From Candidatus Thiodictyon syntrophicum (lineage in GTDB: Bacteria > Pseudomonadota > Gammaproteobacteria > Chromatiales > Chromatiaceae): DNA of 64,000 nucleotides. Both the position numbers and the translations under genes were made by a program. Where the stretch lies: contig NZ_CP020370.1 of the NCBI RefSeq assembly GCF_002813775.1, positions 1,579,501 through 1,643,500 of the forward strand, read 5' to 3'. Below, piece after piece: positions 1-64,000 of this stretch. The notes below the pieces were generated by a model. It made no database searches. It was given only the letters and a program-made list of their open reading frames with translations, and was not told the DNA's origin. Numbering within the stretch: position 1 is the stretch's first letter; each line of letters begins with the position of its first letter.

Positions 1-1
1 T

Positions 2-415
2 CGCGAACGCGGTGATGTAATCGACTGGGAGCGGCTGATCGATTTTGCCGCTGCGCAAGAACTGACTCACCGCCTGGCGTTGGGGCTGACTTATTTGGGG
101 CGAAACTTTGGGCTCAACCTTCCCGCCCCGGTGTGGTCGCGCTTGCAGCGGTGCCGGTCCGGCCTCCGCGAACGCATCGTTAACACCGCCGTGCTGGGCA
201 ATTACTCGCGTTGGTATCGTCATCCGCTCACCAAACAATGGATGATCTTCGCTGATTATTGTGGTGGTACCAAGGCCTGCGGCCCGCTCGATTTCACCGT
301 TGGCTTCTCCCATTACCTGCGGTATCGCTGGCAATTGCGGGGACGCAGTGAGATCCTCCCGGCTGTCTGGCGTGGGCTGCGGCGGCGCTTGAGCGGCACC
401 GGGCGTACCTCCTGA
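2..415 (+). CDS. Nucleotidyltransferase family protein (PF14907-like), C-terminal part
   Basis: The reading frame is open to the left edge, so only the last 137 or so residues are visible and the N-terminal nucleotidyltransferase core is outside the window. The visible part (DWERLIDFAAAQELTHRLAL and what follows) resembles the C-terminal helical region of the uncharacterised nucleotidyltransferase family PF14907. Members occur in exopolysaccharide clusters and in some lasso-peptide clusters, where one (PsmN of pseudomycoidin) has been linked to sugar addition. The stop codon overlaps the next start as TGATG, so it is translationally coupled to the ABC exporter. Substrate unknown; the family call comes from sequence style only. 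Confidence 0.6.
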   Translation, partial: RERGDVIDWERLIDFAAAQELTHRLALGLTYLGRNFGLNLPAPVWSRLQRCRSGLRERIVNTAVLGNYSRWYRHPLTKQWMIFADYCGGTKACGPLDFTVGFSHYLRYRWQLRGRSEILPAVWRGLRRRLSGTGRTS

Positions 416-2157
416 TGCTCGGTGTTTTGGCCCGCCTGTTGACCTGGCTTCCCATCCGACCAGCGGCAGAGAACAAGGTGGCTTTGGTCGATCGGGATGC
501 CATGCGTCTGTTCGCACACTATTACCGATTTGCCGGGCGGCGTTTGGCGGCCTATGCCCTGGCGGCTTCGGCGCAGTCCCTCCTGGTCCTCCCGATTTTA
601 TTCTTGATCCGGCGTGCCTTTGATCAGGCGATTCCCCATGGGGACGTCGCGGCCTTGATCAGGATCGGCCTTGCGATCATTCTGGTACGGGTGCTCTATA
701 GTCTGACCGGCTTGGGCCTCCGGGCTTACATTCTCGACCTGATCAAGCAGGCGGTCGCGCACTTGCGCCGTGATCTGCTGGATCGCCTCTATGCACTGGA
801 GCGGGACTATTTCGGCCATGCCGATCTCGATAAGATGCACGCCCGCATCGTCCTGGACAGCGAACGTTTCGACAACCTCAGCAATCGTCTCTTGTCCAGC
901 ATGTTGCCGGCCTTGTTCGGAACTGTGGCCTTGTTCCTGGTGTTGGTAGCACTGAACTGGCGGCTGGTCGCCTTGACCGCCGTGGTGCTCCCGCCCCTGG
1001 CCGTTATCGCGCGTCTGGCCGGCAGCTGGGTCAAGCGTGATGTTTACGCCTTTCAGCGCGCCTTCGAGCAGTTCAGCAAGGCGGTGCTGTTCGCCTTGCG
1101 ACAGATGGACCTGACGCGGCTCAAGGCCTGCGAAGCGATGGAACTCGGGCGTCAGTACCGCGCTGCCGAGACCGTCAGCACGGACGGACGGCGCATGGCC
1201 ATGAGCTTTGCCATACACGGCCAACTCCAGCGCAATCTGACCGGCTTGGCCGGGATAATGATCCTGGTAGCGGGCGGGTCGGGCGTAGCGGACGGGACTA
1301 TGACGCTGGGGGATCTGATGGCCTTCTACGTCGCGGCCGGCCTGCTCAACGGACAATTGGATTCACTGATTGGAGGGATGCCCGATCTCATCGCCGGGAG
1401 CGAATCGCTGGTGACACTGCGCGGAGTGCTGCGCGACGGACAAGTCGAACCGTATCGAGGCCAGCGGAGGGTGGTTTTCGATGGTGGTCTGATATTGTCG
1501 AAGGTCACCTTCGCCTACGGCGCGCACATCATTCTGCGGGACATCGAGTTGCATATCGACCCCGGCTCCAGCAGCGCGATCATCGGACCAAACGGTGCCG
1601 GCAAGAGCACCCTGCTCAACCTTTTGGTTGGTTTTAGCAAGCCCCAACTGGGCTGGCTGAGTGCGAGCGGTGTGGTCTATGAGGAACTCGACATGCGGGC
1701 CCTGCGCGCGCAAATCGGCGTCGTGATGCAGCATCCGGGTTTCTTTGCCGGGTCGGTCTTGGAGAACATCCGTTACGGTCGCCCTGAGGCAACTCTCGAC
1801 GCCGTGCGTGACGCTGCCCGGCTGGCGTTGGCGGACGAGATCATCGTCAATCTGCCGGCCGGCTACGATACCGAAATAGGTGAGGGCGGGGTCTTGTTGT
1901 CAGGAGGTGAACGCCAGCGTCTTGCCCTTGCGCGTGCGCTTCTGGGCGAGCCCAGGCTGCTGATCCTGGACGAACCAACCAATCATCTGGATAGCGACGC
2001 GATCGACCGACTGATGCGTGGATTGTTGCTCGCTCGTGCGCGCCCGGCCATCCTGACCATCAGCCATGACCCGAGCGTCATTGCCTATGCCGAGACCGTC
2101 TATCGGCTGGACGGCGGCCGACTCGCGCGGGTCGCCCCCTCTGCCGCGGGATCATGA
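415..2157 (+). CDS. ABC transporter, fused permease and ATPase (exporter type)
   Basis: 580 residues, typical of a half-size exporter that works as a homodimer in the inner membrane. Residues 1-320 form the six-helix transmembrane domain; the C-terminal ATPase has Walker A GPNGAGKST near residue 390, signature LSGGERQR near 496, Walker B LLILDEPTNHLDS near 515 and the H-loop TISHD. The ATG is chosen because it overlaps the stop of the upstream nucleotidyltransferase (TGATG). Context with an HPr-kinase-like protein, a nucleotidyltransferase and glycosyltransferases suggests export of a modified peptide or glycan, but nothing in the protein fixes the cargo. Confidence 0.85.
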   Translation: MLGVLARLLTWLPIRPAAENKVALVDRDAMRLFAHYYRFAGRRLAAYALAASAQSLLVLPILFLIRRAFDQAIPHGDVAALIRIGLAIILVRVLYSLTGLGLRAYILDLIKQAVAHLRRDLLDRLYALERDYFGHADLDKMHARIVLDSERFDNLSNRLLSSMLPALFGTVALFLVLVALNWRLVALTAVVLPPLAVIARLAGSWVKRDVYAFQRAFEQFSKAVLFALRQMDLTRLKACEAMELGRQYRAAETVSTDGRRMAMSFAIHGQLQRNLTGLAGIMILVAGGSGVADGTMTLGDLMAFYVAAGLLNGQLDSLIGGMPDLIAGSESLVTLRGVLRDGQVEPYRGQRRVVFDGGLILSKVTFAYGAHIILRDIELHIDPGSSSAIIGPNGAGKSTLLNLLVGFSKPQLGWLSASGVVYEELDMRALRAQIGVVMQHPGFFAGSVLENIRYGRPEATLDAVRDAARLALADEIIVNLPAGYDTEIGEGGVLLSGGERQRLALARALLGEPRLLILDEPTNHLDSDAIDRLMRGLLLARARPAILTISHDPSVIAYAETVYRLDGGRLARVAPSAAGS

Positions 2158-2179
2158 ACCGAGTGTGGAGCCAATCATC

Positions 2180-4006
2180 GTGAATCGCCCCCAGAGCACC
2201 GACATTCCGTCCCAACCGGAGGCCGTTCAACTGGCGTTCTTTGACACAGTCCTGGGTTCCGCAGTGCGGGCGGAAGGCTGCGCCGGCGCTATCGAGCGAC
2301 ATCTCGATCTTGCTGGCACGCTGATACGTGTGGTGTACGCCGGCGAGGGGCTGTGTTCCGCTTTCAGTCCGGCGCTTGCTCATCTTGAAGTCGACCCGGT
2401 GCGTTCGCCGGATGTCAGTTTCCATGTCTGGGACAGTGCGTTGGCCGGCGTTGCCATGCCGCTGCCGCCTTTTCCGCGCCATTGCCTTACTGACCGGGGT
2501 GACATCTGGGGGATGAACAGCCGCCGCATCCGGAGCGCGTTCCACTGGAGCGAATCCTCGGTCAATCTGATGGATCTGGAGCGCGGGATCGGCATCTACT
2601 GGGTACAAGACCAGAAGTTGCTGCCTTATTGGTGCCATGCCTCGCCCTTGCGCACGTTGTTCCATTGGTGGATGACGCATAACGGGCTACAACTGCTGCA
2701 CGCCGCCGCCGTGGGTGATGAGCATGGTGCCTTGCTCGTCACCGGCAAGGGCGGGGTGGGGAAATCCACGACGGCCCTGGCGTGCCTGACCGGCGGGATG
2801 CGCTATCTGGCCGATGATTACCTGGTAGTTGGGTTCGACCCGGAGCCGCGCGTCTATAGTCTGTATGCCACGGCGAAAATGGAGCCAAGCCAACTGGAGC
2901 GGTTCCCCGAGTTTGAACCGTTGCTGACCAACCGGCCCTATCTTGACGCTGAAAAAGCCGTGGTACAGTTGTGGCCTGCGTATCGTGACCGCCTGGTTCG
3001 CTCTATGCCCCTCAAGGCGTTAGCTACGCCACGCTTCGCCGGGGAGGGCAATACCTCGTTCGGCCGGGTATCGACTATCGTCCTGCAACGGGCCGCCGCG
3101 TTCACCACGCTGTCGCAACTGCCACATTCTGGACATTGTAATTACGTCTTTATCGCGCGGTTGGCAAGCCGGTTGCCCGGTCTGGAGATTGCTTTGGGTT
3201 GGGACCTCGCCACCATACCCGCGGCCATACGCGACCTGCTGCGGCTTCCGTCAGAGGACCTCGCGGCCTTGGCCTTACCGAGCGCCCCGCCGCAGGATCA
3301 AGCTTCGCGTCCGCTGATTAGCGTGGTCATCCCGATCTATAATGGCGCGGCGTTTCTCCGTGAGGCGGTCGCCAACGTGCTGGCGCAGAACTATCCAGCC
3401 GTGGAAATCATCGTGGTGGACGATGGCTCCACGGATGCCATTGATGAGGCCGTGGCGCAACTGCCGGTGGACGTCCGCTTCTTCCGTCAAGCCAACTCAG
3501 GGGCCGCCGCGGCGCGCAACCGCGGTATTAAGGATACGTCGGGAGAGTTCATCGCCTTCCTGGATGTCGATGACCTCTGGCCGGACGGCAATCTGGTCCT
3601 GCTTACGGACCTGCTTGGCGGTCGCCCGGACCTGGATTTCATCCACGGCTATGCACAGCTGATGGTCTATAATGACGCGACCTGCGCTTTCGAGTACGTC
3701 GGTAATCCGCGGGAGTCTTTCCCCTACTATATCGGCGCTGGCTTGTACCGGCGCCGGGCGTTTGAGGCGATCGGTTTATTCGATACGGAATTGCGTTTCG
3801 CGGAGGATACTGACTGGTTTAACCGCGCCGCCGAGCAGCAACTCCCCAGCGAGCGTTTGGACATGGTGACGCTGCATGTGCGCCGCCATGATGCTAATAT
3901 GACGGCGGGTAAGTCGATGGTGGAACTCAACGCCCTGCGGGTGTTCAAAAAGGCGCTGGATCGGCGCCGCGCCGCGGCGTATCCGGATCAGTCCGAGGGG
4001 CGCTGA
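2180..4006 (+). CDS. HPr-kinase-like domain fused to a family 2 glycosyltransferase
   Basis: Two enzymes in one chain of about 608 residues. The N-terminal half carries an HPr kinase/phosphorylase-like P-loop, TGKGGVGKSTTALACL near residues 187-202, followed by YLADDYLVV as in HprK-related kinases. From about residue 375 a GT2 domain begins (PLISVVIPIYNGAAFL, then IIVVDDGSTD and the divalent-metal motif FLDVDDLWP). The frame is open from an ATG at 2066 inside the ABC gene, but GTG 2180 has a GGAG nine bases upstream and begins just past the previous stop, so it is preferred. In lasso-peptide clusters such stand-alone kinases phosphorylate the peptide; in polysaccharide clusters their role is unclear. 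The fusion to a glycosyltransferase is the odd feature. Confidence 0.75.
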   Translation: MNRPQSTDIPSQPEAVQLAFFDTVLGSAVRAEGCAGAIERHLDLAGTLIRVVYAGEGLCSAFSPALAHLEVDPVRSPDVSFHVWDSALAGVAMPLPPFPRHCLTDRGDIWGMNSRRIRSAFHWSESSVNLMDLERGIGIYWVQDQKLLPYWCHASPLRTLFHWWMTHNGLQLLHAAAVGDEHGALLVTGKGGVGKSTTALACLTGGMRYLADDYLVVGFDPEPRVYSLYATAKMEPSQLERFPEFEPLLTNRPYLDAEKAVVQLWPAYRDRLVRSMPLKALATPRFAGEGNTSFGRVSTIVLQRAAAFTTLSQLPHSGHCNYVFIARLASRLPGLEIALGWDLATIPAAIRDLLRLPSEDLAALALPSAPPQDQASRPLISVVIPIYNGAAFLREAVANVLAQNYPAVEIIVVDDGSTDAIDEAVAQLPVDVRFFRQANSGAAAARNRGIKDTSGEFIAFLDVDDLWPDGNLVLLTDLLGGRPDLDFIHGYAQLMVYNDATCAFEYVGNPRESFPYYIGAGLYRRRAFEAIGLFDTELRFAEDTDWFNRAAEQQLPSERLDMVTLHVRRHDANMTAGKSMVELNALRVFKKALDRRRAAAYPDQSEGR

Positions 4007-4010
4007 GGTC

Positions 4011-4883
4011 GTGGTACTAAGAGAGATTCTGGGGAGGCTCGGGGTCCGTCAGTGGTATGACTCTCGACGCGCGATACCTGGCGTCGTCCGGCCCCGCACC
4101 ATCCTGATGACCGGGGCGGCCGGCAGGATCGCAAGTCAAATCCGCCCCTTATTGGCACGAGCCTATCCGCGGGTTCGCCTGACGGATTGCCAGGCAATCA
4201 CGGAGTTGGCAAAAAACGAGGAATTCCAACCGGCCGACCTGACCGATCGGGATTCGATCGAACGGGTGGTCGCAGGCGTGGAAGGAATCATCCATCTCGG
4301 CGGAATCGCCGGCGAAGCGGCATTCGACCAACTGCTTGCCGTCAATGTGTCCGGTACCATCAATTTGTTCGAGTCGGCGCGCCGACACGGGGTGTCGCGA
4401 ATCGTCTTCGCCAGTACCTTGCATGTCCTTGGTTTCTATGATAGGACGCAGATCATCTCACCGGACAGCGCGCCTCGGCCCGATAGCCGCTACGCCGTCA
4501 GTAAGCTGTTTGGCGAGAATTTGGGTCGGCTCTATGCTGATAAATATGGGATGCGGGTCTGTTGCCTGCGTATCGGCCATGCCGTGGCGACTCGCGCCGA
4601 GGCCGAGCCCGACATCTGGATCGGACCCCTGGATTTGGTTGCGTTGATCCGGATCGGTCTGGAACATCCGGATTTACGGTTTGAAGTGCTTCACGCCGTT
4701 GCCCAGTACACCGGCTCTGATATTGGTCAGGATCGTGCCAGGCGCATTTACGGTTGGGTGTGTCGTGAAGCGGGTGGGGATTATGGCGCCGCGCAGTCGG
4801 AAGTCACCCGGTGGTTTCCTGGAGACGCGATAGCACGGCGTGTGCGCGGTGGGGTCTTTGCCAGCACCGATGCCCTTCGCTGA
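4011..4883 (+). CDS. NAD-dependent epimerase/dehydratase, uronate-dehydrogenase-like
   Basis: 290-residue short-chain dehydrogenase of the extended type. The Rossmann motif is TGAAGRIASQI, with residues VEGIIHLGGIAGE and VNVSGTINLFESARRHGVSRIVFAST in the expected order, and the catalytic Tyr-x3-Lys in DSRYAVSKLFGENL. The pattern best matches uronate dehydrogenases, which oxidise hexuronic acids with NAD+, rather than UDP-glucose 4-epimerases, but a nucleotide-sugar role is equally plausible next to glycosyltransferases. It starts with GTG four bases after the fused kinase gene, so it is in the same operon. The first 25 residues (before RTILMTGAAG) are longer than usual, so the real start may be slightly downstream. 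Confidence 0.7.
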   Translation: MVLREILGRLGVRQWYDSRRAIPGVVRPRTILMTGAAGRIASQIRPLLARAYPRVRLTDCQAITELAKNEEFQPADLTDRDSIERVVAGVEGIIHLGGIAGEAAFDQLLAVNVSGTINLFESARRHGVSRIVFASTLHVLGFYDRTQIISPDSAPRPDSRYAVSKLFGENLGRLYADKYGMRVCCLRIGHAVATRAEAEPDIWIGPLDLVALIRIGLEHPDLRFEVLHAVAQYTGSDIGQDRARRIYGWVCREAGGDYGAAQSEVTRWFPGDAIARRVRGGVFASTDALR

Positions 4884-5012
4884 ATCAGTCGTAGGGGGCT
4901 GCATCAGACGCGCCGGGTGCAGCCTACCGGGAGACGGGTTGCGGTGGAGTCGGCGCGACGCGCTCGGCAGATACTCAACCCAGATGAAAAGTGTTTTATT
5001 TGAGGTGAAGTC

Positions 5013-5732
5013 ATGAAGAGGGTCGGGCTCGTCAGTATCATTATTCCCGTCTTCAACGGTGAAGAATTTCTCGCTGCCGCGCTCGCCAGCATCCGCGAAC
5101 AGGATTACGCATCGAGTGAAATCATCGTGGTGGATGATGGCTCGACGGACGGCACGGGGAAACTTGTTCGCGGCCTGGGTACTGACATCTGCTACCTTTA
5201 CCAGGGCAATGCTGGCCCGGCGGCGGCCCGTAACCGTGGTTTGGCGGCGGCGCAGGGTGATTTGATCGCTTTTCTGGACGCCGATGACTGGTGGCCCTAC
5301 GATAGCCTCAGCCGCCGCGTATCCTGCCTAGTCGATGATCCGCAACGCAGTGGTGTCATTGGCTATACGCAATTGATGATTGGTGCCGGGAGCGCTGCCC
5401 CGGTGGGAGACTATAGCCCCTGGGGCGCACCCCAGGCGACCCTGAATCTGGGCGGTGTGCTGATTCAGCACAATGCGTTTTCCCGGGTCGGTGGTTTTGA
5501 CGAGACGCAAGCCTACGCCGAAGATGCCGAGTGGCTGTTGCGCGCCCGTGAGGCGGGCCTGCGCTTCGCTGTTCAGCGCACGGTGACACTGATGGCGCGT
5601 CGGCATTCCGGCAACATGACCAATCGGCTGGCGCCCAGTCTGCGCTTTTTGGCCCAGGCTCTGCATCATTCGCTCGCGCGGCGGCGGGCTGCGGCGAATC
5701 TGGCGCTGGCTGATTTCGAGGAGTGCCGCTGA
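5013..5732 (+). CDS. Glycosyltransferase family 2
   Basis: 239-residue GT-A fold enzyme that transfers a sugar from an activated donor. It begins with VSIIIPVFNGEEFLAAALAS, followed by IIVVDDGSTDGT and the metal/donor-binding LIAFLDADDWWP; later residues include the AEDAEWLLRA segment typical of the acceptor side. It closely resembles the C-terminal GT2 domain of the fusion protein at 2180-4006, pointing to duplication within the cluster. The ATG has a good ribosome site (GAGGTGAAGTC). A 129-base gap separates it from the dehydrogenase gene, and its stop overlaps the next start as TGATG. No membrane segment is seen, so it probably acts at the cytoplasmic face. Confidence 0.85.
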   Translation: MKRVGLVSIIIPVFNGEEFLAAALASIREQDYASSEIIVVDDGSTDGTGKLVRGLGTDICYLYQGNAGPAAARNRGLAAAQGDLIAFLDADDWWPYDSLSRRVSCLVDDPQRSGVIGYTQLMIGAGSAAPVGDYSPWGAPQATLNLGGVLIQHNAFSRVGGFDETQAYAEDAEWLLRAREAGLRFAVQRTVTLMARRHSGNMTNRLAPSLRFLAQALHHSLARRRAAANLALADFEECR

Positions 5733-6871
5733 TGAAGACACTGTGGCTGATCCCGTCCTTTTGGCCGACGCGCGGTGGGATCGAGACTGCCGGTTTACTG
5801 CTTGGGAAGGGCTTGCAGGCTAAAGGCCACGAATTGCTGATTGTCACCGATGAGGGAGACCCCGCGGCGGCAGCGGAAGAGACGGTGGCGGGACTGCCCG
5901 TCATTCGCCTGCCAGTCTATCGGGCACTGGTCGCGGCCAGCCCGGCCGCGCTCCTGAGGGTCGCGCAGCGCCTGACGGCATTGGCGGCAGCGTTCAGGCC
6001 CGATTTGGTTCATTTGCATCTGGTGGGGCCTGCGCCCATGGGTTTGTTCGCCTTGCGGCTGCGCGAAACCTTGGGAGTGCCGCTGCTGTTGACTGTGCAT
6101 GACGATGTGCAGGGGTTGCGGGCGGGGGCGAGTACCGTCTTGGGGCGCTGCTTTGAGGCAGCCGACTGGGTTACGACCCTGTCGCAGACCTTTATGACGG
6201 ATGTGTTGGGCTTGGCGCCGCATCTGACGGAGCGCGCTTCGATCATCTATCCGGGGCTGGTGGGCGCGGCGCGGGAGTTGAGGTCGTTGCGGGCGCCAGT
6301 ACCGGAGTTTCTGTGCCTGGGGCGGGTGTCGCACGAGAAGGGCCTGGACCTGGTCTTGACGGCCTTTGCCAAAGTGGTGCAAACGCACGCTACCACGCGG
6401 CTGATCATCGCCGGTGATGGGCCAGCTCGTCACTTGCTGGAGCGTCAGGCGTGGGAGTTGGAGGTGAGCGAGCGGGTGACCTTTACCGGAACGGTAAGCG
6501 ATGAGGAACGGGCCGAGCTGTTCGGGCGCGCGCTGGCAGTGGTGATGCCCTCGCGTCATCGAGAAGGTTTTGGACTGGTGGCGCTGGAGGCGGCGCAACA
6601 CGGGCGGGCGGTGATCGCCGCCAGAGCGGGGGCTTTGAGCGAGGCAGTATCATTGCTGGGCAACGGCCTACTCATCGCGCAAGAAGATGCAGGAGCACTT
6701 TCCGCCGCCATGACGCAACTACTGTTGCATCCAGACGATGCGCAACGGATGGGGGCGGCGGGGCAGGCACAGGCGGCCCTTCTTTTCAGCCAGGAGGCGT
6801 GTGCTGCCAAGTACAGTGCCTTGTATGTCAAACTCAGACAAACACCTGCGATCGATGCCCATTCGGGCTAA
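5732..6871 (+). CDS. Glycosyltransferase family 4
   Basis: About 379 residues, GT-B fold retaining glycosyltransferase. The N-terminal Rossmann domain starts LWLIPSFWPTRGGIETAG; the C-terminal donor-binding domain has FLCLGRVSHEKGLDLVLTAF, RLIIAGDGPARHLLERQA, and the GPGTF signature region MPSRHREGFGLVALEAAQHG with the conserved EGFG-x5-E glutamates. ATG 5732 overlaps the previous stop as TGATG and is chosen over the in-frame GTG at 5723. It is the last gene of the left-hand cluster; after it the sequence becomes visibly more GC-rich. Likely builds a glycan with the two GT2 modules. Confidence 0.85.
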   Translation: MKTLWLIPSFWPTRGGIETAGLLLGKGLQAKGHELLIVTDEGDPAAAAEETVAGLPVIRLPVYRALVAASPAALLRVAQRLTALAAAFRPDLVHLHLVGPAPMGLFALRLRETLGVPLLLTVHDDVQGLRAGASTVLGRCFEAADWVTTLSQTFMTDVLGLAPHLTERASIIYPGLVGAARELRSLRAPVPEFLCLGRVSHEKGLDLVLTAFAKVVQTHATTRLIIAGDGPARHLLERQAWELEVSERVTFTGTVSDEERAELFGRALAVVMPSRHREGFGLVALEAAQHGRAVIAARAGALSEAVSLLGNGLLIAQEDAGALSAAMTQLLLHPDDAQRMGAAGQAQAALLFSQEACAAKYSALYVKLRQTPAIDAHSG

Positions 6872-6925
6872 GATCGTCCTTGCGACCCTGTTGCGTCCTT
6901 CACCGCGGAGACTCTGGTCCACGTC

Positions 6926-8932
6926 ATGAGCAAGCCACACCCGTTACTCGCCTCCCGCACCCTGGACAGCCTGGACAGCCTGGGTAAGGTGGTCACGGCG
7001 CGCGACGCGGTGCGCCTGATCGACCGCGGCGACACCCTGGCGACCGGCGGCTTTGTCGGGATCGGCTTTGCCGAAGGCCTGGCCGTGGCCCTGGAGGAGC
7101 GCTTTCTGGAGACCGGCGAGCCCCGTGACCTGACCCTGATGTATGCCGCCGGGCAGGGCGACGGCGGTGAGCGGGGCCTGAACCACCTGGCCCACGAGGG
7201 GCTGCTGCGGCGCACCATCGGCGGCCACTGGGGCCTGGCCCCCAAGCTCGGTCGGCTTGCGACCGGCAACCGGATCGAGGCGTACAACCTGCCCCAGGGG
7301 GTGATCTCGCACTGGTTTCGAGACGTGGCGGCCGGGCGCCCGGGGGTCTTCTCGCGCATCGGGCTCGGTACCTTCGTGGACCCCCGCCACGGGGGCGGCA
7401 GGCTCAACGCCCGGACCACCGAGGAGATCGTGGAAGTGGTGACCCTCCAGGGCCAGGAGTATCTGTTCTACCCCAGCCGGCCGGTCGACGTGGCCCTGCT
7501 GCGCGGGACGACCGGGGACTCGGACGGCAACATCACGATGGAGAAGGAGGCCCTGTTCCTGGAGGCCCTGGCCATCGCCACCGCCGCCCACAATTCGGGG
7601 GGGCTGGTGATCGTGCAGGTGGAGCGCATCGCCGAGCGCGGCACCCTGCCGGCCAAGGCGGTGAAGATCCCCGGCGTGCTGGTGGACTGCGTGGTGGTTG
7701 CCGAGGCCCCGGAGCACCACTGGCAGACCTTCGCCACGCCCTACGATGCGGCCTTCAGCAGCGAGATGCGCGCGCCGATGCGCTCGGTCGCCCCCATGCC
7801 GCTCGACCCGCGCAAGATCATCGCGCGCCGCGCGGCCTGTGAGCTCAAGCCCAACAGCGTGGTGAATCTGGGGATCGGGATGCCGGAGGGGGTGGCCAAC
7901 GTGGCCCATGAGGAGCGCATCCTGGAACTCCTGACGCTGACCACCGAGCCCGGGACCATCGGCGGACTGCCCGCCGGGGGGCTCAATTTCGGTGCCGCCC
8001 GCAACGCCCAGGCGATCATCGACCAGCCGGCCCAGTTCGATTTCTACGATGGCGGGGGCCTGGACCTGGCCTGCCTGGGGATGGCCCAGACGGACCGCGA
8101 GGGCAACGTCAATGTCAGCAAGTTCGGCAGCAAGCTGGCCGGGGCCGGGGGCTTCATCAATATCAGTCAGAGTGCCAAGACCCTGGTCTTCGTCGGTACC
8201 TTCACCGCCGGCAAGTGTCGGCTCGCGGTGGCGGACGGGCGCCTGGAGATCCATGAGGACGGGCCCGCGGCCAAGTTCGTGGAGGCGGTCGAACATCGGA
8301 CCTACAGCGGCCGCTATGCCGTCGCCAAGGGTCAGCCGGTGCTCTATGTGACCGAGCGCTGTGTCTTTCGCCTGCGCCCGGACGGCCTGGAACTGATCGA
8401 GATCGCCCCCGGGGTGGACTTGGAGCGCGACATCCTGGCGCGCATGGCCTTCCGGCCGATCATGGACCGGCCCCCGCGCCTGATGGACGCGCGTATCTTC
8501 CGCCACCCCTCAATGGGACTGCGGGCGGATCTCTTGGAGATCCCGTTGGACGAACGCCTGACTTACGACCCGCGCTCGCAACGGTTCTTCGTCAACTTCG
8601 AGCGCCTGACCATCAAGACCGAGGAGGATATCGCCGCGGTGCGGGCGGCGGTCAGCGCCAAGCTTGGACCCCTGGGCCGCAAGGTGGACGTGATCCTCAA
8701 TTATGACCACTTCAGCATTCGCCCGGACCTGGAGGAGGCCTACATCGCCATGGTGAAGGACCTGGCCGGGCGCTACTATGCGGGGGTAACCCGCTACACC
8801 ACCAGCACCTTCCTACGCATGAAGCTCGGCCGCGCCCTGGCGGCACGACCCTTGGCCCCCCACATCTACGAAAGCGAGGAGGAGGCGCGCGCACCGCTGC
8901 ACGAGGACGGGGCCGCAAATCCTCTCACGTGA
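6926..8932 (+). CDS. Acyl-CoA:acetate/3-ketoacid (propionate-type) CoA transferase, long form
   Basis: 668-residue family I CoA transferase with both alpha-like and beta-like halves in one chain. The N-terminal half has [20 protein letters not shown]; the second half has [18 protein letters not shown] and [15 protein letters not shown], where Glu341 fits the catalytic glutamate that forms the glutamyl-CoA thioester. YdiF and propionate CoA transferases are about 530 residues; this one has an extra C-terminal domain of about 130 residues (from [13 protein letters not shown]) seen in a long subgroup. It lies near a phasin and a thiolase, so a role in moving CoA between short-chain acids and the PHA precursor pool is likely. 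Cytoplasmic. Confidence 0.8.
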
Positions 8933-8988
8933 GAGAATCTCTTGATCTTCGGGTGCCGGGCGGGTCGGGAAACCCGCCCGGCAAGGCC

Positions 8989-9417
8989 TCAGGTCTTGGT
9001 GACCTTTTTCACCATATCCTGGATCTCGGCGAGCCCCTCGTTCATCCGCGACTGGATGATTTCCAGCGAGTCGGTGTTGGATTTGGTCATGACCTCGGCC
9101 AGTTCCTTCACGTTGGCGAAGGCCTTCTCGAACGCCTGCTTGGCGAGATCCGCCTGCTTTTCAGTCAGTTCCTTGGGGTCCTTGACGGAGGACAGCTCGG
9201 AGGTCGCCACGCGCATCTGCTCCAAGGCGTCCTTGACGATCTCGGTCTGGCGCTTGATCAGGGCCTGAGCGCCATCGCTGGCCGCCTTGGTGGCCGCGGT
9301 GACCGCCTCGATGTTCTTGCGGTAGGCCGCCATCATCGCGTCCATGTCCAGGCCCGGGATCTGCATCTGCTTGAACATGGACTCGAAATCGGTAAAGGGG
9401 TTCTTGGTTTCGCTCAT
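8989..9417 (-). CDS. Phasin family protein (PHA granule surface), first copy
   Basis: 142-residue, largely helical, charged protein starting MSETKNPFTDFESMFKQM, with the phasin pattern MMAAYRKNIEAVTAATKAA and EKAFANVKELAEVM. Phasins coat PHA granules and control their number and size. The frame is open further upstream, but the ATG at 9417 is preceded by GAGGAGAACCTGAAA, an excellent ribosome site. It is convergent with the CoA-transferase gene and divergent from the thiolase gene, so granule coat and precursor synthesis sit together. It lacks the TTGTTGCA-type operator seen in front of the second phasin gene near 33.3 kb. Confidence 0.85.
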   Translation of the reverse strand: MSETKNPFTDFESMFKQMQIPGLDMDAMMAAYRKNIEAVTAATKAASDGAQALIKRQTEIVKDALEQMRVATSELSSVKDPKELTEKQADLAKQAFEKAFANVKELAEVMTKSNTDSLEIIQSRMNEGLAEIQDMVKKVTKT

Positions 9418-9692
9418 TTTCAGGTTCTCCTCTGGTCGTTTGACGGGCCGCGTACAATGGCGGCGAACCCGCACTTTATGTGAGCGGCGGGATCAGGGTC
9501 AAATCGGAATCGCCGGACGGCCGTCCCGGGACCCGCCCGTCACCCGTCCAGGGGGCGGGGGACGCCGCGGCGCTTGGCGGTTTCGGCCGCAGGCTTTACG
9601 ATCGCCACCCCAGACAACAAACCCGGTCCCCCCGACCCGGGGCGGACTCACCACCACCACCAGTATCCAACACGAAACGAGGAGATATCCGC

Positions 9693-10877
9693 ATGAGTAG
9701 AGATGTTGTCGTTCTGAGCGCCGTGCGCTCGCCCATTGGCGCCTTCGGTGGTTCCCTGGCCGATTTCGAGGCCAGCGAACTGGCCGGCATCGTGATGAAG
9801 GAGGCGGTCGCCCGCTCCGGGGTCGACCCCAAGCTGATCAGCTACGTGACCGTCGGCAATATCATCCCGACCGATTCGCGCTACGCCTATGTCTCGCGCG
9901 TGTCGGCCATCCAGGCCGGGCTGCCGATCGAGTCGGTCGCGATGGGCGTGTCGCGCCTGTGCGGCTCCGGCCTTCAGGGGATCGTGACCACCGCGCAGAA
10001 CATCATGCTGGGCGATGCCGACTACGGCATCGGCGGCGGCGTGGAGGTCATGTCGAAGGGCACCTATATGCTCGGCGCCCTGCGCTCCGGCGCGCGCATG
10101 GGCGACACCGCGGCCGTCGATGCGATGGTCGCGGTTCTGACCGACCCCTTCGGCGTCGGCCACATGGGCATCACCGCCGAGAACCTCGCCATCAAATACG
10201 GCATCACCCGGGAGGCGCAGGACGCCTTCGCCGTGGAGTCGCAGCGCCGTGCCGCCGCCGCCATCGCCGGTGGTCATTTCAAGTCGCAGATCATGCCGAT
10301 CGTCAAGCAGACCCGTAAGGGCGAGGTGGTGTTCGACACCGACGAGCATCCGCGGGCCGGCGTCACGCTGGAGGCCCTGGCCAAGATGAAGCCGGCCTTC
10401 AAGAAGGACGGCACCGTCACCGCCGGCAATGCCTCCGGCATCAACGACGGCGCCGCCTTCTTCGTCCTGGCCGCCGCCGATGTCGCCGCCAAGGCCGGCT
10501 ACAAGCCCATGGCCCGGCTGGTCTCCTATGCCGTGGCCGGTGTACCGCATGAGACCATGGGCGAGGGTCCGATCCCGTCGACCCGCCTGGCCCTGAAGAA
10601 GGCCGGCCTGACGCTGGGTCAGATGGACGTCATCGAGTCCAACGAGGCCTTCGCCGCCCAGGCCCTCTCCGTCGCCAAGGAACTCGAGCTCGACCCGGCC
10701 AAGACCAACCCGAACGGCGGTGCCATCGCCCTGGGCCACCCGGTGAGCTGCACCGGCGCCTTTATCGCCACCAAGGCCATCTACGAGTTGCATCGCACCG
10801 GCGGCAAGTACGCCCTGGTGACCATGTGCATCGGCGGCGGTCAGGGTATCGCGGCGATCTTTGAGCGGATGGGCTGA
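9693..10877 (+). CDS. phaA: Acetyl-CoA acetyltransferase / beta-ketothiolase (BktB-like)
   Basis: 394 residues, the normal thiolase length. It condenses two acetyl-CoA (or acetyl- with propionyl-CoA) to the 3-ketoacyl-CoA used for PHA. Catalytic Cys90 sits in SRLCGSGLQG; NEAFAAQ, GGAIALGHPVSCTGA (active His) and the second cysteine in CIGGGQGIAAIFERMG are present. The ending and the DTDEHPRAG segment are closer to BktB than to classic PhaA. GHPVSCTGA replaces the common GHPIGASGA, but His and Gly are kept. ATG 9693 follows GAGGAGATATCCGC; the frame runs 71 codons further upstream without homology. No phaB reductase is next to it. Confidence 0.85.
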   Translation: MSRDVVVLSAVRSPIGAFGGSLADFEASELAGIVMKEAVARSGVDPKLISYVTVGNIIPTDSRYAYVSRVSAIQAGLPIESVAMGVSRLCGSGLQGIVTTAQNIMLGDADYGIGGGVEVMSKGTYMLGALRSGARMGDTAAVDAMVAVLTDPFGVGHMGITAENLAIKYGITREAQDAFAVESQRRAAAAIAGGHFKSQIMPIVKQTRKGEVVFDTDEHPRAGVTLEALAKMKPAFKKDGTVTAGNASGINDGAAFFVLAAADVAAKAGYKPMARLVSYAVAGVPHETMGEGPIPSTRLALKKAGLTLGQMDVIESNEAFAAQALSVAKELELDPAKTNPNGGAIALGHPVSCTGAFIATKAIYELHRTGGKYALVTMCIGGGQGIAAIFERMG

Positions 10878-10901
10878 TTGTAGCCCCGCCGCGACCGGGG
10901 C

Positions 10902-11008
10902 CGGACGGGGCATTCGCCCCGTCCGATGCGTTTATTTCGGACTCGCAGGTCCACGGCAGGGATCAGTGACGGAATAAAGGTTCGGGACGGGGCGAATGCC
11001 CCGTCCCG
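10902..11008. repeat. REP-like unit, copy 1 (paired GGACGGGG palindromes)
   Basis: Two palindromes, CGGACGGGGCATTCGCCCCG (continuing to 10925) and its counterpart with CGAATG in the loop (10983-11008), flank a 57-base spacer beginning TTTATTTCGGA. The same arrangement occurs at 53651-53757 and, interrupted, at 54744-55045. It directly follows the thiolase gene and may also stop transcription. Confidence 0.75.
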
Positions 11009-11036
11009 CCCGGGGGGGACGACCGTGATGGAGGGA

Positions 11037-11429
11037 TCAGCGCTTCATGAGTAGTTGCGCGGCGCGTTCTCTGATCATCCGCTCGATGGGGCGGCAGAGT
11101 TCGGGCCGGTCCGCGAGGAGCGCTTGCGCGATCGGCCACTCGGCAAGGACGCGATTCACCAGGGTGCGTGCGACGTCGGCGAGTTCGGCCTTGGCGCCCA
11201 GCCTGCGGTCGAGTGCGGCGAAGGTCCCGAGCCGAACGTCCTCGAACCGGTGCGAGCGTCCAAACCGCAGCCCCATATCCTCAGGGCCCTGTCCATCAGG
11301 GCGGTAGACGAAGGTGGCTACCAGGTCGTAGGCCGGCGCAAGGGTTGGGGTGCGCGGATCACGGTAGATCAGTGACCAGTGCCGCACATCCGGTACCTCG
11401 ATGCCGACCGCCCCCGCAAGCACCATCAT
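11037..11429 (-). pseudogene. HipA-family kinase, C-lobe remnant
   Basis: 130 residues against about 400 for a full HipA. HWSLIYRDPRTPTLAPAYDL matches the region just after the HipA catalytic loop, and the rest fits the helical C-lobe. The catalytic loop itself (NGDxHxKN in HipA) is replaced by VPDVRHWS, so the catalytic aspartate and all of the N-terminal lobe are gone. It is still an intact frame whose ATG overlaps the stop of the DUF262 gene (ATGA), so it would be co-translated with it. No hipB antitoxin is visible. It may be an inert leftover, or it may have been recruited as a partner of the DUF262 protein. Confidence 0.65.
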
Positions 11430-13033
11430 CGCTTGCTCATTGTGCGGACGATCTCCATCAGGCGTTGTTGCCGGGTGTTGAGGAAGGCGGTCTTGTCACC
11501 CTGGGCAAGGTTAGATACCAAGGCGTCGTCCAGGGCATGAGAGGCCAGGAATTCGGCCGCATTGTTTTCTCGCTCCAACGGCGGGGAGACCAGCAGGTCG
11601 GCCGGCGTCCCCGGCAGTTCTTGATCGAGGACCAAGATGCGATTCGCTGCCCAGGCGAGTTGGTCGTTTGGTGCGCGGTTCAGGATGCGCCGCGCGATGC
11701 CGGCGGGCGTCCCTTCGGGTCGCATGGATTCGGCAAGGTCGCTGCGATCGTAGGGCCGACCGGACAACAGGGAGCGGGGCCGCAGCGCCCACAGGGCGGA
11801 TAGAACGATCCGGCTCGCAGCCGCACTAGTGCGAAATCCCGTAAGCGGTGGAAGCCGAAGCGTTGAGTCGAAAGGAGAGGCCAGGAGTCGCTGGACAGAC
11901 CCGCTTTCGTCGTCCCTGCTGATGCGTGTCGCAAGGGTCCGCATGGCGTTGGTCCAACTTGAAGTGAATGGACCCGGACCAACCATGGCCGCACGCCAGA
12001 ACCAGCGGCGCAGGAGAATGCGATTGCGTGGCTCGGGCTCCGGGAAGTGGGCAAAGAAGCGAGTCAGCACCACCAGGAGATAGCGATAGGGCAGGAAAGC
12101 GAAGTGCGGGACGCCCGCGTCCTCCTGCAGGAAGGCCACCGCTCGCGAGAGGGCTATTGCCCCTTCCCAATAGGTTGTTTCAGCCTGTTCCCGGCCGAAA
12201 TCGCGTGCCGCCTGGGTACTTTCCAAGAATTCGACCCGGATATCGCGGGTCACATCGCCGCCACGTCTGGCGAGCACGGATCGCAACACCGTGTCATCGT
12301 CCACGAGCCCAAAACCACGCTCGGCGTCAATCGATTCGGCGATCTGCTGAAAGCGCGATGTAGGCTCCAGGCCGCTTCCCTGCGCGGGATGCAGGGCCGC
12401 GAATACCTCAGCGCGGCTCAGGCGCTTGCCGTAGTTGTTCATGCGATCGAAGATATCGCGCAGGACCGATTCCTCCTCCTGACTCACCAGGTAGGCCGGA
12501 ACCTGGTACTCACGGATCGCCCGCGTGACCCGTGATGCCTCGTCCAAACGCTCACCGGCCTCCGGATGCTCCTTGGTGAACCAGCGAATCAGCCGCTGGA
12601 GGTCGAAGAGGACAGGCAGGGGGATGATGTGCCCGAGGTCCTCTCGGCTCGGATGGCAGAAGGTCTGCTGCTCCAAGTCATAGGCGAGGGCGAATCGATC
12701 ATCGCGCGAGCCTTCCTCGGAGAGCGCGTTGGCGAGGCTGGTCAAACGCTGCTGGCCATCGACGACCCACCAGCCGTCGTCGAACTGCCGCGCGGGGATG
12801 CGCAGCCCGCCCAGGCGAATAGCCGCCTCCGGCGCCGGCCGAATCCACAACAGCACGCTGCCGATGGGATAACCCTTGACGATGCTGTCGAACAATCGGC
12901 GCACATCTTCCCACTGCCACCGCAGCGGTCTTTGAAACTCGGGGATGCGGATACGTCCTTTGAGTGTCTCCCCGACCAGATCGACGACGCTGAGGGTCTT
13001 GGCGACCGGCTGCGAGATGGACGTGCTTGCCAT
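11426..13033 (-). CDS. DUF262 domain protein (GmrSD/ParB-like nuclease-type)
   Basis: 535 residues. The N-terminal DUF262 signature is clear: RIRIPEFQRPLRWQWEDVRRLFDSI... is followed by YPIGSVLLW and the hallmark WVVDGQQRLTSL (residues about 80-95), the ParB/Srx-fold active region used by GmrS-type NTPases. The C-terminal part lacks an obvious HNH motif (HHxFP) of DUF1524, so a nuclease activity is not supported by sequence. Proteins of this family take part in type IV restriction and other defence functions, or are of unknown role. ATG 13033 is used. It is coupled by ATGA to the HipA remnant and stands in a small repeat-bounded accessory patch. Confidence 0.75.
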   Translation of the reverse strand: MASTSISQPVAKTLSVVDLVGETLKGRIRIPEFQRPLRWQWEDVRRLFDSIVKGYPIGSVLLWIRPAPEAAIRLGGLRIPARQFDDGWWVVDGQQRLTSLANALSEEGSRDDRFALAYDLEQQTFCHPSREDLGHIIPLPVLFDLQRLIRWFTKEHPEAGERLDEASRVTRAIREYQVPAYLVSQEEESVLRDIFDRMNNYGKRLSRAEVFAALHPAQGSGLEPTSRFQQIAESIDAERGFGLVDDDTVLRSVLARRGGDVTRDIRVEFLESTQAARDFGREQAETTYWEGAIALSRAVAFLQEDAGVPHFAFLPYRYLLVVLTRFFAHFPEPEPRNRILLRRWFWRAAMVGPGPFTSSWTNAMRTLATRISRDDESGSVQRLLASPFDSTLRLPPLTGFRTSAAASRIVLSALWALRPRSLLSGRPYDRSDLAESMRPEGTPAGIARRILNRAPNDQLAWAANRILVLDQELPGTPADLLVSPPLERENNAAEFLASHALDDALVSNLAQGDKTAFLNTRQQRLMEIVRTMSKR

Positions 13034-13294
13034 GGTTGCTGCTCATTCCCATCTGAATCGGCCTAGCGTAGCACGCGCGGCGTTCAGATCAGAAGGTTCG
13101 GATGGCCTGCATCGTCATCGGCCACCCTACACGCAGCGCAAGCGCTGCCGGCCAGGCAGCGGTGGGGGCGCCCCTTTGGCGCGCCGGGCGGACCGCCGCA
13201 CGCGGTTGGGCCATTGCGCCAGTGGGCAAGATGTCGGATCGCCCTCGCGGGCATCCGCCGTACGGGCTCGATTGACCAACGCAAACCCGCCGCG

Positions 13295-13387
13295 GGCCTT
13301 GATCATAATTCCGGTCGTAGGGTGGACAGGCGATAGTGCAGTCCACCGAATCCCGCTGGTGGACTGCGCTGCGCTTGTCCACCCTAC
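13295..13387. repeat. Palindromic repeat block with GGCCTTGATCATAATTCCGG end
   Basis: The left end (13295-13314) matches the terminal sequence of other repeat blocks in the window. The core is a nested palindrome: GTAGGGTGGACA at 13317 pairs with TGTCCACCCTAC ending at 13387, and GCAGTCCACC with GGTGGACTGC inside it. No matching right end is found; the block runs into the DUF433 remnant. Confidence 0.6.
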
Positions 13388-13497
13388 GCTCGCAATGGCT
13401 TCATCAGGTCGAAATCGCCACCGCTGCGCAGACCCCGGATCACGGGCCGGCCCCCGCGCTTGCCGGGTTCGATCGCGATTCTGTCAGACCAGTTCAT
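13384..13497 (-). pseudogene. DUF433 antitoxin-type protein, N-terminal remnant
   Basis: A 37-residue frame beginning MNWSDRIAIEPGKRGGRPVI, followed by RG. This is the characteristic start of DUF433 proteins (about 75-80 residues, often antitoxin partners of DUF5615 PIN-like toxins). After RGLR the family sequence stops and the frame ends with SGGDFDLMKPLRA. The TAG stop lies inside the arm of the adjacent palindromic repeat, suggesting the gene was cut by repeat insertion or deletion. No partner toxin is present. Confidence 0.6.
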
Positions 13498-13591
13498 CGG
13501 TTGTTGCCCTCCGGTCCAAACCACCATGATCCCCGGACTATCGGCCGTTTTGCCGGGACTGTCTGCCCAGCCGCGCGGGCTGGCGGGCGAT

Positions 13592-13635
13592 CCTCAAGTG
13601 ATGGCGGAACCGCTGCGCGTTCCGCCATCCCTTGA
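13592..13635. repeat. Inverted repeat at the 3' end of the MlaF-like gene
   Basis: CTCAAGTGATGGCGGAAC pairs with GTTCCGCCATCCCTTGAG around a short centre (CGCTGCGC). It ends four bases from the stop of the minus-strand transporter gene and may act as its 3' hairpin, though no T-run follows. A related GGAACGCGCAGCGG-CCGCCAT segment occurs near 55490. Confidence 0.6.
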
Positions 13636-13639
13636 GGAC

Positions 13640-14383
13640 CTACGGCCTGCCGGTCAGCACATAGCGCAGATCGAGCCGTTGCGGCAGGGCCGCGGTGAGG
13701 GCCGCCGGGGACCCGTCGAAAATGAGCCGCCCGCGCTCCAGCACCGCGACCTGGTCGCAGCCGTCGCCTAAGGCGTCCGCCCGGTTGTCGGTGGCGATCA
13801 GGGTCAGGGGGCGATTGCCCCGCTGCGCCCGCAGGACTTCCAGGGTGTCGCGCACGGCGGCCGGGTCCAGCCCGTCGCTGAGTCCGTCCCACACCAGCAG
13901 GTCCGGCCGGTGGATCAGGGCCCGGGCCAGTTCGACCTGGCGGCGTTGTCCCAATGAGAGCGAGCGGGGCGGGTGATTCTCCAGCCCGTCCAGGCGCAGC
14001 GTGGCGACGACCAGTCGGGCCGCCCGCGCCAGTTGCGCCCGCCCGCCGGGCCGGGCGCGCAGCGGCAGGACCAGGTTCTCGATGACGCTCAGCCCCTCCA
14101 GCAGCGCGCCGCCTTGCAGCACGGCACCCAGGCGCCCGCGCAGTGCTGTCAGGGCGCCCCGCGGCAGGCCCTGCAGGTCCTGGCCCAGGACGCGGACCCG
14201 GCCGGCGGACGGCGCGTCGAGTCCCAGGACGAGGCGCGCCAACAGGCTCTTGCCGGCCCCGTTGCGGCCGACGAGCAGCAGCCAGGACCCCTGCGGAACC
14301 ACCAGATCGATGGCCTCCAGGGCGCAACGCCCCCCGACGTGCTGGAAGACCCCGGACAGTTCCAAGGCATTGGTCATGGTCAC
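13640..14383 (-). CDS. ABC transporter ATP-binding protein, MlaF-like
   Basis: 247 residues. ATPase of an MCE/Mla-type lipid transporter: Walker A LLVGRNGAGKSLLARL, Q-loop LQGGALLEGLSVIENL (the GALF/L-S-V-x-EN pattern typical of MlaF), signature SLGQRRQVELARAL, Walker B DLLVWDGLSDGLD. The Walker B glutamate that usually follows the aspartate (DEP) is replaced by WDGL, and the signature is SLGQ rather than LSGG, so hydrolysis may be altered. GTG 14383 overlaps the permease stop (GTGA); an in-frame ATG lies six bases later. It forms a pair with the MlaE-like permease; no MCE substrate-binding gene (MlaD) is visible. Confidence 0.75.
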   Translation of the reverse strand: MTMTNALELSGVFQHVGGRCALEAIDLVVPQGSWLLLVGRNGAGKSLLARLVLGLDAPSAGRVRVLGQDLQGLPRGALTALRGRLGAVLQGGALLEGLSVIENLVLPLRARPGGRAQLARAARLVVATLRLDGLENHPPRSLSLGQRRQVELARALIHRPDLLVWDGLSDGLDPAAVRDTLEVLRAQRGNRPLTLIATDNRADALGDGCDQVAVLERGRLIFDGSPAALTAALPQRLDLRYVLTGRP

Positions 14384-15192
14384 CGGCCCGTCAGTACAAT
14401 GACCGCGAGATCCGCGAGCAGGATCGCGGCCACGGCCCCGATCATGGTGCGCGTGGCCGCCGCCCCGACCCCCTGCGGGTCACGCCCGGCGGCGGTGCCG
14501 TTGACCGTCGCGATCAGGCCGATCAGGAGCGCGAAGAGCAGCGGCTTGCCGATCGCCTCCAGCAGGTCCGCGGGCGCGATGACACTGGTGAAGGCATCCA
14601 GGAACAGGGCCGGCGGCACCGTCGTCTCCAGCGATAGCCACAGGAAGGCGGCGATGAAGGTCATGAGGCCCCCCCATACGGCAAAGGCGAAGCTCATGAT
14701 CAGCATCGCCAGCAGGGTCGGACCCAGGGTATATGCGATGGGATCGATGCCGATGGCCAGGAGTCCATCCACCTCGCCGCTGACCGACAGGTTCGCCTGC
14801 CGTACCGCGAGATCCACCCCGGCGCGCCCGGCCACCAGGATGCCGACCAGGAGCGGCACCAGTTCCATCACCACCGCATAGGTGGTGGACAGCAGCAGCA
14901 ACTCCGGCACGTCGAAGCGCCGCAGGAAGGAGCCGGCCTGCTGACCCAGGATGGCACCCACCGCCAGCGTGACCAGGGTGATGGCGGGCAGGATCGACAG
15001 CCCCGATTGGCGCAGCGCCGCGGCGAAGGCCGGCACGTCGAGCCGCGCCCGGCCGGCCAGGATGCGCAGATACAGCCCCAGCAGGCGCACCAGGGTGAGG
15101 GCCGCAAGACCAAGCCCTTCGACGGCGCCGACGAGTCCGGTAAAGGGCCGCCGCGGCGGCGGCGCCACGGCCAGCGGGCGGGGGTCGCTCAC
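14380..15192 (-). CDS. ABC transporter permease, MlaE/YrbE family
   Basis: 270 residues, five or so membrane segments. It shows the MlaE pattern GILVAGRAGVDLAVRQANLSVSG... and EVDGLLAIGIDPIAYTLGP, and begins with GTG overlapping the stop of a tiny upstream frame (GTGA). MlaE permeases sit in the inner membrane and move phospholipids with MlaF, MlaD and MlaB. Here only the permease and ATPase are adjacent, the reverse of the usual mlaF-mlaE order, so this may be a diverged pair that borrows an MCE protein encoded elsewhere. Confidence 0.8.
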   Translation of the reverse strand: MSDPRPLAVAPPPRRPFTGLVGAVEGLGLAALTLVRLLGLYLRILAGRARLDVPAFAAALRQSGLSILPAITLVTLAVGAILGQQAGSFLRRFDVPELLLLSTTYAVVMELVPLLVGILVAGRAGVDLAVRQANLSVSGEVDGLLAIGIDPIAYTLGPTLLAMLIMSFAFAVWGGLMTFIAAFLWLSLETTVPPALFLDAFTSVIAPADLLEAIGKPLLFALLIGLIATVNGTAAGRDPQGVGAAATRTMIGAVAAILLADLAVIVLTGR

Positions 15193-15275
15193 TGCAAGGA
15201 CCGCCGGGCAATCAGTGCCAGGGCCGGACGGCGGGGGAGCAGCGGCAGCCCGGGGGCGGTCTCAATGCGAGGCAT
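15189..15275 (-). CDS. Possible 28-residue leader peptide before the MlaE-like gene
   Basis: A short frame MPRIETAPGLPLLPRRPALA... whose stop overlaps the GTG of the permease gene as GTGA, with ACGGAGACCCTG before its ATG as a plausible ribosome site. The GTG start of the permease has no good ribosome site of its own, so translational coupling is a reasonable idea. No homology recognised; it could be chance. Confidence 0.3.
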   Translation of the reverse strand: MPRIETAPGLPLLPRRPALALIARRSLQ

Positions 15276-15570
15276 CAGGGTCTCCGTCTCGAGGTTGATT
15301 TGGCGCGATCTTACCAGCCGGGCGCGGGTTTCATGCGGCGGCAGTACCGGGGGGCAATTTCGCCTGCCGGTCCGGCCCGGGCCCGACCGGGGTTCCATAA
15401 GAAAATCAGTATATTTGGTTATTCATGGTGCAGTGGTGCCGCCGCTGCACCGAAAACGCCCGGACCCCTCACGTCACACCTGCACTGGCCTCGGATATCG
15501 GGTAACATCCGCCCGCCCCGCCAGCGCGCGGGGCCCTCATCTTCCTCTTTTCGCACTTGGGCATGACACA

Positions 15571-16134
15571 ATGGCAGAACAAAAACTCGGTAACCCGGCG
15601 GTGGTTGGCCTCGCCGGCTTCGGTCTAACCACGCTGGTGCTGCAATTCCACAACGTGGGTTGGATGCCCAGCATCGGGCCGGTGGTCTGGCTTGGGCTGA
15701 TCTTCGGCGGCCTGGCGCAACTCATCGCCGGGCTTCAGGAGCAGAAGACCGGCAACAACTTCGGTTATTGCGCCTTTACCTCGTACGGCGCCTTCTGGAT
15801 CGCGCTGGCAGTGATGCTGATCGCGAACAAGTTCGATCTCTTCAAGGCGGGCACGGAAGATGTGGGTTGGTTTCTGGTCGCCTGGACCCTGTTCACCGCG
15901 ATCCTCTGGGTCGGTTCGCTGCGCATCCACGGTGCCATGGCCCTGACCTTCACCTTGCTGTTGGCCGGCTTCATCCTGCTGGACCTGGCGCACTTCGGCT
16001 ATCCGCAACTGACCGTGGTGGCGGGCTACACCCTGATCGCCTGTGCCCTGATGGCCTGGTACATGATGGCCCGCATCATCCTGAATGAGATCTACGGGCG
16101 CGAACTCCTGCCCGCGGGCAAGCCCTGGGCTTGA
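15571..16134 (+). CDS. Acetate uptake transporter, SatP/YaaH (GPR1/FUN34) family
   Basis: 187 residues with six predicted membrane helices. The family signature near the N-terminus, NPAVVGLAGFGLTTLVLQFH, matches the NPxPLGLxGFGMTT motif of SatP, an acetate/succinate-proton carrier of the inner membrane. The open frame extends far upstream, but the ATG at 15571 gives the normal length. It is followed after 69 bases by a Cache-domain protein gene and a terminator, suggesting a two-gene unit. In a photoassimilating PHA-former, acetate uptake feeds PHA synthesis, which fits the PHA genes in the window. Confidence 0.88.
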   Translation: MAEQKLGNPAVVGLAGFGLTTLVLQFHNVGWMPSIGPVVWLGLIFGGLAQLIAGLQEQKTGNNFGYCAFTSYGAFWIALAVMLIANKFDLFKAGTEDVGWFLVAWTLFTAILWVGSLRIHGAMALTFTLLLAGFILLDLAHFGYPQLTVVAGYTLIACALMAWYMMARIILNEIYGRELLPAGKPWA

Positions 16135-16203
16135 GTCCGGCGTCGCGCCGCTCCCGCCTGCCGTAACCCCGATCAAGAACATTCGACTCGAGAGGACTAG
16201 AAA

Positions 16204-16779
16204 ATGGGAAAAACGCCGTTTGCACTGGCCGGTTTGGTACTGACCTTGGGGTTCGCCCCCGCCGCCGGCTGGGCCCAAGACTCCGCCGGTTCCGTCTCCA
16301 CCGCCATCGCCGCCTCCGCCACTGAGGTCATGGCCAAGGTGCGCGAGGCCGCCCAGTACCTGAAGGAAAAGGGCCTGGCCGGCTTTGCCGATTTCAACAA
16401 CAACAAGGACGCCCGCTGGGTGTGGAAAGACAGCTATGTGTTCGTCTATAGCTGCCGCGACGACGTGATGATCGCCCATCCCCTGCGCCCCGACCTGGTG
16501 GGCAAGCCCATCCTGCAGATGCGCGACGACAAGGGAACGGCACTGTTCCAGGAGATGTGCAAGGCGAGCGACAATCCGAACGGCGGCTGGGTCGAGTATT
16601 GGTGGCCCAAGCCGGGCGAGGCGAAGGCCTCACGCAAGATCTCCTATGTCCACAGCGCCCCGGTCTCCTTCAAGTCGGACATCCAGGTCGGCGCGGGGAT
16701 CTATGACGAGAAGCTGACCGCGTCCGATCTGAGCAAGATCGTCGAGGATACCGCCAAGCCGCAGAAGGCCGTGCCCTAG
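16204..16779 (+). CDS. Secreted Cache-domain protein
   Basis: 191 residues with a signal peptide (cleavage after GWAQ or nearby) and a single-Cache fold: ATEVMAKVREAAQYLKEKGL, DSYVFVYSCRDDVMIAHPL, PDLVGKPILQMRDDKG and GGWVEYWWPKPGEA are typical of Cache_2 sensor domains. There is no transmembrane or signalling module after it, so it is a free periplasmic ligand-binding protein. Lying just after the acetate carrier gene, it may bind a carboxylate for that system, which is an inference from position. The ATG follows GAGAGGACTAGAAA. Confidence 0.75.
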   Translation: MGKTPFALAGLVLTLGFAPAAGWAQDSAGSVSTAIAASATEVMAKVREAAQYLKEKGLAGFADFNNNKDARWVWKDSYVFVYSCRDDVMIAHPLRPDLVGKPILQMRDDKGTALFQEMCKASDNPNGGWVEYWWPKPGEAKASRKISYVHSAPVSFKSDIQVGAGIYDEKLTASDLSKIVEDTAKPQKAVP

Positions 16780-16785
16780 CGAATC

Positions 16786-16833
16786 GGCGCGCCGCCCCTC
16801 CCGGGGCGGCGCGCCGCTTCGCTTCTGTTTTTT
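16786..16833 (+). terminator. Rho-independent terminator after the Cache gene
   Basis: A 13-bp perfect stem (GGCGCGCCGCCCC, loop TCCC, GGGGCGGCGCGCC at 16786-16815) is followed 12 bases later by six T. The distance to the T-run is longer than ideal. Confidence 0.6.
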
Positions 16834-16878
16834 CCAGGGGAGCCCGCCGCGGCCGCCCCCGCTGGACGGCAGGTCGCT

Positions 16879-16977
16879 GGTCCGCACAGCGGACCCTACG
16901 GGAGCGGGGCCGTAGGGTCCGCTGTGCGGACCACAGACCTCGCAGTCGGCCGATTGGCCAGGATGACGATCAAGGCC
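16879..16977. repeat. Palindromic repeat block, GGTCCGCACAGCGGACC core
   Basis: GGTCCGCACAGCGGACCCTA at 16879 pairs with TAGGGTCCGCTGTGCGGACC ending at 16932. The right end, GGATGACGATCAAGGCC at 16961-16977, is the reverse complement of the GGCCTTGATC ends seen in other blocks. It stops five bases from the end of the RyR-domain gene. The same core occurs at 28284-28342. Confidence 0.7.
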
Positions 16978-16982
16978 AGGCT

Positions 16983-18755
16983 TTAGTATTCAAACCCCCA
17001 CTCGGCGCGCCCGGTCTTGGGGTCGAGCCGCACCTGTTTGGCGGTGCCCGGCCGGTCGGCGCCAGGCTGGGTTTCCACTTCGGCCGGTCCGTCCCTCACG
17101 TACAGCCTGATCCCCGCCCGCTGCCGGACCCAGCGCTCCAGTTCACCGGGGCGCGGCAGCGCGATGCGCCGCTCGGCGCGGGTCGCGAGCCCCAGCAAGT
17201 CCAGTCGGGCGGCGGCGTCCGGTTGGTCGGCCAGGGTCTCGGTGAGGGGGCGTTCACAGAGCAGGAAGAGCCCGGCCCCGGCGCGGTCCAGGGCGAGGCG
17301 CGCGACCAGTCGGGAGGCCGGCTCGGCCAGCGTGGCGGCGATTACCAGCGAGCGGTCAGGGTAGCGCGCCACCAGACGCTCCAGCACCTGCACGGCGAGG
17401 CGGGCCAGGCGGGCGTCGGCGGGACAGTCTGCGGCGGGAGGGGGTATTGCGACGATCAGGATGCGGACCACCCCGAGCCCCGAGCGGGCGAGCAGGGTGG
17501 GTACGCCGCGCACGGCGAAGCGGTCCAGGTCCTTCATCGGCTCGCTCAGGTCCGGATAGGGGATGAGTTGGGGGTGATGGCGGCGTGCGTTGTCCCGCAC
17601 CGGGGCATAGCGCCAGCCGTCCAGGTGGCGGTCGGCGGCCCAGCGCAGGTGCTCGATGATGGCCAGTTGTTCCGCCTCCAGCGGGGCGAAGGTGAAGGAC
17701 TCCACCCGCTCCTCCTGGATCGCCCGGCAGTCCATCACCGCGAGTTTGGCCCACAGGTGGTCCGCCTGGTGCCGGTTGGCGTCGCGATAGGAGGCCGTGA
17801 GCCGCGACCAGGGGCGCCCGGCCGGCTCCCGGTCCGGGTCGCGGCCCTGGGCGGCGATGCTGTCGGTGTAATGCTCATGGATGGTGCGGGCTAGTTGGTC
17901 GCCCAGGCCGTCGAACAGGACCGCCGGCCGGCACGCCTCGTCCAGATAGGAGAAGGGGAAGGTCTGGCCGTCCCAGTCCGCCAGGGTGCCGCCCGGGGTC
18001 TCATCCCCGACCTCCAGCAGGATCGGCGGGGAAACGCCCTGGTCCGCGGCCAACCGCTGCGCCAGCGTGCGCGCCGTCGCGACGGCGTCGGCGACCGCGG
18101 GCTCGGGACAGACCAGGACCAGGGTGACGGGGGGCAACTGGGCCAGTCCGGCCAACTGCGGTCCGATCCAAGCGACCTCGGCGACCTGTCCCGCCTGCGG
18201 ATAGGCCAGCGCGAAGTCGGCCGACACCCGCGCCTCGGCGCCGACGATGCTGACGCGGGGGCGCCCCTCGCCGTAGGCCATCAGGCGCAGGGCCTGGACC
18301 AACAGGGCGCGGGCCGGGGGGGCGAAACCGGCGACCAGCAGGTGCGGGACCTGACCGAACACCGGGTCCAGGCCGCAGTGCAGGGGCCAGCGCCCGAGCA
18401 GGGCGCGCGCGGCACGGTCCTCCAGCGCAAAGGTCTCCAGGCTGATCGGACCCTCCGGGTCCAGGTCCGGCAGGGGCGGCGCCGGGTCCGCCTGGTGCAT
18501 CAGGATCAGCCGCAGCGGTGCGCCGCGCGGCGCGCGCAGTCCCGGCTGAGCGAGCAGGCTGGTGACCAACTCCATGGGCGCGGGCGGGTCGGCCAGGACC
18601 AGGGTCCGGCAGGCCCCCGGCCACCGCCCGGCGAGTTCAGCAAGGGTGACCACCTGGACCCGCTGGCGGCGTTGCTCAAGGCCCGCGACCACCCGCCGCA
18701 CCAGTGGTGCTCTGCCTGCGACCCACAGCGGCGGCTGACCGAAGAATCCTGACAC
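16983..18755 (-). CDS. RyR-domain protein with Rossmann-like N-terminal regions
   Basis: About 590 residues. Residues from ESFTFAPLEAEQLAIIEHLR and the following WAADRHLDGWRYAPVRDNAR match the ryanodine-receptor (RyR) repeat domain found in some bacterial proteins. Before it are two apparent nucleotide-binding folds (LWVAGRAPLVRRVVAGL and HLLVAGFAPPARALLVQALR) as in TrkA-N-linked RyR proteins, but with degenerate glycine motifs. No transmembrane channel segment is present. The start is uncertain: the frame is open to 18848, which would overlap the OsmC gene; GTG 18755 removes the overlap. It is the last gene of a minus-strand run with OsmC and a gamma-glutamylcyclotransferase. Function unknown. 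Confidence 0.6.
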   Translation of the reverse strand: MSGFFGQPPLWVAGRAPLVRRVVAGLEQRRQRVQVVTLAELAGRWPGACRTLVLADPPAPMELVTSLLAQPGLRAPRGAPLRLILMHQADPAPPLPDLDPEGPISLETFALEDRAARALLGRWPLHCGLDPVFGQVPHLLVAGFAPPARALLVQALRLMAYGEGRPRVSIVGAEARVSADFALAYPQAGQVAEVAWIGPQLAGLAQLPPVTLVLVCPEPAVADAVATARTLAQRLAADQGVSPPILLEVGDETPGGTLADWDGQTFPFSYLDEACRPAVLFDGLGDQLARTIHEHYTDSIAAQGRDPDREPAGRPWSRLTASYRDANRHQADHLWAKLAVMDCRAIQEERVESFTFAPLEAEQLAIIEHLRWAADRHLDGWRYAPVRDNARRHHPQLIPYPDLSEPMKDLDRFAVRGVPTLLARSGLGVVRILIVAIPPPAADCPADARLARLAVQVLERLVARYPDRSLVIAATLAEPASRLVARLALDRAGAGLFLLCERPLTETLADQPDAAARLDLLGLATRAERRIALPRPGELERWVRQRAGIRLYVRDGPAEVETQPGADRPGTAKQVRLDPKTGRAEWGFEY

Positions 18756-18780
18756 GGCGAATCTGATGGGCAGGCGTCGG

Positions 18781-19242
18781 TCAGGACGACTGATGCAGGA
18801 CGGTGCCGGCCTGATCCAGGACCGTGACCTGCATCGGGATGCCCGCACGGATGCTGGCCGAGACCACGCAGAAGTCCTCGAACAGGTCCTTGCAGCGGTG
18901 GAAGCGCGGCGCCTCCTTCACCACATCGGCGACGATCAGCCGGATCTGGAGCCCGCTGACCCGCATGCGCTTCTTTTCGTTGCGCGCCACGATGCAGGTC
19001 GCCTCCACCCGCAGACAGTGGTCCGGGGGCTCCTCCTTGAAGACACAGTACAGCAGGCTGGCGGCGAGACAGTCGGCCGCCGCCGCCGTCAGCATCCGGG
19101 AGGGGTTGGGCCCGGCCTGCTCACCCAGGGGCGGGGGTTCGTCCATCAGCAGGTCGGGGACGCGCTTGACGCCGAACTGCGCGTTGATCTGGAACCCTTC
19201 GCGCTGCTCCAGGTGGATGGTGAAGCGGCCTTCTTCGGACAT
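18781..19242 (-). CDS. OsmC family protein (thiol peroxidase-like)
   Basis: 153 residues. OsmC/Ohr proteins reduce organic hydroperoxides with two cysteines. Both are here: AAAADCLAASLLYCVF (first cysteine, on the central helix) and EDFCVVSASIRAGIPMQVTV (second). The N-terminal strand region FTIHLEQREGFQINAQFG is also typical. ATG 19242 follows GAGGGGAATCATC. It lies 18 bases behind the gamma-glutamylcyclotransferase gene on the same strand, a pairing that makes sense for thiol/peroxide housekeeping. Whether it is a peroxidase or one of the less-studied YhfA-like members cannot be decided. Confidence 0.8.
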   Translation of the reverse strand: MSEEGRFTIHLEQREGFQINAQFGVKRVPDLLMDEPPPLGEQAGPNPSRMLTAAAADCLAASLLYCVFKEEPPDHCLRVEATCIVARNEKKRMRVSGLQIRLIVADVVKEAPRFHRCKDLFEDFCVVSASIRAGIPMQVTVLDQAGTVLHQSS

Positions 19243-19260
19243 GATGATTCCCCTCTAAAA

Positions 19261-19686
19261 TCAGTTTCTTGAACGCGGGCGGTTCTTGGGGTCGCGGGTG
19301 TGGCGCACCCCGGCCGCACGGCAGGAGTCCGGATCGGCGACCAGGGCGCGCCAGTCCCCGCCCGGGAGCACCGGGCGGTCACGCAGGCACCCGCGGTAGA
19401 GATAGATCCAGGCGCGGCCATAGGGAGAGGGGAGCGGTCGGCGGGCATAGAGCCTGGGATATTCCTCCAACCGGTCCAGCCGTTGGAGCCCAGCCGTGTC
19501 GAGCCGAAAGACCTCCCCGACGAGCGCCGCCGTACCCGTCCGCACCGCCCCCGGGTAGGCGCCCAGGAGGAACAGCGTGAAGCAGGGTGCCGTCCGGTGG
19601 GGGCCCAGCAAGCGCGCCCCGGACAGCAGGTGGTGGTTCACTTCACCCCGCAACAGGGTGCCATAGACGAAGACCTGGTGATACAT
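19261..19686 (-). CDS. Gamma-glutamylcyclotransferase-like protein (AIG2/GGCT)
   Basis: 141 residues. VFVYGTLLRGEVNHHLL carries the YGTL substrate-binding loop, and DRLEEYPRLYARR supplies the catalytic glutamate in the expected position. These enzymes release 5-oxoproline from gamma-glutamyl amines or peptides. The last 20 residues are basic and disordered. It is the first gene of the run with OsmC and the RyR protein and is divergent from the S1-domain gene. Confidence 0.8.
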   Translation of the reverse strand: MYHQVFVYGTLLRGEVNHHLLSGARLLGPHRTAPCFTLFLLGAYPGAVRTGTAALVGEVFRLDTAGLQRLDRLEEYPRLYARRPLPSPYGRAWIYLYRGCLRDRPVLPGGDWRALVADPDSCRAAGVRHTRDPKNRPRSRN

Positions 19687-19878
19687 GGGCGCGGAGTCGG
19701 CGGTGCGGCGAGGATGCGGTCGGTTCAGGAGGCGGACTATAGCATCGGCGGGCGGAATAATTCGGCGCCGTGCGGCCTGAGTTGGCGGAGTTGTCCGGGT
19801 ATACTTGGCACCACCGCAAGCCGTGCGGTACAGCCCGGGCCTTAAGGTCCATCCCTGCCCATCGTCCAGAGCACAGTG

Positions 19879-21126
19879 ATGTCAAGTTCCGACAGTTTCG
19901 AAGACCTCTTGCAGCAGTTCAATCAGTCCCAGCCCGTCAAGCAGGCCGAGCCCAAGGTGGGGGAGAAGGTGCGCGGCACCGTCATCTCCATCGGCGAGGA
20001 CTGTGCCTTCATCGACTTAGGCGGCAAGACCGAGGGGCGGATGGAGTTGGCGGCCCTGCGCGACCCGGAGGGCGGGCTCAAGGTGGCGGTCGGCGACCCG
20101 ATCGAGGCGGCGGTCACGGGCAAGGATATCGAGGGCGGCTTTCTCATGCTGGGCAGCCAGCATGGTCACAAGTATCACGGGCTGGAGGAGGTGCGCCAGG
20201 CCTACAGCCAGGGCCTGCCGGTCCAGGGCCAGGTCACCGGTGCCGTCAAGGGCGGGGTCGAGGTCCTGATCGCGGGGCTGCGGGCCTTCTGCCCGGCCTC
20301 CCAGGTCGATACCCGCTTCGTCGAGGACCTCTCGGAGTACGTCGGCCAGCGGCTCGACTTTCGCGTCACCAAGATCGAGGGCGGGCGGCGGCCCAACCTG
20401 GTGGTCTCGCGTCGCGTCATCCTGGAGGAGGAACAACGCCAACGCGCCGCCGAGACCCGCGCCCAACTCAAGGAGGGGGCCATCCTCCCCGGCGTCGTCA
20501 CCAGCCTCAAGGACTACGGCGCCTTCGTCGACATCGGCGGCTGCGAGGGCATGATCCACATCAGCGAACTCGCCTTCGGCCATATCAAGCACCCGAGCGA
20601 GATCCTGCGCGCCGGTCAGGCGGTGGAGGTGGCGATCCTGCGCATCGAGCCGTCCAAGGACGGCAAGGGGCGCGACAAGATCGCACTCTCGATCCGCGCC
20701 CTGTCGCGCGACCCCTGGGCCGACGCGGTGGAGAGCTTCCCGGTGGGCGCGCGGGTCACGGGGACCGTGAGCCGTCTCCAGCCCTTCGGTGCCTTCGTGG
20801 AACTGGCCCCCGGGCTCGACGGCCTGGTCCATATCAGCGAGTTGGGCGTCGAGCGGCGGATCAACCACCCAAGCGAGGTGCTGACCATCGGCGACACGGT
20901 GGAGGCGACGGTACTGGGGGTCGACCTGGAGCGGCGCCGCATCGCCCTGACGCTCGATTCCTCCAAGCAGCCGTCGGATATCCCGGACGTGCGCAACTAT
21001 GCCCCGCCCAAGCCGGCCGCCAAGGGCGCGGGTGCCGCCGCGGCCAAGGCCGCCGAACCGGTGCCGGAGAAGACCATGGGGAGCTTTGGCGCCTTGTTGC
21101 AGGAGAGTCTGAACAAAAAGCGGTAA
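19879..21126 (+). CDS. Four-S1-domain RNA-binding protein (ribosomal S1-like)
   Basis: About 415 residues made of four S1/OB domains: residues about 25-90 (VGEKVRGTVISIGEDCAFID), 105-175 (LPVQGQVTGAVKGGVEVLI), 190-275 (EGAILPGVVTSLKDYGAFVD, with GMIHISEL) and 285-365 (VGARVTGTVSRLQPFGAFVE, with GLVHISEL). The C-terminal 50 residues are Ala/Lys/Pro-rich. Full-length ribosomal protein S1 has six domains and about 560 residues, so this is a second, shorter S1-like protein rather than RpsA itself. ATG 19879 is one codon after an in-frame GTG. Another long open frame on the same strand (19770-21137) is a GC-driven shadow. Confidence 0.8.
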   Translation: MSSSDSFEDLLQQFNQSQPVKQAEPKVGEKVRGTVISIGEDCAFIDLGGKTEGRMELAALRDPEGGLKVAVGDPIEAAVTGKDIEGGFLMLGSQHGHKYHGLEEVRQAYSQGLPVQGQVTGAVKGGVEVLIAGLRAFCPASQVDTRFVEDLSEYVGQRLDFRVTKIEGGRRPNLVVSRRVILEEEQRQRAAETRAQLKEGAILPGVVTSLKDYGAFVDIGGCEGMIHISELAFGHIKHPSEILRAGQAVEVAILRIEPSKDGKGRDKIALSIRALSRDPWADAVESFPVGARVTGTVSRLQPFGAFVELAPGLDGLVHISELGVERRINHPSEVLTIGDTVEATVLGVDLERRRIALTLDSSKQPSDIPDVRNYAPPKPAAKGAGAAAAKAAEPVPEKTMGSFGALLQESLNKKR

Positions 21127-21211
21127 GCAAGGTTTGAATGCAGCAATTGCTGGACGCGCAGTTCTATCCCGGCACCCAAGTCCCTTGAGGGCGCAAGCCG
21201 CAAGCGCCCCT

Positions 21212-21853
21212 ATGATCAAGCATGCCCCTCTACTGCTCACCTTGCTGCGCGCGGGCCTGGCGCCGGTCGTGGTCCTGCTGGCGCTCTTTGCCCCGCTACC
21301 CGTGGCCTTCGCCGCCTGTCTGAGCCTCGCCGCCGTGTCCGACTATTTCGACGGGGCCATTGCGCGGCACCTGAAGATCGTCACGCCGGGCTTGCGGCGG
21401 CTCGATTCGCTGGCCGATCTGTTGTTCTTTCTGGCCGCCCTGTTCGCGCTCTGGTGGCTGTATCCGGGGGTGCTCGCCGACCATGCGGGGGCGCTGGCGG
21501 TGCTGATCGGGCTGGGCTTGATCCGCTATGCCGCAAGCTACGCCAAATTCGGCCGCGAGGCCAGCTATCACCTCTGGTCGTCGAAGCTCTGGGGGTTCGC
21601 ACTCTTCCTCGGGTTCTATTCGCTGTTGGTACTTCAATCCGACGGGGTCTGGATCACGCTCCTCATTTACTCAGGCATCCTGGCGGCCCTCGAAGACCTG
21701 GCCGTCACGGTGGTCCTGCGCGAGTGGCGCACCGATGTGCCGACGCTCGTGCACGCCTGGCGGTGGAGACAGGCGGGTGCTGCGCCGGGTGCGATACCGC
21801 GCCGTTCGGCGAAACGGACAGATGGCACCTCTAAACCCTCCTCGCTGCGGTAG
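21212..21853 (+). CDS. CDP-alcohol phosphatidyltransferase family protein
   Basis: 213 residues, about five or six membrane helices. The catalytic motif region is DYFDGAIARHLKIVTPGLRR followed by LDSLAD. The four aspartates and the AR pair of the family signature DGx2ARx8Gx3Dx3D are in register, but the signature glycine is displaced by one residue (PGL instead of xxG). Such enzymes swap CMP on CDP-diacylglycerol for an alcohol to make phospholipids. The last 25 residues are basic and probably unstructured. ATG 21212 is chosen from the membrane-helix start (MIKHAPLLLTLLRAGLAP). Confidence 0.75.
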   Translation: MIKHAPLLLTLLRAGLAPVVVLLALFAPLPVAFAACLSLAAVSDYFDGAIARHLKIVTPGLRRLDSLADLLFFLAALFALWWLYPGVLADHAGALAVLIGLGLIRYAASYAKFGREASYHLWSSKLWGFALFLGFYSLLVLQSDGVWITLLIYSGILAALEDLAVTVVLREWRTDVPTLVHAWRWRQAGAAPGAIPRRSAKRTDGTSKPSSLR

Positions 21854-21984
21854 ACATCATCAAGTTGTCCGTTCGCCGCCACGCACCCTAACCCGTGGCG
21901 TGCCGCCAGGAACTTTTTCAACTGAAAGGGCGCGCCGCACGGCCCCGCCGGCCGGCACTGACCCCGCGCGCGCCCTTTCAGAAC

Positions 21985-22404
21985 TCAGCCGAGTTCGTCC
22001 GCCCCAATGATCTGCATCAGCCCGAAGCTCTTGACGAAGGGGTTGGCCATGCGCGGGTCCTTGAGGATGGCCTTGTAGTCGCCGACCTTGAACTTGAGCT
22101 TGCCGGTGGCGAAGGCGATGCCCATGCCGGCCATGCCGATGCCGTTCTCGACCCACTTGAGCCAGTCCTTGAGATCCGCACGCATGTCCCAGTTGGCGGG
22201 CGGCTCGGTGTTGGACCAGGAGCCCGCGCGTACGCACACGCCGTTTTCCACCACGAACAGGCCGCGGGGGTCCTCCTCGTTCTTGAATCCGCAGTAGATC
22301 ACCGAGTTGAAGCCGATCTCGGCCAGTTTGTCGCGCACCTCCGGCTCATCGTTCCAGGCGTCTTTGAGTTCGTTCATCCAGTCGGCGGAAAAGAGTTCGG
22401 CCAT
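21985..22404 (-). CDS. SCP-2 sterol-transfer-like small protein
   Basis: 139 residues beginning MAELFSADWMNELKDAWNDE. GKLKFKVGDYKAILKDPRMA near the C-terminus is reminiscent of the SCP-2 lipid-binding fold, where this strand-helix unit lines the lipid pocket. No signal peptide, so cytoplasmic. The open frame runs much further upstream, but the ATG at 22404 gives the expected domain start. Ligand unknown. It is separated from the cysteine-rich lipoprotein gene by about 210 bases. Confidence 0.6.
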   Translation of the reverse strand: MAELFSADWMNELKDAWNDEPEVRDKLAEIGFNSVIYCGFKNEEDPRGLFVVENGVCVRAGSWSNTEPPANWDMRADLKDWLKWVENGIGMAGMGIAFATGKLKFKVGDYKAILKDPRMANPFVKSFGLMQIIGADELG

Positions 22405-22613
22405 GTTCGTTGTCCTCAAGTGTGGTGGTCGAGGCGACCGGGACCCTGCCGGCCCCGGTCGCAGTGCGCTGCTCGCGGCCTTCGGGAGGCACGGCCGCGA
22501 TGGTGCGGATTCTATCAGGATGGGACAAAAAGGGTACGCGCCCAACGGTTGCTGCTGCGCCCGCGGGCCGGGGCGCCGGTGCGTCGCGGCGCCTGCCCGC
22601 ACCACGAACCCTT

Positions 22614-23207
22614 TCAGCCAGCCGCGCCGCCGGTCTTCTCGACTTTCGGGGTCGCGGGAGGGGTCTGGTTGGCCTTGGGGGCCGGGGCGGGGGTCTTCTC
22701 GAGCTTCGGTGTGGGGGTCGGCGCGAGCATGGGCGGCGGCGCGGGGGTGATGGCGATCTCCGGGGGCGGTGCGGGCGCCGCGGCCGGGGTACCGGTCCCG
22801 ACGTAAAGCGGCTGGGCGCCGCGTGCGCCGCAGGCGCTCAGGCACGGCTCGAATTCCTGTTGGCAGATCCCCAGGTCAGCCCCCAGGCAGGTGTAGGGCG
22901 CCCGGCAGTTGCGGTTACCGGCCTTGAGGCACAGACCATAGTCGGCCTTGGCGCTGGTGTAGTGCTGCGCGCACCCCTGTTCGCGGGTCTGCTGACGCTG
23001 TTGGCACTGGGTTTTCTGGAGGTCGCAGCGCGCGCGGCAGTCTTTGCTTGCGGGTCGGGCGGGGCCCGGCGACTGCTGCTCGAAGGGCCAGTGGCCGCAA
23101 CCGACGAGGAGTGCGATCAGCGCGATCGCCCCCATCTTCTGGGCAACGGCCAAGGCGAGCGGTCGGGCCTGTCGGTGAGGGGCCAGGGCGGTCTGCGGCA
23201 AGGGCAT
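22614..23207 (-). CDS. Cysteine-rich lipoprotein with a Pro/Ala/Lys tail
   Basis: About 197 residues. An N-terminal basic stretch is followed by MGAIALIALLVGCGHWP, a lipobox with the lipidated cysteine. The middle (SKDCRARCDLQKTQCQQRQQ to CLSACGARG) contains ten or so regularly placed cysteines that probably form disulfides in the periplasm. The last 60 residues are low-complexity Pro/Ala/Thr/Lys with PKLEK and PKVEK units, likely a peptidoglycan-spanning linker. ATG 23207 follows GGAGAATCCCG. No known function. Confidence 0.6.
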   Translation of the reverse strand: MPLPQTALAPHRQARPLALAVAQKMGAIALIALLVGCGHWPFEQQSPGPARPASKDCRARCDLQKTQCQQRQQTREQGCAQHYTSAKADYGLCLKAGNRNCRAPYTCLGADLGICQQEFEPCLSACGARGAQPLYVGTGTPAAAPAPPPEIAITPAPPPMLAPTPTPKLEKTPAPAPKANQTPPATPKVEKTGGAAG

Positions 23208-23482
23208 CGGGATTCTCCGTTGGTGGACAGTCGAGGGCGGATCGGGGCGGACGGACTCAATGCCGGGCCGCGGGGCGACGGCCCCGACGCGCCGGGAGAC
23301 CACTGGTGCCGGGGGTGCCGGCACCGGCCGGTTCGGCAACGGCGCCGGCCGCATATCAATCCGCGCCCGCGGACTTTACCATAGCCCGGACCGCGTTCAG
23401 ACTGCCCGCTTGCGCCTTGGTACGGTGTGGGCGCGGCACCGCGTCCGGTCTCGACCTTTTACAGCGTGTGACAGCAATCCGA

Positions 23483-23950
23483 ATGAAGCACTGGTGGCTC
23501 GCCCTCTTGATCGTCCTCTGGCCCGGGAGTGTCGGCGCCGCCCCCGCGGGGGTCCTGCGGCTACAGACACCGCTCCAGGCCGATGCAGTCTATGACCGGA
23601 TTTACAAGGCTCTGGAGGCCGCGCGGTTCTGGGTGGTGCATGAGGCCAACCTGGGCGAGCGGATGGCCGGCAATGCCGATCAATGGGGAGCGGATTACAA
23701 CCGCAGTCGGCTCGGCACGGTGCGCGCCCTGGCCTTCGGCAATCTGGAGTGGACCAACGCCATCGCCAACGCGGACCCGGACCTGTTGGCCCTGTACCCC
23801 CTGCATCTGACCGTGTTCGAGCGCGACGGGACCAGCTATATCGTGCTTCCACGTCTTTCGGTCATGGTCAAGGGCAGCCCCGGCGAGGGCCGTGCCATGG
23901 AACTGGAGGCCGAGGTCCGCCGCATCCTGGAACGGGCCTTGACGGACTAG
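23483..23950 (+). CDS. Secreted DUF302-like protein
   Basis: 155 residues with a clear signal peptide (MKHWWLALLIVLWPGSVGAA). The mature part, YDRIYKALEAARFWVVHEAN through YPLHLTVFERDGTSYIVLPR, resembles DUF302/TT1751-type alpha-beta folds of unknown function. The open frame extends 145 codons upstream but only the ATG at 23483 gives a signal peptide. It precedes the suf genes by 130 bases and is probably a separate transcript, since a promoter candidate lies between. Confidence 0.55.
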   Translation: MKHWWLALLIVLWPGSVGAAPAGVLRLQTPLQADAVYDRIYKALEAARFWVVHEANLGERMAGNADQWGADYNRSRLGTVRALAFGNLEWTNAIANADPDLLALYPLHLTVFERDGTSYIVLPRLSVMVKGSPGEGRAMELEAEVRRILERALTD

Positions 23951-23998
23951 CCCTGACGGAGTAGGGGTGGACGAGGCGATGCCGCGTCGTTACGGGTG

Positions 23999-24026
23999 TT
24001 GAAACCTGGCGAGCGAGTCGTATATT
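23999..24026 (+). promoter_or_regulatory. Candidate sigma-70 promoter for sufB
   Basis: TTGAAA (23999-24004), a 16-base spacer and TATATT (24021-24026), ending 54 bases before the sufB GTG. No clear IscR site was recognised beside it. Confidence 0.45.
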
Positions 24027-24080
24027 GAAAACCTAGTGAACTGCTGAGAAATTGGCACCTGATAAAGACGGAGCCCAAGT

Positions 24081-25526
<1,446 letters not shown>

Positions 25527-25542
25527 CAGGAAAGAAGCAGAG

Positions 25543-25655
25543 GCCGCAAATGAAGGCAAATAAACGCAAATGAGGGGCTCGCGGTGCAGTTCGCGCCGCG
25601 GCCCGCTTTAAGGTTGATTCGGAGTATATTTGCGTCCATTTGCGTCATTTGCGGC
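25543..25655. repeat. Large inverted repeat between sufB and sufC
   Basis: GCCGCAAATGAAGGCAAATA, continuing with AACGCAAATGA at the left, is mirrored by ATATTTGCGTCCATTTGCGT and CATTTGCGGC at the right (25626-25655). Each arm is itself a run of about three CGCAAATga units. The folded RNA would sit inside the suf message. Confidence 0.75.
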
Positions 25656-25709
25656 TGAATTTATTCTGAGGCGGACCCTGGCGGCCGCTCTACGTGCAGG
25701 AGATTCCAG

Positions 25710-26455
<746 letters not shown>

Positions 26456-26459
<4 letters not shown>

Positions 26460-27778
26460 GTGCGGTACTCGACAAGGGCCTGCTCCCCTGGCTCGCGGCG
26501 GCCCCGGCCGCCGAAACAATCCCCTTGGGCTGGCTGGAGGCCCAGCGCGCCCAGGCGCGCGCCCGGGTAGAGACCCAGGGCATCCCCGGCAACAAGGCCG
26601 AGAACTGGCGCTATACCAGCCTGACGCGACTCCTGGCGCAGGGCTTCGTCCCCACCGCCGAGTCGCTCACCGCGGTGCAGCGCGAGGACCTCGAAGACCT
26701 GCTGATCCCGGGGCTTGAGAGCTACCGGGTGCTGATCGTCAACGGCCGCTTCATGCCGGGACTGTCCGAGTTGCACGACCTGCCGGCCGGGGTGCGGATC
26801 GCGGGACTGGCCGCGCTGCTCAAGTCGGACCCGGACGCATTGCGGGGGCGGCTCAACGGCGTGGTCGGGGAGGCGCAGCCACTCTTCGCGGCGCTCAATA
26901 CCGCTGGCCTCGACGATGGCCTGGTCGTCCTCCTGGAGCGCGGCGCCCGCCTGGAGCGGCCGATTGAACTCATTCACCTGTCGGTCGGGATGGACGAGCC
27001 GCGGGTCGCCCAGCCCCGCCATCTCATCGCCCTGGGGGACGGTGCCCAGGCCAACCTGATCGAGCGCTATCTGAGCCTCGGTGACTCGCTTTACTGCACC
27101 AATGCGGTGGTGGAGATCGCGCTGGGCCGGGATGCAGTCCTCACCCACCAGCGCATCCAGGCGGAGAGTGCGCGCGCCTTCCACTTGAGTGGGCTTTATC
27201 TGCGTCTCGGCACCGCGAGCCGCTATCAGGGCATCAATGTGGGCCTGGGTGCCACCTGGGCGCGGACTGATTTGAGCGTGCGCTTTGCCGGGGAGCACGC
27301 CGAGTGTGACCTGCAGGGGCTCTATCTCGCCGGTGACGGCCAGTTGATGGACTTCCACCTGGACGTCGAGCATCAGTTGCCCCAGTGCACGAGCCGCGAG
27401 AACTTCAAGGGCATCCTCTACGGCAAGGGGCGGGCGGTGTTCGACGGTCTGGTGCGGGTCGCCCGGGACGCCCAACAGACCGATGCGGCCATGACCAACC
27501 GCAACCTGCTCCTGTGCGAGGGGGCGGAGGTCGACACCAAGCCCCAGCTTCAGATCAACGCCGACGATGTGAAATGCAGCCACGGCACCACGGTCGGCCA
27601 GATCGACCCGGAGCAGTTGTTTTATCTGCGCTCCCGCGGGATCAGTCGCGCGCGCGCCCGGCGCCTGCTGTGCCTGGGATTCGCCGGCGAGATCCTGGAC
27701 GCGTTGGTGCCCGAGGCACTGCGCGAGCAGGTCACGGAGCAGGTCGGGCGGCTGCTTGAGCAGGCCCCGTTGGATTGA
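26456..27778 (+). CDS. sufD: Fe-S cluster assembly protein SufD
   Basis: 440 residues. SufD pairs with SufB in the scaffold and is needed for iron entry. Seen here: NKAENWRYTSLTRLLAQGF at the N-terminus, the beta-helix region with DLQGLYLAGDGQLMDFHLDV, and the C-terminal hallmark VKCSHGTTVGQIDPEQLFYL, then RSRGIS and AR. ATG overlaps the sufC stop. Confidence 0.95.
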
Positions 27779-27826
27779 ACCGCAATTGGCTAGGCACGCC
27801 GCAGCAGTAGCAGAAGAGGTCTCCCT

Positions 27827-28228
27827 ATGAACCGTTTGGCTCGCTTCGCGGGTTTCGGGCGACACGAGGCACCGCCGGAAGAAGCCCCGCATCCCGTGGA
27901 TGTGGTGGTCGAGCGGATGGACGCGCAGGAGTTGCGCGAACCCATCATCGCGGCCATCCGCGGCGTCTATGACCCCGAGATCCCGATCAACATCTATGAC
28001 CTGGGTCTGATCTATACCATCGACATCAGCGATAACGGCGACGTGGCCATCGACATGACCCTCACCGCGCCGTCCTGCCCGGTGGCCGGCATGATGCCGC
28101 TGATGGTCAAGGACGCGGTGGCCGCCGTCGAAGGCGTCGGCGAGGTTGCGGTCGAACTGGTCTGGGACCCACCCTGGGGCCAGGATCAGATGAGCGACGA
28201 GGCCAAGCTCCAGCTCGGGATGCTGTGA
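27827..28228 (+). CDS. sufT: SufT-like Fe-S maturation protein (DUF59/MIP18)
   Basis: 133 residues. After a 40-residue N-terminal extension comes the DUF59 domain: REPIIAAIRGVYDPEIPINI, YDLGLIYTIDI and LTAPSCPVAGMMP with the conserved cysteine, then VELVWDPPWGQDQMSDEAKL. SufT proteins help Fe-S maturation under high demand. It follows sufD after 48 bases. The operon therefore reads sufB-C-D-T, with no sufS desulfurase or sufE/sufU sulfur carrier. Confidence 0.85.
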   Translation: MNRLARFAGFGRHEAPPEEAPHPVDVVVERMDAQELREPIIAAIRGVYDPEIPINIYDLGLIYTIDISDNGDVAIDMTLTAPSCPVAGMMPLMVKDAVAAVEGVGEVAVELVWDPPWGQDQMSDEAKLQLGML

Positions 28229-28238
28229 TGGGCTAATG

Positions 28239-28391
28239 GGCCTCGATCATAAGTCCGGCCAGCCCGTGAGCAGCGAGGTCGCCGGTCCGCACAGCGGACC
28301 CTCCGGGTTGGCTCCGCGCCCGTAGGGTCCGCTGTGCGGACCGCGGACCGCGGACCGCTCGCCGAGCGCCGGAACTGGCATGGTCAAGGCC
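28239..28391. repeat. Repeat block A: GGCCTCGATCAT end, GGTCCGCACAGCGGACC core
   Basis: The left end GGCCTCGATCATAAGTCCGG (28239-28258) is answered by GGAACTGGCATGGTCAAGGC at 28371-28390 (next base c). The core palindrome (28284-28306 with 28321-28342) is shared with the block at 16879. The right end stops three bases from the damaged GyrI-like gene. Confidence 0.65.
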
Positions 28392-28394
28392 CCA

Positions 28395-28649
28395 TCATGC
28401 CATCGGCTGCCTGATGATGGTCTTCCATTCATAGTCAATGGCCGCGGGCCCCTTCTTGATCATGAACTTCACGGCATAGGAAACCATGAATAAGACTTCG
28501 ACCGCAGCGGCGTAGGCCGGTGAGGTATTGGGATCGCCCGTGCCGTCCACCATCAGGTAGTTCATCTTTGGCACCTCAACCTCGACAACCTCTTTGGCCG
28601 ATGGTTGATACAAGTGCTTCAAGTCCTTCTTGAAATCGACTTTCTCCAT
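28395..28649 (-). pseudogene. GyrI-like (SbmC-type) domain protein, internally deleted
   Basis: 84 residues against about 200 for the family. The start MEKVDFKKDLKHLYQPSAKE and MNYLMVDGTGDPNTSPAYAA are excellent matches to the two-residue-rich opening of GyrI-like proteins. After KKGPAAIDY the frame jumps to EWKTIIRQP, which looks like a later family segment (W-x3-IM-QP), then stops at MA. About 25 residues between them (the PLEGLWW region) and everything after QP are missing. Both sides are bounded by repeat blocks A and B. ATG 28649 has a usable ribosome site upstream. Likely non-functional. Confidence 0.6.
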
Positions 28650-28710
28650 GGCTGCTCCCGATGATTGCTGAGGGTATGCCTGGAACGGCGCGTGCTCGCT
28701 TTCCAAGACG

Positions 28711-28841
28711 TGATCATAACTCCGGCCACGCGCCCTTGCGGCAACCCGTCGCGGCCGGGGGGCCGCTCCTACGGCGTAGGAGCGGCCCCCCGGCCGCGAC
28801 GGCTATCACCCTCGAGGTAGCCGAAATAATGATCAAGGTCC
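28711..28841. repeat. Repeat block B: 25-bp perfect palindrome between TGATCAT-type ends
   Basis: Left end TGATCATAACTCCGGCC, right end CCGAAATAATGATCAAGGTC. Between them two perfect 25-base arms (28748-28772 and 28776-28800, beginning GTCGCGGCCGGGGGGCCGCT) are separated by three bases, giving an extremely stable hairpin in DNA or RNA. Confidence 0.7.
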
Positions 28842-28882
28842 GCCGCGGCTCCTGGCCGACTGGTCCTCGGCACTCCGTCGGC

Positions 28883-30088
28883 TCAAACCTCCCCGCGGTT
28901 ATAGTCCGGCTGCGCGGTAATCTTATGGATGCTCAGATCCGCGCCCAGGTATTCGTCCTCCTGGCTCAGGCGCAGGCCCATCACGGACTTGACGGCGCCA
29001 TAGATCAGGAAGCCGCCGCCGAAGGCGATCACGACACCGGTCAGGCTGCCGGCCAGTTGGCCGCCGAAGGTGACACCGCCGACCCCGCCCAGGGCCTGGA
29101 GGCCGAAGATGCCGGCCGCGATCCCGCCCCAGAGGCCGCAGAGACCGTGCAGGGGCCACACGCCCAGCACGTCGTCGATGCGCCATTTGTTCTGGGTCAG
29201 GGTGAAGGCATAGACGAAGAGGGCGCCGGCCACGGCGCCGGTCACCAGGGCACCGATCGGGTGCATCAGGTCGGAGCCCGCGCAGACCGCGACCAGGCCG
29301 GCCAGGGGGCCGTTGTGCAGGAAGCCCGGGTCGTTCTTGCCGACGACGAGCGCCGCCAGGATGCCGCCGACCATGGCCATCAATGAGTTCACCGCGACCA
29401 GCCCGCTGATCGCATCGAGCGTCTGGGCGGACATGACGTTGAAGCCGAACCAGCCCACGGTCAGGGTCCAGGCCCCGATGGAGAGGAAGGGGATGGAGGA
29501 CGGCGGGTGCGCCGTCATGCCGCCGTCGGTACGATAACGCCCTTGCCGGGGGCCGAGCAGGAGCACGGCGGCGAGCCCGATCCAGCCGCCGACCGCATGG
29601 ACCACGACGGAGCCGGCGAAGTCGTGGAAGGGCTTGCCGAAGATGCCCTCGATGAGCGCTTGCAGGCCGAAGTTGCCGTTCCAGACCATGCCCTCGAAGA
29701 AGGGGTAGAGCAGGCCGACGATGAGGAAGGATGCCAGCAATTGCGGGTTGAAGCGCGCGCGCTCGGCGATGCCGCCCGAGACGATGGCCGGGATCGCGGC
29801 GGCAAAGGTCAGGAGAAAGAAAAACTTGACCAGGGCGTAGCCGTGTTGGGCCTGGAGCGCCGCGGCGTCGGAGAAGAAGTGGACCCCGTAGGCGATCCAG
29901 TAGCCGACGAAGAAGTAGGCGATGGTCGAGACGGCAAAGTCGCTCATGATCTTCGCCAGGGCATTGACCTGATTCTTGGCCCGGACCGTCCCCAACTCCA
30001 GAAAGGCGAACCCCGCGTGCATGGCCAGGACCATGACGGCGCCGATCAGGATGAAGAGGACGTCGCTGCCGGTCTTCACTATCTCCAT
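28883..30088 (-). CDS. amt: Ammonium transporter (Amt)
   Basis: 401 residues with eleven expected membrane helices. The pore histidines are present in GSVVVHAVGGWIGLAAVLLL and WPLHGLCGLWGGIAAGIFG, and the C-terminal regulatory tail ends SQEDEYLGADLSIHKITAQP. No glnK gene is adjacent, unlike most amt loci. A sigma-54-like promoter stands just upstream, fitting nitrogen control. Inner membrane. Confidence 0.93.
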   Translation of the reverse strand: MEIVKTGSDVLFILIGAVMVLAMHAGFAFLELGTVRAKNQVNALAKIMSDFAVSTIAYFFVGYWIAYGVHFFSDAAALQAQHGYALVKFFFLLTFAAAIPAIVSGGIAERARFNPQLLASFLIVGLLYPFFEGMVWNGNFGLQALIEGIFGKPFHDFAGSVVVHAVGGWIGLAAVLLLGPRQGRYRTDGGMTAHPPSSIPFLSIGAWTLTVGWFGFNVMSAQTLDAISGLVAVNSLMAMVGGILAALVVGKNDPGFLHNGPLAGLVAVCAGSDLMHPIGALVTGAVAGALFVYAFTLTQNKWRIDDVLGVWPLHGLCGLWGGIAAGIFGLQALGGVGGVTFGGQLAGSLTGVVIAFGGGFLIYGAVKSVMGLRLSQEDEYLGADLSIHKITAQPDYNRGEV

Positions 30089-30125
30089 CGAAACTTACCT
30101 CTGTGCTGTTGGGTCGTGTCGCTCG

Positions 30126-30141
30126 TGCAAATTTGGTGCGA
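30126..30141 (-). promoter_or_regulatory. Candidate sigma-54 promoter for amt
   Basis: Read on the minus strand: TCGCACCAAATTTGCA, against the consensus TGGCAC(g)N4TTGCA. The -12 GC is exact and the spacing is correct; the first G of the -24 GG is C. It lies about 38 bases before the amt start, the right distance for a transcription start. Confidence 0.45.
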
Positions 30142-30364
30142 GGGCAAGCAGGAACCGTGCCGACCGGAGACGGTCAGGTTCGTGCGGGTGAGGACGGCGG
30201 CGGTACGGGGCAGTTCCACATCGGCGGGCGCGCATCCGGCGCGGTGAGTGCCGACGATGCACCAGCACAGCGCAGCGGGTCCGGGCTGACGCACCGGCTT
30301 GGATCGTTCCCCGGTGCTTGTCCCCACGCAAGGCATTCCTCTGCCCGAGTCGCCAGGCTTGGTT

Positions 30365-30796
30365 TCATGGGCTTGGTCCGGCGCTCGCGACCCGCGCGAT
30401 CAGGGCCTGGTGCAGCTCCGCGGGTAATCCGGCATCCTCTTGACTGACCAGGCAATGGACGGTACGCGCTCGGGCGCAGGTGTGTCCCCGATCATCCAGA
30501 AAGCGATAGTCCAGCGCGAAGGAGCGCCGTCGCACCGCGGCGACCCGCAGTTCCACCCGGACCCGGTCGCCGAGCCGCAGCGGGCGCTCGTAGCGTGCCT
30601 GCGCCTGGGTGATGGGCAGTGGGAGCGCGCTGGCCCCGGTTCCGATCAGGTCCTTGAGCGGGAACCCCAGGTGCTCCATAAATGCCTCGTAGGCGTCGTG
30701 GGCGTGTCTGAAGAGGTGCCCGTAGAACAGCACCCCGGCCGCGTCGGTGTCGTGCAGCCGGATGCGCAGGGCGTAGGCGTAGGGTTCAAGCGGCAT
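30365..30796 (-). CDS. Hotdog-fold acyl-CoA thioesterase (4HBT / DHNA-CoA hydrolase-like)
   Basis: 143 residues. LRIRLHDTDAAGVLFYGHLF carries the 4HBT active-site motif DTDxxGxxxyxxxf, followed by the long helix RHAHDAYEAFMEHLG and PLRLGDRVRVELRVAAVRRR. This family includes 4-hydroxybenzoyl-CoA, YbgC and 1,4-dihydroxy-2-naphthoyl-CoA thioesterases; the GHLFRHAHDAYE pattern leans to the last. The frame is open far upstream; ATG 30796 gives the standard length. Substrate not decidable. Confidence 0.75.
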   Translation of the reverse strand: MPLEPYAYALRIRLHDTDAAGVLFYGHLFRHAHDAYEAFMEHLGFPLKDLIGTGASALPLPITQAQARYERPLRLGDRVRVELRVAAVRRRSFALDYRFLDDRGHTCARARTVHCLVSQEDAGLPAELHQALIARVASAGPSP

Positions 30797-30952
30797 GGGC
30801 TGGTCCTGCGGATAATTTGAGCAATCCGGGTGACGGGGCTTCGCCAAGCACCGGTCTCCCGCGTTACAGTAGTCGCCTGTCGAGCGGCGTGCGGCGCTCT
30901 GTCGCGCGTCGGCGCCTGCCATGAGACCGGGTCCTGACCTCGGAGTCACAGC

Positions 30953-32284
30953 ATGAACGCGGATGTCATCGTCATCGGTGCCGGGCTGTCCGGCTTGGCC
31001 TGCGCCCTGACCCTGCGGGAGAACGGGCTCGAACCCCTGGTGCTGGAGGCGGCCGAGGGGGTCGGCGGGCGCGTGCGTACCGATCAGCGCCAGGGGTTTC
31101 TGCTCGATCGCGGCTTTCAGGTGTTGCAGACCTGGTATCCGGAGGCCCGGCGCTGGCTCGATTACGGTCGCCTCGACCTGCGCCCATTCTATCCGGGCGC
31201 CCTGGTGCGGACCGGCGGGCGTTTCCACCGGGTCAGCGACGTGTGGCGCCGCCCGGCGCGGTTGCCGGAGATGCTGGCCTCCCCCATCGGCATCCTGGCG
31301 GACAAGCTGCGCCTCCTGGGGCTGCGCCGCCGCTGCCTGCGCGGGACCCTGGAAGACCTCTATGGGCGCCCCGAGACCCAGGCCCTGGGGCGCCTGCGGC
31401 AGTTGGGCTTTTCCGAGCAAATGATCGAGCGCTTCTTCAAGCCCTTCTTCAGCGGCGTCTTCTTCGAGCCGGAGTTGGCGGTCTCATCGCGCACCTTCGA
31501 GTTCATCTTCCGCGCCTTCGCCTTGGGCGACACGGCCCTGCCTGCCCGCGGTATGGGCGAGATCCCGGCGCAACTGGCCGCCCGTCTGCCCGCCGAGCAG
31601 ATCCGCACCGGTTGCCGGGTGGAGCGGCTGGGCGACGGTGCGGTGCTGCTCGACTCCGGCGAGCGCCTGCGCGCCCGCACCCTGGTGATCGCCACCGCGC
31701 AGGCACAGACCGCGCGGCTGCTGGGGGTGCCGCTCGCGCCCGCGTTGGCGGCCGGGCGCGGCACCACCTGCGTCTATTTCGCGACGGGGCGGGCGCCCTA
31801 CCGTGGTCCCTATCTGCTGCTCAATGGCGAGGGCCAGGGGCGGGTCAACAGCCTGCTGTGCCCAAGCAACCTGTCGGACCTCTATGCCCCGGCGGGCCAG
31901 TCCCTGATCGCGGTCAATTGTCACGGCGCCCAGCACAACCCGGATGCACTGGAGACGGCCCTGCGGCGTGAACTCGCCGCCTGGTTCGGCGATCGGGTAC
32001 GGGGCTGGGAGCGGCTGGCTGTCTATCGGCTGCCCCAGGCGCTGCCGGTGCAGGCGCCGCCCGTCCCCTATCCGGGCGGGGGGGAGCAGCGGGTGGCCGA
32101 CCGGCTCTGGGTCTGCGGCGACTACCAGTGCGCCCCGTCCATCCAGTGGGCGCTGCACTCCGGGCGCCGCGCCGGGGCTGGGGTCGCCCGCGCCCTGCTC
32201 GGGCGCGTGGCCGAGCACAGCGCGGCGGGGCTGCGATGGCCCGATGACCGGCCGGCGCTCGGTCCGATCGCCGGGGAGCGCTGA
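30953..32284 (+). CDS. FAD-dependent amine-oxidase-like oxidoreductase
   Basis: 443 residues. The N-terminal FAD-binding motif VIVIGAGLSGLACALTLREN and the following LEAAEGVGGRVRTDQRQGFL are those of the flavin amine oxidase/protoporphyrinogen oxidase/carotene desaturase superfamily. The C-terminus has RLWVCGDYQCAPSIQWALHS, then GRRAGAGVA, the second FAD contact. The middle, with ERFFKPFFSGVFFEPELAVS, is typical of the bacterial subgroup that also contains plant-type desaturase relatives. Substrate unknown; pigments are a reasonable guess in a phototroph. It starts 156 bases from the divergent thioesterase gene. Confidence 0.8.
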   Translation: MNADVIVIGAGLSGLACALTLRENGLEPLVLEAAEGVGGRVRTDQRQGFLLDRGFQVLQTWYPEARRWLDYGRLDLRPFYPGALVRTGGRFHRVSDVWRRPARLPEMLASPIGILADKLRLLGLRRRCLRGTLEDLYGRPETQALGRLRQLGFSEQMIERFFKPFFSGVFFEPELAVSSRTFEFIFRAFALGDTALPARGMGEIPAQLAARLPAEQIRTGCRVERLGDGAVLLDSGERLRARTLVIATAQAQTARLLGVPLAPALAAGRGTTCVYFATGRAPYRGPYLLLNGEGQGRVNSLLCPSNLSDLYAPAGQSLIAVNCHGAQHNPDALETALRRELAAWFGDRVRGWERLAVYRLPQALPVQAPPVPYPGGGEQRVADRLWVCGDYQCAPSIQWALHSGRRAGAGVARALLGRVAEHSAAGLRWPDDRPALGPIAGER

Positions 32285-32295
32285 GGCGCAGACGG

Positions 32296-32787
32296 ATGAA
32301 CCGCTGTCCCCTGTCCCCGCGGGCGTCGTCGTCGGCACCTCGACCCGGGTGCCGCGGTTTCATCATTGCCGCGCTGGTCCTGGCGGGCGCCGCGACGGCC
32401 TTGGGCGCGGTCGCTGCCGATGCGATCTACAAGTCGGTGGACGCGCAGGGCCGCGTGAGCTATTCAACCACGGCCCCGGTCCCGGACAGCGCGGGCACTG
32501 TCGAGGCGATGCGGATTCGCATCGGCGCCGAGGCACCGCCGCCCGGGGGGGTGGGTCAGGGCGCAAACGCGGGCGCCGCTACGCTCCCTTCGCCCCAGCA
32601 GGCCCAGCAGGCCCTGATCCAGGCTAAGGCGGCGCTGGAACAGGCAAAGATCCACGGTGAGGACGATTGGCAGACCACGCCCGGCGGACAACAGGTTTCC
32701 ACGCTGGAGTATGACCAGCGGGTCACGGCGGCCCAGGAGAAGGTGCGGGAACTGGAGGCGGCGCTGGGGCGTGCGCGCAAGCGCTGA
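32296..32787 (+). CDS. DUF4124 domain protein, exported
   Basis: 163 residues. A basic N-terminus and hydrophobic segment (FIIAALVLAGAATALGAVAA) form a signal sequence, followed by IYKSVDAQGRVSYSTTAPVP, the DUF4124 signature. The C-terminal half has a QAQQALIQAKAALEQAKI coiled-coil and a second helix. DUF4124 proteins are common small periplasmic proteins of unknown role in gammaproteobacteria. Starts 11 bases after the oxidoreductase stop. Confidence 0.75.
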   Translation: MNRCPLSPRASSSAPRPGCRGFIIAALVLAGAATALGAVAADAIYKSVDAQGRVSYSTTAPVPDSAGTVEAMRIRIGAEAPPPGGVGQGANAGAATLPSPQQAQQALIQAKAALEQAKIHGEDDWQTTPGGQQVSTLEYDQRVTAAQEKVRELEAALGRARKR

Positions 32788-32821
32788 ATCGATGAGTCCA
32801 GTACCTCCGGCAAAAAAAGGG

Positions 32822-32851
32822 CAAAAAAAAGCCCGGCGGGGAGCCGGGCTT
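32822..32851 (-). terminator. Terminator of the second phasin gene
   Basis: On the minus strand AAGCCCGGCTCCCCGCCGGG, then CTT, forms a 9-bp stem followed immediately by eight T. It lies about 90 bases beyond the phasin stop codon. Confidence 0.85.
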
Positions 32852-32942
32852 GAACGTCTCATGTTGAGAGAGACGAGGAGGACTCGGTTGAGACCTTCAG
32901 GCGACTTGGTTGTTGTTATCGGTCGCCCGACTCAATTGGTGA

Positions 32943-33308
32943 CTAAACGGCGGGGACGGTCTTGCGAAGATCGGCGCTGACCTCGGCCAGGCTCTTCTCG
33001 AACCAGACGCGGTAGTCGTCGCGGGTCTGGCCAGCGAGCTGCAGGTTGAGCTTGGACTCACCCATCACGCGCTCACTGAAGTCCTTGACGGCCTCGGCCT
33101 GACCCTTGACGAACTCGTTCACACCCTTGGCCTCGGTGGCGAGCTTCGTCAGGCGCACGCTGTGCTCAACGGCGAGATTCATCGCATCGACCTGACGGGC
33201 GGCCAGACGCTCGAAGATGCGCAGATTGAGCTCGCCCAGGCTGGACATGCGCTCCACGCCCTTGGTGGTGATTTCGTTGACGGTATTGAAGGTGTCGTTT
33301 GCGTTCAT
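32943..33308 (-). CDS. phaP: Phasin family protein, second copy (PhaR-controlled candidate)
   Basis: 121 residues starting MNANDTFNTVNEITTKGVER, with the phasin_2 pattern MSSLGELNLRIFERLAARQV and SVRLTKLATEAKGVNEFVKG. It coats PHA granules. ATG 33308 follows GGAGACAGACTA. It has the clearest promoter in the window (TTGACA, 17 bases, TATTGT) overlapped by two TTGTTGC-type palindromes, and a strong terminator. It is the immediate neighbour of phaR, the expected repressor of phasin expression. Confidence 0.9.
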   Translation of the reverse strand: MNANDTFNTVNEITTKGVERMSSLGELNLRIFERLAARQVDAMNLAVEHSVRLTKLATEAKGVNEFVKGQAEAVKDFSERVMGESKLNLQLAGQTRDDYRVWFEKSLAEVSADLRKTVPAV

Positions 33309-33324
33309 TAGTCTGTCTCCAGAA

Positions 33325-33360
33325 CTTTGTTGCGTTGCAACATTTGTTGCAGTGCACAAT
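33325..33360. promoter_or_regulatory. Two tandem PhaR-type operator candidates
   Basis: CTTTGTTGCGTTGCAACAT (33325-33343) and TTTGTTGCAGTGCACAAT (33343-33360) are imperfect palindromes of the TTGTTGCA/TGCACAA type. The second overlaps the -10 of the phasin promoter and is almost identical (17 of 18) to the site before phaE. Confidence 0.65.
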
Positions 33361-33384
33361 AGTCGGCGTTTTGGCCCCTGTCAA
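33356..33384 (-). promoter_or_regulatory. Phasin gene promoter
   Basis: TTGACA (minus strand, 33379-33384), 17-base spacer, TATTGT (33356-33361): near-consensus sigma-70 promoter, 48 bases before the start codon. Confidence 0.75.
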
Positions 33385-33450
33385 GGAAGAAAAACGAAAT
33401 ACTATGGATTAATTTTCTTTAGGTGCGCCGATCTTGGGGCTGGGGCCCGC

Positions 33451-33936
33451 TCACTGGTCGTCGTCGTCGTTGTCGTCCGGGCGCTCGCCGCCGACGGGGA
33501 TCCCGGCCGCGCGCATGAACTCGTCCTGCAGCTCCGACCACAGGTCCATGTTGCGCTTGGTCATGCGGGTTACCGCGTCCAGGGGGCTGTCGCCCCAGGC
33601 GTCGGTCAGTTGTTTTTGCTGCTGGGCGAAGAGGTCGAGCGAACTCTCCAGGTAACGGGCAAAGACCCCCTGGACGGTGCCGCCGTAGAACCGGATGATC
33701 TGGGCCAGCATGGTCGCGCTGAACAGGGGCTCGCCCCCGGTTTCCTCCTCCAGCATGATCTGGAGCAGGATCGAACGGGTGATATCGGCGTCGTTGGCGG
33801 CATCGACGACCCGAAACCGGGCGCTGCCCATCACCAGGTTACGTACGTCGGCCAGGGTGATATAGCGGCTGACCTCGGTATCATACAGACGCCGGTTCGG
33901 GTATTTCTTGATGATGCGTTCGCTGCTCATGGCCAT
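33451..33936 (-). CDS. phaR: PHA synthesis repressor PhaR
   Basis: 161 residues. The diagnostic DNA-binding N-terminus ERIIKKYPNRRLYDTEVSRY, followed by ITLADVRNLV, is the PHB/PHA accumulation regulator DNA-binding domain; the following SILLQIMLEEETGGEPLFSA matches the PHB_acc domain. PhaR binds both PHA and phasin/synthase promoters and lets go when granules form. The start is taken at MAMSSER (33936). The frame stays open to 34200 and would add about 88 Gly/Ala/Pro/Arg-rich residues; this is probably not translated, but no strong ribosome site settles it. The C-terminus ends in a run of Asp. Confidence 0.88.
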   Translation of the reverse strand: MAMSSERIIKKYPNRRLYDTEVSRYITLADVRNLVMGSARFRVVDAANDADITRSILLQIMLEEETGGEPLFSATMLAQIIRFYGGTVQGVFARYLESSLDLFAQQQKQLTDAWGDSPLDAVTRMTKRNMDLWSELQDEFMRAAGIPVGGERPDDNDDDDQ

Positions 33937-34420
33937 CGCCTGATTGGGGACCCTCGCGACCAAGTGTACCGCGCCGCCGCGCCGCGACGGTGCGCCCCCA
34001 GGGGGAGGCAAGGCCCCGGGCGCGGTCCCGCCGGGTGTTCCGGCGGCCGACGGCGCGCCGTTGCGGGCCGCGCCGACTGGTTTTCCTTTGCGCTCGGCGA
34101 TGCCGCCCGGTAGGATCGCGTCGGCGGGGCGCCTGGAGCGACCGGTAACCACCGCCTTGGCGATCCGCACCGCGGCGCGGATCATGCTGGTGTCGCTCAT
34201 TGCCCCTGGTGTGCTCCGTAACTATATCAGGTAGCGGACCGCCGGCCGGGGACGGCCGTCTCCGCGCCAGGCGCAGCAAAAAGGCGCCGGCGCGGCTGTC
34301 GGTTCACCGCCGCTGCTGCCCGCACGACTGCCGAAACGCTCACGGGGCTGCGCGCTTGGGGGCGTCTGGTGCCCCTCGTCAACATCCCCATGCCTGGTTC
34401 ACCGACGGATCATAGCGGAG

Positions 34421-34450
34421 TTTGTTGCAGCGCACAATTTTCCGTGCTAG
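34421..34450 (+). promoter_or_regulatory. phaE promoter with PhaR-type operator
   Basis: TTTGTTGCAGCGCACAAT (34421-34438) repeats the phasin operator with one change. A promoter reading TTGTTG, 17 bases, TGCTAG (34422-34450) fits it, so the operator would cover the -35. Confidence 0.5.
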
Positions 34451-34483
34451 CTTTTTCCGACTTTACACCGAGGAGGTCACAAC

Positions 34484-35584
34484 GTGAACGAAGATAGCTT
34501 CTTTTCAAACGACTGGATGGAAACCCAGCGTAAATACTGGGAGAGTTGGATCGCGATGAATCGCAAGGCCATGGGCCTGGAGGGGGGCAGTCAGACCGCG
34601 CCCTGGGAGTCCGCCCTGGAGCACTGGTGGAGTGCCGTGTCCCCGGCCGCGCCCGCTGCCTCCAAGCAGTTCATGGAGCGGATGATGGAGCAGGGTAAGT
34701 CCTTTTTCAAAATGGCCGAGACCTTCCTGCCCACCGCGGGCGGCGGCGGCGACGGTTGGAGCGCCTTCAGCAAGGCCCTGGAGGACATGCAGAAGGGCTT
34801 CATGGGCGGGCTCGGCGGGGGCGGTGACGACAAGAACGCCATGCACCGCATGCTGGCCTTCTGGGAGCTGCCGCTGGACAACTGGCAGCGCATGACGTCC
34901 TCCATGTCGCCGTTGATCCCCGGTGACGTCCTGCGCAACATGCCCCACGACGGCATGCAGGAGCATGTGGACCGGCTGCTGTCGGCCCCCGGGCTAGGTT
35001 ACACCCGTGAGGAGCAGGGCGCCTACCAGGACCTGATCCGCCGCAGTATCGACTACCAGAAGGCCCTCCAGGAGTACTCGGCCTTCTACTCCAAGCTCGG
35101 GGTCAAGGCGGTCGAGCGCATGCGCGCCTACATGCAGGACCTGATCAGCAGCGGCAAGACCATCGACTCGGCCCGCGCCATCTATGACGACTGGGTCAAC
35201 TGCTGCGAGGCGGTCTACGCCGAAGAGGTCAGCACCCCGGCCTATGCGCAACTGCACGGCAAGCTGATCAACTCCCAGATGGCGCTCAAGGCGCGCATGT
35301 CGGAGATGGTCGACGGGCAACTGGGCGCGCTGAACATGCCCACGCGCTCCGAAATCCGCACCCTCCAGGACCGTCTCCAGGAGACCCGGCGCGAAAACAA
35401 GAAGCTCAGCCATGGCCTGAAGGTCCTGCAGGCCCAGGTCGAGGCCCTGGCCAGCGGCCAGCCGCTCGCCCCGGGTGCCCGCGTCAAGACCCATAACGTC
35501 CCCCGCGCTGCCCTGATCGCCGGCCCGGCCGATAGCAAGGCCGCTGCACCCAAGAAGCCCGCCGTCAAGCCAACCACCAAATAA
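34484..35584 (+). CDS. phaE: Class III PHA synthase subunit PhaE
   Basis: 366 residues beginning NDWMETQRKYWESWIAMNRK after a short lead, the signature of PhaE from purple sulfur bacteria; LGYTREEQGAYQDLIRRSID and the C-terminal LQDRLQETRRENKKLSHGLK coiled coil also match. PhaE has no catalytic residues and activates PhaC. The GTG start has a perfect AGGAGG. The last 40 residues (Ala/Lys/Pro) are a flexible tail. phaC follows after 56 bases. Confidence 0.93.
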   Translation: MNEDSFFSNDWMETQRKYWESWIAMNRKAMGLEGGSQTAPWESALEHWWSAVSPAAPAASKQFMERMMEQGKSFFKMAETFLPTAGGGGDGWSAFSKALEDMQKGFMGGLGGGGDDKNAMHRMLAFWELPLDNWQRMTSSMSPLIPGDVLRNMPHDGMQEHVDRLLSAPGLGYTREEQGAYQDLIRRSIDYQKALQEYSAFYSKLGVKAVERMRAYMQDLISSGKTIDSARAIYDDWVNCCEAVYAEEVSTPAYAQLHGKLINSQMALKARMSEMVDGQLGALNMPTRSEIRTLQDRLQETRRENKKLSHGLKVLQAQVEALASGQPLAPGARVKTHNVPRAALIAGPADSKAAAPKKPAVKPTTK

Positions 35585-35640
35585 CTGCCGCCCCCCCATA
35601 AGAAGGCGCGGCAGACACACCTAAAACGAGGAGAGATCAC

Positions 35641-36708
35641 GTGATCCCAATCGACATTCGGCCCGACAAACTGACCCAGGAGATGCTCGACTACACCCGC
35701 AAGCTGGGCAAGGGCATGGAAAACCTGCTCAACGCGGACAAGATCGATACCGGCGTCAGCCCCAAGCAGGCGGTCTACAAGGAAGACAAGCTGGTCCTGT
35801 ACCGCTACGACACCCCCGCGGGCGTCACCCCCCGGCCGGTGCCGGTGCTGGTCATCTACGCCCTGGTCAATCGGCCCTACATGACCGACATCCAGGAGGA
35901 CCGCTCGACCATCAAGGGCCTGCTCGCCACCGGTCAGGACGTCTACCTGATCGACTGGGGCTACCCGGACGGCGCCGACCGCTGCCTGACCCTGGACGAC
36001 TATCTCAACGGCTATGTGGACCGTTGCGTGGACTTCATCTGCGAGTCCCACGGGCTGGAGCAGATCAACATCCTGGGGATCTGCCAGGGTGGCGTCTTCA
36101 GCCTGATGTACACCTCCATGCACCAGGACAAGGTCAAGAACCTGGTCACCATGGTTACCCCGGTAGACTTCCAGACCCCCGGCAACCTGCTCTCCAGTTG
36201 GGTGCAGGCCATGGACATCGACCTGGCCGTCGACACCATGGGCAATGTCCCGGGTGAGCTGCTGAACTGGACCTTCCTGTCGCTCAAGCCCTTCGCCCTG
36301 GCCGGCCAGAAATACGTCAACATGGTCGACGTGCTGGAGGATGCCGACAAGGTCAAGAACTTCCTGCGCATGGAGAAGTGGATCTTCGACAGCCCCGACC
36401 AGGCGGGCGAGACCTTCCGGCAATTTTCCAAGGACTTCTACCAGAAGAACGGACTCATCAACGGCGGCGTCGTCATCGGCGACTACGAGATCGACCTGAA
36501 GAATCTCACCTGCCCGCTGCTCAACGTCTTCGCCCTGCAGGACCACCTGGTGCCCCCGGCCGCCTCCCAGGCGATGAAGGGCCTGGTCGGCAGCACGGAC
36601 TATACCGAAAACCCCTTCCCCGGCGGCCATATCGGTATCTATGTCAGCGGCAAGGCCCAGAAGGAGGTCACCCCCGCCATCGGCAAGTGGCTGAACGATC
36701 GGTCCTAG
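35641..36708 (+). CDS. phaC: Class III PHA synthase catalytic subunit PhaC
   Basis: 355 residues, the normal class III length. It polymerises (R)-3-hydroxyacyl-CoA on the granule surface. The lipase-box-like GICQGG holds catalytic Cys148; the aspartate lies in VFALQDHLVPP and the histidine in PFPGGHIGIYVSG. DWGYPDGADRCLTLDDYLNG is also diagnostic. GTG start after GAGGAGAGATCAC. It ends in a strong bidirectional terminator region. Confidence 0.97.
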   Translation: MIPIDIRPDKLTQEMLDYTRKLGKGMENLLNADKIDTGVSPKQAVYKEDKLVLYRYDTPAGVTPRPVPVLVIYALVNRPYMTDIQEDRSTIKGLLATGQDVYLIDWGYPDGADRCLTLDDYLNGYVDRCVDFICESHGLEQINILGICQGGVFSLMYTSMHQDKVKNLVTMVTPVDFQTPGNLLSSWVQAMDIDLAVDTMGNVPGELLNWTFLSLKPFALAGQKYVNMVDVLEDADKVKNFLRMEKWIFDSPDQAGETFRQFSKDFYQKNGLINGGVVIGDYEIDLKNLTCPLLNVFALQDHLVPPAASQAMKGLVGSTDYTENPFPGGHIGIYVSGKAQKEVTPAIGKWLNDRS

Positions 36709-36840
36709 GCCTGCCGACGGCCTAGCCCTCTAAGGCGCGGGCGCGGCCTGCGGGCCGCGACCCGACGCCGATCGGTCGGAAGGACCCGTCCGGGGGCACA
36801 GGCAAGGGGTGGCGCCGTCGGCGGCACCCCTGATGGAAAA

Positions 36841-36876
36841 AAAAGCCCGTGCGGCGGTAACGCCACACGGGCTTTT
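36841..36876. terminator. Bidirectional terminator between phaC and hemerythrin genes
   Basis: AAAAGCCCGTGCGGCG, loop GTAA, CGCCACACGGGCTTTT: a 16-bp nearly perfect stem with A-run before and T-run after, so it can serve both convergent genes. Confidence 0.88.
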
Positions 36877-36904
36877 CATTGCCGTCAGTGATTGGCCTCC
36901 CAGA

Positions 36905-37348
36905 CTAGAGGCGCGCCTCGCGCAGCAGGCCGATCTCGACCATCTTGGGCAACAGGACCAGTTCCTCACGATCGAGGCGCTGCGCGACGGAGGCGACGAC
37001 GGCTTGGGTCTCGGCGAGAAATTCATCAGTGAAGTTGAAGTCGCAGTGCTTCAGCCAGCGCTGGTGGTAGTCCTCGAGGGTCTGGCGCATGGGCCGCTCC
37101 CCGATGATGAATCCCCAGGCCATGGACTTGACCTTCGGGTCTTCATGAATTAGCAGGGTGGGGTACAGGTCGTGATCCTCCAGGTCCAAATGCCTGCTCA
37201 CCCGCTCGCCCAGGTCGCACAACAGATCATAGGCCGTCCTGGCGTTGCTGCGTAGACTCGGTTGCTGATCGGCGAGGATCGAGCGCAGGTCGCCGATGAT
37301 CTGGCGCAGGTCCGAGTGAGTGCTGCGGTAGCCGTCTAAGGTTCGCAT
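36905..37348 (-). CDS. Hemerythrin-like (HHE) domain protein
   Basis: 147 residues. Four-helix bundle with candidate iron ligands in THSDLRQI, RHLDLEDHDLYPTL (the H-x3-E/HxxxxY-like cluster) and DREELVLLPKMVE. Such proteins bind O2 or NO or sense redox state. The expected final histidine of the last helix (usually HxxxExxxxxP) is replaced by R/E in DREELVLLP, so the site may be incomplete. ATG 37348 follows GGGAGAGACAATCA. Confidence 0.75.
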   Translation of the reverse strand: MRTLDGYRSTHSDLRQIIGDLRSILADQQPSLRSNARTAYDLLCDLGERVSRHLDLEDHDLYPTLLIHEDPKVKSMAWGFIIGERPMRQTLEDYHQRWLKHCDFNFTDEFLAETQAVVASVAQRLDREELVLLPKMVEIGLLREARL

Positions 37349-37652
37349 TGATTGTCTCTCCCGTTGTGAGTTTGGCGGGCCCGCCGGCAGGACCGAATCC
37401 TCCGGCAATGCCCCACGGCCGACCCGCTTGTGGCACCGCGACATCAGTCTTCGCGTGCCAAAGCCTCCGGGCAGCGGCCTCATCCAAAGCCGATCCGGCG
37501 TCACAACCCCTTTTTTTGTCTTATGATGACCCGCTGGCCCTGAGCACAAAGCGCCCCTGGCGCTAAACACACCGCGGCTGACGATACGCCTGTCCCCCCC
37601 GCCTGATCTGTTCGCCAACCCACATAGGTCCGATCGACATGGTCACGCGCCC
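37349..37652. other. 304-base intergenic region
   Basis: Between the hemerythrin gene and the chromate remnant, read out in opposite directions. A CCTTTTTTTGTC run near 37507 is the only striking feature; no gene or clear promoter is seen. Confidence 0.4.
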
Positions 37653-38306
37653 ATGCAGGCGAGCGCGTTAGAGCAGGCGCTGACCGGGTTGTTCGACCGG
37701 ACGGCGGACTATGCCGCGTTGTCCCAGGCGATGGCGGGCTTAGCCGGTGAAATCCCCGGGCTCGATGAGGCCGGGGCGCGGCGCCGACAGCGCCAACTCG
37801 ATCGATCGCTGGCCGAGATCGAGCGCCAGGATTGCTTTCCCGGCGTCGCCCAAGACCGGTGGGGGTCACGGGGCCTCGGGCCGGACCTATGGACCGGCCC
37901 TGATCGACGACCACAGCCCGCCGCCGGTCCACGCCGGCCTCTCCTGGCCACGCACCCTGGTCTACTGCCTGGTGGGTGTTGGGACTTGGGGCCGAGTGGA
38001 AGGGGCCTTGTTCTTAAGCTTCGGCTGGGCCGGACCGCTGACCCAGATGGGCTGGTTCTTCACCGCCCCTCTGACCGGCATCACCGCCGTGGTGGTCGGG
38101 GTGATCGTCAACCTGGCGGTCTTCTTTGCATGGCATGTGCTCTGGCCCCAAGCGACGCACGCGGCGCCCTTCGCGGGGCGCTTCGAGTGGTTCTCGCTCC
38201 TGGTCATGGGGCCGCGTTCCTCGCCCTGTGGCGCTATAAGATCGGCGTCATCTCGGTCATCGGGGCCTGCGCGCTGGCCGGGCTTGGCTACTCGATCAGT
38301 TGGTGA
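37653..38306 (+). pseudogene. Chromate resistance/transport remnant (ChrB-end joined to broken ChrA)
   Basis: Three pieces in two frames. Piece 1 (frame of 37653) reads YAALSQAMAGLAGEIPGLDE to AEIERQDCFPGVAQDR, like the end of a ChrB-type helix region. Piece 2, shifted one frame (about 37860-38206), reads LSWPRTLVYCLVGVGTWGRV, LTQMGWFF, then PLTGITAVVVGVIVNLAVFF, membrane parts of a ChrA chromate transporter with the large segment between QMGWFF and TAPLTG missing. Piece 3, back in the first frame, is AAFLALWRYKIGVISVIGAC to the end. So there are two frameshifts and at least one internal deletion of well over 100 residues. It overlaps the ArsR-rhodanese gene tail by 11 bases. Not functional. 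Confidence 0.75.
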
Positions 38307-38961
38307 TCACCGGCAGGCCAGCCCGCCGCCACTCCGGCCAGCCGTCGCGCAGACGACGAGCAGAGAATCCCGCCGCGCGTAGTCGGGTCACCGCCTCGAA
38401 CGAGAGCACGCACCAAGGGCCGCGGCAGTAGGCGATCACTTCCCGGTCCGGCGTGAAGCGATCCAGATACTCCTGCAATCGCTCTAGCGGGATATTCAGC
38501 GCCCCGGCGACATGGCCCTGGGCAAATTCATCGGGGGGCCGCACGTCGATGACGGTCGCCAACCCGTCGCGCACCCGGACGAGCAGTTCATCGGCCGGGA
38601 CCGGCTCCAGATCGTCGCGGCTCCCGAGATACTCGGCCAACAGTTCACCCACCGCCCTGCTGCGTGCCTGCGCGAGCGCGCGCAGCACCATGACCGCATC
38701 CAGCACCCGATCGTCCGCCAGCGTGTAGCGGATGTGTTTGCCGTCGCGCCGGGCCAGCACCAGGCCCGCGGCCTTGAGCTGTTGCAGATGCTTAGAGGTG
38801 TTGGCGATGGAGAGTCCGGCGACCCGAGCGAGATCCTCGACGGCTCGCTCGCCCTGGGCCAGAAAGTCCAGCAACTCCAACCGCGCCCCATGGCCGAGCG
38901 CACGGGCGATCACGGCCAAGTGCGCGAACAGTGCTTGCTTGTGATCCGGAGGTTCGGACAT
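38296..38961 (-). CDS. ArsR-family regulator fused to a rhodanese domain
   Basis: 221 residues. Residues 1-100 are a winged-helix ArsR domain (ARLELLDFLAQGERAVEDLA, then NTSKHLQQLKAAGLVLARRD with the recognition helix). Residues 120-221 are a rhodanese domain with the active-site loop AYCRGPWCVLS (cysteine persulfide site). No CVC-type metal site is seen in the ArsR part, so it likely senses sulfane sulfur through the rhodanese cysteine. ATG 38961 is preceded by a poor ribosome site. It is divergent from the dsrE-desulfurase genes, its probable target. Confidence 0.85.
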   Translation of the reverse strand: MSEPPDHKQALFAHLAVIARALGHGARLELLDFLAQGERAVEDLARVAGLSIANTSKHLQQLKAAGLVLARRDGKHIRYTLADDRVLDAVMVLRALAQARSRAVGELLAEYLGSRDDLEPVPADELLVRVRDGLATVIDVRPPDEFAQGHVAGALNIPLERLQEYLDRFTPDREVIAYCRGPWCVLSFEAVTRLRAAGFSARRLRDGWPEWRRAGLPVITN

Positions 38962-39228
38962 GGTTGGGGCTCGCAGTGGTTCGGCAACAGTCACCAACAG
39001 CCCTGAACGACGGCCGGGACTGTCAGTATAAGGGCTTCCCCGACTGGCAGGCAGGCGCTCGTCGACCTCGCTGGTCGGCTGCCCGGCCAGCGGGTGGCCG
39101 GCGTCCGAGGGACACCGCGGGCGGGCGCTCCGGCGACGCCGGAGCGCCCGAGAACATTCAACTGAAACGTTGATCGATGATTCCGGATCTGTCAGGATGG
39201 GTCGCACCGTCCCGACTGGATAACGCCC

Positions 39229-39585
39229 ATGAAGATTCTGATCGTGCTGAACCGTGAGCCTTACGACAGCACCGATGTCACCTGGAACGCACTGCGCCTG
39301 GCCAACACCCTGGTCGACGGCGGACAGGAGGTGCGCTGCTTCTTGATGAACGATGCCGTCGATCTGGCCCGCGAGGTCTGCCGTCCGCCCGAGGGCTATG
39401 ACCAGGATCTGTCGCAGATGCTCAAGTCTTTGATCGGGCGCGGCGTCGTGGTGAAGGTCTGCGGCACCTGCATGGCGCGCTGCGGCATTTACAAGAACCA
39501 CCCCTATTTCGACGGCGCCGAGCATTCGACGATGAAAGCGCTAGCCGAGTGGGTCATCGACAGTGACCAGGTGCTGACGTTCTGA
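39229..39585 (+). CDS. DsrE-family sulfur relay protein
   Basis: 118 residues. ILIVLNREPYDSTDVTWNAL and LMNDAVDLAREVCR are typical of DsrE/DsrF-like folds, and VKVCGTCMARCGIYKN supplies a cysteine-rich loop with the conserved CxxC-x3-C type arrangement that can carry a persulfide. Four bases before the desulfurase gene. In purple sulfur bacteria DsrEFH moves sulfur in the cytoplasm; this single protein is of the related stand-alone type. Start ATG 39229 is preceded by GGATAACGCCC. Confidence 0.8.
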   Translation: MKILIVLNREPYDSTDVTWNALRLANTLVDGGQEVRCFLMNDAVDLAREVCRPPEGYDQDLSQMLKSLIGRGVVVKVCGTCMARCGIYKNHPYFDGAEHSTMKALAEWVIDSDQVLTF

Positions 39586-39589
39586 CCCC

Positions 39590-40732
39590 ATGACCCCGCC
39601 CATCTATCTCGACTACAACGCCACCACCCCCATCGCCCCCGAGGTGCGCGATGCCATGCTGCCCTGGCTGCGCGGTGCGGGTTACGGCAATCCGTCCTCC
39701 GACCACTGGTACGGTCGCCAGGCCCGGGCGGCGGTGGCCCAGGCGCGCTCCCAGGTGGCGGCCCTGATCGGCGCCGATCCTGGCGAGGTCCTGTTTACCG
39801 GTTCGGCCACCGAGGCGAACAACCTGGCCGTGCTCGGCGTCGCGGCGGCACTGCAGGGGCGGGGACGCCACCTCGTCACCAGCGCCATCGAGCACCCGGC
39901 GGTGAGCGCGCCCATGGCGCACCTGTACGCCCAAGGATGGGAGGTAACAACGCTGCCGGTGGACCCGACCGGTCAGGTCGCACCCGCGGACCTGTTCGCC
40001 GCCCTGCGCCCCGACACGGTGCTGGTCTCGATCATGCATTCCAACAACGAGGTCGGCACCCTGCAACCCGTTGCCGAGTTGGCGGCGCTGGCCCGTGCTC
40101 GTGGGGTCCTGTTTCACACCGACGCGGCCCAGTCGGTGGGCAAGGTGGCGGTGGATATGGTGACCCTCGGGGTCGATCTGCTGACGATCGCGGGCCATAA
40201 GTTCTATGCCCCCAAGGGCGTCGGGGCCCTGTTCGTCCGTGCCGGCACACCGCTCGCCCCCATTCTCTTCGGGGCCGGGCATGAAGGCGGCCTGCGGCCG
40301 GGAACGGAGAATGTCGCACACCTCGTTGGCCTCGGCGCCGCAGCAATCCTGGCCCAAGGGCGTTTGGCCGTCGGCGCGGCGCGCCAGCGCAACCTGCGCG
40401 ACGCGCTGCATGAGCGGCTGGTCGCGGCGGTCCCCGGGCTTACCCTGAATGGCCACCCCGATGAGCGCCTGCCCAACACCCTGAATGTGTCCTTCCCGAG
40501 CGTGGGCGGCCGGGACCTGCTGGCCCGCACCACCACGGTTGCGGTCTCGCTCGGCGCCGCCTGCCATGGGTCCGGCGCGGCGGTCAGCGGCGTGCTCGGT
40601 GCCATGGGCATCCCGCGGGAGCGGGCACTGGGAGCGGTGCGGCTGAGCCTGGGCGAGCCGACCACCGAAGGGGAGATTGAGCGCGCTGCGGACGCCTTAG
40701 CGACTGCCTGGTGCGCACTGGCGGGGCGGTAA
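39590..40732 (+). CDS. Cysteine desulfurase (NifS/IscS superfamily)
   Basis: 380 residues, PLP enzyme that takes sulfur from cysteine. IYLDYNATTPIAPEVRDAML opens it; the PLP lysine K204 is in TIAGHKFYAPKGVGALFVRA; the catalytic Cys325 is in LGAACHGSGAAVSGVLGAMG. The HGSG loop after the cysteine differs from IscS (ACTSAS) and from SufS, marking a distinct subgroup. It is coupled to dsrE. It could supply sulfur to the DsrE protein or to the sufBCD-T scaffold, which lacks its own desulfurase; that is an inference. Confidence 0.88.
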   Translation: MTPPIYLDYNATTPIAPEVRDAMLPWLRGAGYGNPSSDHWYGRQARAAVAQARSQVAALIGADPGEVLFTGSATEANNLAVLGVAAALQGRGRHLVTSAIEHPAVSAPMAHLYAQGWEVTTLPVDPTGQVAPADLFAALRPDTVLVSIMHSNNEVGTLQPVAELAALARARGVLFHTDAAQSVGKVAVDMVTLGVDLLTIAGHKFYAPKGVGALFVRAGTPLAPILFGAGHEGGLRPGTENVAHLVGLGAAAILAQGRLAVGAARQRNLRDALHERLVAAVPGLTLNGHPDERLPNTLNVSFPSVGGRDLLARTTTVAVSLGAACHGSGAAVSGVLGAMGIPRERALGAVRLSLGEPTTEGEIERAADALATAWCALAGR

Positions 40733-40965
40733 ACGGCGCAGACCTGGCGAACCGGGCTAAACAGCCCGGGCCCGAACGACCGCGCCGACTGGTCCGGTTA
40801 AGGTTTTTCTCAACCGGACGCTGCGGCTGTTTCGTCATATGCAATCATCGGCGCCGGCCCGGATTAACTGCCAACATCCGCCCGGTCCCAGACGCCTTCG
40901 GACCGGCACCCTCGTCTGCCACTGGGCATACCGCGGCCAAGCCGCATCATGAACCGAGAACCAGG
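40733..40965. other. Intergenic region before the EamA transporter
   Basis: 233 bases. A hairpin TCCGGTT...AACCGGA surrounds AAGGTTTTTCTC near 40795-40820; it is not a standard terminator because the T-run is inside the loop. No gene is seen. Confidence 0.35.
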
Positions 40966-42036
40966 ATGCAGATAACGACGAATTGGAAACACGGGTTGCG
41001 CCAACCCGGCGTACTGGCCGCCTTGGGTGCCGCGCTGTTGTTCGGCGGCAGCACCCCGCTCGCCAAGTGGCTGCTGGCGAGCGTCGACCCCTGGCTGCTG
41101 GCGGGTCTGCTCTACCTCGGGTCGGGCGGCGGGCTGTCGCTGTATCGCCTGGTAAGGCGCGCGCCCAAGGGGCGGCTGGCGCCCGGCGAATGGCCTTGGC
41201 TCGCGGGCGCCATTCTGGCCGGCGGGGTGGTCGCTCCGGTGCTGCTGATGTTCGGGCTGACCGGCATGCCGGCGGCCGGTGCCTCGCTGTTGCTCAACGC
41301 CGAAGGCGTGTTCACCGCCTTGTTGGCCTGGTTTGCGTTCCGCGAGAACTTCGACCGGCGCATCGCCTTGGGAATGGCCGCCATTGTGGCCGGTGCGCTG
41401 GTGCTCAGTTGGCCGCAGGAGGCCCGGCTCGGCAGTGTCTGGCCCGCGCTGGCGGTGCTGGGGGCCTGTTTCGCCTGGGGGATCGACAACAACCTGACCC
41501 GCAAGGTCGCGCTGGCGGATGCGACCTGGATTGCGGCAATCAAAGGCGTGGCGGCCGGCGGTGCGAACCTGGCGCTGGCACTCTGGCTTGGTGCAACCTG
41601 GCCGGCGGTACCGAATCTGGCCGCCGCCTTGTCGATCGGCGCGCTGGCCTATGGCGTCAGTCTGGCCCTGTTCGTCGTCGGGTTGCGTCACCTGGGAACG
41701 GCCAGGACTGGCGCCTATTTTTCCGTGGCCCCCTTCTTCGGCGCCCTGCTGGCGATCCCCCTCCTGGGCGAAGCGCTCGACCAACGGCTGCTGATCGCGG
41801 GCGCATTGATGGCGGTGGGCGTCTGGCTGCACCTGACCGAGCAGCATCGTCATGAACACACGCACGCAGCGCTAGAGCACGAGCACGCGCACGGCCACGA
41901 CCCCCATCACCAGCACCAGCACCCGCACGATGAACCGATACCGTCCGGCCAGCCACATCGTCATAAGCATCGACATGCGCCTTTGTCCCATGCGCATGCC
42001 CATTTCCCCGACGCGCATCATCGTCACGATCATTGA
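40966..42036 (+). CDS. EamA-family transporter with a histidine-rich C-terminal tail
   Basis: 356 residues. Ten predicted membrane helices in two EamA repeats ([20 protein letters not shown]; later [20 protein letters not shown]). After helix ten ([20 protein letters not shown]) comes a cytoplasmic or periplasmic tail of about 63 residues with about 24 histidines in HxH and HHxH clusters, a metal-binding tail as in Ni/Co/Zn carriers. EamA proteins usually export metabolites such as amino acids, so the tail suggests metal transport or metal regulation. ATG 40966 follows AGAACCAGG. The His codons change the local base use. Confidence 0.75.
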
Positions 42037-42082
42037 GCCGACGGGTGCGCTCTATTCACCTGCACGAATCTGGAGTAAAGCG

Positions 42083-42334
42083 ATGAGCAACGACTATTCC
42101 CGGCGCGACTTTCTGGCCACCGCGACCGCCGGCGCGATGCTGGCCGCCCTGTCACCCGAGGCCCTGGCGGCCCCGCCATCAGCAGAGCCGGCCCCGACCG
42201 CACCCATCCCGACGGCCTTCGCCCCGGGGCATGAGCCCAAACCCCTGCCGTTCGATCCCGCCAAGCTCGATGGCATTTCGGAGAAGCTGATCCGCTCCCA
42301 CTGGGAGAACAAGTATGGTGGCCCTGCAATCTGA
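42083..42334 (+). pseudogene. Iron superoxide dismutase with Tat signal, N-terminal stub
   Basis: 83 residues. [20 protein letters not shown] is a twin-arginine export signal; the mature start [20 protein letters not shown], then ENKYGG, is the opening of Fe/Mn superoxide dismutases (full length about 200-240). It stops at GPAI where the family continues VKxLN. Within the 95 bases that follow there is no further superoxide dismutase sequence, so the gene is truncated. SHWENKYGG also departs from the usual HHENNYGG, which lacks the first metal-site histidine. Confidence 0.7.
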
Positions 42335-42429
42335 ATGATAATTGCGAGGTAAGCTCATGATCCAGTAAGAAGAACGCCCCTCAGTTTGCAGCACTGCCGG
42401 CTGGATGCTCTCCAGGCACCTGAGGTGGA

Positions 42430-44721
42430 TCAGCGGGGCTGGGCATGGATGTTCTCCTTTACCGGGGCCGCGTCGCGGGCATAGACCTCGAACTGCTCCG
42501 CCGGGAGCGGTCGGCTGAACAGGTAGCCCTGGGCGATCCGACACCCTTCGGCCTGGAGAAAGTCCGCCTGGGCCTGGGTCTCGACCCCCTCGGCGACCAC
42601 GCGCAATCCCAGTGCCCGGCCCAGGGCGATCATCGCGCGGGCGATGGCGCGGTCGTCCGGGTCCTGCGCCAATCCGGCGACGAAGGACCGGTCGATCTTG
42701 ATCTCGCTGACCCCCAGGCGCTTGAGCGCGGCCAGGGAGGAGTAACCGGTGCCGAAGTCGTCGATCCCGACCGCGATCCCCAGGGCTTGGAGGCGCCGGA
42801 TATTCGTGGCCGCGAGGTCCGGGTTGCTCATGATCCAGGTCTCGGTGATCTCCACCGCCAGGCCGCCCGGGTGTACCCCGACCTCACCGCACAGGCCCGC
42901 AATGGTCGCGGCCAGATTCGGGTCTTGGGTGTCGCGGCCTGACAGGTTGACCCAGACCGCCGCATCGGTCAGCAGCGCCCGCTCCTGCCAGGCCTTCATC
43001 TGAGTGGCGGCGGTGCGCACGACCCAGGCGCCGATCGGGACTATGAGCCCGGTGGACTCCGCCAAGGGGATGAAGCGCCCCGGTTCGACCAGGCCGAACT
43101 CCGGGTGCTGCCAGCGGATCAGGGCCTCGCAGCCGACGATGAGCCCGGTCGCAAGCTCGATCTGGGGCTGGTAGTGGAGCACGAACTGCGCGCGCGCCAG
43201 GGCCAGGCGCAGGTCGGTCGCAAGCGTCACCTGGGCCAGGGCCTGCGCCGTCATGTCCTCGGTATAGAAGCAAAAGGTGTCGCGGCCCTGGTCCTTGGCG
43301 CGATACATGGCGGAATCGGCGTTGCGCAACAGGGTATCGAGCTCGATGCCGTCATCGGGGTAGAGGCTGACGCCGATGCTGGCGGTCACATAGAGTGGTC
43401 GGTCGGCGACCGCGAAGGGCTCCTGGAAGGCCGCGACCAGCTTGTTGGCGATCAGCCCGGCGTCGCTGCCCTGCGTCAAGCCTCCCAGGATCACGGTGAA
43501 CTCATCGCCCCCCAGGCGGGCAACCGTATCGCCCTCCCGCACCAGGGTGCTCATGCGCCGGGCGGCCTGCTGCAGGATCAGGTCCCCGGTCGGGTGTCCC
43601 AGGCTGTCATTGATGGCCTTGAAGCGGTCGAGATCCAGGAACAGCAGTGCGACCTTGCGTTGTTCGCGATGGGCGTGGCGCATGGCCTGGTGCAGCCGGT
43701 CGGCGAACAGGAGCCGGTTGGGGAGCCCGGTCAGCGGGTCGTGCTGGGCCAGGTGCTCCAGTTGCAGTTCCCGCTCCTGGAGCCGTGCGGTCAGGTCCAG
43801 ATGCTCGGTGATGTCGCGCAGGGACTCGACCACGCCCAGGATCTCGCCGCCGGGACCCAGCAGCGGCGCGCCGATTACCTCGATCCACTGGGTCTGTCCG
43901 TTCGCGCATCGCTTGCGATGGACCACCTTGACCGCGGTCCCGCCCGCCAGGACTTGCGGTACCGGGCAGGGATGCTCGGGGCTGTCACAGGGGGCGTCAC
44001 GGCCATGGATTGCGCCGTAGCAGCTCAGCCCGCAGCGGCCCTCGGGCGGCACCCCCGTCGCCAGCCGTGCCGCCCGATTCATCAGCAGGAGCCGGTAATC
44101 GGTGCCGATGACGACGACGGGGTCGCCGATCCCGTCGATGACCGACTGGAGGAAGTGCCTCTGGGCGGCAATTTCGGCGCGTGCCCGCGTGATCTCGGTG
44201 ATGTCGAACAGGATCACGCGGCAGGTGGGGGCCTCCCCGGTCGCGGGCCGATCATCGCGCCGGATCATCAGGTGCAGGTTGCGCCGGTTTGCCGTTGGGC
44301 GCCCCAGCCCGACCTCAATGGACTCCTGCTCGCCGCTCGCCAGGACCCGCCCGAGGCTGCTGAGCAGGTTGCGCCCGTCCCCAGGGGCCAGCCGCGTGCC
44401 CAGGAACAGTTCCAGCCCCCGCGCCCGCTCCACCCCCAACAAAGCGGCGGCGGCCAGGTTCATCCGGGTGATCCGACCCTCGCCGGTGAGCGTGGCGTAG
44501 GCGACCGGGGCGAAGTCGTAGAGGTCCACATAGTCGTCGCGCGCGTCCTCCAGCAGTTGCCGGGCCTCGAGCAACTCCCGGTTCTGGAGTTCCAGTTCGA
44601 TCTGGTGAATCTGCAGCTCCAGCACCAGACGCTCGGGATCGGCGGCATCGACCCGCTCGCGCCGCAGCGCGGCGAGCAGATCGGTCAGGACAGGGTCAGG
44701 TTGGTTCCTGAAGGACGGCAT
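42430..44721 (-). CDS. PAS-PAS-GGDEF-EAL cyclic-di-GMP signalling protein
   Basis: About 763 residues. Helical N-terminus (ELQIHQIELELQNRELLEAR), PAS at about 60-190, second PAS at 195-330 (with a GLSCYGAIHGRDAPCDSPEH cysteine cluster), GGDEF at 345-500 (RLGGDEFTVILGG intact) and EAL at 515-755 (GCEALIRW, VEITETW, DDFGTGYSSLAALKRL, AEGVETQAQ, all key residues kept). So both diguanylate cyclase and phosphodiesterase activities are possible. No transmembrane segment; cytoplasmic. The frame is open to 44823; ATG 44721 (MPSFRNQPDP) is taken. Stands alone, next to the AraC gene in the same direction. Confidence 0.88.
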   Translation of the reverse strand: MPSFRNQPDPVLTDLLAALRRERVDAADPERLVLELQIHQIELELQNRELLEARQLLEDARDDYVDLYDFAPVAYATLTGEGRITRMNLAAAALLGVERARGLELFLGTRLAPGDGRNLLSSLGRVLASGEQESIEVGLGRPTANRRNLHLMIRRDDRPATGEAPTCRVILFDITEITRARAEIAAQRHFLQSVIDGIGDPVVVIGTDYRLLLMNRAARLATGVPPEGRCGLSCYGAIHGRDAPCDSPEHPCPVPQVLAGGTAVKVVHRKRCANGQTQWIEVIGAPLLGPGGEILGVVESLRDITEHLDLTARLQERELQLEHLAQHDPLTGLPNRLLFADRLHQAMRHAHREQRKVALLFLDLDRFKAINDSLGHPTGDLILQQAARRMSTLVREGDTVARLGGDEFTVILGGLTQGSDAGLIANKLVAAFQEPFAVADRPLYVTASIGVSLYPDDGIELDTLLRNADSAMYRAKDQGRDTFCFYTEDMTAQALAQVTLATDLRLALARAQFVLHYQPQIELATGLIVGCEALIRWQHPEFGLVEPGRFIPLAESTGLIVPIGAWVVRTAATQMKAWQERALLTDAAVWVNLSGRDTQDPNLAATIAGLCGEVGVHPGGLAVEITETWIMSNPDLAATNIRRLQALGIAVGIDDFGTGYSSLAALKRLGVSEIKIDRSFVAGLAQDPDDRAIARAMIALGRALGLRVVAEGVETQAQADFLQAEGCRIAQGYLFSRPLPAEQFEVYARDAAPVKENIHAQPR

Positions 44722-44921
44722 CGTGGGTCCGGGGGGGCGGCATGGCTTGGGACGGCCAGCAACAGCGAACCGGGCAGGGGTATCAGGGATGGTTGCTACG
44801 GCGCCCGCAGAGGGAGCCGTCACTGTTACTGAATCTTAACGCTACGCCCGTCGTTTCCCGCTGTCTATCCGCTTTCCGCAGCCGAGTCGTCGCCCGCCGA
44901 AGCGCGTGCGGGGTCTATCCC
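44722..44921. other. Gap between the GGDEF-EAL and AraC genes
   Basis: 200 bases. Nothing recognised beyond the start region of the GGDEF-EAL gene; the AraC gene probably ends without a clear terminator. Confidence 0.3.
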
Positions 44922-45941
44922 TCAACCCAGCAGGCTGGCCCCGGTAAAGGTGCCGCGCCGCGTCAGGGTGACGGAGGGCAACTCGCCGAACAGCGCCCGG
45001 TACTGCGCCGCGAAGCGGCCGAGTTGGTAGAAGCCGAAGGTCATGGCGATCGACGCCACCGTGTCGTCCCCGCGGCTTGCCGCCAGCAGCGCACGGCGCA
45101 CCCCATGCAGGCGCAGCCGCCGGATGAACTCCATGGGCGAGGTCCCCAGCCGTTCCCGGAAGGCGTACTCCAGGGTGCGCTGACTGACGCCGGCCTGGGT
45201 GCACAGGTCCGCGAAGTTGAGCTCGTCGAGGTCGGCGCAACGCATGATATCGATGGCCAGATCGAAGCCCCGTTGACGCCGGTGTGCCGCCTCCAGGGTG
45301 GCCCCGGGGCCGCCCAGGCACAGGGTGCGCAGCAGCCCGTCCAGCAGGTCCTGTTCCAGCGCGGTCACGACGCCGCGATGCTCCAAGAGCCGCGGCTCGG
45401 CGTGAACCCGGTTCAGCAGGTGCCGCAGCCATGTCCCCAGCGCACTCCGCTGCCGGGCGGCGGCCGGCAGCACCCGGCTCTCCGCGTTCCGCTCGATGGT
45501 CTGGGCCGTGACCGGATCGAGCTGGGCGCGCAGCCAGTCCAGCCGCGTCAGGGCGACCATGTGCTCCTGTCCGGCATCCAGCACGACATCCAGGGACCCC
45601 GGCAAGGAGGTGCGAAGCCCGTGCTCAGCAAGTGCGGCCCCCCAGTAGCGCGACCGCGCGCCCAGACGGATCGGCACCGTGAAGGCGAGCATCCCGGCCG
45701 GGGTCCAGCCCTGAACATGCAGGGCGCAGGCGAAGGACTCCCGATAGATGAGCCAGTTGGGGGTAACGAGGATCCGCTTGATGTTCCGGAAAGGGCCGCG
45801 CCCGATCGGTGAGGCGAGCACCTCCCACGGGGGTGATGCCGCCTCCCAGACGCAGGGGTCGTCGATGTCCTGAAGGACGACGAAGGAGCTTGGGGCCGCG
45901 GCCGTGCGCGCGGCGGCAGGCGTTTGTCTCGATGTCTGCAA
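44922..45941 (-). CDS. AraC-family transcriptional regulator
   Basis: About 339 residues. The C-terminal pair of helix-turn-helix motifs is clear: FADLCTQAGVSQRTLEYAFR and SIAMTFGFYQLGRFAAQYRA, then LFGELPSVTL. The N-terminal 230 residues (FVVLQDIDDPCVWEAA and on) resemble EutR-type regulators with an unknown effector-binding fold. A TTG start at 45941 is preferred because GGAGAACCC stands just before it; the frame is open to 46088. The motif shared with two sulfatase promoters lies 13 bases upstream of this start, so this is the best candidate for their regulator and for self-control. Confidence 0.78.
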   Translation of the reverse strand: MQTSRQTPAAARTAAAPSSFVVLQDIDDPCVWEAASPPWEVLASPIGRGPFRNIKRILVTPNWLIYRESFACALHVQGWTPAGMLAFTVPIRLGARSRYWGAALAEHGLRTSLPGSLDVVLDAGQEHMVALTRLDWLRAQLDPVTAQTIERNAESRVLPAAARQRSALGTWLRHLLNRVHAEPRLLEHRGVVTALEQDLLDGLLRTLCLGGPGATLEAAHRRQRGFDLAIDIMRCADLDELNFADLCTQAGVSQRTLEYAFRERLGTSPMEFIRRLRLHGVRRALLAASRGDDTVASIAMTFGFYQLGRFAAQYRALFGELPSVTLTRRGTFTGASLLG

Positions 45942-46290
45942 GGGTTCTCCCCCGGTTGCGGAAAATGCATAGACCGCGCGTGACAGTTGGTCTAATTTCA
46001 CGTCGAAGTTAGACAACCCTCGCCGCGGCGATACCGGTTCATCCACCGGCCCGCGCTGCGACGGGCCAGCCACAGCCGATCCCAACATTTTAGCCCTTCA
46101 GCAAATGACGGGGGCCCGAAAAGCGTGCCTGAGGATTGCTCGCGGTCGTCTCATCACAACGCTGCGGGTAACAAGTTTTCACCATTTCAAAATAAGCGCC
46201 AATCAATAGCTTGAGTGGTGCGACCGGTCAACCCAACCACCACGGCGGAGCGCAGAAAGCGATGGCGAACCTAAGCTCAAAGAGGCTGGG
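45942..46290. other. Regulatory gap upstream of the AraC gene
   Basis: Holds the shared motif at 45954, a GTCTAATTTCAC...GTTAGAC inverted element (45990-46014) and, further on, AT-richer sequence near 46160-46210. No gene is supported here. Confidence 0.5.
45954..45974 (+). promoter_or_regulatory. Shared 19-base motif, copy 1 (AraC promoter region)
   Basis: TTGCGGAAAATGCATAGAC (45956-45974), followed after 17 bases by CTAATTTCAC and then GTCGAAGTTAGAC. It matches the copies before two sulfatase units, which read on the same strand. It stands just upstream of the AraC start, on the strand opposite to that gene. Confidence 0.65.
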
Positions 46291-46530
46291 ATGAGCGGGG
46301 ATACGGAGGCCTGGATCATGAAGGAACTGCGGCAACCCCTGGACCTGGACGCCTTCGCCGCCGCCATCCCGAACCAGGAGGTGGCGGCCCAGGTCTATGC
46401 CGCCTCGCTCCTTGCAATCGAGGTCGACACCCCTCACGAACGGGCTTACCTGGCTGAGCTGGCCCAGAAGACGGGCCTCACTGCGACGGTCGTCCAGAAC
46501 ATCCAGCAGACCTTGGGGGTTAAGGTCTGA
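46291..46530 (+). pseudogene. DUF533 (YebE/TerB-like) C-terminal fragment
   Basis: 79 residues, or 70 from the ATG at 46318, which has GGAGG eight bases upstream. MKELRQPLDLDAFAAAIPNQ and VYAASLLAIEVDTPHERAYL match the C-terminal half of DUF533 inner-membrane proteins (about 200 residues). Homology seems to continue upstream in frame (KLKEAGMSGDTEAWIMKEL), showing that the N-terminal part, with its membrane helix, was lost. It could still be expressed from the good ribosome site as a small TerB-like domain. Confidence 0.6.
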
Positions 46531-46719
46531 CTTCGTCGCTGCCAGGTCGGCACATCGCGCGCCGAGCCGCGGCTCAGCGCGGTGGTTTCCATCGATTGCC
46601 GGCACCCCTGCCGTCCGCGGCAGGCCGTGCTGTGCAGCCGACGCGCCAGTCCTGCCGCCTGGTTCTCAGGAGGCGTTCGGTGCGCAGTCCGTAACAATTA
46701 AGCCCCGGGGGGGTTCATC

Positions 46720-48138
46720 ATGGCGTTCAATCTCTTCAGCCTGCTGCAAAACGAGTTCTCCAGCGACGTGATCGACAAGATTGCGTCCTTCGTCGGCGAG
46801 ACGCCGGCCAAGACACAGACCGCAATCACCGCCGCGGTCCCGGCCGTCATGTGCGCAGTCCACCAGAAGGTCGCAACCACGGGCGGGGCGGCCGACCTGC
46901 ACGAGATGCTCCAGCACGGCGGATTCGACGGCAAGACGATCGGGACCCCGGCCGATGTGGCCGGCAGCCCGAGCGGGCTCGCGGATCTCGTCAAGCGCGG
47001 TGAGCCGTTCGTCGCGTCGCTCTTCGGATCGCGGGTTTCGGGTCTGGTCGACTGGTTGGCGGGCGCCGCCGGCATCGGTAAGTCGGCCTCGTCCTCGCTG
47101 TTCGGCCTCGTCGTGCCCTTCGCCCTCAACCTGATCGGTCGGCAGGCGGGCAGCACCGGCGGCCTCAACGCCGCGTCCATCGCCGAACTGACCACGGGAC
47201 CGGGGTCCTTCCTGGACAGTGCCGCGCCGCAGGGTCGCGCGGCGGCGCTCGGTGTCGGCCAGTTTGGTGAGGCACCGGCACGGGCCTATGGTGCGGCAGC
47301 CCCGGCCGCCCCGGCGGCCCACGGCGCGGCGGCTCCGGCGGCCTATGGTGCGGCGGCCCCGGCGGCCTCCGGCGCGGCGGCCCCGGGTGCCTATGGTGCG
47401 GCGGCCCCGGCGGCCCGCGGCGTGGCGGCCCCGGGGGCCTATGGTGCCGCGGCGGCCGGCGGCGCGGCGGACGCGGACGGGGGTGCGTGGAAGTGGGTAG
47501 CCCCGGTGCTGGGGATGATCGCGCTCGGCGTCGGGTCCGTCTGGTGGCTCGCGCACCAGGCCAAGTCGGCTCCCGGGACGAGCGTTCCGCCGGTCGCGGC
47601 CACGACAGCGCCGCCGGCGGCGGCCGCCCGGGCTCCAGCACCCGCGCCGACACCCGCGCCGACACCCGGTCCCGCCGGGGCGGTGCTGGTCAAACAGACC
47701 ATCTGTTCCGGCCAACTGCTCGAGGTCGGCGTGAACGGCGTCGAGTCGATGCTGATCGCGTTCCTCGACGACAAGACCTCGGTCATCGGCCCGAACACCA
47801 GTTTCTCCTTCGATCGGATGGAATTTGAAACCGATTCGGCCGCACTCAAACCGTCCTCGCGCGCCCAGCTCAAGAACATCGCCGAGATCATGAAGTGCTA
47901 CCCGACCCTGGAGATGAAGATCGCCGGTCATACCGACAGCAAGGCCGACGACGCCTACAACCTGAAACTGTCGCAAGAGCGTGCTGACAGCGCCAAGGGC
48001 GAGCTCGTCGCGCTCGGCGTCGCCCCGTCGCGCCTGGCGGCGGAGGGCTACGGGGAGCAGTTCCCCATCGCCACTAACGATACCGAGGAAGGGCGCGCGC
48101 GCAATCGGCGCACCGTCGTCGTCGTCACGAAGAAATAG
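46720..48138 (+). CDS. DUF937 - AYGAAAPA repeat - transmembrane - OmpA C-terminal domain protein
   Basis: 472 residues. Residues 1-160 are a DUF937-type helical domain (MAFNLFSLLQNEFSSDVIDK; ITAAVPAVMCAVHQKVATTG). Residues about 190-248 are a tandem Ala/Gly/Pro/Tyr repeat with the unit AYGAAAPA. One membrane helix follows (WVAPVLGMIALGVGSVWWLA), then a Pro/Ala linker and an OmpA-like peptidoglycan-binding domain from about 345 (FDRMEFETDSAALKPSSRAQ; IAGHTDSKADDAYNLKLSQE; GYGEQFPIATNDTEEGRARN). The chain thus crosses from the inner membrane to the cell wall. DUF937 is usually cytoplasmic, so the fusion is unusual. ATG 46720. Confidence 0.8.
   Translation: MAFNLFSLLQNEFSSDVIDKIASFVGETPAKTQTAITAAVPAVMCAVHQKVATTGGAADLHEMLQHGGFDGKTIGTPADVAGSPSGLADLVKRGEPFVASLFGSRVSGLVDWLAGAAGIGKSASSSLFGLVVPFALNLIGRQAGSTGGLNAASIAELTTGPGSFLDSAAPQGRAAALGVGQFGEAPARAYGAAAPAAPAAHGAAAPAAYGAAAPAASGAAAPGAYGAAAPAARGVAAPGAYGAAAAGGAADADGGAWKWVAPVLGMIALGVGSVWWLAHQAKSAPGTSVPPVAATTAPPAAAARAPAPAPTPAPTPGPAGAVLVKQTICSGQLLEVGVNGVESMLIAFLDDKTSVIGPNTSFSFDRMEFETDSAALKPSSRAQLKNIAEIMKCYPTLEMKIAGHTDSKADDAYNLKLSQERADSAKGELVALGVAPSRLAAEGYGEQFPIATNDTEEGRARNRRTVVVVTKK
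47286..47455 (+). repeat. Intragenic tandem repeat coding AYGAAAPA units
   Basis: About seven GC-rich units of 24 bases or half-units, each close to GCCTATGGTGCGGCGGCCCC, encode the low-complexity linker. Length variation between strains is to be expected. Confidence 0.75.
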
Positions 48139-48217
48139 TCGCGCCGGGATCAGCGGCGGCCAGCGGCTGGCCCGCCTCGTCCGAGGCGGGCCGGCGCGGG
48201 GGTGACGGGGTTCCCCT

Positions 48218-48238
48218 GGTTGCGGAAAGTGCATAGAC
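48218..48238 (+). promoter_or_regulatory. Shared 19-base motif, copy 2 (before the first sulfatase unit)
   Basis: TTGCGGAAAGTGCATAGAC, one change from copy 1; after 17 bases comes CTAGAGTGAC, then TGTCAAGTTCTAACAC. The CTAG box could be part of a -10 region and the motif would then sit at about -35 and upstream, the place for an AraC-type activator. Confidence 0.7.
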
Positions 48239-48396
48239 GCCGGAGGAGGATTGCCCTAGAGTGACTGTCAAGTTCTAACACTATTCGCCCAAGCGCGGGT
48301 GCTCCTCCGTCTACGTCTAAGTGTTGTGCTTGGATGACAGACCGCGGCTGCGAAGACCAGCCCCAACCGAATGCGAATCCGAGCAGGCTGATTTTC

Positions 48397-48989
48397 ATGT
48401 GCAATCCGTCGATTCCGCCGCGTACTGCCATGGGTCTTCTTATCTTGACTACCGTGGCGGGGGCGGGCGCCGCCGCCACCGTCCCCACCAACCAGGCCCT
48501 GGACCAGGCCGCCAACGACCCCACCGCCTCGCTGATCGCGGTACAGATCCAGAACATCTACTCGGGCAACTACTACAACCTGCACGACGAGAGTGGCAAC
48601 ATGGTGCTGCTGCGCCCGGTGGTGCCGTTCACGACCGGGGCGCTGAGCCACATTGCCCGCGCCACCATCCCCTACGCCACCCTGAGCCCATCGGGCAAGA
48701 CCGGCCTCGGCGATTCGGTGCTGTTCGACCTGATCGTGTTCAATCAGTCCTCCTCAACTATTCACTCCCGCACAAGTGGTCCATCGGCGCGTCCGAGATG
48801 AACATCACCTACGACTGGAATAAGGGCGTCTGGAGCAACCTCCCGCTGGGAGTCAAGGTCTCCAAGCTGCATAAGTTCAATGCATTGCCGGTGCAGTTCA
48901 GCGGTAGCTATGAGTACAATTTTGCGAACGCCGCGGTGGTTCCCGAGTGGTCCGTGAACCTGACCGTCAAGCTCCTATTCCCAATGTAA
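48397..48989 (+). pseudogene. Outer-membrane beta-barrel protein, deleted and frameshifted
   Basis: The first frame (from MCNPSIPPRT or an earlier ATG at 48334) has a signal peptide and ALDQAANDPTASLIAVQIQN, IYSGNYYNL and GLGDSVLFDLIVFNQ, the N-terminal half of barrel proteins found beside arylsulfatases. At about 48750 the homology switches to another frame: VLLNYSLPHKWSIGASEMNI, TYDWNKGVWSNLPLGVKVSK and the C-terminal strand EWSVNLTVKLLFPM. In intact relatives about 80 residues stand between these parts. So one deletion changed the frame. It is the first gene of the sulfatase unit and probably no longer works. Confidence 0.7.
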
Positions 48990-49012
48990 CGACCCAATCC
49001 GGAGTCCAACCC

Positions 49013-50581
49013 ATGAAGCGATCCCTGCTCGGCCTGCTCGCCGCCGCGGCGCTGCTGATCCACCTGCCCAGCCTTGCCGCGACACCGGCCGCAGCGGCGG
49101 CATCCGCATCGACACCGGCCAAGCCCAACATCCTCGTCATCATGGGCGACGACATCGGCTGGATGAATGTCTCATCCTACGGCGCCGACATCATGGGCGT
49201 GGCCACACCCAACATCGACCGCATCGGGCGCGAGGGGCTGCGGCTGGGCGCCTTCTACGCGCAGCCGAGCTGCACGGCAGGGCGGGCGGCCTTCATTACC
49301 GGTCAGTTGCCGGTGCGTACCGGGTTGACGACGGTCGGCACCCCGGGCTCCCCCGCCGGGCTCAAGGCCGAGGACATCACACTGGCCGAGATCCTCAAGA
49401 CCCGCGGCTATGCGACGGCCCAGTTCGGCAAGAACCACCTGGGCGACCTGGACGAGCACCTGCCCTGCCGCCATGGCTTCGATGAGTTCTGGGGCAACCT
49501 CTATCACCTGAACGCCAACGAAGACCTGGAGGACCCGGATCGGCCCACCAATCCCGAGTTCGTGGCCAAGTTCAATCCGCGCGGCATCGTCTCCTGCACC
49601 GCCGGCGGGCCGGCCGCGGATGAGGGGCCGCTCACCATCGAGCGCATGAAGACCTTCGACGACGAGGTGGCCGCCAAGTCGGTCGCCTTTCTGGAGCATC
49701 GCGCCCAGGACGGCAAGCCATTCTTCCTGTGGCACAACAGCACCCGCCAGCACGTTTTCATTCACTTGAAGCCCGAATCCCAGGGGCAGTCCCGCGCCGG
49801 TCGCGAGGATGTCTACGGTCAAGGACTCAAAGAACACGACGGGCATGTAGGTCTATTGCTCGCCAAGCTCGACGAGACGGGACTCGCGAAGAACACCATC
49901 GTCATCTACACCAGCGACAACGGTGCCTACCAGTATATGTGGCCCGAGGGCGGTACCTCACCGTTCCGCGGCGACAAGGGCACCACCTGGGAGGGCGGCG
50001 TGCGCGTGCCCTTCCTGATGCGCTGGCCGGGGGCGCCGGCCGGGCGGGTGAGCGGCGAGATCGTCGACATGACCGACCTGCTGCCGACGCTTGCCGCCGC
50101 CGCGGGCGAGCCCGGCGCGGTGGATCGGCTCAAGGATGGCGCGACCTACGGGGAGCGCAGCTACAAGGTGCATCTGGACGGCTTCGACCAGAGCGCTTTG
50201 TTCACCGGCCAGAGCGACAAGTCGGCGCGCAACTTCGTCTTCTATTATGACGAGAGCACGCTGACCGCGATCCGTTACAACCAGTTCAAGGTCAGCTTCT
50301 CGGCTAAGCTCAACGGCCACTGGGACGACCCGCTCCAGAACCTGGGGCGCCCGGTGATCGACAACCTGCTGATGGACCCCTTTGAGCGTCAATGGGGCGA
50401 TCTGAATCGCCAATACGCCGAGCACAAGGCCTGGGTGTTGACACCCATGGTCGGCGTCGTCGAGCAGCACTTCGCGAGCTTCAAGGACTTCCCCATCCGG
50501 CAGGTCGGTCTCTCCGCCCAGTTCGGCAAGACCATCGAGGGCATCCAATCGCAACTGCTGAAGATGCAGCAGGCAAACTAG
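49013..50581 (+). CDS. Arylsulfatase (type I), secreted
   Basis: 522 residues. Signal peptide MKRSLLGLLAAAALLIHLPS with processing near ATPAAA. PNILVIMGDDIGWMNVSSYG gives the metal aspartates; the formylglycine site is SCTAGRAAFITG with Cys87, a CxAxR variant of the usual CxPxR; GKNHLGDL and YTSDNGAYQYMWPEGG follow in the usual order. The enzyme hydrolyses sulfate esters in the periplasm after Cys is matured by a formylglycine generator, which is not in view. ATG 49013 follows GGAGTCCAACCC. Followed after 22 bases by a barrel protein. Confidence 0.85.
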   Translation: MKRSLLGLLAAAALLIHLPSLAATPAAAAASASTPAKPNILVIMGDDIGWMNVSSYGADIMGVATPNIDRIGREGLRLGAFYAQPSCTAGRAAFITGQLPVRTGLTTVGTPGSPAGLKAEDITLAEILKTRGYATAQFGKNHLGDLDEHLPCRHGFDEFWGNLYHLNANEDLEDPDRPTNPEFVAKFNPRGIVSCTAGGPAADEGPLTIERMKTFDDEVAAKSVAFLEHRAQDGKPFFLWHNSTRQHVFIHLKPESQGQSRAGREDVYGQGLKEHDGHVGLLLAKLDETGLAKNTIVIYTSDNGAYQYMWPEGGTSPFRGDKGTTWEGGVRVPFLMRWPGAPAGRVSGEIVDMTDLLPTLAAAAGEPGAVDRLKDGATYGERSYKVHLDGFDQSALFTGQSDKSARNFVFYYDESTLTAIRYNQFKVSFSAKLNGHWDDPLQNLGRPVIDNLLMDPFERQWGDLNRQYAEHKAWVLTPMVGVVEQHFASFKDFPIRQVGLSAQFGKTIEGIQSQLLKMQQAN

Positions 50582-50603
50582 GCAGGACCGGAGATACTTC
50601 AAG

Positions 50604-51578
50604 ATGGCGAATCACCCGCCGCACGTCCGACCAAGCATCGCCCCGCCGTGGGCGCTCGCCCTGATACTCGCCCTGGGATGCCCGGGGGCGGCGCTCGCCG
50701 CGGAGGGCGGGGTCGGCCATTATCTGCCGGGCGGCATGGCGACCCTGATCGACCGGCCGCCGACCAAGCCCGGTTGGGTCGTGGAGCCGATTTACCTGCA
50801 TTATGAGGGCAGTGCCGCGGCGTCCCGGGCAATCCCCATCGCCGGGACCCTGGCCGCCGGGCTGACCGCCGACAGTGACGCCCTCCTGCTCGGCGGGCTC
50901 TACACCTTTGCGCAGACCCCGCTCGGCGCCCACTACAGCCTCGGCGCCTATCTGCCCTATGTTTGGGCCACCGTCGAGGCCCAACTCGACACCCCGCTGG
51001 GCGCAGTGCGGCGCCGCGACCGCGCCGCCGGGGTCGGCGACCTGACACTGATCCCCGTCATGCTGGCCTGGGAGACGGGGTTCTGGCAGGTCAGCGCCAC
51101 GCTCCCGGTCTATGCCCCCACCGGCGAGTACCGCAAGGGACGGCTGGCCAACCCGGGACTGAACTACTGGACCTTTGACCCAACGTTGGGCGTCTCCTAC
51201 AACAACGACAAGAATGGGTTCAATGCCGCGCTCTACCTGGGGCTCGGCATGAATACCGAGAATCCCGATACCCGTTATCGCAGCGGTTCCACCCTGCACC
51301 TGGACGGCAGTATCCAGCAATTGCTGCCGGTCGGGACCGGCTTCCTTGGGATCGGTGCCGAGGCCTTCTACCTGGATCAGGTGACCGCGGACAGCGGGCA
51401 GGGCGCGCGGCTCGGCGATTTCCAGGGCCGCACCGCCGGTATCGGCCCGGTGCTCAGCTACGTCCTGCCGCGCGGCACCAAGACCTTCGTCGCGGAACTG
51501 CGCTGGCTGCCGGAATTGGACGTGAGCAATCGGCTGAAGGGCGATTACGTCTGGCTGAAGTTGGTCATGCAGTTCTGA
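50604..51578 (+). CDS. Outer-membrane beta-barrel protein, MetA-pathway phenol/SphA-like
   Basis: 324 residues. Signal peptide (ALALILALGCPGAALAAE) then a barrel with alternating strands; GVGHYLPGGMATLIDRPPTK, VEPIYLHYEGSA and AGVGDLTLIPVMLAWETGFW are typical of the PF13557 family that often accompanies arylsulfatases and hydrolases. It ends with a terminal Phe strand (YVWLKLVMQF) suited for BAM insertion. It may take in the sulfatase product or substrate. ATG 50604. Confidence 0.75.
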   Translation: MANHPPHVRPSIAPPWALALILALGCPGAALAAEGGVGHYLPGGMATLIDRPPTKPGWVVEPIYLHYEGSAAASRAIPIAGTLAAGLTADSDALLLGGLYTFAQTPLGAHYSLGAYLPYVWATVEAQLDTPLGAVRRRDRAAGVGDLTLIPVMLAWETGFWQVSATLPVYAPTGEYRKGRLANPGLNYWTFDPTLGVSYNNDKNGFNAALYLGLGMNTENPDTRYRSGSTLHLDGSIQQLLPVGTGFLGIGAEAFYLDQVTADSGQGARLGDFQGRTAGIGPVLSYVLPRGTKTFVAELRWLPELDVSNRLKGDYVWLKLVMQF

Positions 51579-51676
51579 TCACTTCAATTCTGCATTGGCG
51601 ACGGCGGGTTGCGGCCCGAACCGCCACCACGGGCAGCCGACCGACGACCCGCTATCAATAACCCGAGGACCAAGCC

Positions 51677-51952
51677 ATGAGCATTCAGAAACCCGCTTCG
51701 ACCACTGCACTGGTGTTGACACTGTTGGGCGCCGCCGCAATCGCTGGTGCCGGTGTACTGGACCCCGATTGCACCGCCCAAAAGGCCGCCAAGGGCGCCG
51801 CGGCCAAGGCGACCGTCGGGGTCGGCGGTCGCTGCTCGCCCGCCGAGGCCGCCAAGGACACCGCCAAGCGCGCGGCCGGCGGCGTGGGCAAGGGGGCGGT
51901 CAAACAGCCATCCTACAGTGCCCAAGGGGCGGCGAAAAAGGCCGTGAAATAG
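51677..51952 (+). CDS. Small exported Ala/Lys/Gly-rich protein
   Basis: 91 residues with a signal peptide (ALVLTLLGAAAIAGAGVL), two cysteines (DPDCTAQK and GRCSPAEAAK) and AKGAAAKATVGVGG. It resembles no characterised family. Its position between barrel and second sulfatase suggests co-expression, and the two cysteines may form a disulfide. ATG 51677 follows AGGACCAAGCC. Confidence 0.5.
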   Translation: MSIQKPASTTALVLTLLGAAAIAGAGVLDPDCTAQKAAKGAAAKATVGVGGRCSPAEAAKDTAKRAAGGVGKGAVKQPSYSAQGAAKKAVK

Positions 51953-52125
51953 AGGGCTTAGGCCCTGTCGGGGCTCGACCTATCGACCCCGGGCAAGACC
52001 CTGGGGAACCGTTCGTAAAGATCATGAGCCCTTGACGCGCCTGACATCGGCGCACGGCATAAATTGGCCGACGCTCGCTACCCATCACCTTGCCCAATCT
52101 TCTGTATCACCGGAGCAACCCGCCC

Positions 52126-53631
52126 ATGACGCCGCGTTCATTTGCCTTCTTATCTTTTTTCTGGCTCGGCCTGAGCGCGTTGCCGATCGGCCAGGCCGCC
52201 CCGCCCGAGTCGCCGGGCGCCGCCGCGGCCAAACCGAATATCATCGTCATCCTGGCCGATGACCTGGGCAATGCCGACCTGGGCTATCGCGGCAGCGATA
52301 TCAAGACGCCGAACATCGACGCGCTCGCCCGCGACGGGGTGCGGCTGGAAAATTTCCACGGTATGCCGGTCTGTACCCCGGCGCGCGCCGCCTTGATGAC
52401 CGGCCGCTATCCGATGCGCCAGGGCCTCCAGACGCTGGTGATCTTTCCCAACCACCGCTATGGCCTGCCCACCGACGAGCGGACCCTGCCGCAGGCGCTC
52501 AAGGCGGCCGGCTATGCGACCTATATGGTCGGCAAGTGGCACCTGGGCCATGCGGATAAGAAATTCTGGCCGCAGAACCGCGGCTTCGATCACTTCTACG
52601 GCAATACGGTCGGCGAGGTCGACTACTTCACCCACCAGCGCTCCGGCATCATCGACTGGCAGCGCGACGGCCAATTCATCGACGAGGAGGGCTATTACCT
52701 GGACCTCATCGGCAATGAGGCGGTCAAGATCATCGAGCAGCAGTCGAAGGACCAGCCGTTCTTCCTGTATTTCGCCTCGCTCGCCCCGCACGCGCCCTAT
52801 CAGGCACCCAAGGCCGGGGAGGCCCGCTATGCCGACAGCATCGCGGACCCGACGCGCCGTACCTATGCTGCCATGATCTCCTCGCTGGACGAACAGGTGG
52901 GGCGGATCATCAAGGCATTGGATGACCGCGGGATGCGCGACAACACCCTGATCATTTTCTCCAGCGATAACGGCGGACCCCGCAGCGCGGTGGTTGCCAG
53001 CGGCGCGCATTCCCCGGCCGAGCGCGCGGCGAGCGGTGTCACCCAGGATGTGCTGCCGGCCAGCAACGGCGCACTGCGCGGCGGCAAGGGCAGCCTATAT
53101 GAAGGCGGGGTGCGCGTTCCGACCATCTTCAACTGGCCGGCCCGGCTCCAGCCGCGGGTCGTTGATGCGCCGCTGCACATGGTCGATGTGATGCCCACCG
53201 CCCTGGCCCTGGCCGGCGCCCCCGCCAACCCAGCCGACAAGCCGCTCGACGGCAAGGACATCTGGGCGACCGTCGCCACCGGCCAGGCCTCGCCCCACGA
53301 CGATATCCTGGTGAACGTCGAAGCCTTCCGCGGCGCCGTCATCAAGGGCCAGTGGAAGTTGGTAAAGGTCGCGCTGCTGCCGGGCAAGACTGAATTGTTT
53401 GACCTCAGCGCCGACCCGGGCGAGAAGACCAATCTGGCCGAGCAGAACCCGGAGGTCGTGCGCGACCTGGAGGCCCGGCTGCTCGCCTATGCCAAAGAGC
53501 AGAAGATGAGCGAGTGGCTCAAGGCGCAGCCTGACTACCTGGGCGCCCAGGGCCAGACCCTGTTCGACCCGGACTTCGACATCGACGACGGCGGGATGCC
53601 GCATCTGAAACCGGTTCTGCCGCAACCCTGA
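52126..53631 (+). CDS. Arylsulfatase (type I), secreted, second copy
   Basis: 501 residues. Signal peptide MTPRSFAFLSFFWLGLSALP. PNIIVILADDLGNADLGYRG, formylglycine motif VCTPARAALMTGRY with Cys83, GKWHLGHADKKFWPQNRGFD and FSSDNGGPRS are all present. Classic CxPxR type, closer to animal-type N-acetylgalactosamine-4-/arylsulfatases than the neighbour. ATG 52126 has CCGGAGCAACCCGCCC upstream. The following REP-like palindrome may terminate it. Confidence 0.88.
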   Translation: MTPRSFAFLSFFWLGLSALPIGQAAPPESPGAAAAKPNIIVILADDLGNADLGYRGSDIKTPNIDALARDGVRLENFHGMPVCTPARAALMTGRYPMRQGLQTLVIFPNHRYGLPTDERTLPQALKAAGYATYMVGKWHLGHADKKFWPQNRGFDHFYGNTVGEVDYFTHQRSGIIDWQRDGQFIDEEGYYLDLIGNEAVKIIEQQSKDQPFFLYFASLAPHAPYQAPKAGEARYADSIADPTRRTYAAMISSLDEQVGRIIKALDDRGMRDNTLIIFSSDNGGPRSAVVASGAHSPAERAASGVTQDVLPASNGALRGGKGSLYEGGVRVPTIFNWPARLQPRVVDAPLHMVDVMPTALALAGAPANPADKPLDGKDIWATVATGQASPHDDILVNVEAFRGAVIKGQWKLVKVALLPGKTELFDLSADPGEKTNLAEQNPEVVRDLEARLLAYAKEQKMSEWLKAQPDYLGAQGQTLFDPDFDIDDGGMPHLKPVLPQP

Positions 53632-54014
53632 ACGTGCCCTTTGCCACTGCCGGACGGGGCATTCGCCCCGTCCGAAACGATTTTTCCGGACCTGCCGGCT
53701 CGTATCAGCGGTCCGCAAGGCAATAGACGTTCGGGGCGAGGCGAATGCCCCGTCCCGCCCGAGCGGCGTAGGGTGCGCCGTGCGCACCGAGTGCGCGCAG
53801 CGACCTTGAGTCCGGGTCGCTGTGCCGTGGGGTCGATCGCTGGGCGGGGTGCCCGCCGCGCCCGCGATGTGCTAGCCTAGGCCACGGCACAGGTCAAACA
53901 GAGTGCAACATCATGCAGATCGAGCGCCGCGTCAGATTGTTCACCAAGGACCCGGTACCTGCCGAGGTCGACCTGTAGCGCCGACGTCATGACTGACTGG
54001 GTCTATCTGCTACC
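53632..54014. other. 383-base gap after the second sulfatase
   Basis: Contains REP-like copy 2 and a 21-codon frame (53913-53978, MQIERRVRLFTKDPVPAEVD then L) of no recognised family. No full gene. Confidence 0.5.
53651..53757. repeat. REP-like unit, copy 2
   Basis: CGGACGGGGCATTCGCCCCG to 53674 and the paired GGCGAATGCCCCGTCCCG near 53740-53757, with spacer AAACGATTTTTCCGGACC. Left hairpin plus TTTTT may act as terminator for the sulfatase gene. Confidence 0.75.
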
Positions 54015-54335
54015 GTGTTGACCGACACTGACATCCGCGAAGCCGCCCGGCGCGTAACCGCCGCCGCTCACGCGCCCGTGAAGGTGATCCTCTTCGGTTC
54101 CTATGCCCGCGGCGATGCCGATGAAGGCTCCGACCTGGACCTGCTGTTGGTAGAGCGGGAGATCCCTGATTACGCGCAAGAATACCTACGCGTCCACAGA
54201 GCATTGGGCCAACTCGACATTGGAGTCGACCTGTTGCTCTTGTGCGAGGCCGACTTCGAGAGGCAGCGGGACTGGTGGACCACGCCGGTGTATTGGGCGA
54301 CACGGGAAGGCAAGGTGCTCTATGAGTATGCATAG
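54015..54335 (+). CDS. Nucleotidyltransferase-domain protein (MNT)
   Basis: 106 residues. VILFGSYARGDADEGSDLDL is the minimal nucleotidyltransferase motif GSxARGxx(x)SDxDL with both metal aspartates, followed by the third, LDIGVDLLLLCEADF. Such proteins pair with HEPN partners as toxin-antitoxin systems in which MNT modifies and silences the HEPN RNase. Start is GTG 54015 (a TTG is next). The stop overlaps the HEPN gene start by up to 14 bases. Confidence 0.85.
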   Translation: MLTDTDIREAARRVTAAAHAPVKVILFGSYARGDADEGSDLDLLLVEREIPDYAQEYLRVHRALGQLDIGVDLLLLCEADFERQRDWWTTPVYWATREGKVLYEYA

Positions 54336-54717
54336 TGCGCAGGCGCAGTCGATGATGGCCGCGGGCTTACGTGATCGCCTCACATTACGCCTATTGCGCG
54401 ACTCCGGTGAGGCACCTGTAGAAGTCATGGGCTTTCATGCCCAGCAGGCGTGCGAAAAGTTCATCAAAGCGGTGTTGGTGTTGCATGGCGTCATATTCGA
54501 GCGCACGCACGACCTGGCGCTGCTGTCATCGCTATGTGCCACCCATCGGATACTGGTCCCCGCCGATCTGGATGCATTGCGCATCCTCAATAGCTTCGCC
54601 GTCCGGTTCCGCTACGAGACCTGTTCCGTGCCGCTGTTTGACCAGTTACAGGCGACGGCCATGGTGGAAGAACTCAGAGAGTGGGCAGAACGGGAGCTTG
54701 CCGCTGCGCTGGACTAA
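54322..54717 (+). CDS. HEPN-domain protein, partner of the MNT protein
   Basis: 131 residues. FHAQQACEKFIKAVLVLHGV and FERTHDLALLSSLCATHRIL are the HEPN (PF05168) pattern. The RNase motif of toxic HEPNs (R-x4-6-H) is only seen as ERTHDL, so toxicity is uncertain. Starts at ATG 54322 or ATG 54328 inside the end of the MNT gene. The pair stands between two REP-like units. Confidence 0.75.
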   Translation: MSMHSAQAQSMMAAGLRDRLTLRLLRDSGEAPVEVMGFHAQQACEKFIKAVLVLHGVIFERTHDLALLSSLCATHRILVPADLDALRILNSFAVRFRYETCSVPLFDQLQATAMVEELREWAERELAAALD

Positions 54718-54743
54718 GACCAGAAAGGCATATCAAGCCCGTG

Positions 54744-55045
54744 CGGGACGGGGGATTCCCCCCGTTCCAAACGCTTATTCCGTCGCGGACGGCCTTGATC
54801 AAGACCCCGGCCAAGCCGCACCGGCGAGCGCACGCGCGTAAGCCCGCTCCGGACGCTGGCAGCGCCGCACCCCAGTGTGGCGCGGCCTCGCGAGCGACCG
54901 CAGCGTGGCGTTCGGCGGATAGGCTGCGCCGCACTGGGGTGCGGCCCTCCCAGCGGCCGGAAATATGGTCAAGGCCGTCGCGGACCCTCGGCACGAGCCG
55001 GCGGGTCTGGGGAAAATGTTTCGGACGGGGCGAATGCCCCGTCCG
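54744..55045. repeat. REP-like unit, copy 3, split by an insertion
   Basis: Left palindrome GGGACGGGGGATTCCCCCCG and right palindrome CGGACGGGGCGAATGCCCCG (55022-55041). Removing 54791-54976 and one copy of the 9-bp flank gives a spacer of about 60 bases, like copies 1 and 2. Confidence 0.75.
54791..54976. mobile_element. 186-bp MITE-like element with inverted ends and 9-bp flank duplication
   Basis: Left end GGCCTTGATCAAGACCCCGG, right end (reverse complement) GGCCTTGACCATATTTCCGG: 22-base imperfect terminal inverted repeats (16 of 22). GTCGCGGAC stands directly on both sides (54782-54790 and 54977-54985), as expected for a target-site duplication. The inside has a palindrome (CGCTGGCAGCGCCGCACCCC with its mirror at 54926-54957). 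No gene inside. Confidence 0.7.
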
Positions 55046-55184
55046 GCCACAGAACAAAGAAGAATTTCACCATGTCAGATTCCCAGCATGAATGTGGCGG
55101 CGCTTAATCCTCACTGCCAACATCAAGCCCGGGGCGGACCAGTGAAGCCAGCCCGGGGTCAACTTAGAGAACGGAGAGACAAGC

Positions 55185-55463
55185 ATGAAACTGAGCATAC
55201 TGGCATTGATGTCGCTGCTGTCGGTCGTGGCGGGCGGGGCCATGGCGGCGGATGTGGGGCCGTCCGCGAAGGTGCCGGGCGTGGCGCCTCCCCCGCACGG
55301 CATGCCCGGCGCTGACCGCGATGCGCATGGGTGCATCGGTTCGGCGGGCTATTCGTGGTGCGCGCGCGAGAACAAGTGTGTCCGGCCATGGGAGCTGGCG
55401 AAAGACAAGGGGTTGGCCTCGACTGAGGCGGCCTTCGACGCCTACTGTACCGGGACCAGGTAG
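55185..55463 (+). CDS. Small exported protein with four cysteines
   Basis: 92 residues. Signal peptide MKLSILALMSLLSVVAGGAMA, then a mature domain HGCIGSAGYSWCARENKCVR, PWELAKDKGLAST and FDAYC, a compact four-cysteine pattern that recurs in small bacterial secreted proteins with no established function. ATG 55185 has GAGAACGGAGAGACAAGC upstream. Position before the third sulfatase gene suggests no direct tie, since the shared motif starts after it. Confidence 0.6.
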   Translation: MKLSILALMSLLSVVAGGAMAADVGPSAKVPGVAPPPHGMPGADRDAHGCIGSAGYSWCARENKCVRPWELAKDKGLASTEAAFDAYCTGTR

Positions 55464-55567
55464 TAGCCCGCGTGAGGTGGAACGCGCAGCGGTACCGCCA
55501 TCTTTGGCGTCGGCGCCATGGCGGATCGCCCTGCGGGCATCCGCCCTACCACCTTGTGGTTTGCGAG

Positions 55568-55588
55568 GCTTGCGCCAAGTGCATAGAC
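55568..55588 (+). promoter_or_regulatory. Shared 19-base motif, copy 3 (before the third sulfatase)
   Basis: TTGCGCCAAGTGCATAGAC; after 18 bases comes CTAGGTTGAC. It differs from copy 2 at two of 19 positions (GA to CC). About 80 bases before the sulfatase start. Confidence 0.6.
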
Positions 55589-55667
55589 AGATCCACGGGC
55601 ACTGGGCTAGGTTGACCGTTACCCTGGGCCAAACGTGGCCGACCCCTCAGTTGCCGGAGATGCGCGA

Positions 55668-58034
55668 GTGTTGAAGATCAAGCCCCTGCTGTTGGCCGCC
55701 CTGTGCGGCCTCGTGCCCCCTGCGAGCCAGGCGGCAACCGCGACCCCGGACGACGGCTCGGTGCTGCCCTTCCCGCCGACCCCTTCGGCGAGCATCGCCG
55801 CCCCAACCCTTCAGGAATCGACGATGGTCCGTCGGGCGGCGCCGAACCACCTGCCCGCGGATGCGCCCAATATCCTGATCATCCTGCTCGATGACGTGGG
55901 TTTCGGCCTGCCTGATACCTACGGCGGCCCCATCCATACGCCGACCCTCTCGCGCATCGCCAATGCGGGTATCAGTTACAACGCCTTCCATACCACCGCG
56001 ATCTGCTCACCAACCCGGGCGGCGCTGCTGACCGGACGCAACCACCAGCGGGTGGGCTCGGGGACCATTGCCGAACGCGCGGTGGATTGGGACGGCTATA
56101 CGGGCGAGATCCCGCGGACCTCGGCCACGCTCGCCAAGGTGCTCGGCGACTATGGCTATGCGACCGCCGCCTTCGGCAAGTGGCACAACACCCCCGCCAC
56201 CCAGACCACGGCCATGGGTCCCTTCACCCTCTGGCCGACCGGTGAGGGGATCGGCTTCGACTATTTCTATGGCTTCCTGGCCGGCGAGACCTCACAATGG
56301 GAGCCGCGGCTGGTCGAGAACCTCAATACGGTCGAGCCGCCCCACGATGTGCGCTATCACCTGAGCGAAGACCTGGCCGATCAGACGATCACGTGGCTGC
56401 GCAAGCACCGCGCCTTTGCCCCCGACAAGCCGTTCTTTGTGTATTGGGCGCCCGGTGCCGGACACGGCCCGCACCATATCTTCAAGGAGTGGGCGGACAA
56501 GTATAGGGGCCAATTCGACGCCGGCTGGGATCAACTGCGTGAGCGGACCTTCGCGCAACAAAAGGCGCTGGGCTGGATTCCCGCGGCAACGCAACTCACG
56601 CCGCGGACGGATAGCATGGCCGCCTGGGCAGACATTCCGGAGTCCGAGCGTCCATTCCAGCGGCGATTGATGGAGGTCTTCGCCGGGTTTGTGCAGCACG
56701 TCGACACCCAGGCGGGCCGGGTCATCGACGAGTTGGAGCGCCTGGGCCTGCGTGACAATACCATCGTCTTCTATGTCTTCGGTGACAACGGAGCGAGCGC
56801 GGAGGGCCAGCAGGGGAGCATCAGCGAGCTGTTGGCGCAGAACCAGATCCCCAATACTATTGCACAGCAGCTCGCCGCGCTGGATCAACTCGGCGGCCTG
56901 GACGCACTAGGCGGCCCCAAGGTGGACAACATCTATCACGCCGGCTGGGCCTGGGCGGGCGATACGCCGTTTCAGTACACCAAACTGATCGCCTCGCACT
57001 TCGGCGGCACCCGCAATCCGCTAGCCGTCTCCTGGCCGGCGCGCATCCAGCCCGATCGGACGCCGCGCCCTCAATTCCATCACGTCAATGACATAGTACC
57101 GACGATCTATGACCTCCTGCAGATAGTGCCGCCGCGGGTGGTCGACGGCTTCACGCAGGACCCGATCGACGGTACCAGCATGGTCTACACCTTCGCCGAC
57201 CCCCAGGCCCCCGGCCGCAAGCTCACCCAGTATTTCGACAACAACGGCAGCCGCGGCCTCTATCAGGACGGCTGGTTTGCCTGTACCTTTGGTCCGCTCA
57301 CACCCTGGCTCACCCTCAGTCCGGGGCTTGCGACCTGGGACGCGAACCAGGATCGCTGGGAGCTTTACAACCTCAAGACCGACTTTTCACAGGCCGCGAA
57401 CCTGGCAGCGCAGGAGCCCGAGCGGCTGGGGGAGATGAAGGCGCTGTTCCTTGAGCAAGCGCGCGAGAACAAAGTATTTCCCATCGGCGCCGGTATCTGG
57501 TTGCGCCTGCATCCCGAGGACCGCATCACGACGCCCTATACCAGGTGGCAATTCGACGCGACCACGACCCGTATGCCGGAATTCACGGCGCCGGGCCTCG
57601 GCCGTGAGAGTAATCAGGTCAGCATCGAGGCCGTGCTGGGGCCGAACGCAACGGGTGTACTCTATGCCCTTGGCGGCGCCTCCGGCGGCTTGACGCTCTA
57701 TATGGACCGGGGCCATTTGGTCTATGAGTACAACATGATGATCATCGAGCGCTATACGGCGCGTTCGGCGCAGAAGCTGGCGGCGGGCAGACACCGGATC
57801 GAGGTGGACACGACGATTGCCAAGCCCGGCGCCCCGGCGGAGGTGGTACTCAGCGTCGATGGCCAGGAGGTCGGTCGTACCACGGTCAAGCGCACAGTCC
57901 CGGCCGCCTTCACGGCGAGCGAAACCTTCGATGTGGGTACTGATCTGGGTTCACCGGTGTCGCTCGACTATTTCGATCGACGGCCCTTCGCCTTCGACGG
58001 GACCATCGACGCGGTCAAGGTCACCCTGAAGTAG
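55668..58034 (+). CDS. Large arylsulfatase (type I), secreted
   Basis: About 788 residues. GTG 55668 has GGAGA seven bases upstream; a signal peptide follows (KIKPLLLAALCGLVPPASQA). NILIILLDDVGFGLPDTYGG, formylglycine motif ICSPTRAALLTGRNHQRVGS with Cys113, FGKWHNTPATQ and FGDNGASAEGQQGS are all as in the long arylsulfatases. The C-terminal 170 residues (from QVSIEAVLGPNATGVLYALG) form a beta-sandwich module common to this subgroup. Its last 14 bases overlap the convergent CHAD gene. It carries the motif of copy 3 upstream. Confidence 0.88.
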   Translation: MLKIKPLLLAALCGLVPPASQAATATPDDGSVLPFPPTPSASIAAPTLQESTMVRRAAPNHLPADAPNILIILLDDVGFGLPDTYGGPIHTPTLSRIANAGISYNAFHTTAICSPTRAALLTGRNHQRVGSGTIAERAVDWDGYTGEIPRTSATLAKVLGDYGYATAAFGKWHNTPATQTTAMGPFTLWPTGEGIGFDYFYGFLAGETSQWEPRLVENLNTVEPPHDVRYHLSEDLADQTITWLRKHRAFAPDKPFFVYWAPGAGHGPHHIFKEWADKYRGQFDAGWDQLRERTFAQQKALGWIPAATQLTPRTDSMAAWADIPESERPFQRRLMEVFAGFVQHVDTQAGRVIDELERLGLRDNTIVFYVFGDNGASAEGQQGSISELLAQNQIPNTIAQQLAALDQLGGLDALGGPKVDNIYHAGWAWAGDTPFQYTKLIASHFGGTRNPLAVSWPARIQPDRTPRPQFHHVNDIVPTIYDLLQIVPPRVVDGFTQDPIDGTSMVYTFADPQAPGRKLTQYFDNNGSRGLYQDGWFACTFGPLTPWLTLSPGLATWDANQDRWELYNLKTDFSQAANLAAQEPERLGEMKALFLEQARENKVFPIGAGIWLRLHPEDRITTPYTRWQFDATTTRMPEFTAPGLGRESNQVSIEAVLGPNATGVLYALGGASGGLTLYMDRGHLVYEYNMMIIERYTARSAQKLAAGRHRIEVDTTIAKPGAPAEVVLSVDGQEVGRTTVKRTVPAAFTASETFDVGTDLGSPVSLDYFDRRPFAFDGTIDAVKVTLK

Positions 58035-59001
58035 CGAGCGTTGCTTCACCGTCTGCCGGAGCGGGATTGAACAGGTGCTCGCGGCGCGGCTGCCGTTGAC
58101 CGTCCAGGAAGGCGTCGAAGACCTGGTCGAACTCACCGCGGGCCTGCTGCTGCCGGCTCAACAGGTTGCCGACCACCGCGCCGACCGCGAGCAGGGTGTT
58201 GCTCGCGGCCTGGTCCTCGTCGCGCATACGCTGCGCCAGGTCACGCAGGTGGGCGGCCTGCACCGCCCGGTCCTGAAAGCCGCCGAGGTTGTCGAGCAGG
58301 ACCTTCAGTTGCTCGATCATGGTGCGCAGGGGTTCCAGGTCCGGGCGCAGGGCCGGGGGCAGCGCCCGTTGATAGGCATCGAATTCGAGCAGGTAGACAT
58401 CCAGGTCACGGACGGGCCCGGTCACCTCCTGGAGCCAGGCGAATTCGGCCTTGAAGTGTGCCGCCAGCGGCGCCGGAAAGACCCCGCGGATCTGGCCCAG
58501 GGCGGAGCGGGTGCGGCGGGTCGCGACCCGCAGATCGTGCAGGAATTCGCAGTCCAGGTCGCCGTCGCCGCCGCGCGGGTCATGAAAGCGCGATTGCGCA
58601 AGTCGCAGCCGCGCGACCGTCTGGTGGTCCGCGTCTTGCATCAGGAGGCTGTGCGTCCGGGTCTCGATGCGCATCACGGGTAACAGGCGGCGGTGCTGCG
58701 TGATCCGCAGCAGCCGCTTGCGCACGGGTCCGGGCGGCAGGTCGGCCGCAAAGCCCGGCGCGGTGGGCGCGCGCTGCGCGAGGTCCCCATCCGGCGCGCT
58801 GAGGCCGTTCCAGATCAGCCGCGCGTGGCGCGGGGTGTGGCGCCATTGCAGGGTTGCGCCGGCGCGGTAGACGGCCCAGTCGAAGGTGTCGATGAAGGTC
58901 CGGCGCAGGTCCAGGACCGGCCCCGCCGCGAGGTGCCAACGGCCCTCTGCCAGGGAACTCAGGGCGATGGTTCGGGCCGGATCGGTAACCAGGTAGTCCA
59001 A
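58021..59001 (-). CDS. CHAD-domain protein with the CHAD core apparently shortened
   Basis: 326 residues. The N-terminal 130 residues resemble a CYTH-like half (IALSSLAEGRWHLAAGPVLD; RTFIDTFDWAVYRAGATLQW). The CHAD part starts FLHDLRVATRRTRSALGQIR with its basic-histidine signature, continues through VTGPVRDLDVYLLEFDAYQR, and then jumps from PDLEPLR to TMIEQLKVLLDNLGGFQDRA. In normal CHAD domains about 110-125 residues, including a second HxLR(i)xxKkLRY motif, lie between. The reading frame is kept. CHAD domains bind polyphosphate; without the middle the fold is doubtful. Confidence 0.7.
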   Translation of the reverse strand: MDYLVTDPARTIALSSLAEGRWHLAAGPVLDLRRTFIDTFDWAVYRAGATLQWRHTPRHARLIWNGLSAPDGDLAQRAPTAPGFAADLPPGPVRKRLLRITQHRRLLPVMRIETRTHSLLMQDADHQTVARLRLAQSRFHDPRGGDGDLDCEFLHDLRVATRRTRSALGQIRGVFPAPLAAHFKAEFAWLQEVTGPVRDLDVYLLEFDAYQRALPPALRPDLEPLRTMIEQLKVLLDNLGGFQDRAVQAAHLRDLAQRMRDEDQAASNTLLAVGAVVGNLLSRQQQARGEFDQVFDAFLDGQRQPRREHLFNPAPADGEATLATSG

Positions 59002-59498
59002 GGTGGCGGTGCTCTTAAGCGCCTTTGGTTGCCCCGCGGTCGCGGGGGGCTTGCGGTGGCCCTGCGTTCGCGCGGGGTCAGGGTGCCTCGTCGGTCAGGG
59101 GCGCGGCGCCCATGGCGAACCGCTGGGCGTGCCGGTGCGGCCTGGCTGTCGAGGGCGGCATTATTACAAAAGCGCGGCGGCGGAGTAACCGCTGGCGAGG
59201 CGCCTCGTCTTGTTGGTACTCTCACTACTTTATTTGCGTACCTTGTCTGCGCAACCTGGGTTTGATCGGCCGCCTGGTCCCTGGCGCGGCCGGGCGCGCT
59301 GTCCCTGCGGTCAGGCTGAACCTGTCGGCGGGGTTGTGTTCTAACGCCGCCGTAGCCGCGGGCCCTGCCGGGCCGGGCTGATCGCCGCGCCGCGGTGGTC
59401 AGCCGCACGAACCTGGCGTGCGGCCCGGCGGCAGTGCGTCCCGTCGGCGGTCCGCGTTGCGGCTCGGCCAGTGCCGTCCCCCGCGGCCCCCGTAGTTC
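59002..59498. other. Long non-coding gap before the prkA promoter
   Basis: About 500 very GC-rich bases. Open frames on both strands here look like GC-driven shadows. A small hairpin CCCCGCGGTCGCGGGG near 59032 is the only structure noticed. Confidence 0.4.
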
Positions 59499-59514
59499 TG
59501 GCTTGGTTATTGCT
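59499..59514 (+). promoter_or_regulatory. Candidate sigma-54 promoter for prkA-yeaH-spoVR
   Basis: TGGCTTGGTTATTGCT: GG at 59500-59501 and GC at 59512-59513 with exactly ten bases between, matching TGGCACG-N4-TTGCW at 14 of 16 or so positions. It lies about 120 bases before the prkA start. Confidence 0.55.
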
Positions 59515-59632
59515 TATTTTCCGGCAAGCCTTGTCTTTTCGCGGTGTGCCCCGAACAATTGAACAATCATGCCCCCGGTTGTCGGTGCGCCGGTCCGGTG
59601 GGCGAGAGCAGCATTCGAGAGAGGTTAAGCGT

Positions 59633-61555
59633 ATGTCGATCTTCGAGCGTTACCAGGCCCGGTACGAGGCGTCCCGCGAGGAGGTCATGAGCCTGGATGA
59701 CTATCTGCAACTGTGCAAATCCGATCGCAGCGCCTATGCCGGGGCGGCGGAGCGGCTGCTGCTGGCGATCGGTGAGCCGCGCCTGGTGGATACGCGCGAC
59801 GACCCGCGTCTGAGCCGCATCTTTCAGAATAAGGTGCTGCGGCGCTATCCGGCCTTTCCGGAATTCTATGGGATGGAGGAGTCCATCGAGCAGCTCGTCT
59901 CCTATCTGCGGCATTCGGCCCAGGGGCTGGAGGAAAAGAAACAGATACTGTACCTGCTCGGTCCGGTGGGCGGCGGCAAGTCGTCGCTGGCGGAGAAGCT
60001 CAAGGAGTTGATGCAGGAGGTGCCTTTCTATGCCATCCAGGGCTCCCCGGTGTTCGAGTCGCCGTTGGGCCTGTTTTCGGCGGAAGAGGACGGCCCGATT
60101 CTGGAAGAGGACTACGGCATCCCCGCCCGCTATGTGCGCGGCATCATGTCCCCTTGGGCGGTGAAGCGTCTCCAGGAATACAAGGGCGACATCACCCAGT
60201 TCAAGGTGGTCAAGCTCTACCCCTCGATCCTGGAGCAGGTCGCCATCGCCAAGACCGAGCCGGGCGACGAGAACAACCAGGATATCTCATCCTTGGTGGG
60301 CAAGGTCGATATCCGTCAGTTGGAGCGCTTCGCCCAGCACGACGCGGATGCCTACAGCTATTCCGGGGCACTGTGCCGTTCCAACCAGGGCATTATGGAA
60401 TTCGTGGAGATGTTCAAGGCGCCGATCAAGGTGCTGCATCCCTTGCTGACCGCCACCCAGGAGGGCAATTACAACGGCACCGAGGGCCTCTCGGCCCTGC
60501 CGTTTCAGGGCATCATCCTCGCCCATTCCAATGAATCGGAGTGGCAGACCTTTCGTAACAACAAGAACAACGAGGCCTTCCTCGACCGCGTCTTCATCGT
60601 CAAGGTGCCTTACTGCCTGCGGGTCAGCGATGAGGTGCAGATCTACGCCAAGCTGCTGCGCAACAGCTCGCTCGCCGCCGCCCCCTGCGCCCCCGGGACC
60701 CTGGAGATGATGGCCCAGTTCTCGACGCTGACCCGCATCAAGGAGCCCGAGAATTCAAATATCTTTTCCAAGATGCGGGTCTATGACGGCGAGAACCTCA
60801 AGGACACCGATCCCAAGGCCAAGTCGGTGCATGAGTATCGCGACTACGCGGGCGTGGACGAGGGCATGACCGGGATCTCGACCCGCTTCGCCTTCAAGAT
60901 CCTGTCCCAGGTATTCAACTTCGACCACACCGAGGTGGCGGCCAACCCGGTCCATCTGCTGTATGTGCTGGAGAAGCAGATCGCCCGTGAGCAACTGCCC
61001 CCCGAGACCCAGGAGCGCTACTTCAGCTATCTCAAGCAGTACCTGGCACCGCGCTACGCGGAATTCATCGGCAAGGAGTTGCAGACCGCCTATCTGGAGT
61101 CCTACGCCGAGTATGGTCAGAACATCTTCGACCGCTACGTGACCTATGCCGACTACTGGATCCAGGATCAGGAATATCGCGATCCCGACACCGGCGAGAT
61201 GATGAATCGCGGCGGCCTGAATGAGGAGCTGGAGAAGATCGAAAAGCCGGCCGGCATTTCCAACCCCAAGGACTTTCGCAACGAGATCGTCAACTTCGTG
61301 CTGCGGGCGCGCGCCAACAACGGTGGCGCCAATCCCCGCTGGACCAGCTACGAGAAACTGCGCGTGGTGATCGAAAAGAAGATGTTCTCCAATACCGAGG
61401 AACTGCTGCCGGTGATTTCCTTCAATGCCAAGGCCTCGGTGGATGACCAAAAGAAGCATGATCAGTTCGTCGACCGCATGACCGACAAGGGCTACACCGC
61501 CAAGCAGGTGCGTCTGCTGTCGGAGTGGTACCTGCGGGTGCGCAAGGCGCAATAG
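59633..61555 (+). CDS. yeaG: PrkA/YeaG serine protein kinase (AAA+ type)
   Basis: 640 residues, like E. coli YeaG (644). N-terminus [20 protein letters not shown] and [19 protein letters not shown] align well; the AAA+ P-loop is [20 protein letters not shown]; the C-terminal kinase-like region includes [12 protein letters not shown] and [16 protein letters not shown]. YeaG is a stress and nitrogen-starvation kinase. ATG 59633 follows GAGAGGTTAAGCGT; the frame is open 54 codons further up. First of a conserved three-gene unit. Confidence 0.95.
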
Positions 61556-61680
61556 GTGCGGCGCGGTCGGCGGGCGGTCCGGGAGCGGCGCAGCCGGCGT
61601 CCCGGCCCCCGCCCCGCGCGGCGGTGCGGATGACGCGCCCGACCTCGTCGGGCCAGCAGGTGGCGGAGCGGAATCACCCC

Positions 61681-62952
61681 ATGTCCCATTTCATCGACAG
61701 GCGTCTGAACGGCAAGAACAAGAGTGCGGTCAACCGCGCGCGCTTCATCAAGCGCTATAAGACGCAACTCAAACGCGCGGTGGCCGACGCGGTGAACAAG
61801 CGCAGCATCACCGACATCGACTCCGGTGAGCAGGTGGGGATCCCCTCACGCGACATCTCCGAGCCGGTCTTTCACCACGGCCCCGGCGGTACCCGGGATA
61901 TGGTCCACCCCGGTAACCGTGATTTCATGAGCGGGGACCAGATCGAGCGGCCGCCGGGCGGGGCGGGCGGCGGGTCCGGCCAGGGCAAGGCCGGGAAGGG
62001 CGGCAAGGGGGAGGACGAGTTCATCTTCGACCTCTCCCGTGAGGAGTTCATGGATCTGCTCTTCGACGACCTGGAACTGCCCAATCTGGTGCGAAATCAA
62101 TTGCTGGGCAGCACCGAGTTCAAGACCATCCGCGCCGGTTACCGCACCGATGGGGCGCCCGCCAACATCGACGTGGTCCGCTCGCTGAAGGGCGCCATTG
62201 CACGGCGCACGGCCCTGGGCGGTCCCTACCGCGCCCGCATCCGCGAGTTGGAAGAGGAACTGGCGGCGCTGCTCGCCGCGGGAGCGGCGTTGGATGACAT
62301 TCGCGTCCTGGCCTTGGGCGAGGAGATCGAGCGGCAGCGCGCGCGCATCGCGGCACTGCCGTTCATCGATACCTTCGACCTGCGCTATCAGGGCTTCGTC
62401 AAGCAGCCCGAGCCGACCAGCAAGGCGGTGATGGTCTGCATCATGGACGTGTCCGGGTCCATGGACCAGGTGCGCAAGAACCTGGCCAAGCGGTTTTTCA
62501 TCCTGCTGTACCTGTTCCTCAAGCGCAACTACGATCGCATCGAGGTGGTCTTCATCCGCCACCACACCGTGGCCCAGGAGGTCGACGAACAGGAGTTCTT
62601 CTACTCCCGCGAGACCGGCGGCACCGTGGTTTCGAGCGCCCTCGATCTGACCTATGAGGTACTGCGCGAGCGTTATGATTCCAGCGTCTGGAATATCTAT
62701 GCCGCCCAGGCCTCGGACGGCGACAACTGGGACTCCGACTCCGCGGTGTGCCGTGACCTGCTGGGCGCCAAGCTCCTGCCGTTGATGCGCTACTTCGCCT
62801 ATGTGGAGATCACCCCACGCCAGCACCAGAGCCTCTGGTATGCCTATCAGGAGGTGGCCGCGGCCCACCCGCATTTTGCGATGCGCGAGATCGCCGGGGC
62901 CGACGATATCTTTCCCGTGTTCCGGGATCTGTTCAAGAGGCAGGCGGCATGA
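61681..62952 (+). CDS. yeaH: YeaH/DUF444 protein (VWA-like)
   Basis: 423 residues. [20 protein letters not shown] and the von Willebrand A-type metal site [20 protein letters not shown] are diagnostic of DUF444. A Gly/Lys-rich linker ([20 protein letters not shown]) joins the two halves. Always follows prkA; probably a partner of the kinase. ATG 61681; the long frame upstream is not homologous. Its stop overlaps spoVR as ATGA. Confidence 0.95.
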
Positions 62953-64000
62953 CCAGTCGAATCATCTCGGACTCCTCCGAATGGACCTTTGCGCTGTTGG
63001 AGCGCTTTGATCGCGAGCTGGGCACGCTCGCCCACAACGTCTACGGGCTCGACACCTACGCCAACCAGATCGAGGTGATCGGCTCCGAGCAGATGATCGA
63101 CGCCTATTCCTCGGTCGGACTCCCCATCAACTACAATCACTGGTCGTTCGGCAAGCAGTTCGTCAGTACCGAGCAGACCTATCGCCGCGGCCAGATGGGG
63201 CTTGCCTATGAGATCGTGATCAACTCCGACCCCTGCATTGCCTATCTCATGGAAGAGAATACCCTGCCGATGCAGGCCCTGGTCATCGCGCACGCCTGTT
63301 ACGGCCACAACAGTTTCTTCAAGGGCAACTACCTGTTCCGTGCCTGGACCAGCGCCGACGCGATCATCGATTACCTGGTGTTTGCCCGCAAGTATATCGC
63401 CAGTTGCGAGGAGCGTTATGGCGAGGCCGAGGTGGAGCTGCTGCTCGATTCCTGCCACGCCCTTATGAATCATGGAGTTGATCGCTACAAGCGGCCGGCC
63501 CCGCTCTCGCTCGCGGAGGAGCAGCGGCGCCAGGGCGAGCGCGCGGACTATCTCCAGTCCCAGGTCAACGACCTGTGGCGTACCATCCCGACCCATGACG
63601 CCGACGGGGTGACGCAGGGTGACTCCCGGTGGCCCCCGGAGCCGCAGGAGAATCTGCTCTATTTCATTGAAAAGAACGCCCCGCTGCTGGAACCCTGGCA
63701 GCGCGAGATCGTGCGGATCGTGCGCAAGGTTAGCCAGTATTTTTATCCGCAGCGCCAGACCCAGGTGATGAACGAGGGGTGGGCGACCTTCTGGCATTTC
63801 ACCCTGATCAATCGTCTCTACGATGAGGGCTTCGTCAGCGACGGGTTCATGCTGGAGTTTCTCCAATCGCATACCGGGGTGGTGTTTCAGCCGCCGTTCG
63901 ACGCCCCCTACTACAACGGCATCAATCCCTATGCCCTGGGCTTCGCGATGATGCGCGACCTCCGGCGCATCTGTGAGTCGCCGACCGCGGAGGACCGCGA
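62949..64000 (+). CDS. SpoVR family protein (YcgB-like), cut by the right edge
   Basis: 350 residues are visible and the frame is open at the edge, so the C-terminus is missing (family about 500). [33 protein letters not shown], SYDPxx replaced by [17 protein letters not shown], and [11 protein letters not shown] (metal-type HExxH relative) are SpoVR hallmarks. Role unknown; the trio prkA-yeaH-spoVR is conserved across proteobacteria and linked to stationary-phase survival. Starts with ATGA overlap. Confidence 0.93.

Follow-up and report, generated by a model that had tools for sequence, protein, structure and literature searches.

The 186-bp element without genes found in the window, i.e., the whole stretch of 64,000 nucleotides analysed here (C1:1579501-1643500), is a non-autonomous element (MITE). 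It is a member of a large family that shares its ends with an insertion sequence coding for a DUF6399 protein and multiplied in recent times; very likely, this protein mobilises both. We also regard it as reasonably likely that DUF6399 (PF19936) represents the transposase in an IS family so far unrecognised, present in many bacterial phyla and perhaps in one archaeal bin, and that this family drove a radiation of hundreds of Chromatiaceae MITEs with interchangeable palindromic cores. The source genome (7,738,984 bp in three contigs of 6,837,296, 484,824 and 416,864 bp) comes from the purple sulfur bacterium Thiodictyon syntrophicum (Chromatiaceae), most probably from strain Cad16T, whose published genome measures 7.74 Mbp in three replicons (PMC5944118). 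The main text of that genome paper mentions neither transposases nor insertion sequences (PMC5944118).

The initial annotation had described a segment of 186 bp with imperfect inverted ends of 22 bases, and its coordinates, 54791-54976, proved exact (Table 1); the two ends, GGCCTTGATCAAGACCCCGGCC and GGCCTTGACCATATTTCCGGCC, agree at 16 of 22 positions. As had also been proposed, the insert is flanked on both sides by GTCGCGGAC, and removal of the insert together with one copy of this repeat restores a REP-like unit of 107 bp, the same length as two others in the window and in line with the ca. 40 intact full-length copies (106–108 bp) found genome-wide. The view that the inner element carries no gene holds as well, given that a transposase is absent and that the longest open stretch in any frame has 62 codons, too short for such a protein. 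Thus the element is short and gene-less, shares its ends with an autonomous element, is bordered by a duplication and has dispersed copies, all of them characteristics of MITEs. Two aspects had not been described before, namely that 8 bp is the commoner length of the duplications, 9 bp being found in a minority, and that the insert holds a palindrome with arms of 54 bp at 54848-54961. The search of the window against Rfam gave no match.

Table 1. Coordinates, within the window, of the MITE insertion, its REP-like target and related features.
Feature	Position	Strand	Remarks
Non-autonomous element (MITE), 186 bp	54791..54976		Exact ends and duplication; ca. 20 near-full-length relatives in the genome, 75–91% identity
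Left terminal inverted repeat GGCCTTGATCAAGACCCCGGCC	54791..54812	+	1 mismatch to consensus GGCCTTGATCATNANNCCGGCC
Right terminal inverted repeat GGCCTTGACCATATTTCCGGCC	54955..54976	-	1 mismatch to consensus GGCCTTGATCAT....CCGGCC; inverted partner of 54791-54812
Target-site duplication, copy 1, GTCGCGGAC	54782..54790		Matches target preference GNC..GNC
Target-site duplication, copy 2, GTCGCGGAC	54977..54985		9-bp repeat
REP-like unit split by the MITE	54744..55045		302 bp; minus 195 = 107 bp
Uninterrupted REP-like unit, 107 bp (comparison)	53651..53757	-	
Uninterrupted REP-like unit, 107 bp (comparison)	10902..11008	-	
Long imperfect palindrome, core of the subfamily of the window MITE	54848..54961		54-nt arms, 80% complementary; occurs also without GGCCTTGATCAT ends
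Second MITE-like element, degenerate, 135 bp	28706..28840		Same type of ends; duplication not recognisable

The GTCGCGGAC repeats could also be an ancestral part of the REP-like unit, the middle having arisen by local duplication or by recombination between palindromes, and transposition would then play no role. Both the REP-like units and the insert are rich in palindromes and in GC, a situation in which chance repeats are common. However, the ca. 40 intact units lack the duplication, and in the related genome G107 several REP-like units match the left and right flanks with an overlap of 9 bp, i.e., they contain a single copy of the target (for example, C487:8805-8862 and 8854-8924 in the alignment). 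Instead of an ancestral direct repeat, which the initial annotation had named as the finding that would speak against mobility, insert-free units of the host genome and of its relatives hold the target region only once. At the window's own locus this evidence for an empty site comes from paralogous REP-like units, the matches of relatives to the orthologous region ending before the unit. Considering in addition the duplications found at sister elements (see below), we find an origin without transposition extremely improbable.

The ends of the family have the form GGCCTTGATCA..., and their consensus, GGCCTTGATCATNANNCCGGCC, was searched in the genome allowing up to three mismatches (≤3). This gave 339 + 329 = 668 matches, against 1 + 1 for the reversed control. 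Far from lacking other copies with the same ends, the other outcome named beforehand as contrary to mobility, the 7.74-Mb genome holds hundreds of them, ca. 20 being near-full-length relatives of the insert. An unbiased, evenly spaced sample of 864 kb contained 20 paired elements, 11 of them with an 8/9-bp duplication, which scales to ca. 180 elements in the genome, while the end count allows at most ca. 330. Among the short elements catalogued, 44 of 79 were bordered by 8/9-bp duplications with no more than one mismatch (≤1); with shuffled flanks the mean was 0.95 (maximum 7), and therefore the duplications are not due to chance. The 41 distinct duplications showed a preference for GNC..GNC (p = 5e-5), to which GTCGCGGAC conforms. 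The movement of a sister copy can be seen at an orthologous locus: the MITE at L187:4919-5053 (duplication CAACTACC) has an empty site in G107, where only one copy of the target is present and the alignment runs without a break across the joined flanks (86% identity). In the case of another MITE (L078), an intact empty site was not found in the relatives. Taken with the many copies bearing duplications, the orthologous empty site bears out the original proposal that the inner element moves. Within the window there are also good matches to the MITE end at 13295 (+), 28239 (+) and 16977 (-) that have no partner within 400 bp and are probably decayed copies.

The palindromic core of the window MITE is itself a dispersed repeat that also appears without the GGCCTTGATCAT ends, as in C1:2221257-2221506 (L070), where three core copies lie in tandem without ends. 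The same core was found inside MITEs whose flanks differ in other respects, which gives the impression that cores can be exchanged. In two regions (L072 and L073, C1:5859000-5868000 and 5910000-5922000) the MITEs form clusters in which they are stacked one against the next, and larger direct duplications of ca. 2 kb bear the same sets of MITEs.

Once-mobile elements might now be retained for a function, e.g., to terminate transcription or to stabilise mRNA at the ends of genes. In favour of this, the window insert, located in the space that separates a HEPN gene from the following one, is predicted to form, as RNA, a hairpin of very high stability (-132 kcal/mol). Against this, the insertion showed no sign of conservation at the orthologous locus, and some MITE copies sit where the joined flanks would make long open reading frames. 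Retention for a function is thus unlikely, and we favour the reading of the window MITE as a passive substrate of transposition.

The insertion sequence with ends beginning GGCCTTGATCA that the initial annotation had suggested looking for does exist. It was traced outward from copies with the end variant ...CGTTCCGGCC and is 1,916 bp long, with MITE-type ends and 8-bp duplications. There are 11 full-length copies, nine of which are identical base for base over the 1,916 bp, and one further copy that is interrupted. Since the copies are nearly identical and most of the full-length ones carry perfect 8-bp duplications, the element must have multiplied recently. Over the 14 insertion sequences considered, duplications were present in 11 (ca. 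1 expected). A subtype of 1,917 bp is represented by three copies with a protein 67% identical, and homologous elements of 1.87–1.92 kb with such ends are found in other Chromatiaceae. With inverted ends, a target duplication, a single gene and recent multiplication, the DUF6399 element has the attributes of an insertion sequence. The consensus ends of the MITEs are identical to its own, so that, judging from sequence, it is likely the parent of the MITEs. The similarity is limited to the terminal ca. 22–28 bp, the interiors of the MITEs being palindromes unrelated to the insertion sequence, and therefore the MITEs are not accounted for by simple internal deletion.

A different candidate parent, an element of 1,746 bp with the family's ends (L084 2990-4736, C1 ~2414418-2416164), was discarded because its gene codes for a transposase of the IS701 family and lies nested within a MITE of this family, whose core resembles that of L085 (AGGATTAACAAGATTTACAAG palindrome). 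As a separate observation, different genera share a conserved TACCCTTGGAAGTG...AAC.ACCGAGGG stretch, a possible promoter or binding site, upstream of their DUF6399 genes (L074:3820-3870 and L322).

The single gene of the 1,916-bp element codes for a protein of ca. 558 amino acids that matches Pfam PF19936 (DUF6399) over residues 400-546 (E = 6e-59) and contains a weak N-terminal helix-turn-helix. Pfam lists this domain as of ‘unknown function’, plasmid annotations call the homologues ‘DUF6399 domain-containing protein’ or ‘hypothetical protein’, and DUF6399 was named in none of the open-access papers searched. The transposase models of NCBIfam and Pfam gave no match above cut-off for the 558-aa protein, PADLOC and PHROGs gave nothing useful, and relatives of DUF6399 were not found in the viral collection. 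A scan of the genome collection detected homologues in Chromatiaceae, Accumulibacter, Competibacteraceae, Desulfobacter, Magnetococcales and Planctomycetota, and further in Chloroflexi, Verrucomicrobia, Cyanobacteria, Myxococcales and one Bathyarchaeota bin. Four of them are bordered by comparable ends with perfect 8-bp duplications that exceeded all shuffled controls: those of Chloroflexi (L264, GGCGTTGGTCAT...), Magnetococcales (L265, GGCCTCGGTCAT...), Desulfobacter (L267, GGGCTTGATCAT...) and Planctomycetota (L270, GGCCTTGATCGG...). The automatic end scan did not assign ends for several distant homologues (Verrucomicrobia, Oligoflexia, Myxococcales and Coleofasciculus), and for some others its scoring led it to a position a few bases inward of the likely end.

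The AlphaFold model of the protein (mean pLDDT 90.1, pTM 0.82) has the order strand-strand-strand-helix-strand-helix-strand, a long helical segment (222-463) ahead of E474 and a helix after it, which is the RNase H order. VIA-align gave Z scores of 12–13.5 to the catalytic cores of retroviral integrases over residues 138-523 (rmsd ca. 3 Å over 120–139 residues), and D147 would align with integrase D64, to judge from the range ends of the alignment. Foldseek found nothing at E ≤ 0.001 in the PDB, its best row being the IS256-family ISCth4 transposase with a weak E = 0.017, and the absence of other families from such fold lists excludes nothing; by sequence, the PDB yielded no more than weak helix-turn-helix matches. 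D147, E148, D201, D221, H224 and an EGRN motif with E474 are invariant in 19 diverse sequences from different phyla, and D221-x-x-H224 fits a C/DxxH motif. The model thus shows a core of the RNase H/DDE-integrase type into which a helical segment is inserted, with the invariant D147, D201 and E474 as the putative DDE residues. Because like ends and perfect duplications recur across phyla, together with a model of the DDE type and invariant residues, DUF6399 is very probably a transposase family.

The possibility has to be weighed that another transposase with similar ends moves, or moved, the MITEs, and that the DUF6399 element is itself a passenger. Only ca. 22–28 terminal bases are shared, the IS701 copy mentioned above indicates that genes of other families can occupy the space between such ends, and some Chromatiaceae genomes (G107, G057, G074 and G044) have many ends although the DUF6399 gene was not detected in them. 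Yet that IS701 copy lies away from the MITE ends and has its own flanking repeats, DUF6399 genes are bounded by these ends and 8-bp duplications in several phyla, the 1.83–1.95-kb elements leave no space for another gene of the size of DUF6399, and the protein has a predicted DDE fold with invariant acidic residues. Over 116 Chromatiaceae genomes, at least three ends were present in 17 of the 21 with the gene vs. 13 of the 95 without it (Fisher p = 4e-9, uncorrected for relatedness). In G057 many contigs end 72–139 bp inside an element of the DUF6399 type with different flanks (L321-L326), which suggests a high-copy element collapsed by the assembly. We therefore consider the passenger role quite unlikely, and retain the DUF6399 protein as the probable agent of mobilisation; for the MITEs, the shared ends suggest that this would take place in trans.

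The mechanism that we propose is as follows. The N-terminal helix-turn-helix of the DUF6399 protein would bind the GGCCTTGATCAT-NNNN-CCGGCCA ends, and the transposase would mobilise its own element, as well as the MITEs in trans, joining them to targets with a stagger of 8 bp (sometimes 9 bp) and a preference for GNC..GNC sites. Repair of the gaps by the host would then make the duplication. The window MITE would be a passive substrate in this process, with no demonstrable function of its own.

The family proposed here is defined by elements of ca. 1.83–1.95 kb whose ends start with GGCCTTGATCAT or a similar sequence, with duplications of 8 bp and GNC..GNC targets, and is new in the sense that neither Pfam and NCBIfam nor the open papers searched recognise it. 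The IS256 and prokaryotic Mutator-like transposases (PMC7780238; PMC3942029) are similar in the DDE RNase H core, alpha-helical insertion, C/DxxH motif and 8-bp duplications, features described together for ISCth4, whose core carries a helical insertion domain (PMC7780238). However, the IS256-type models of Pfam and NCBIfam gave no match at E ≤ 0.1 for the DUF6399 protein, and there are differences in the ends (GGCCTTGATCAT vs. a TGTAAA subterminal motif in IS256 members), the targets (GC-rich GNC..GNC vs. A/T-rich) and the insertion domain (ca. 250 residues between D221 and E474 vs. 65 in ISCth4). The ISL3 family has 8-bp duplications, ends beginning GGC and a second aspartate near an FH motif, and may in these respects resemble the DUF6399 element; the ISL3 transposase models in Pfam and NCBIfam gave no match for the protein.

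Bacterial MITEs such as that in hupL of Thiomargarita (PMC4853749) and the TIMEs (PMC13367494) are likewise short, multicopy elements without transposase, with inverted ends, target duplication and a palindromic interior. The window MITE differs in that its ends belong to a DUF6399 element, whereas TIMEs derive from Tn3 transposons, and the repeat of the hupL MITE measures 10 bp, a parent of that MITE not being known. The host unit resembles REP/REPIN sequences, since it consists of two 22-bp palindromes in inverted orientation and is repeated many times, but here the REP-like unit is the target and the MITE the inserted element.

If DUF6399 is a transposase, a domain of unknown function would acquire one, an apparently overlooked group of insertion sequences could be annotated in many phyla, and a major repeat class of this genome, with its 668 ends, would be explained. 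The near-identical copies of the parent make a transposition test in a laboratory host straightforward. Just upstream of the interrupted REP-like unit we found a nucleotidyltransferase gene (PF01909, 54015-54335) followed immediately by the HEPN gene (PF05168, 54361-54717), an order that corresponds to the layout of MNT/HEPN toxin-antitoxin pairs.
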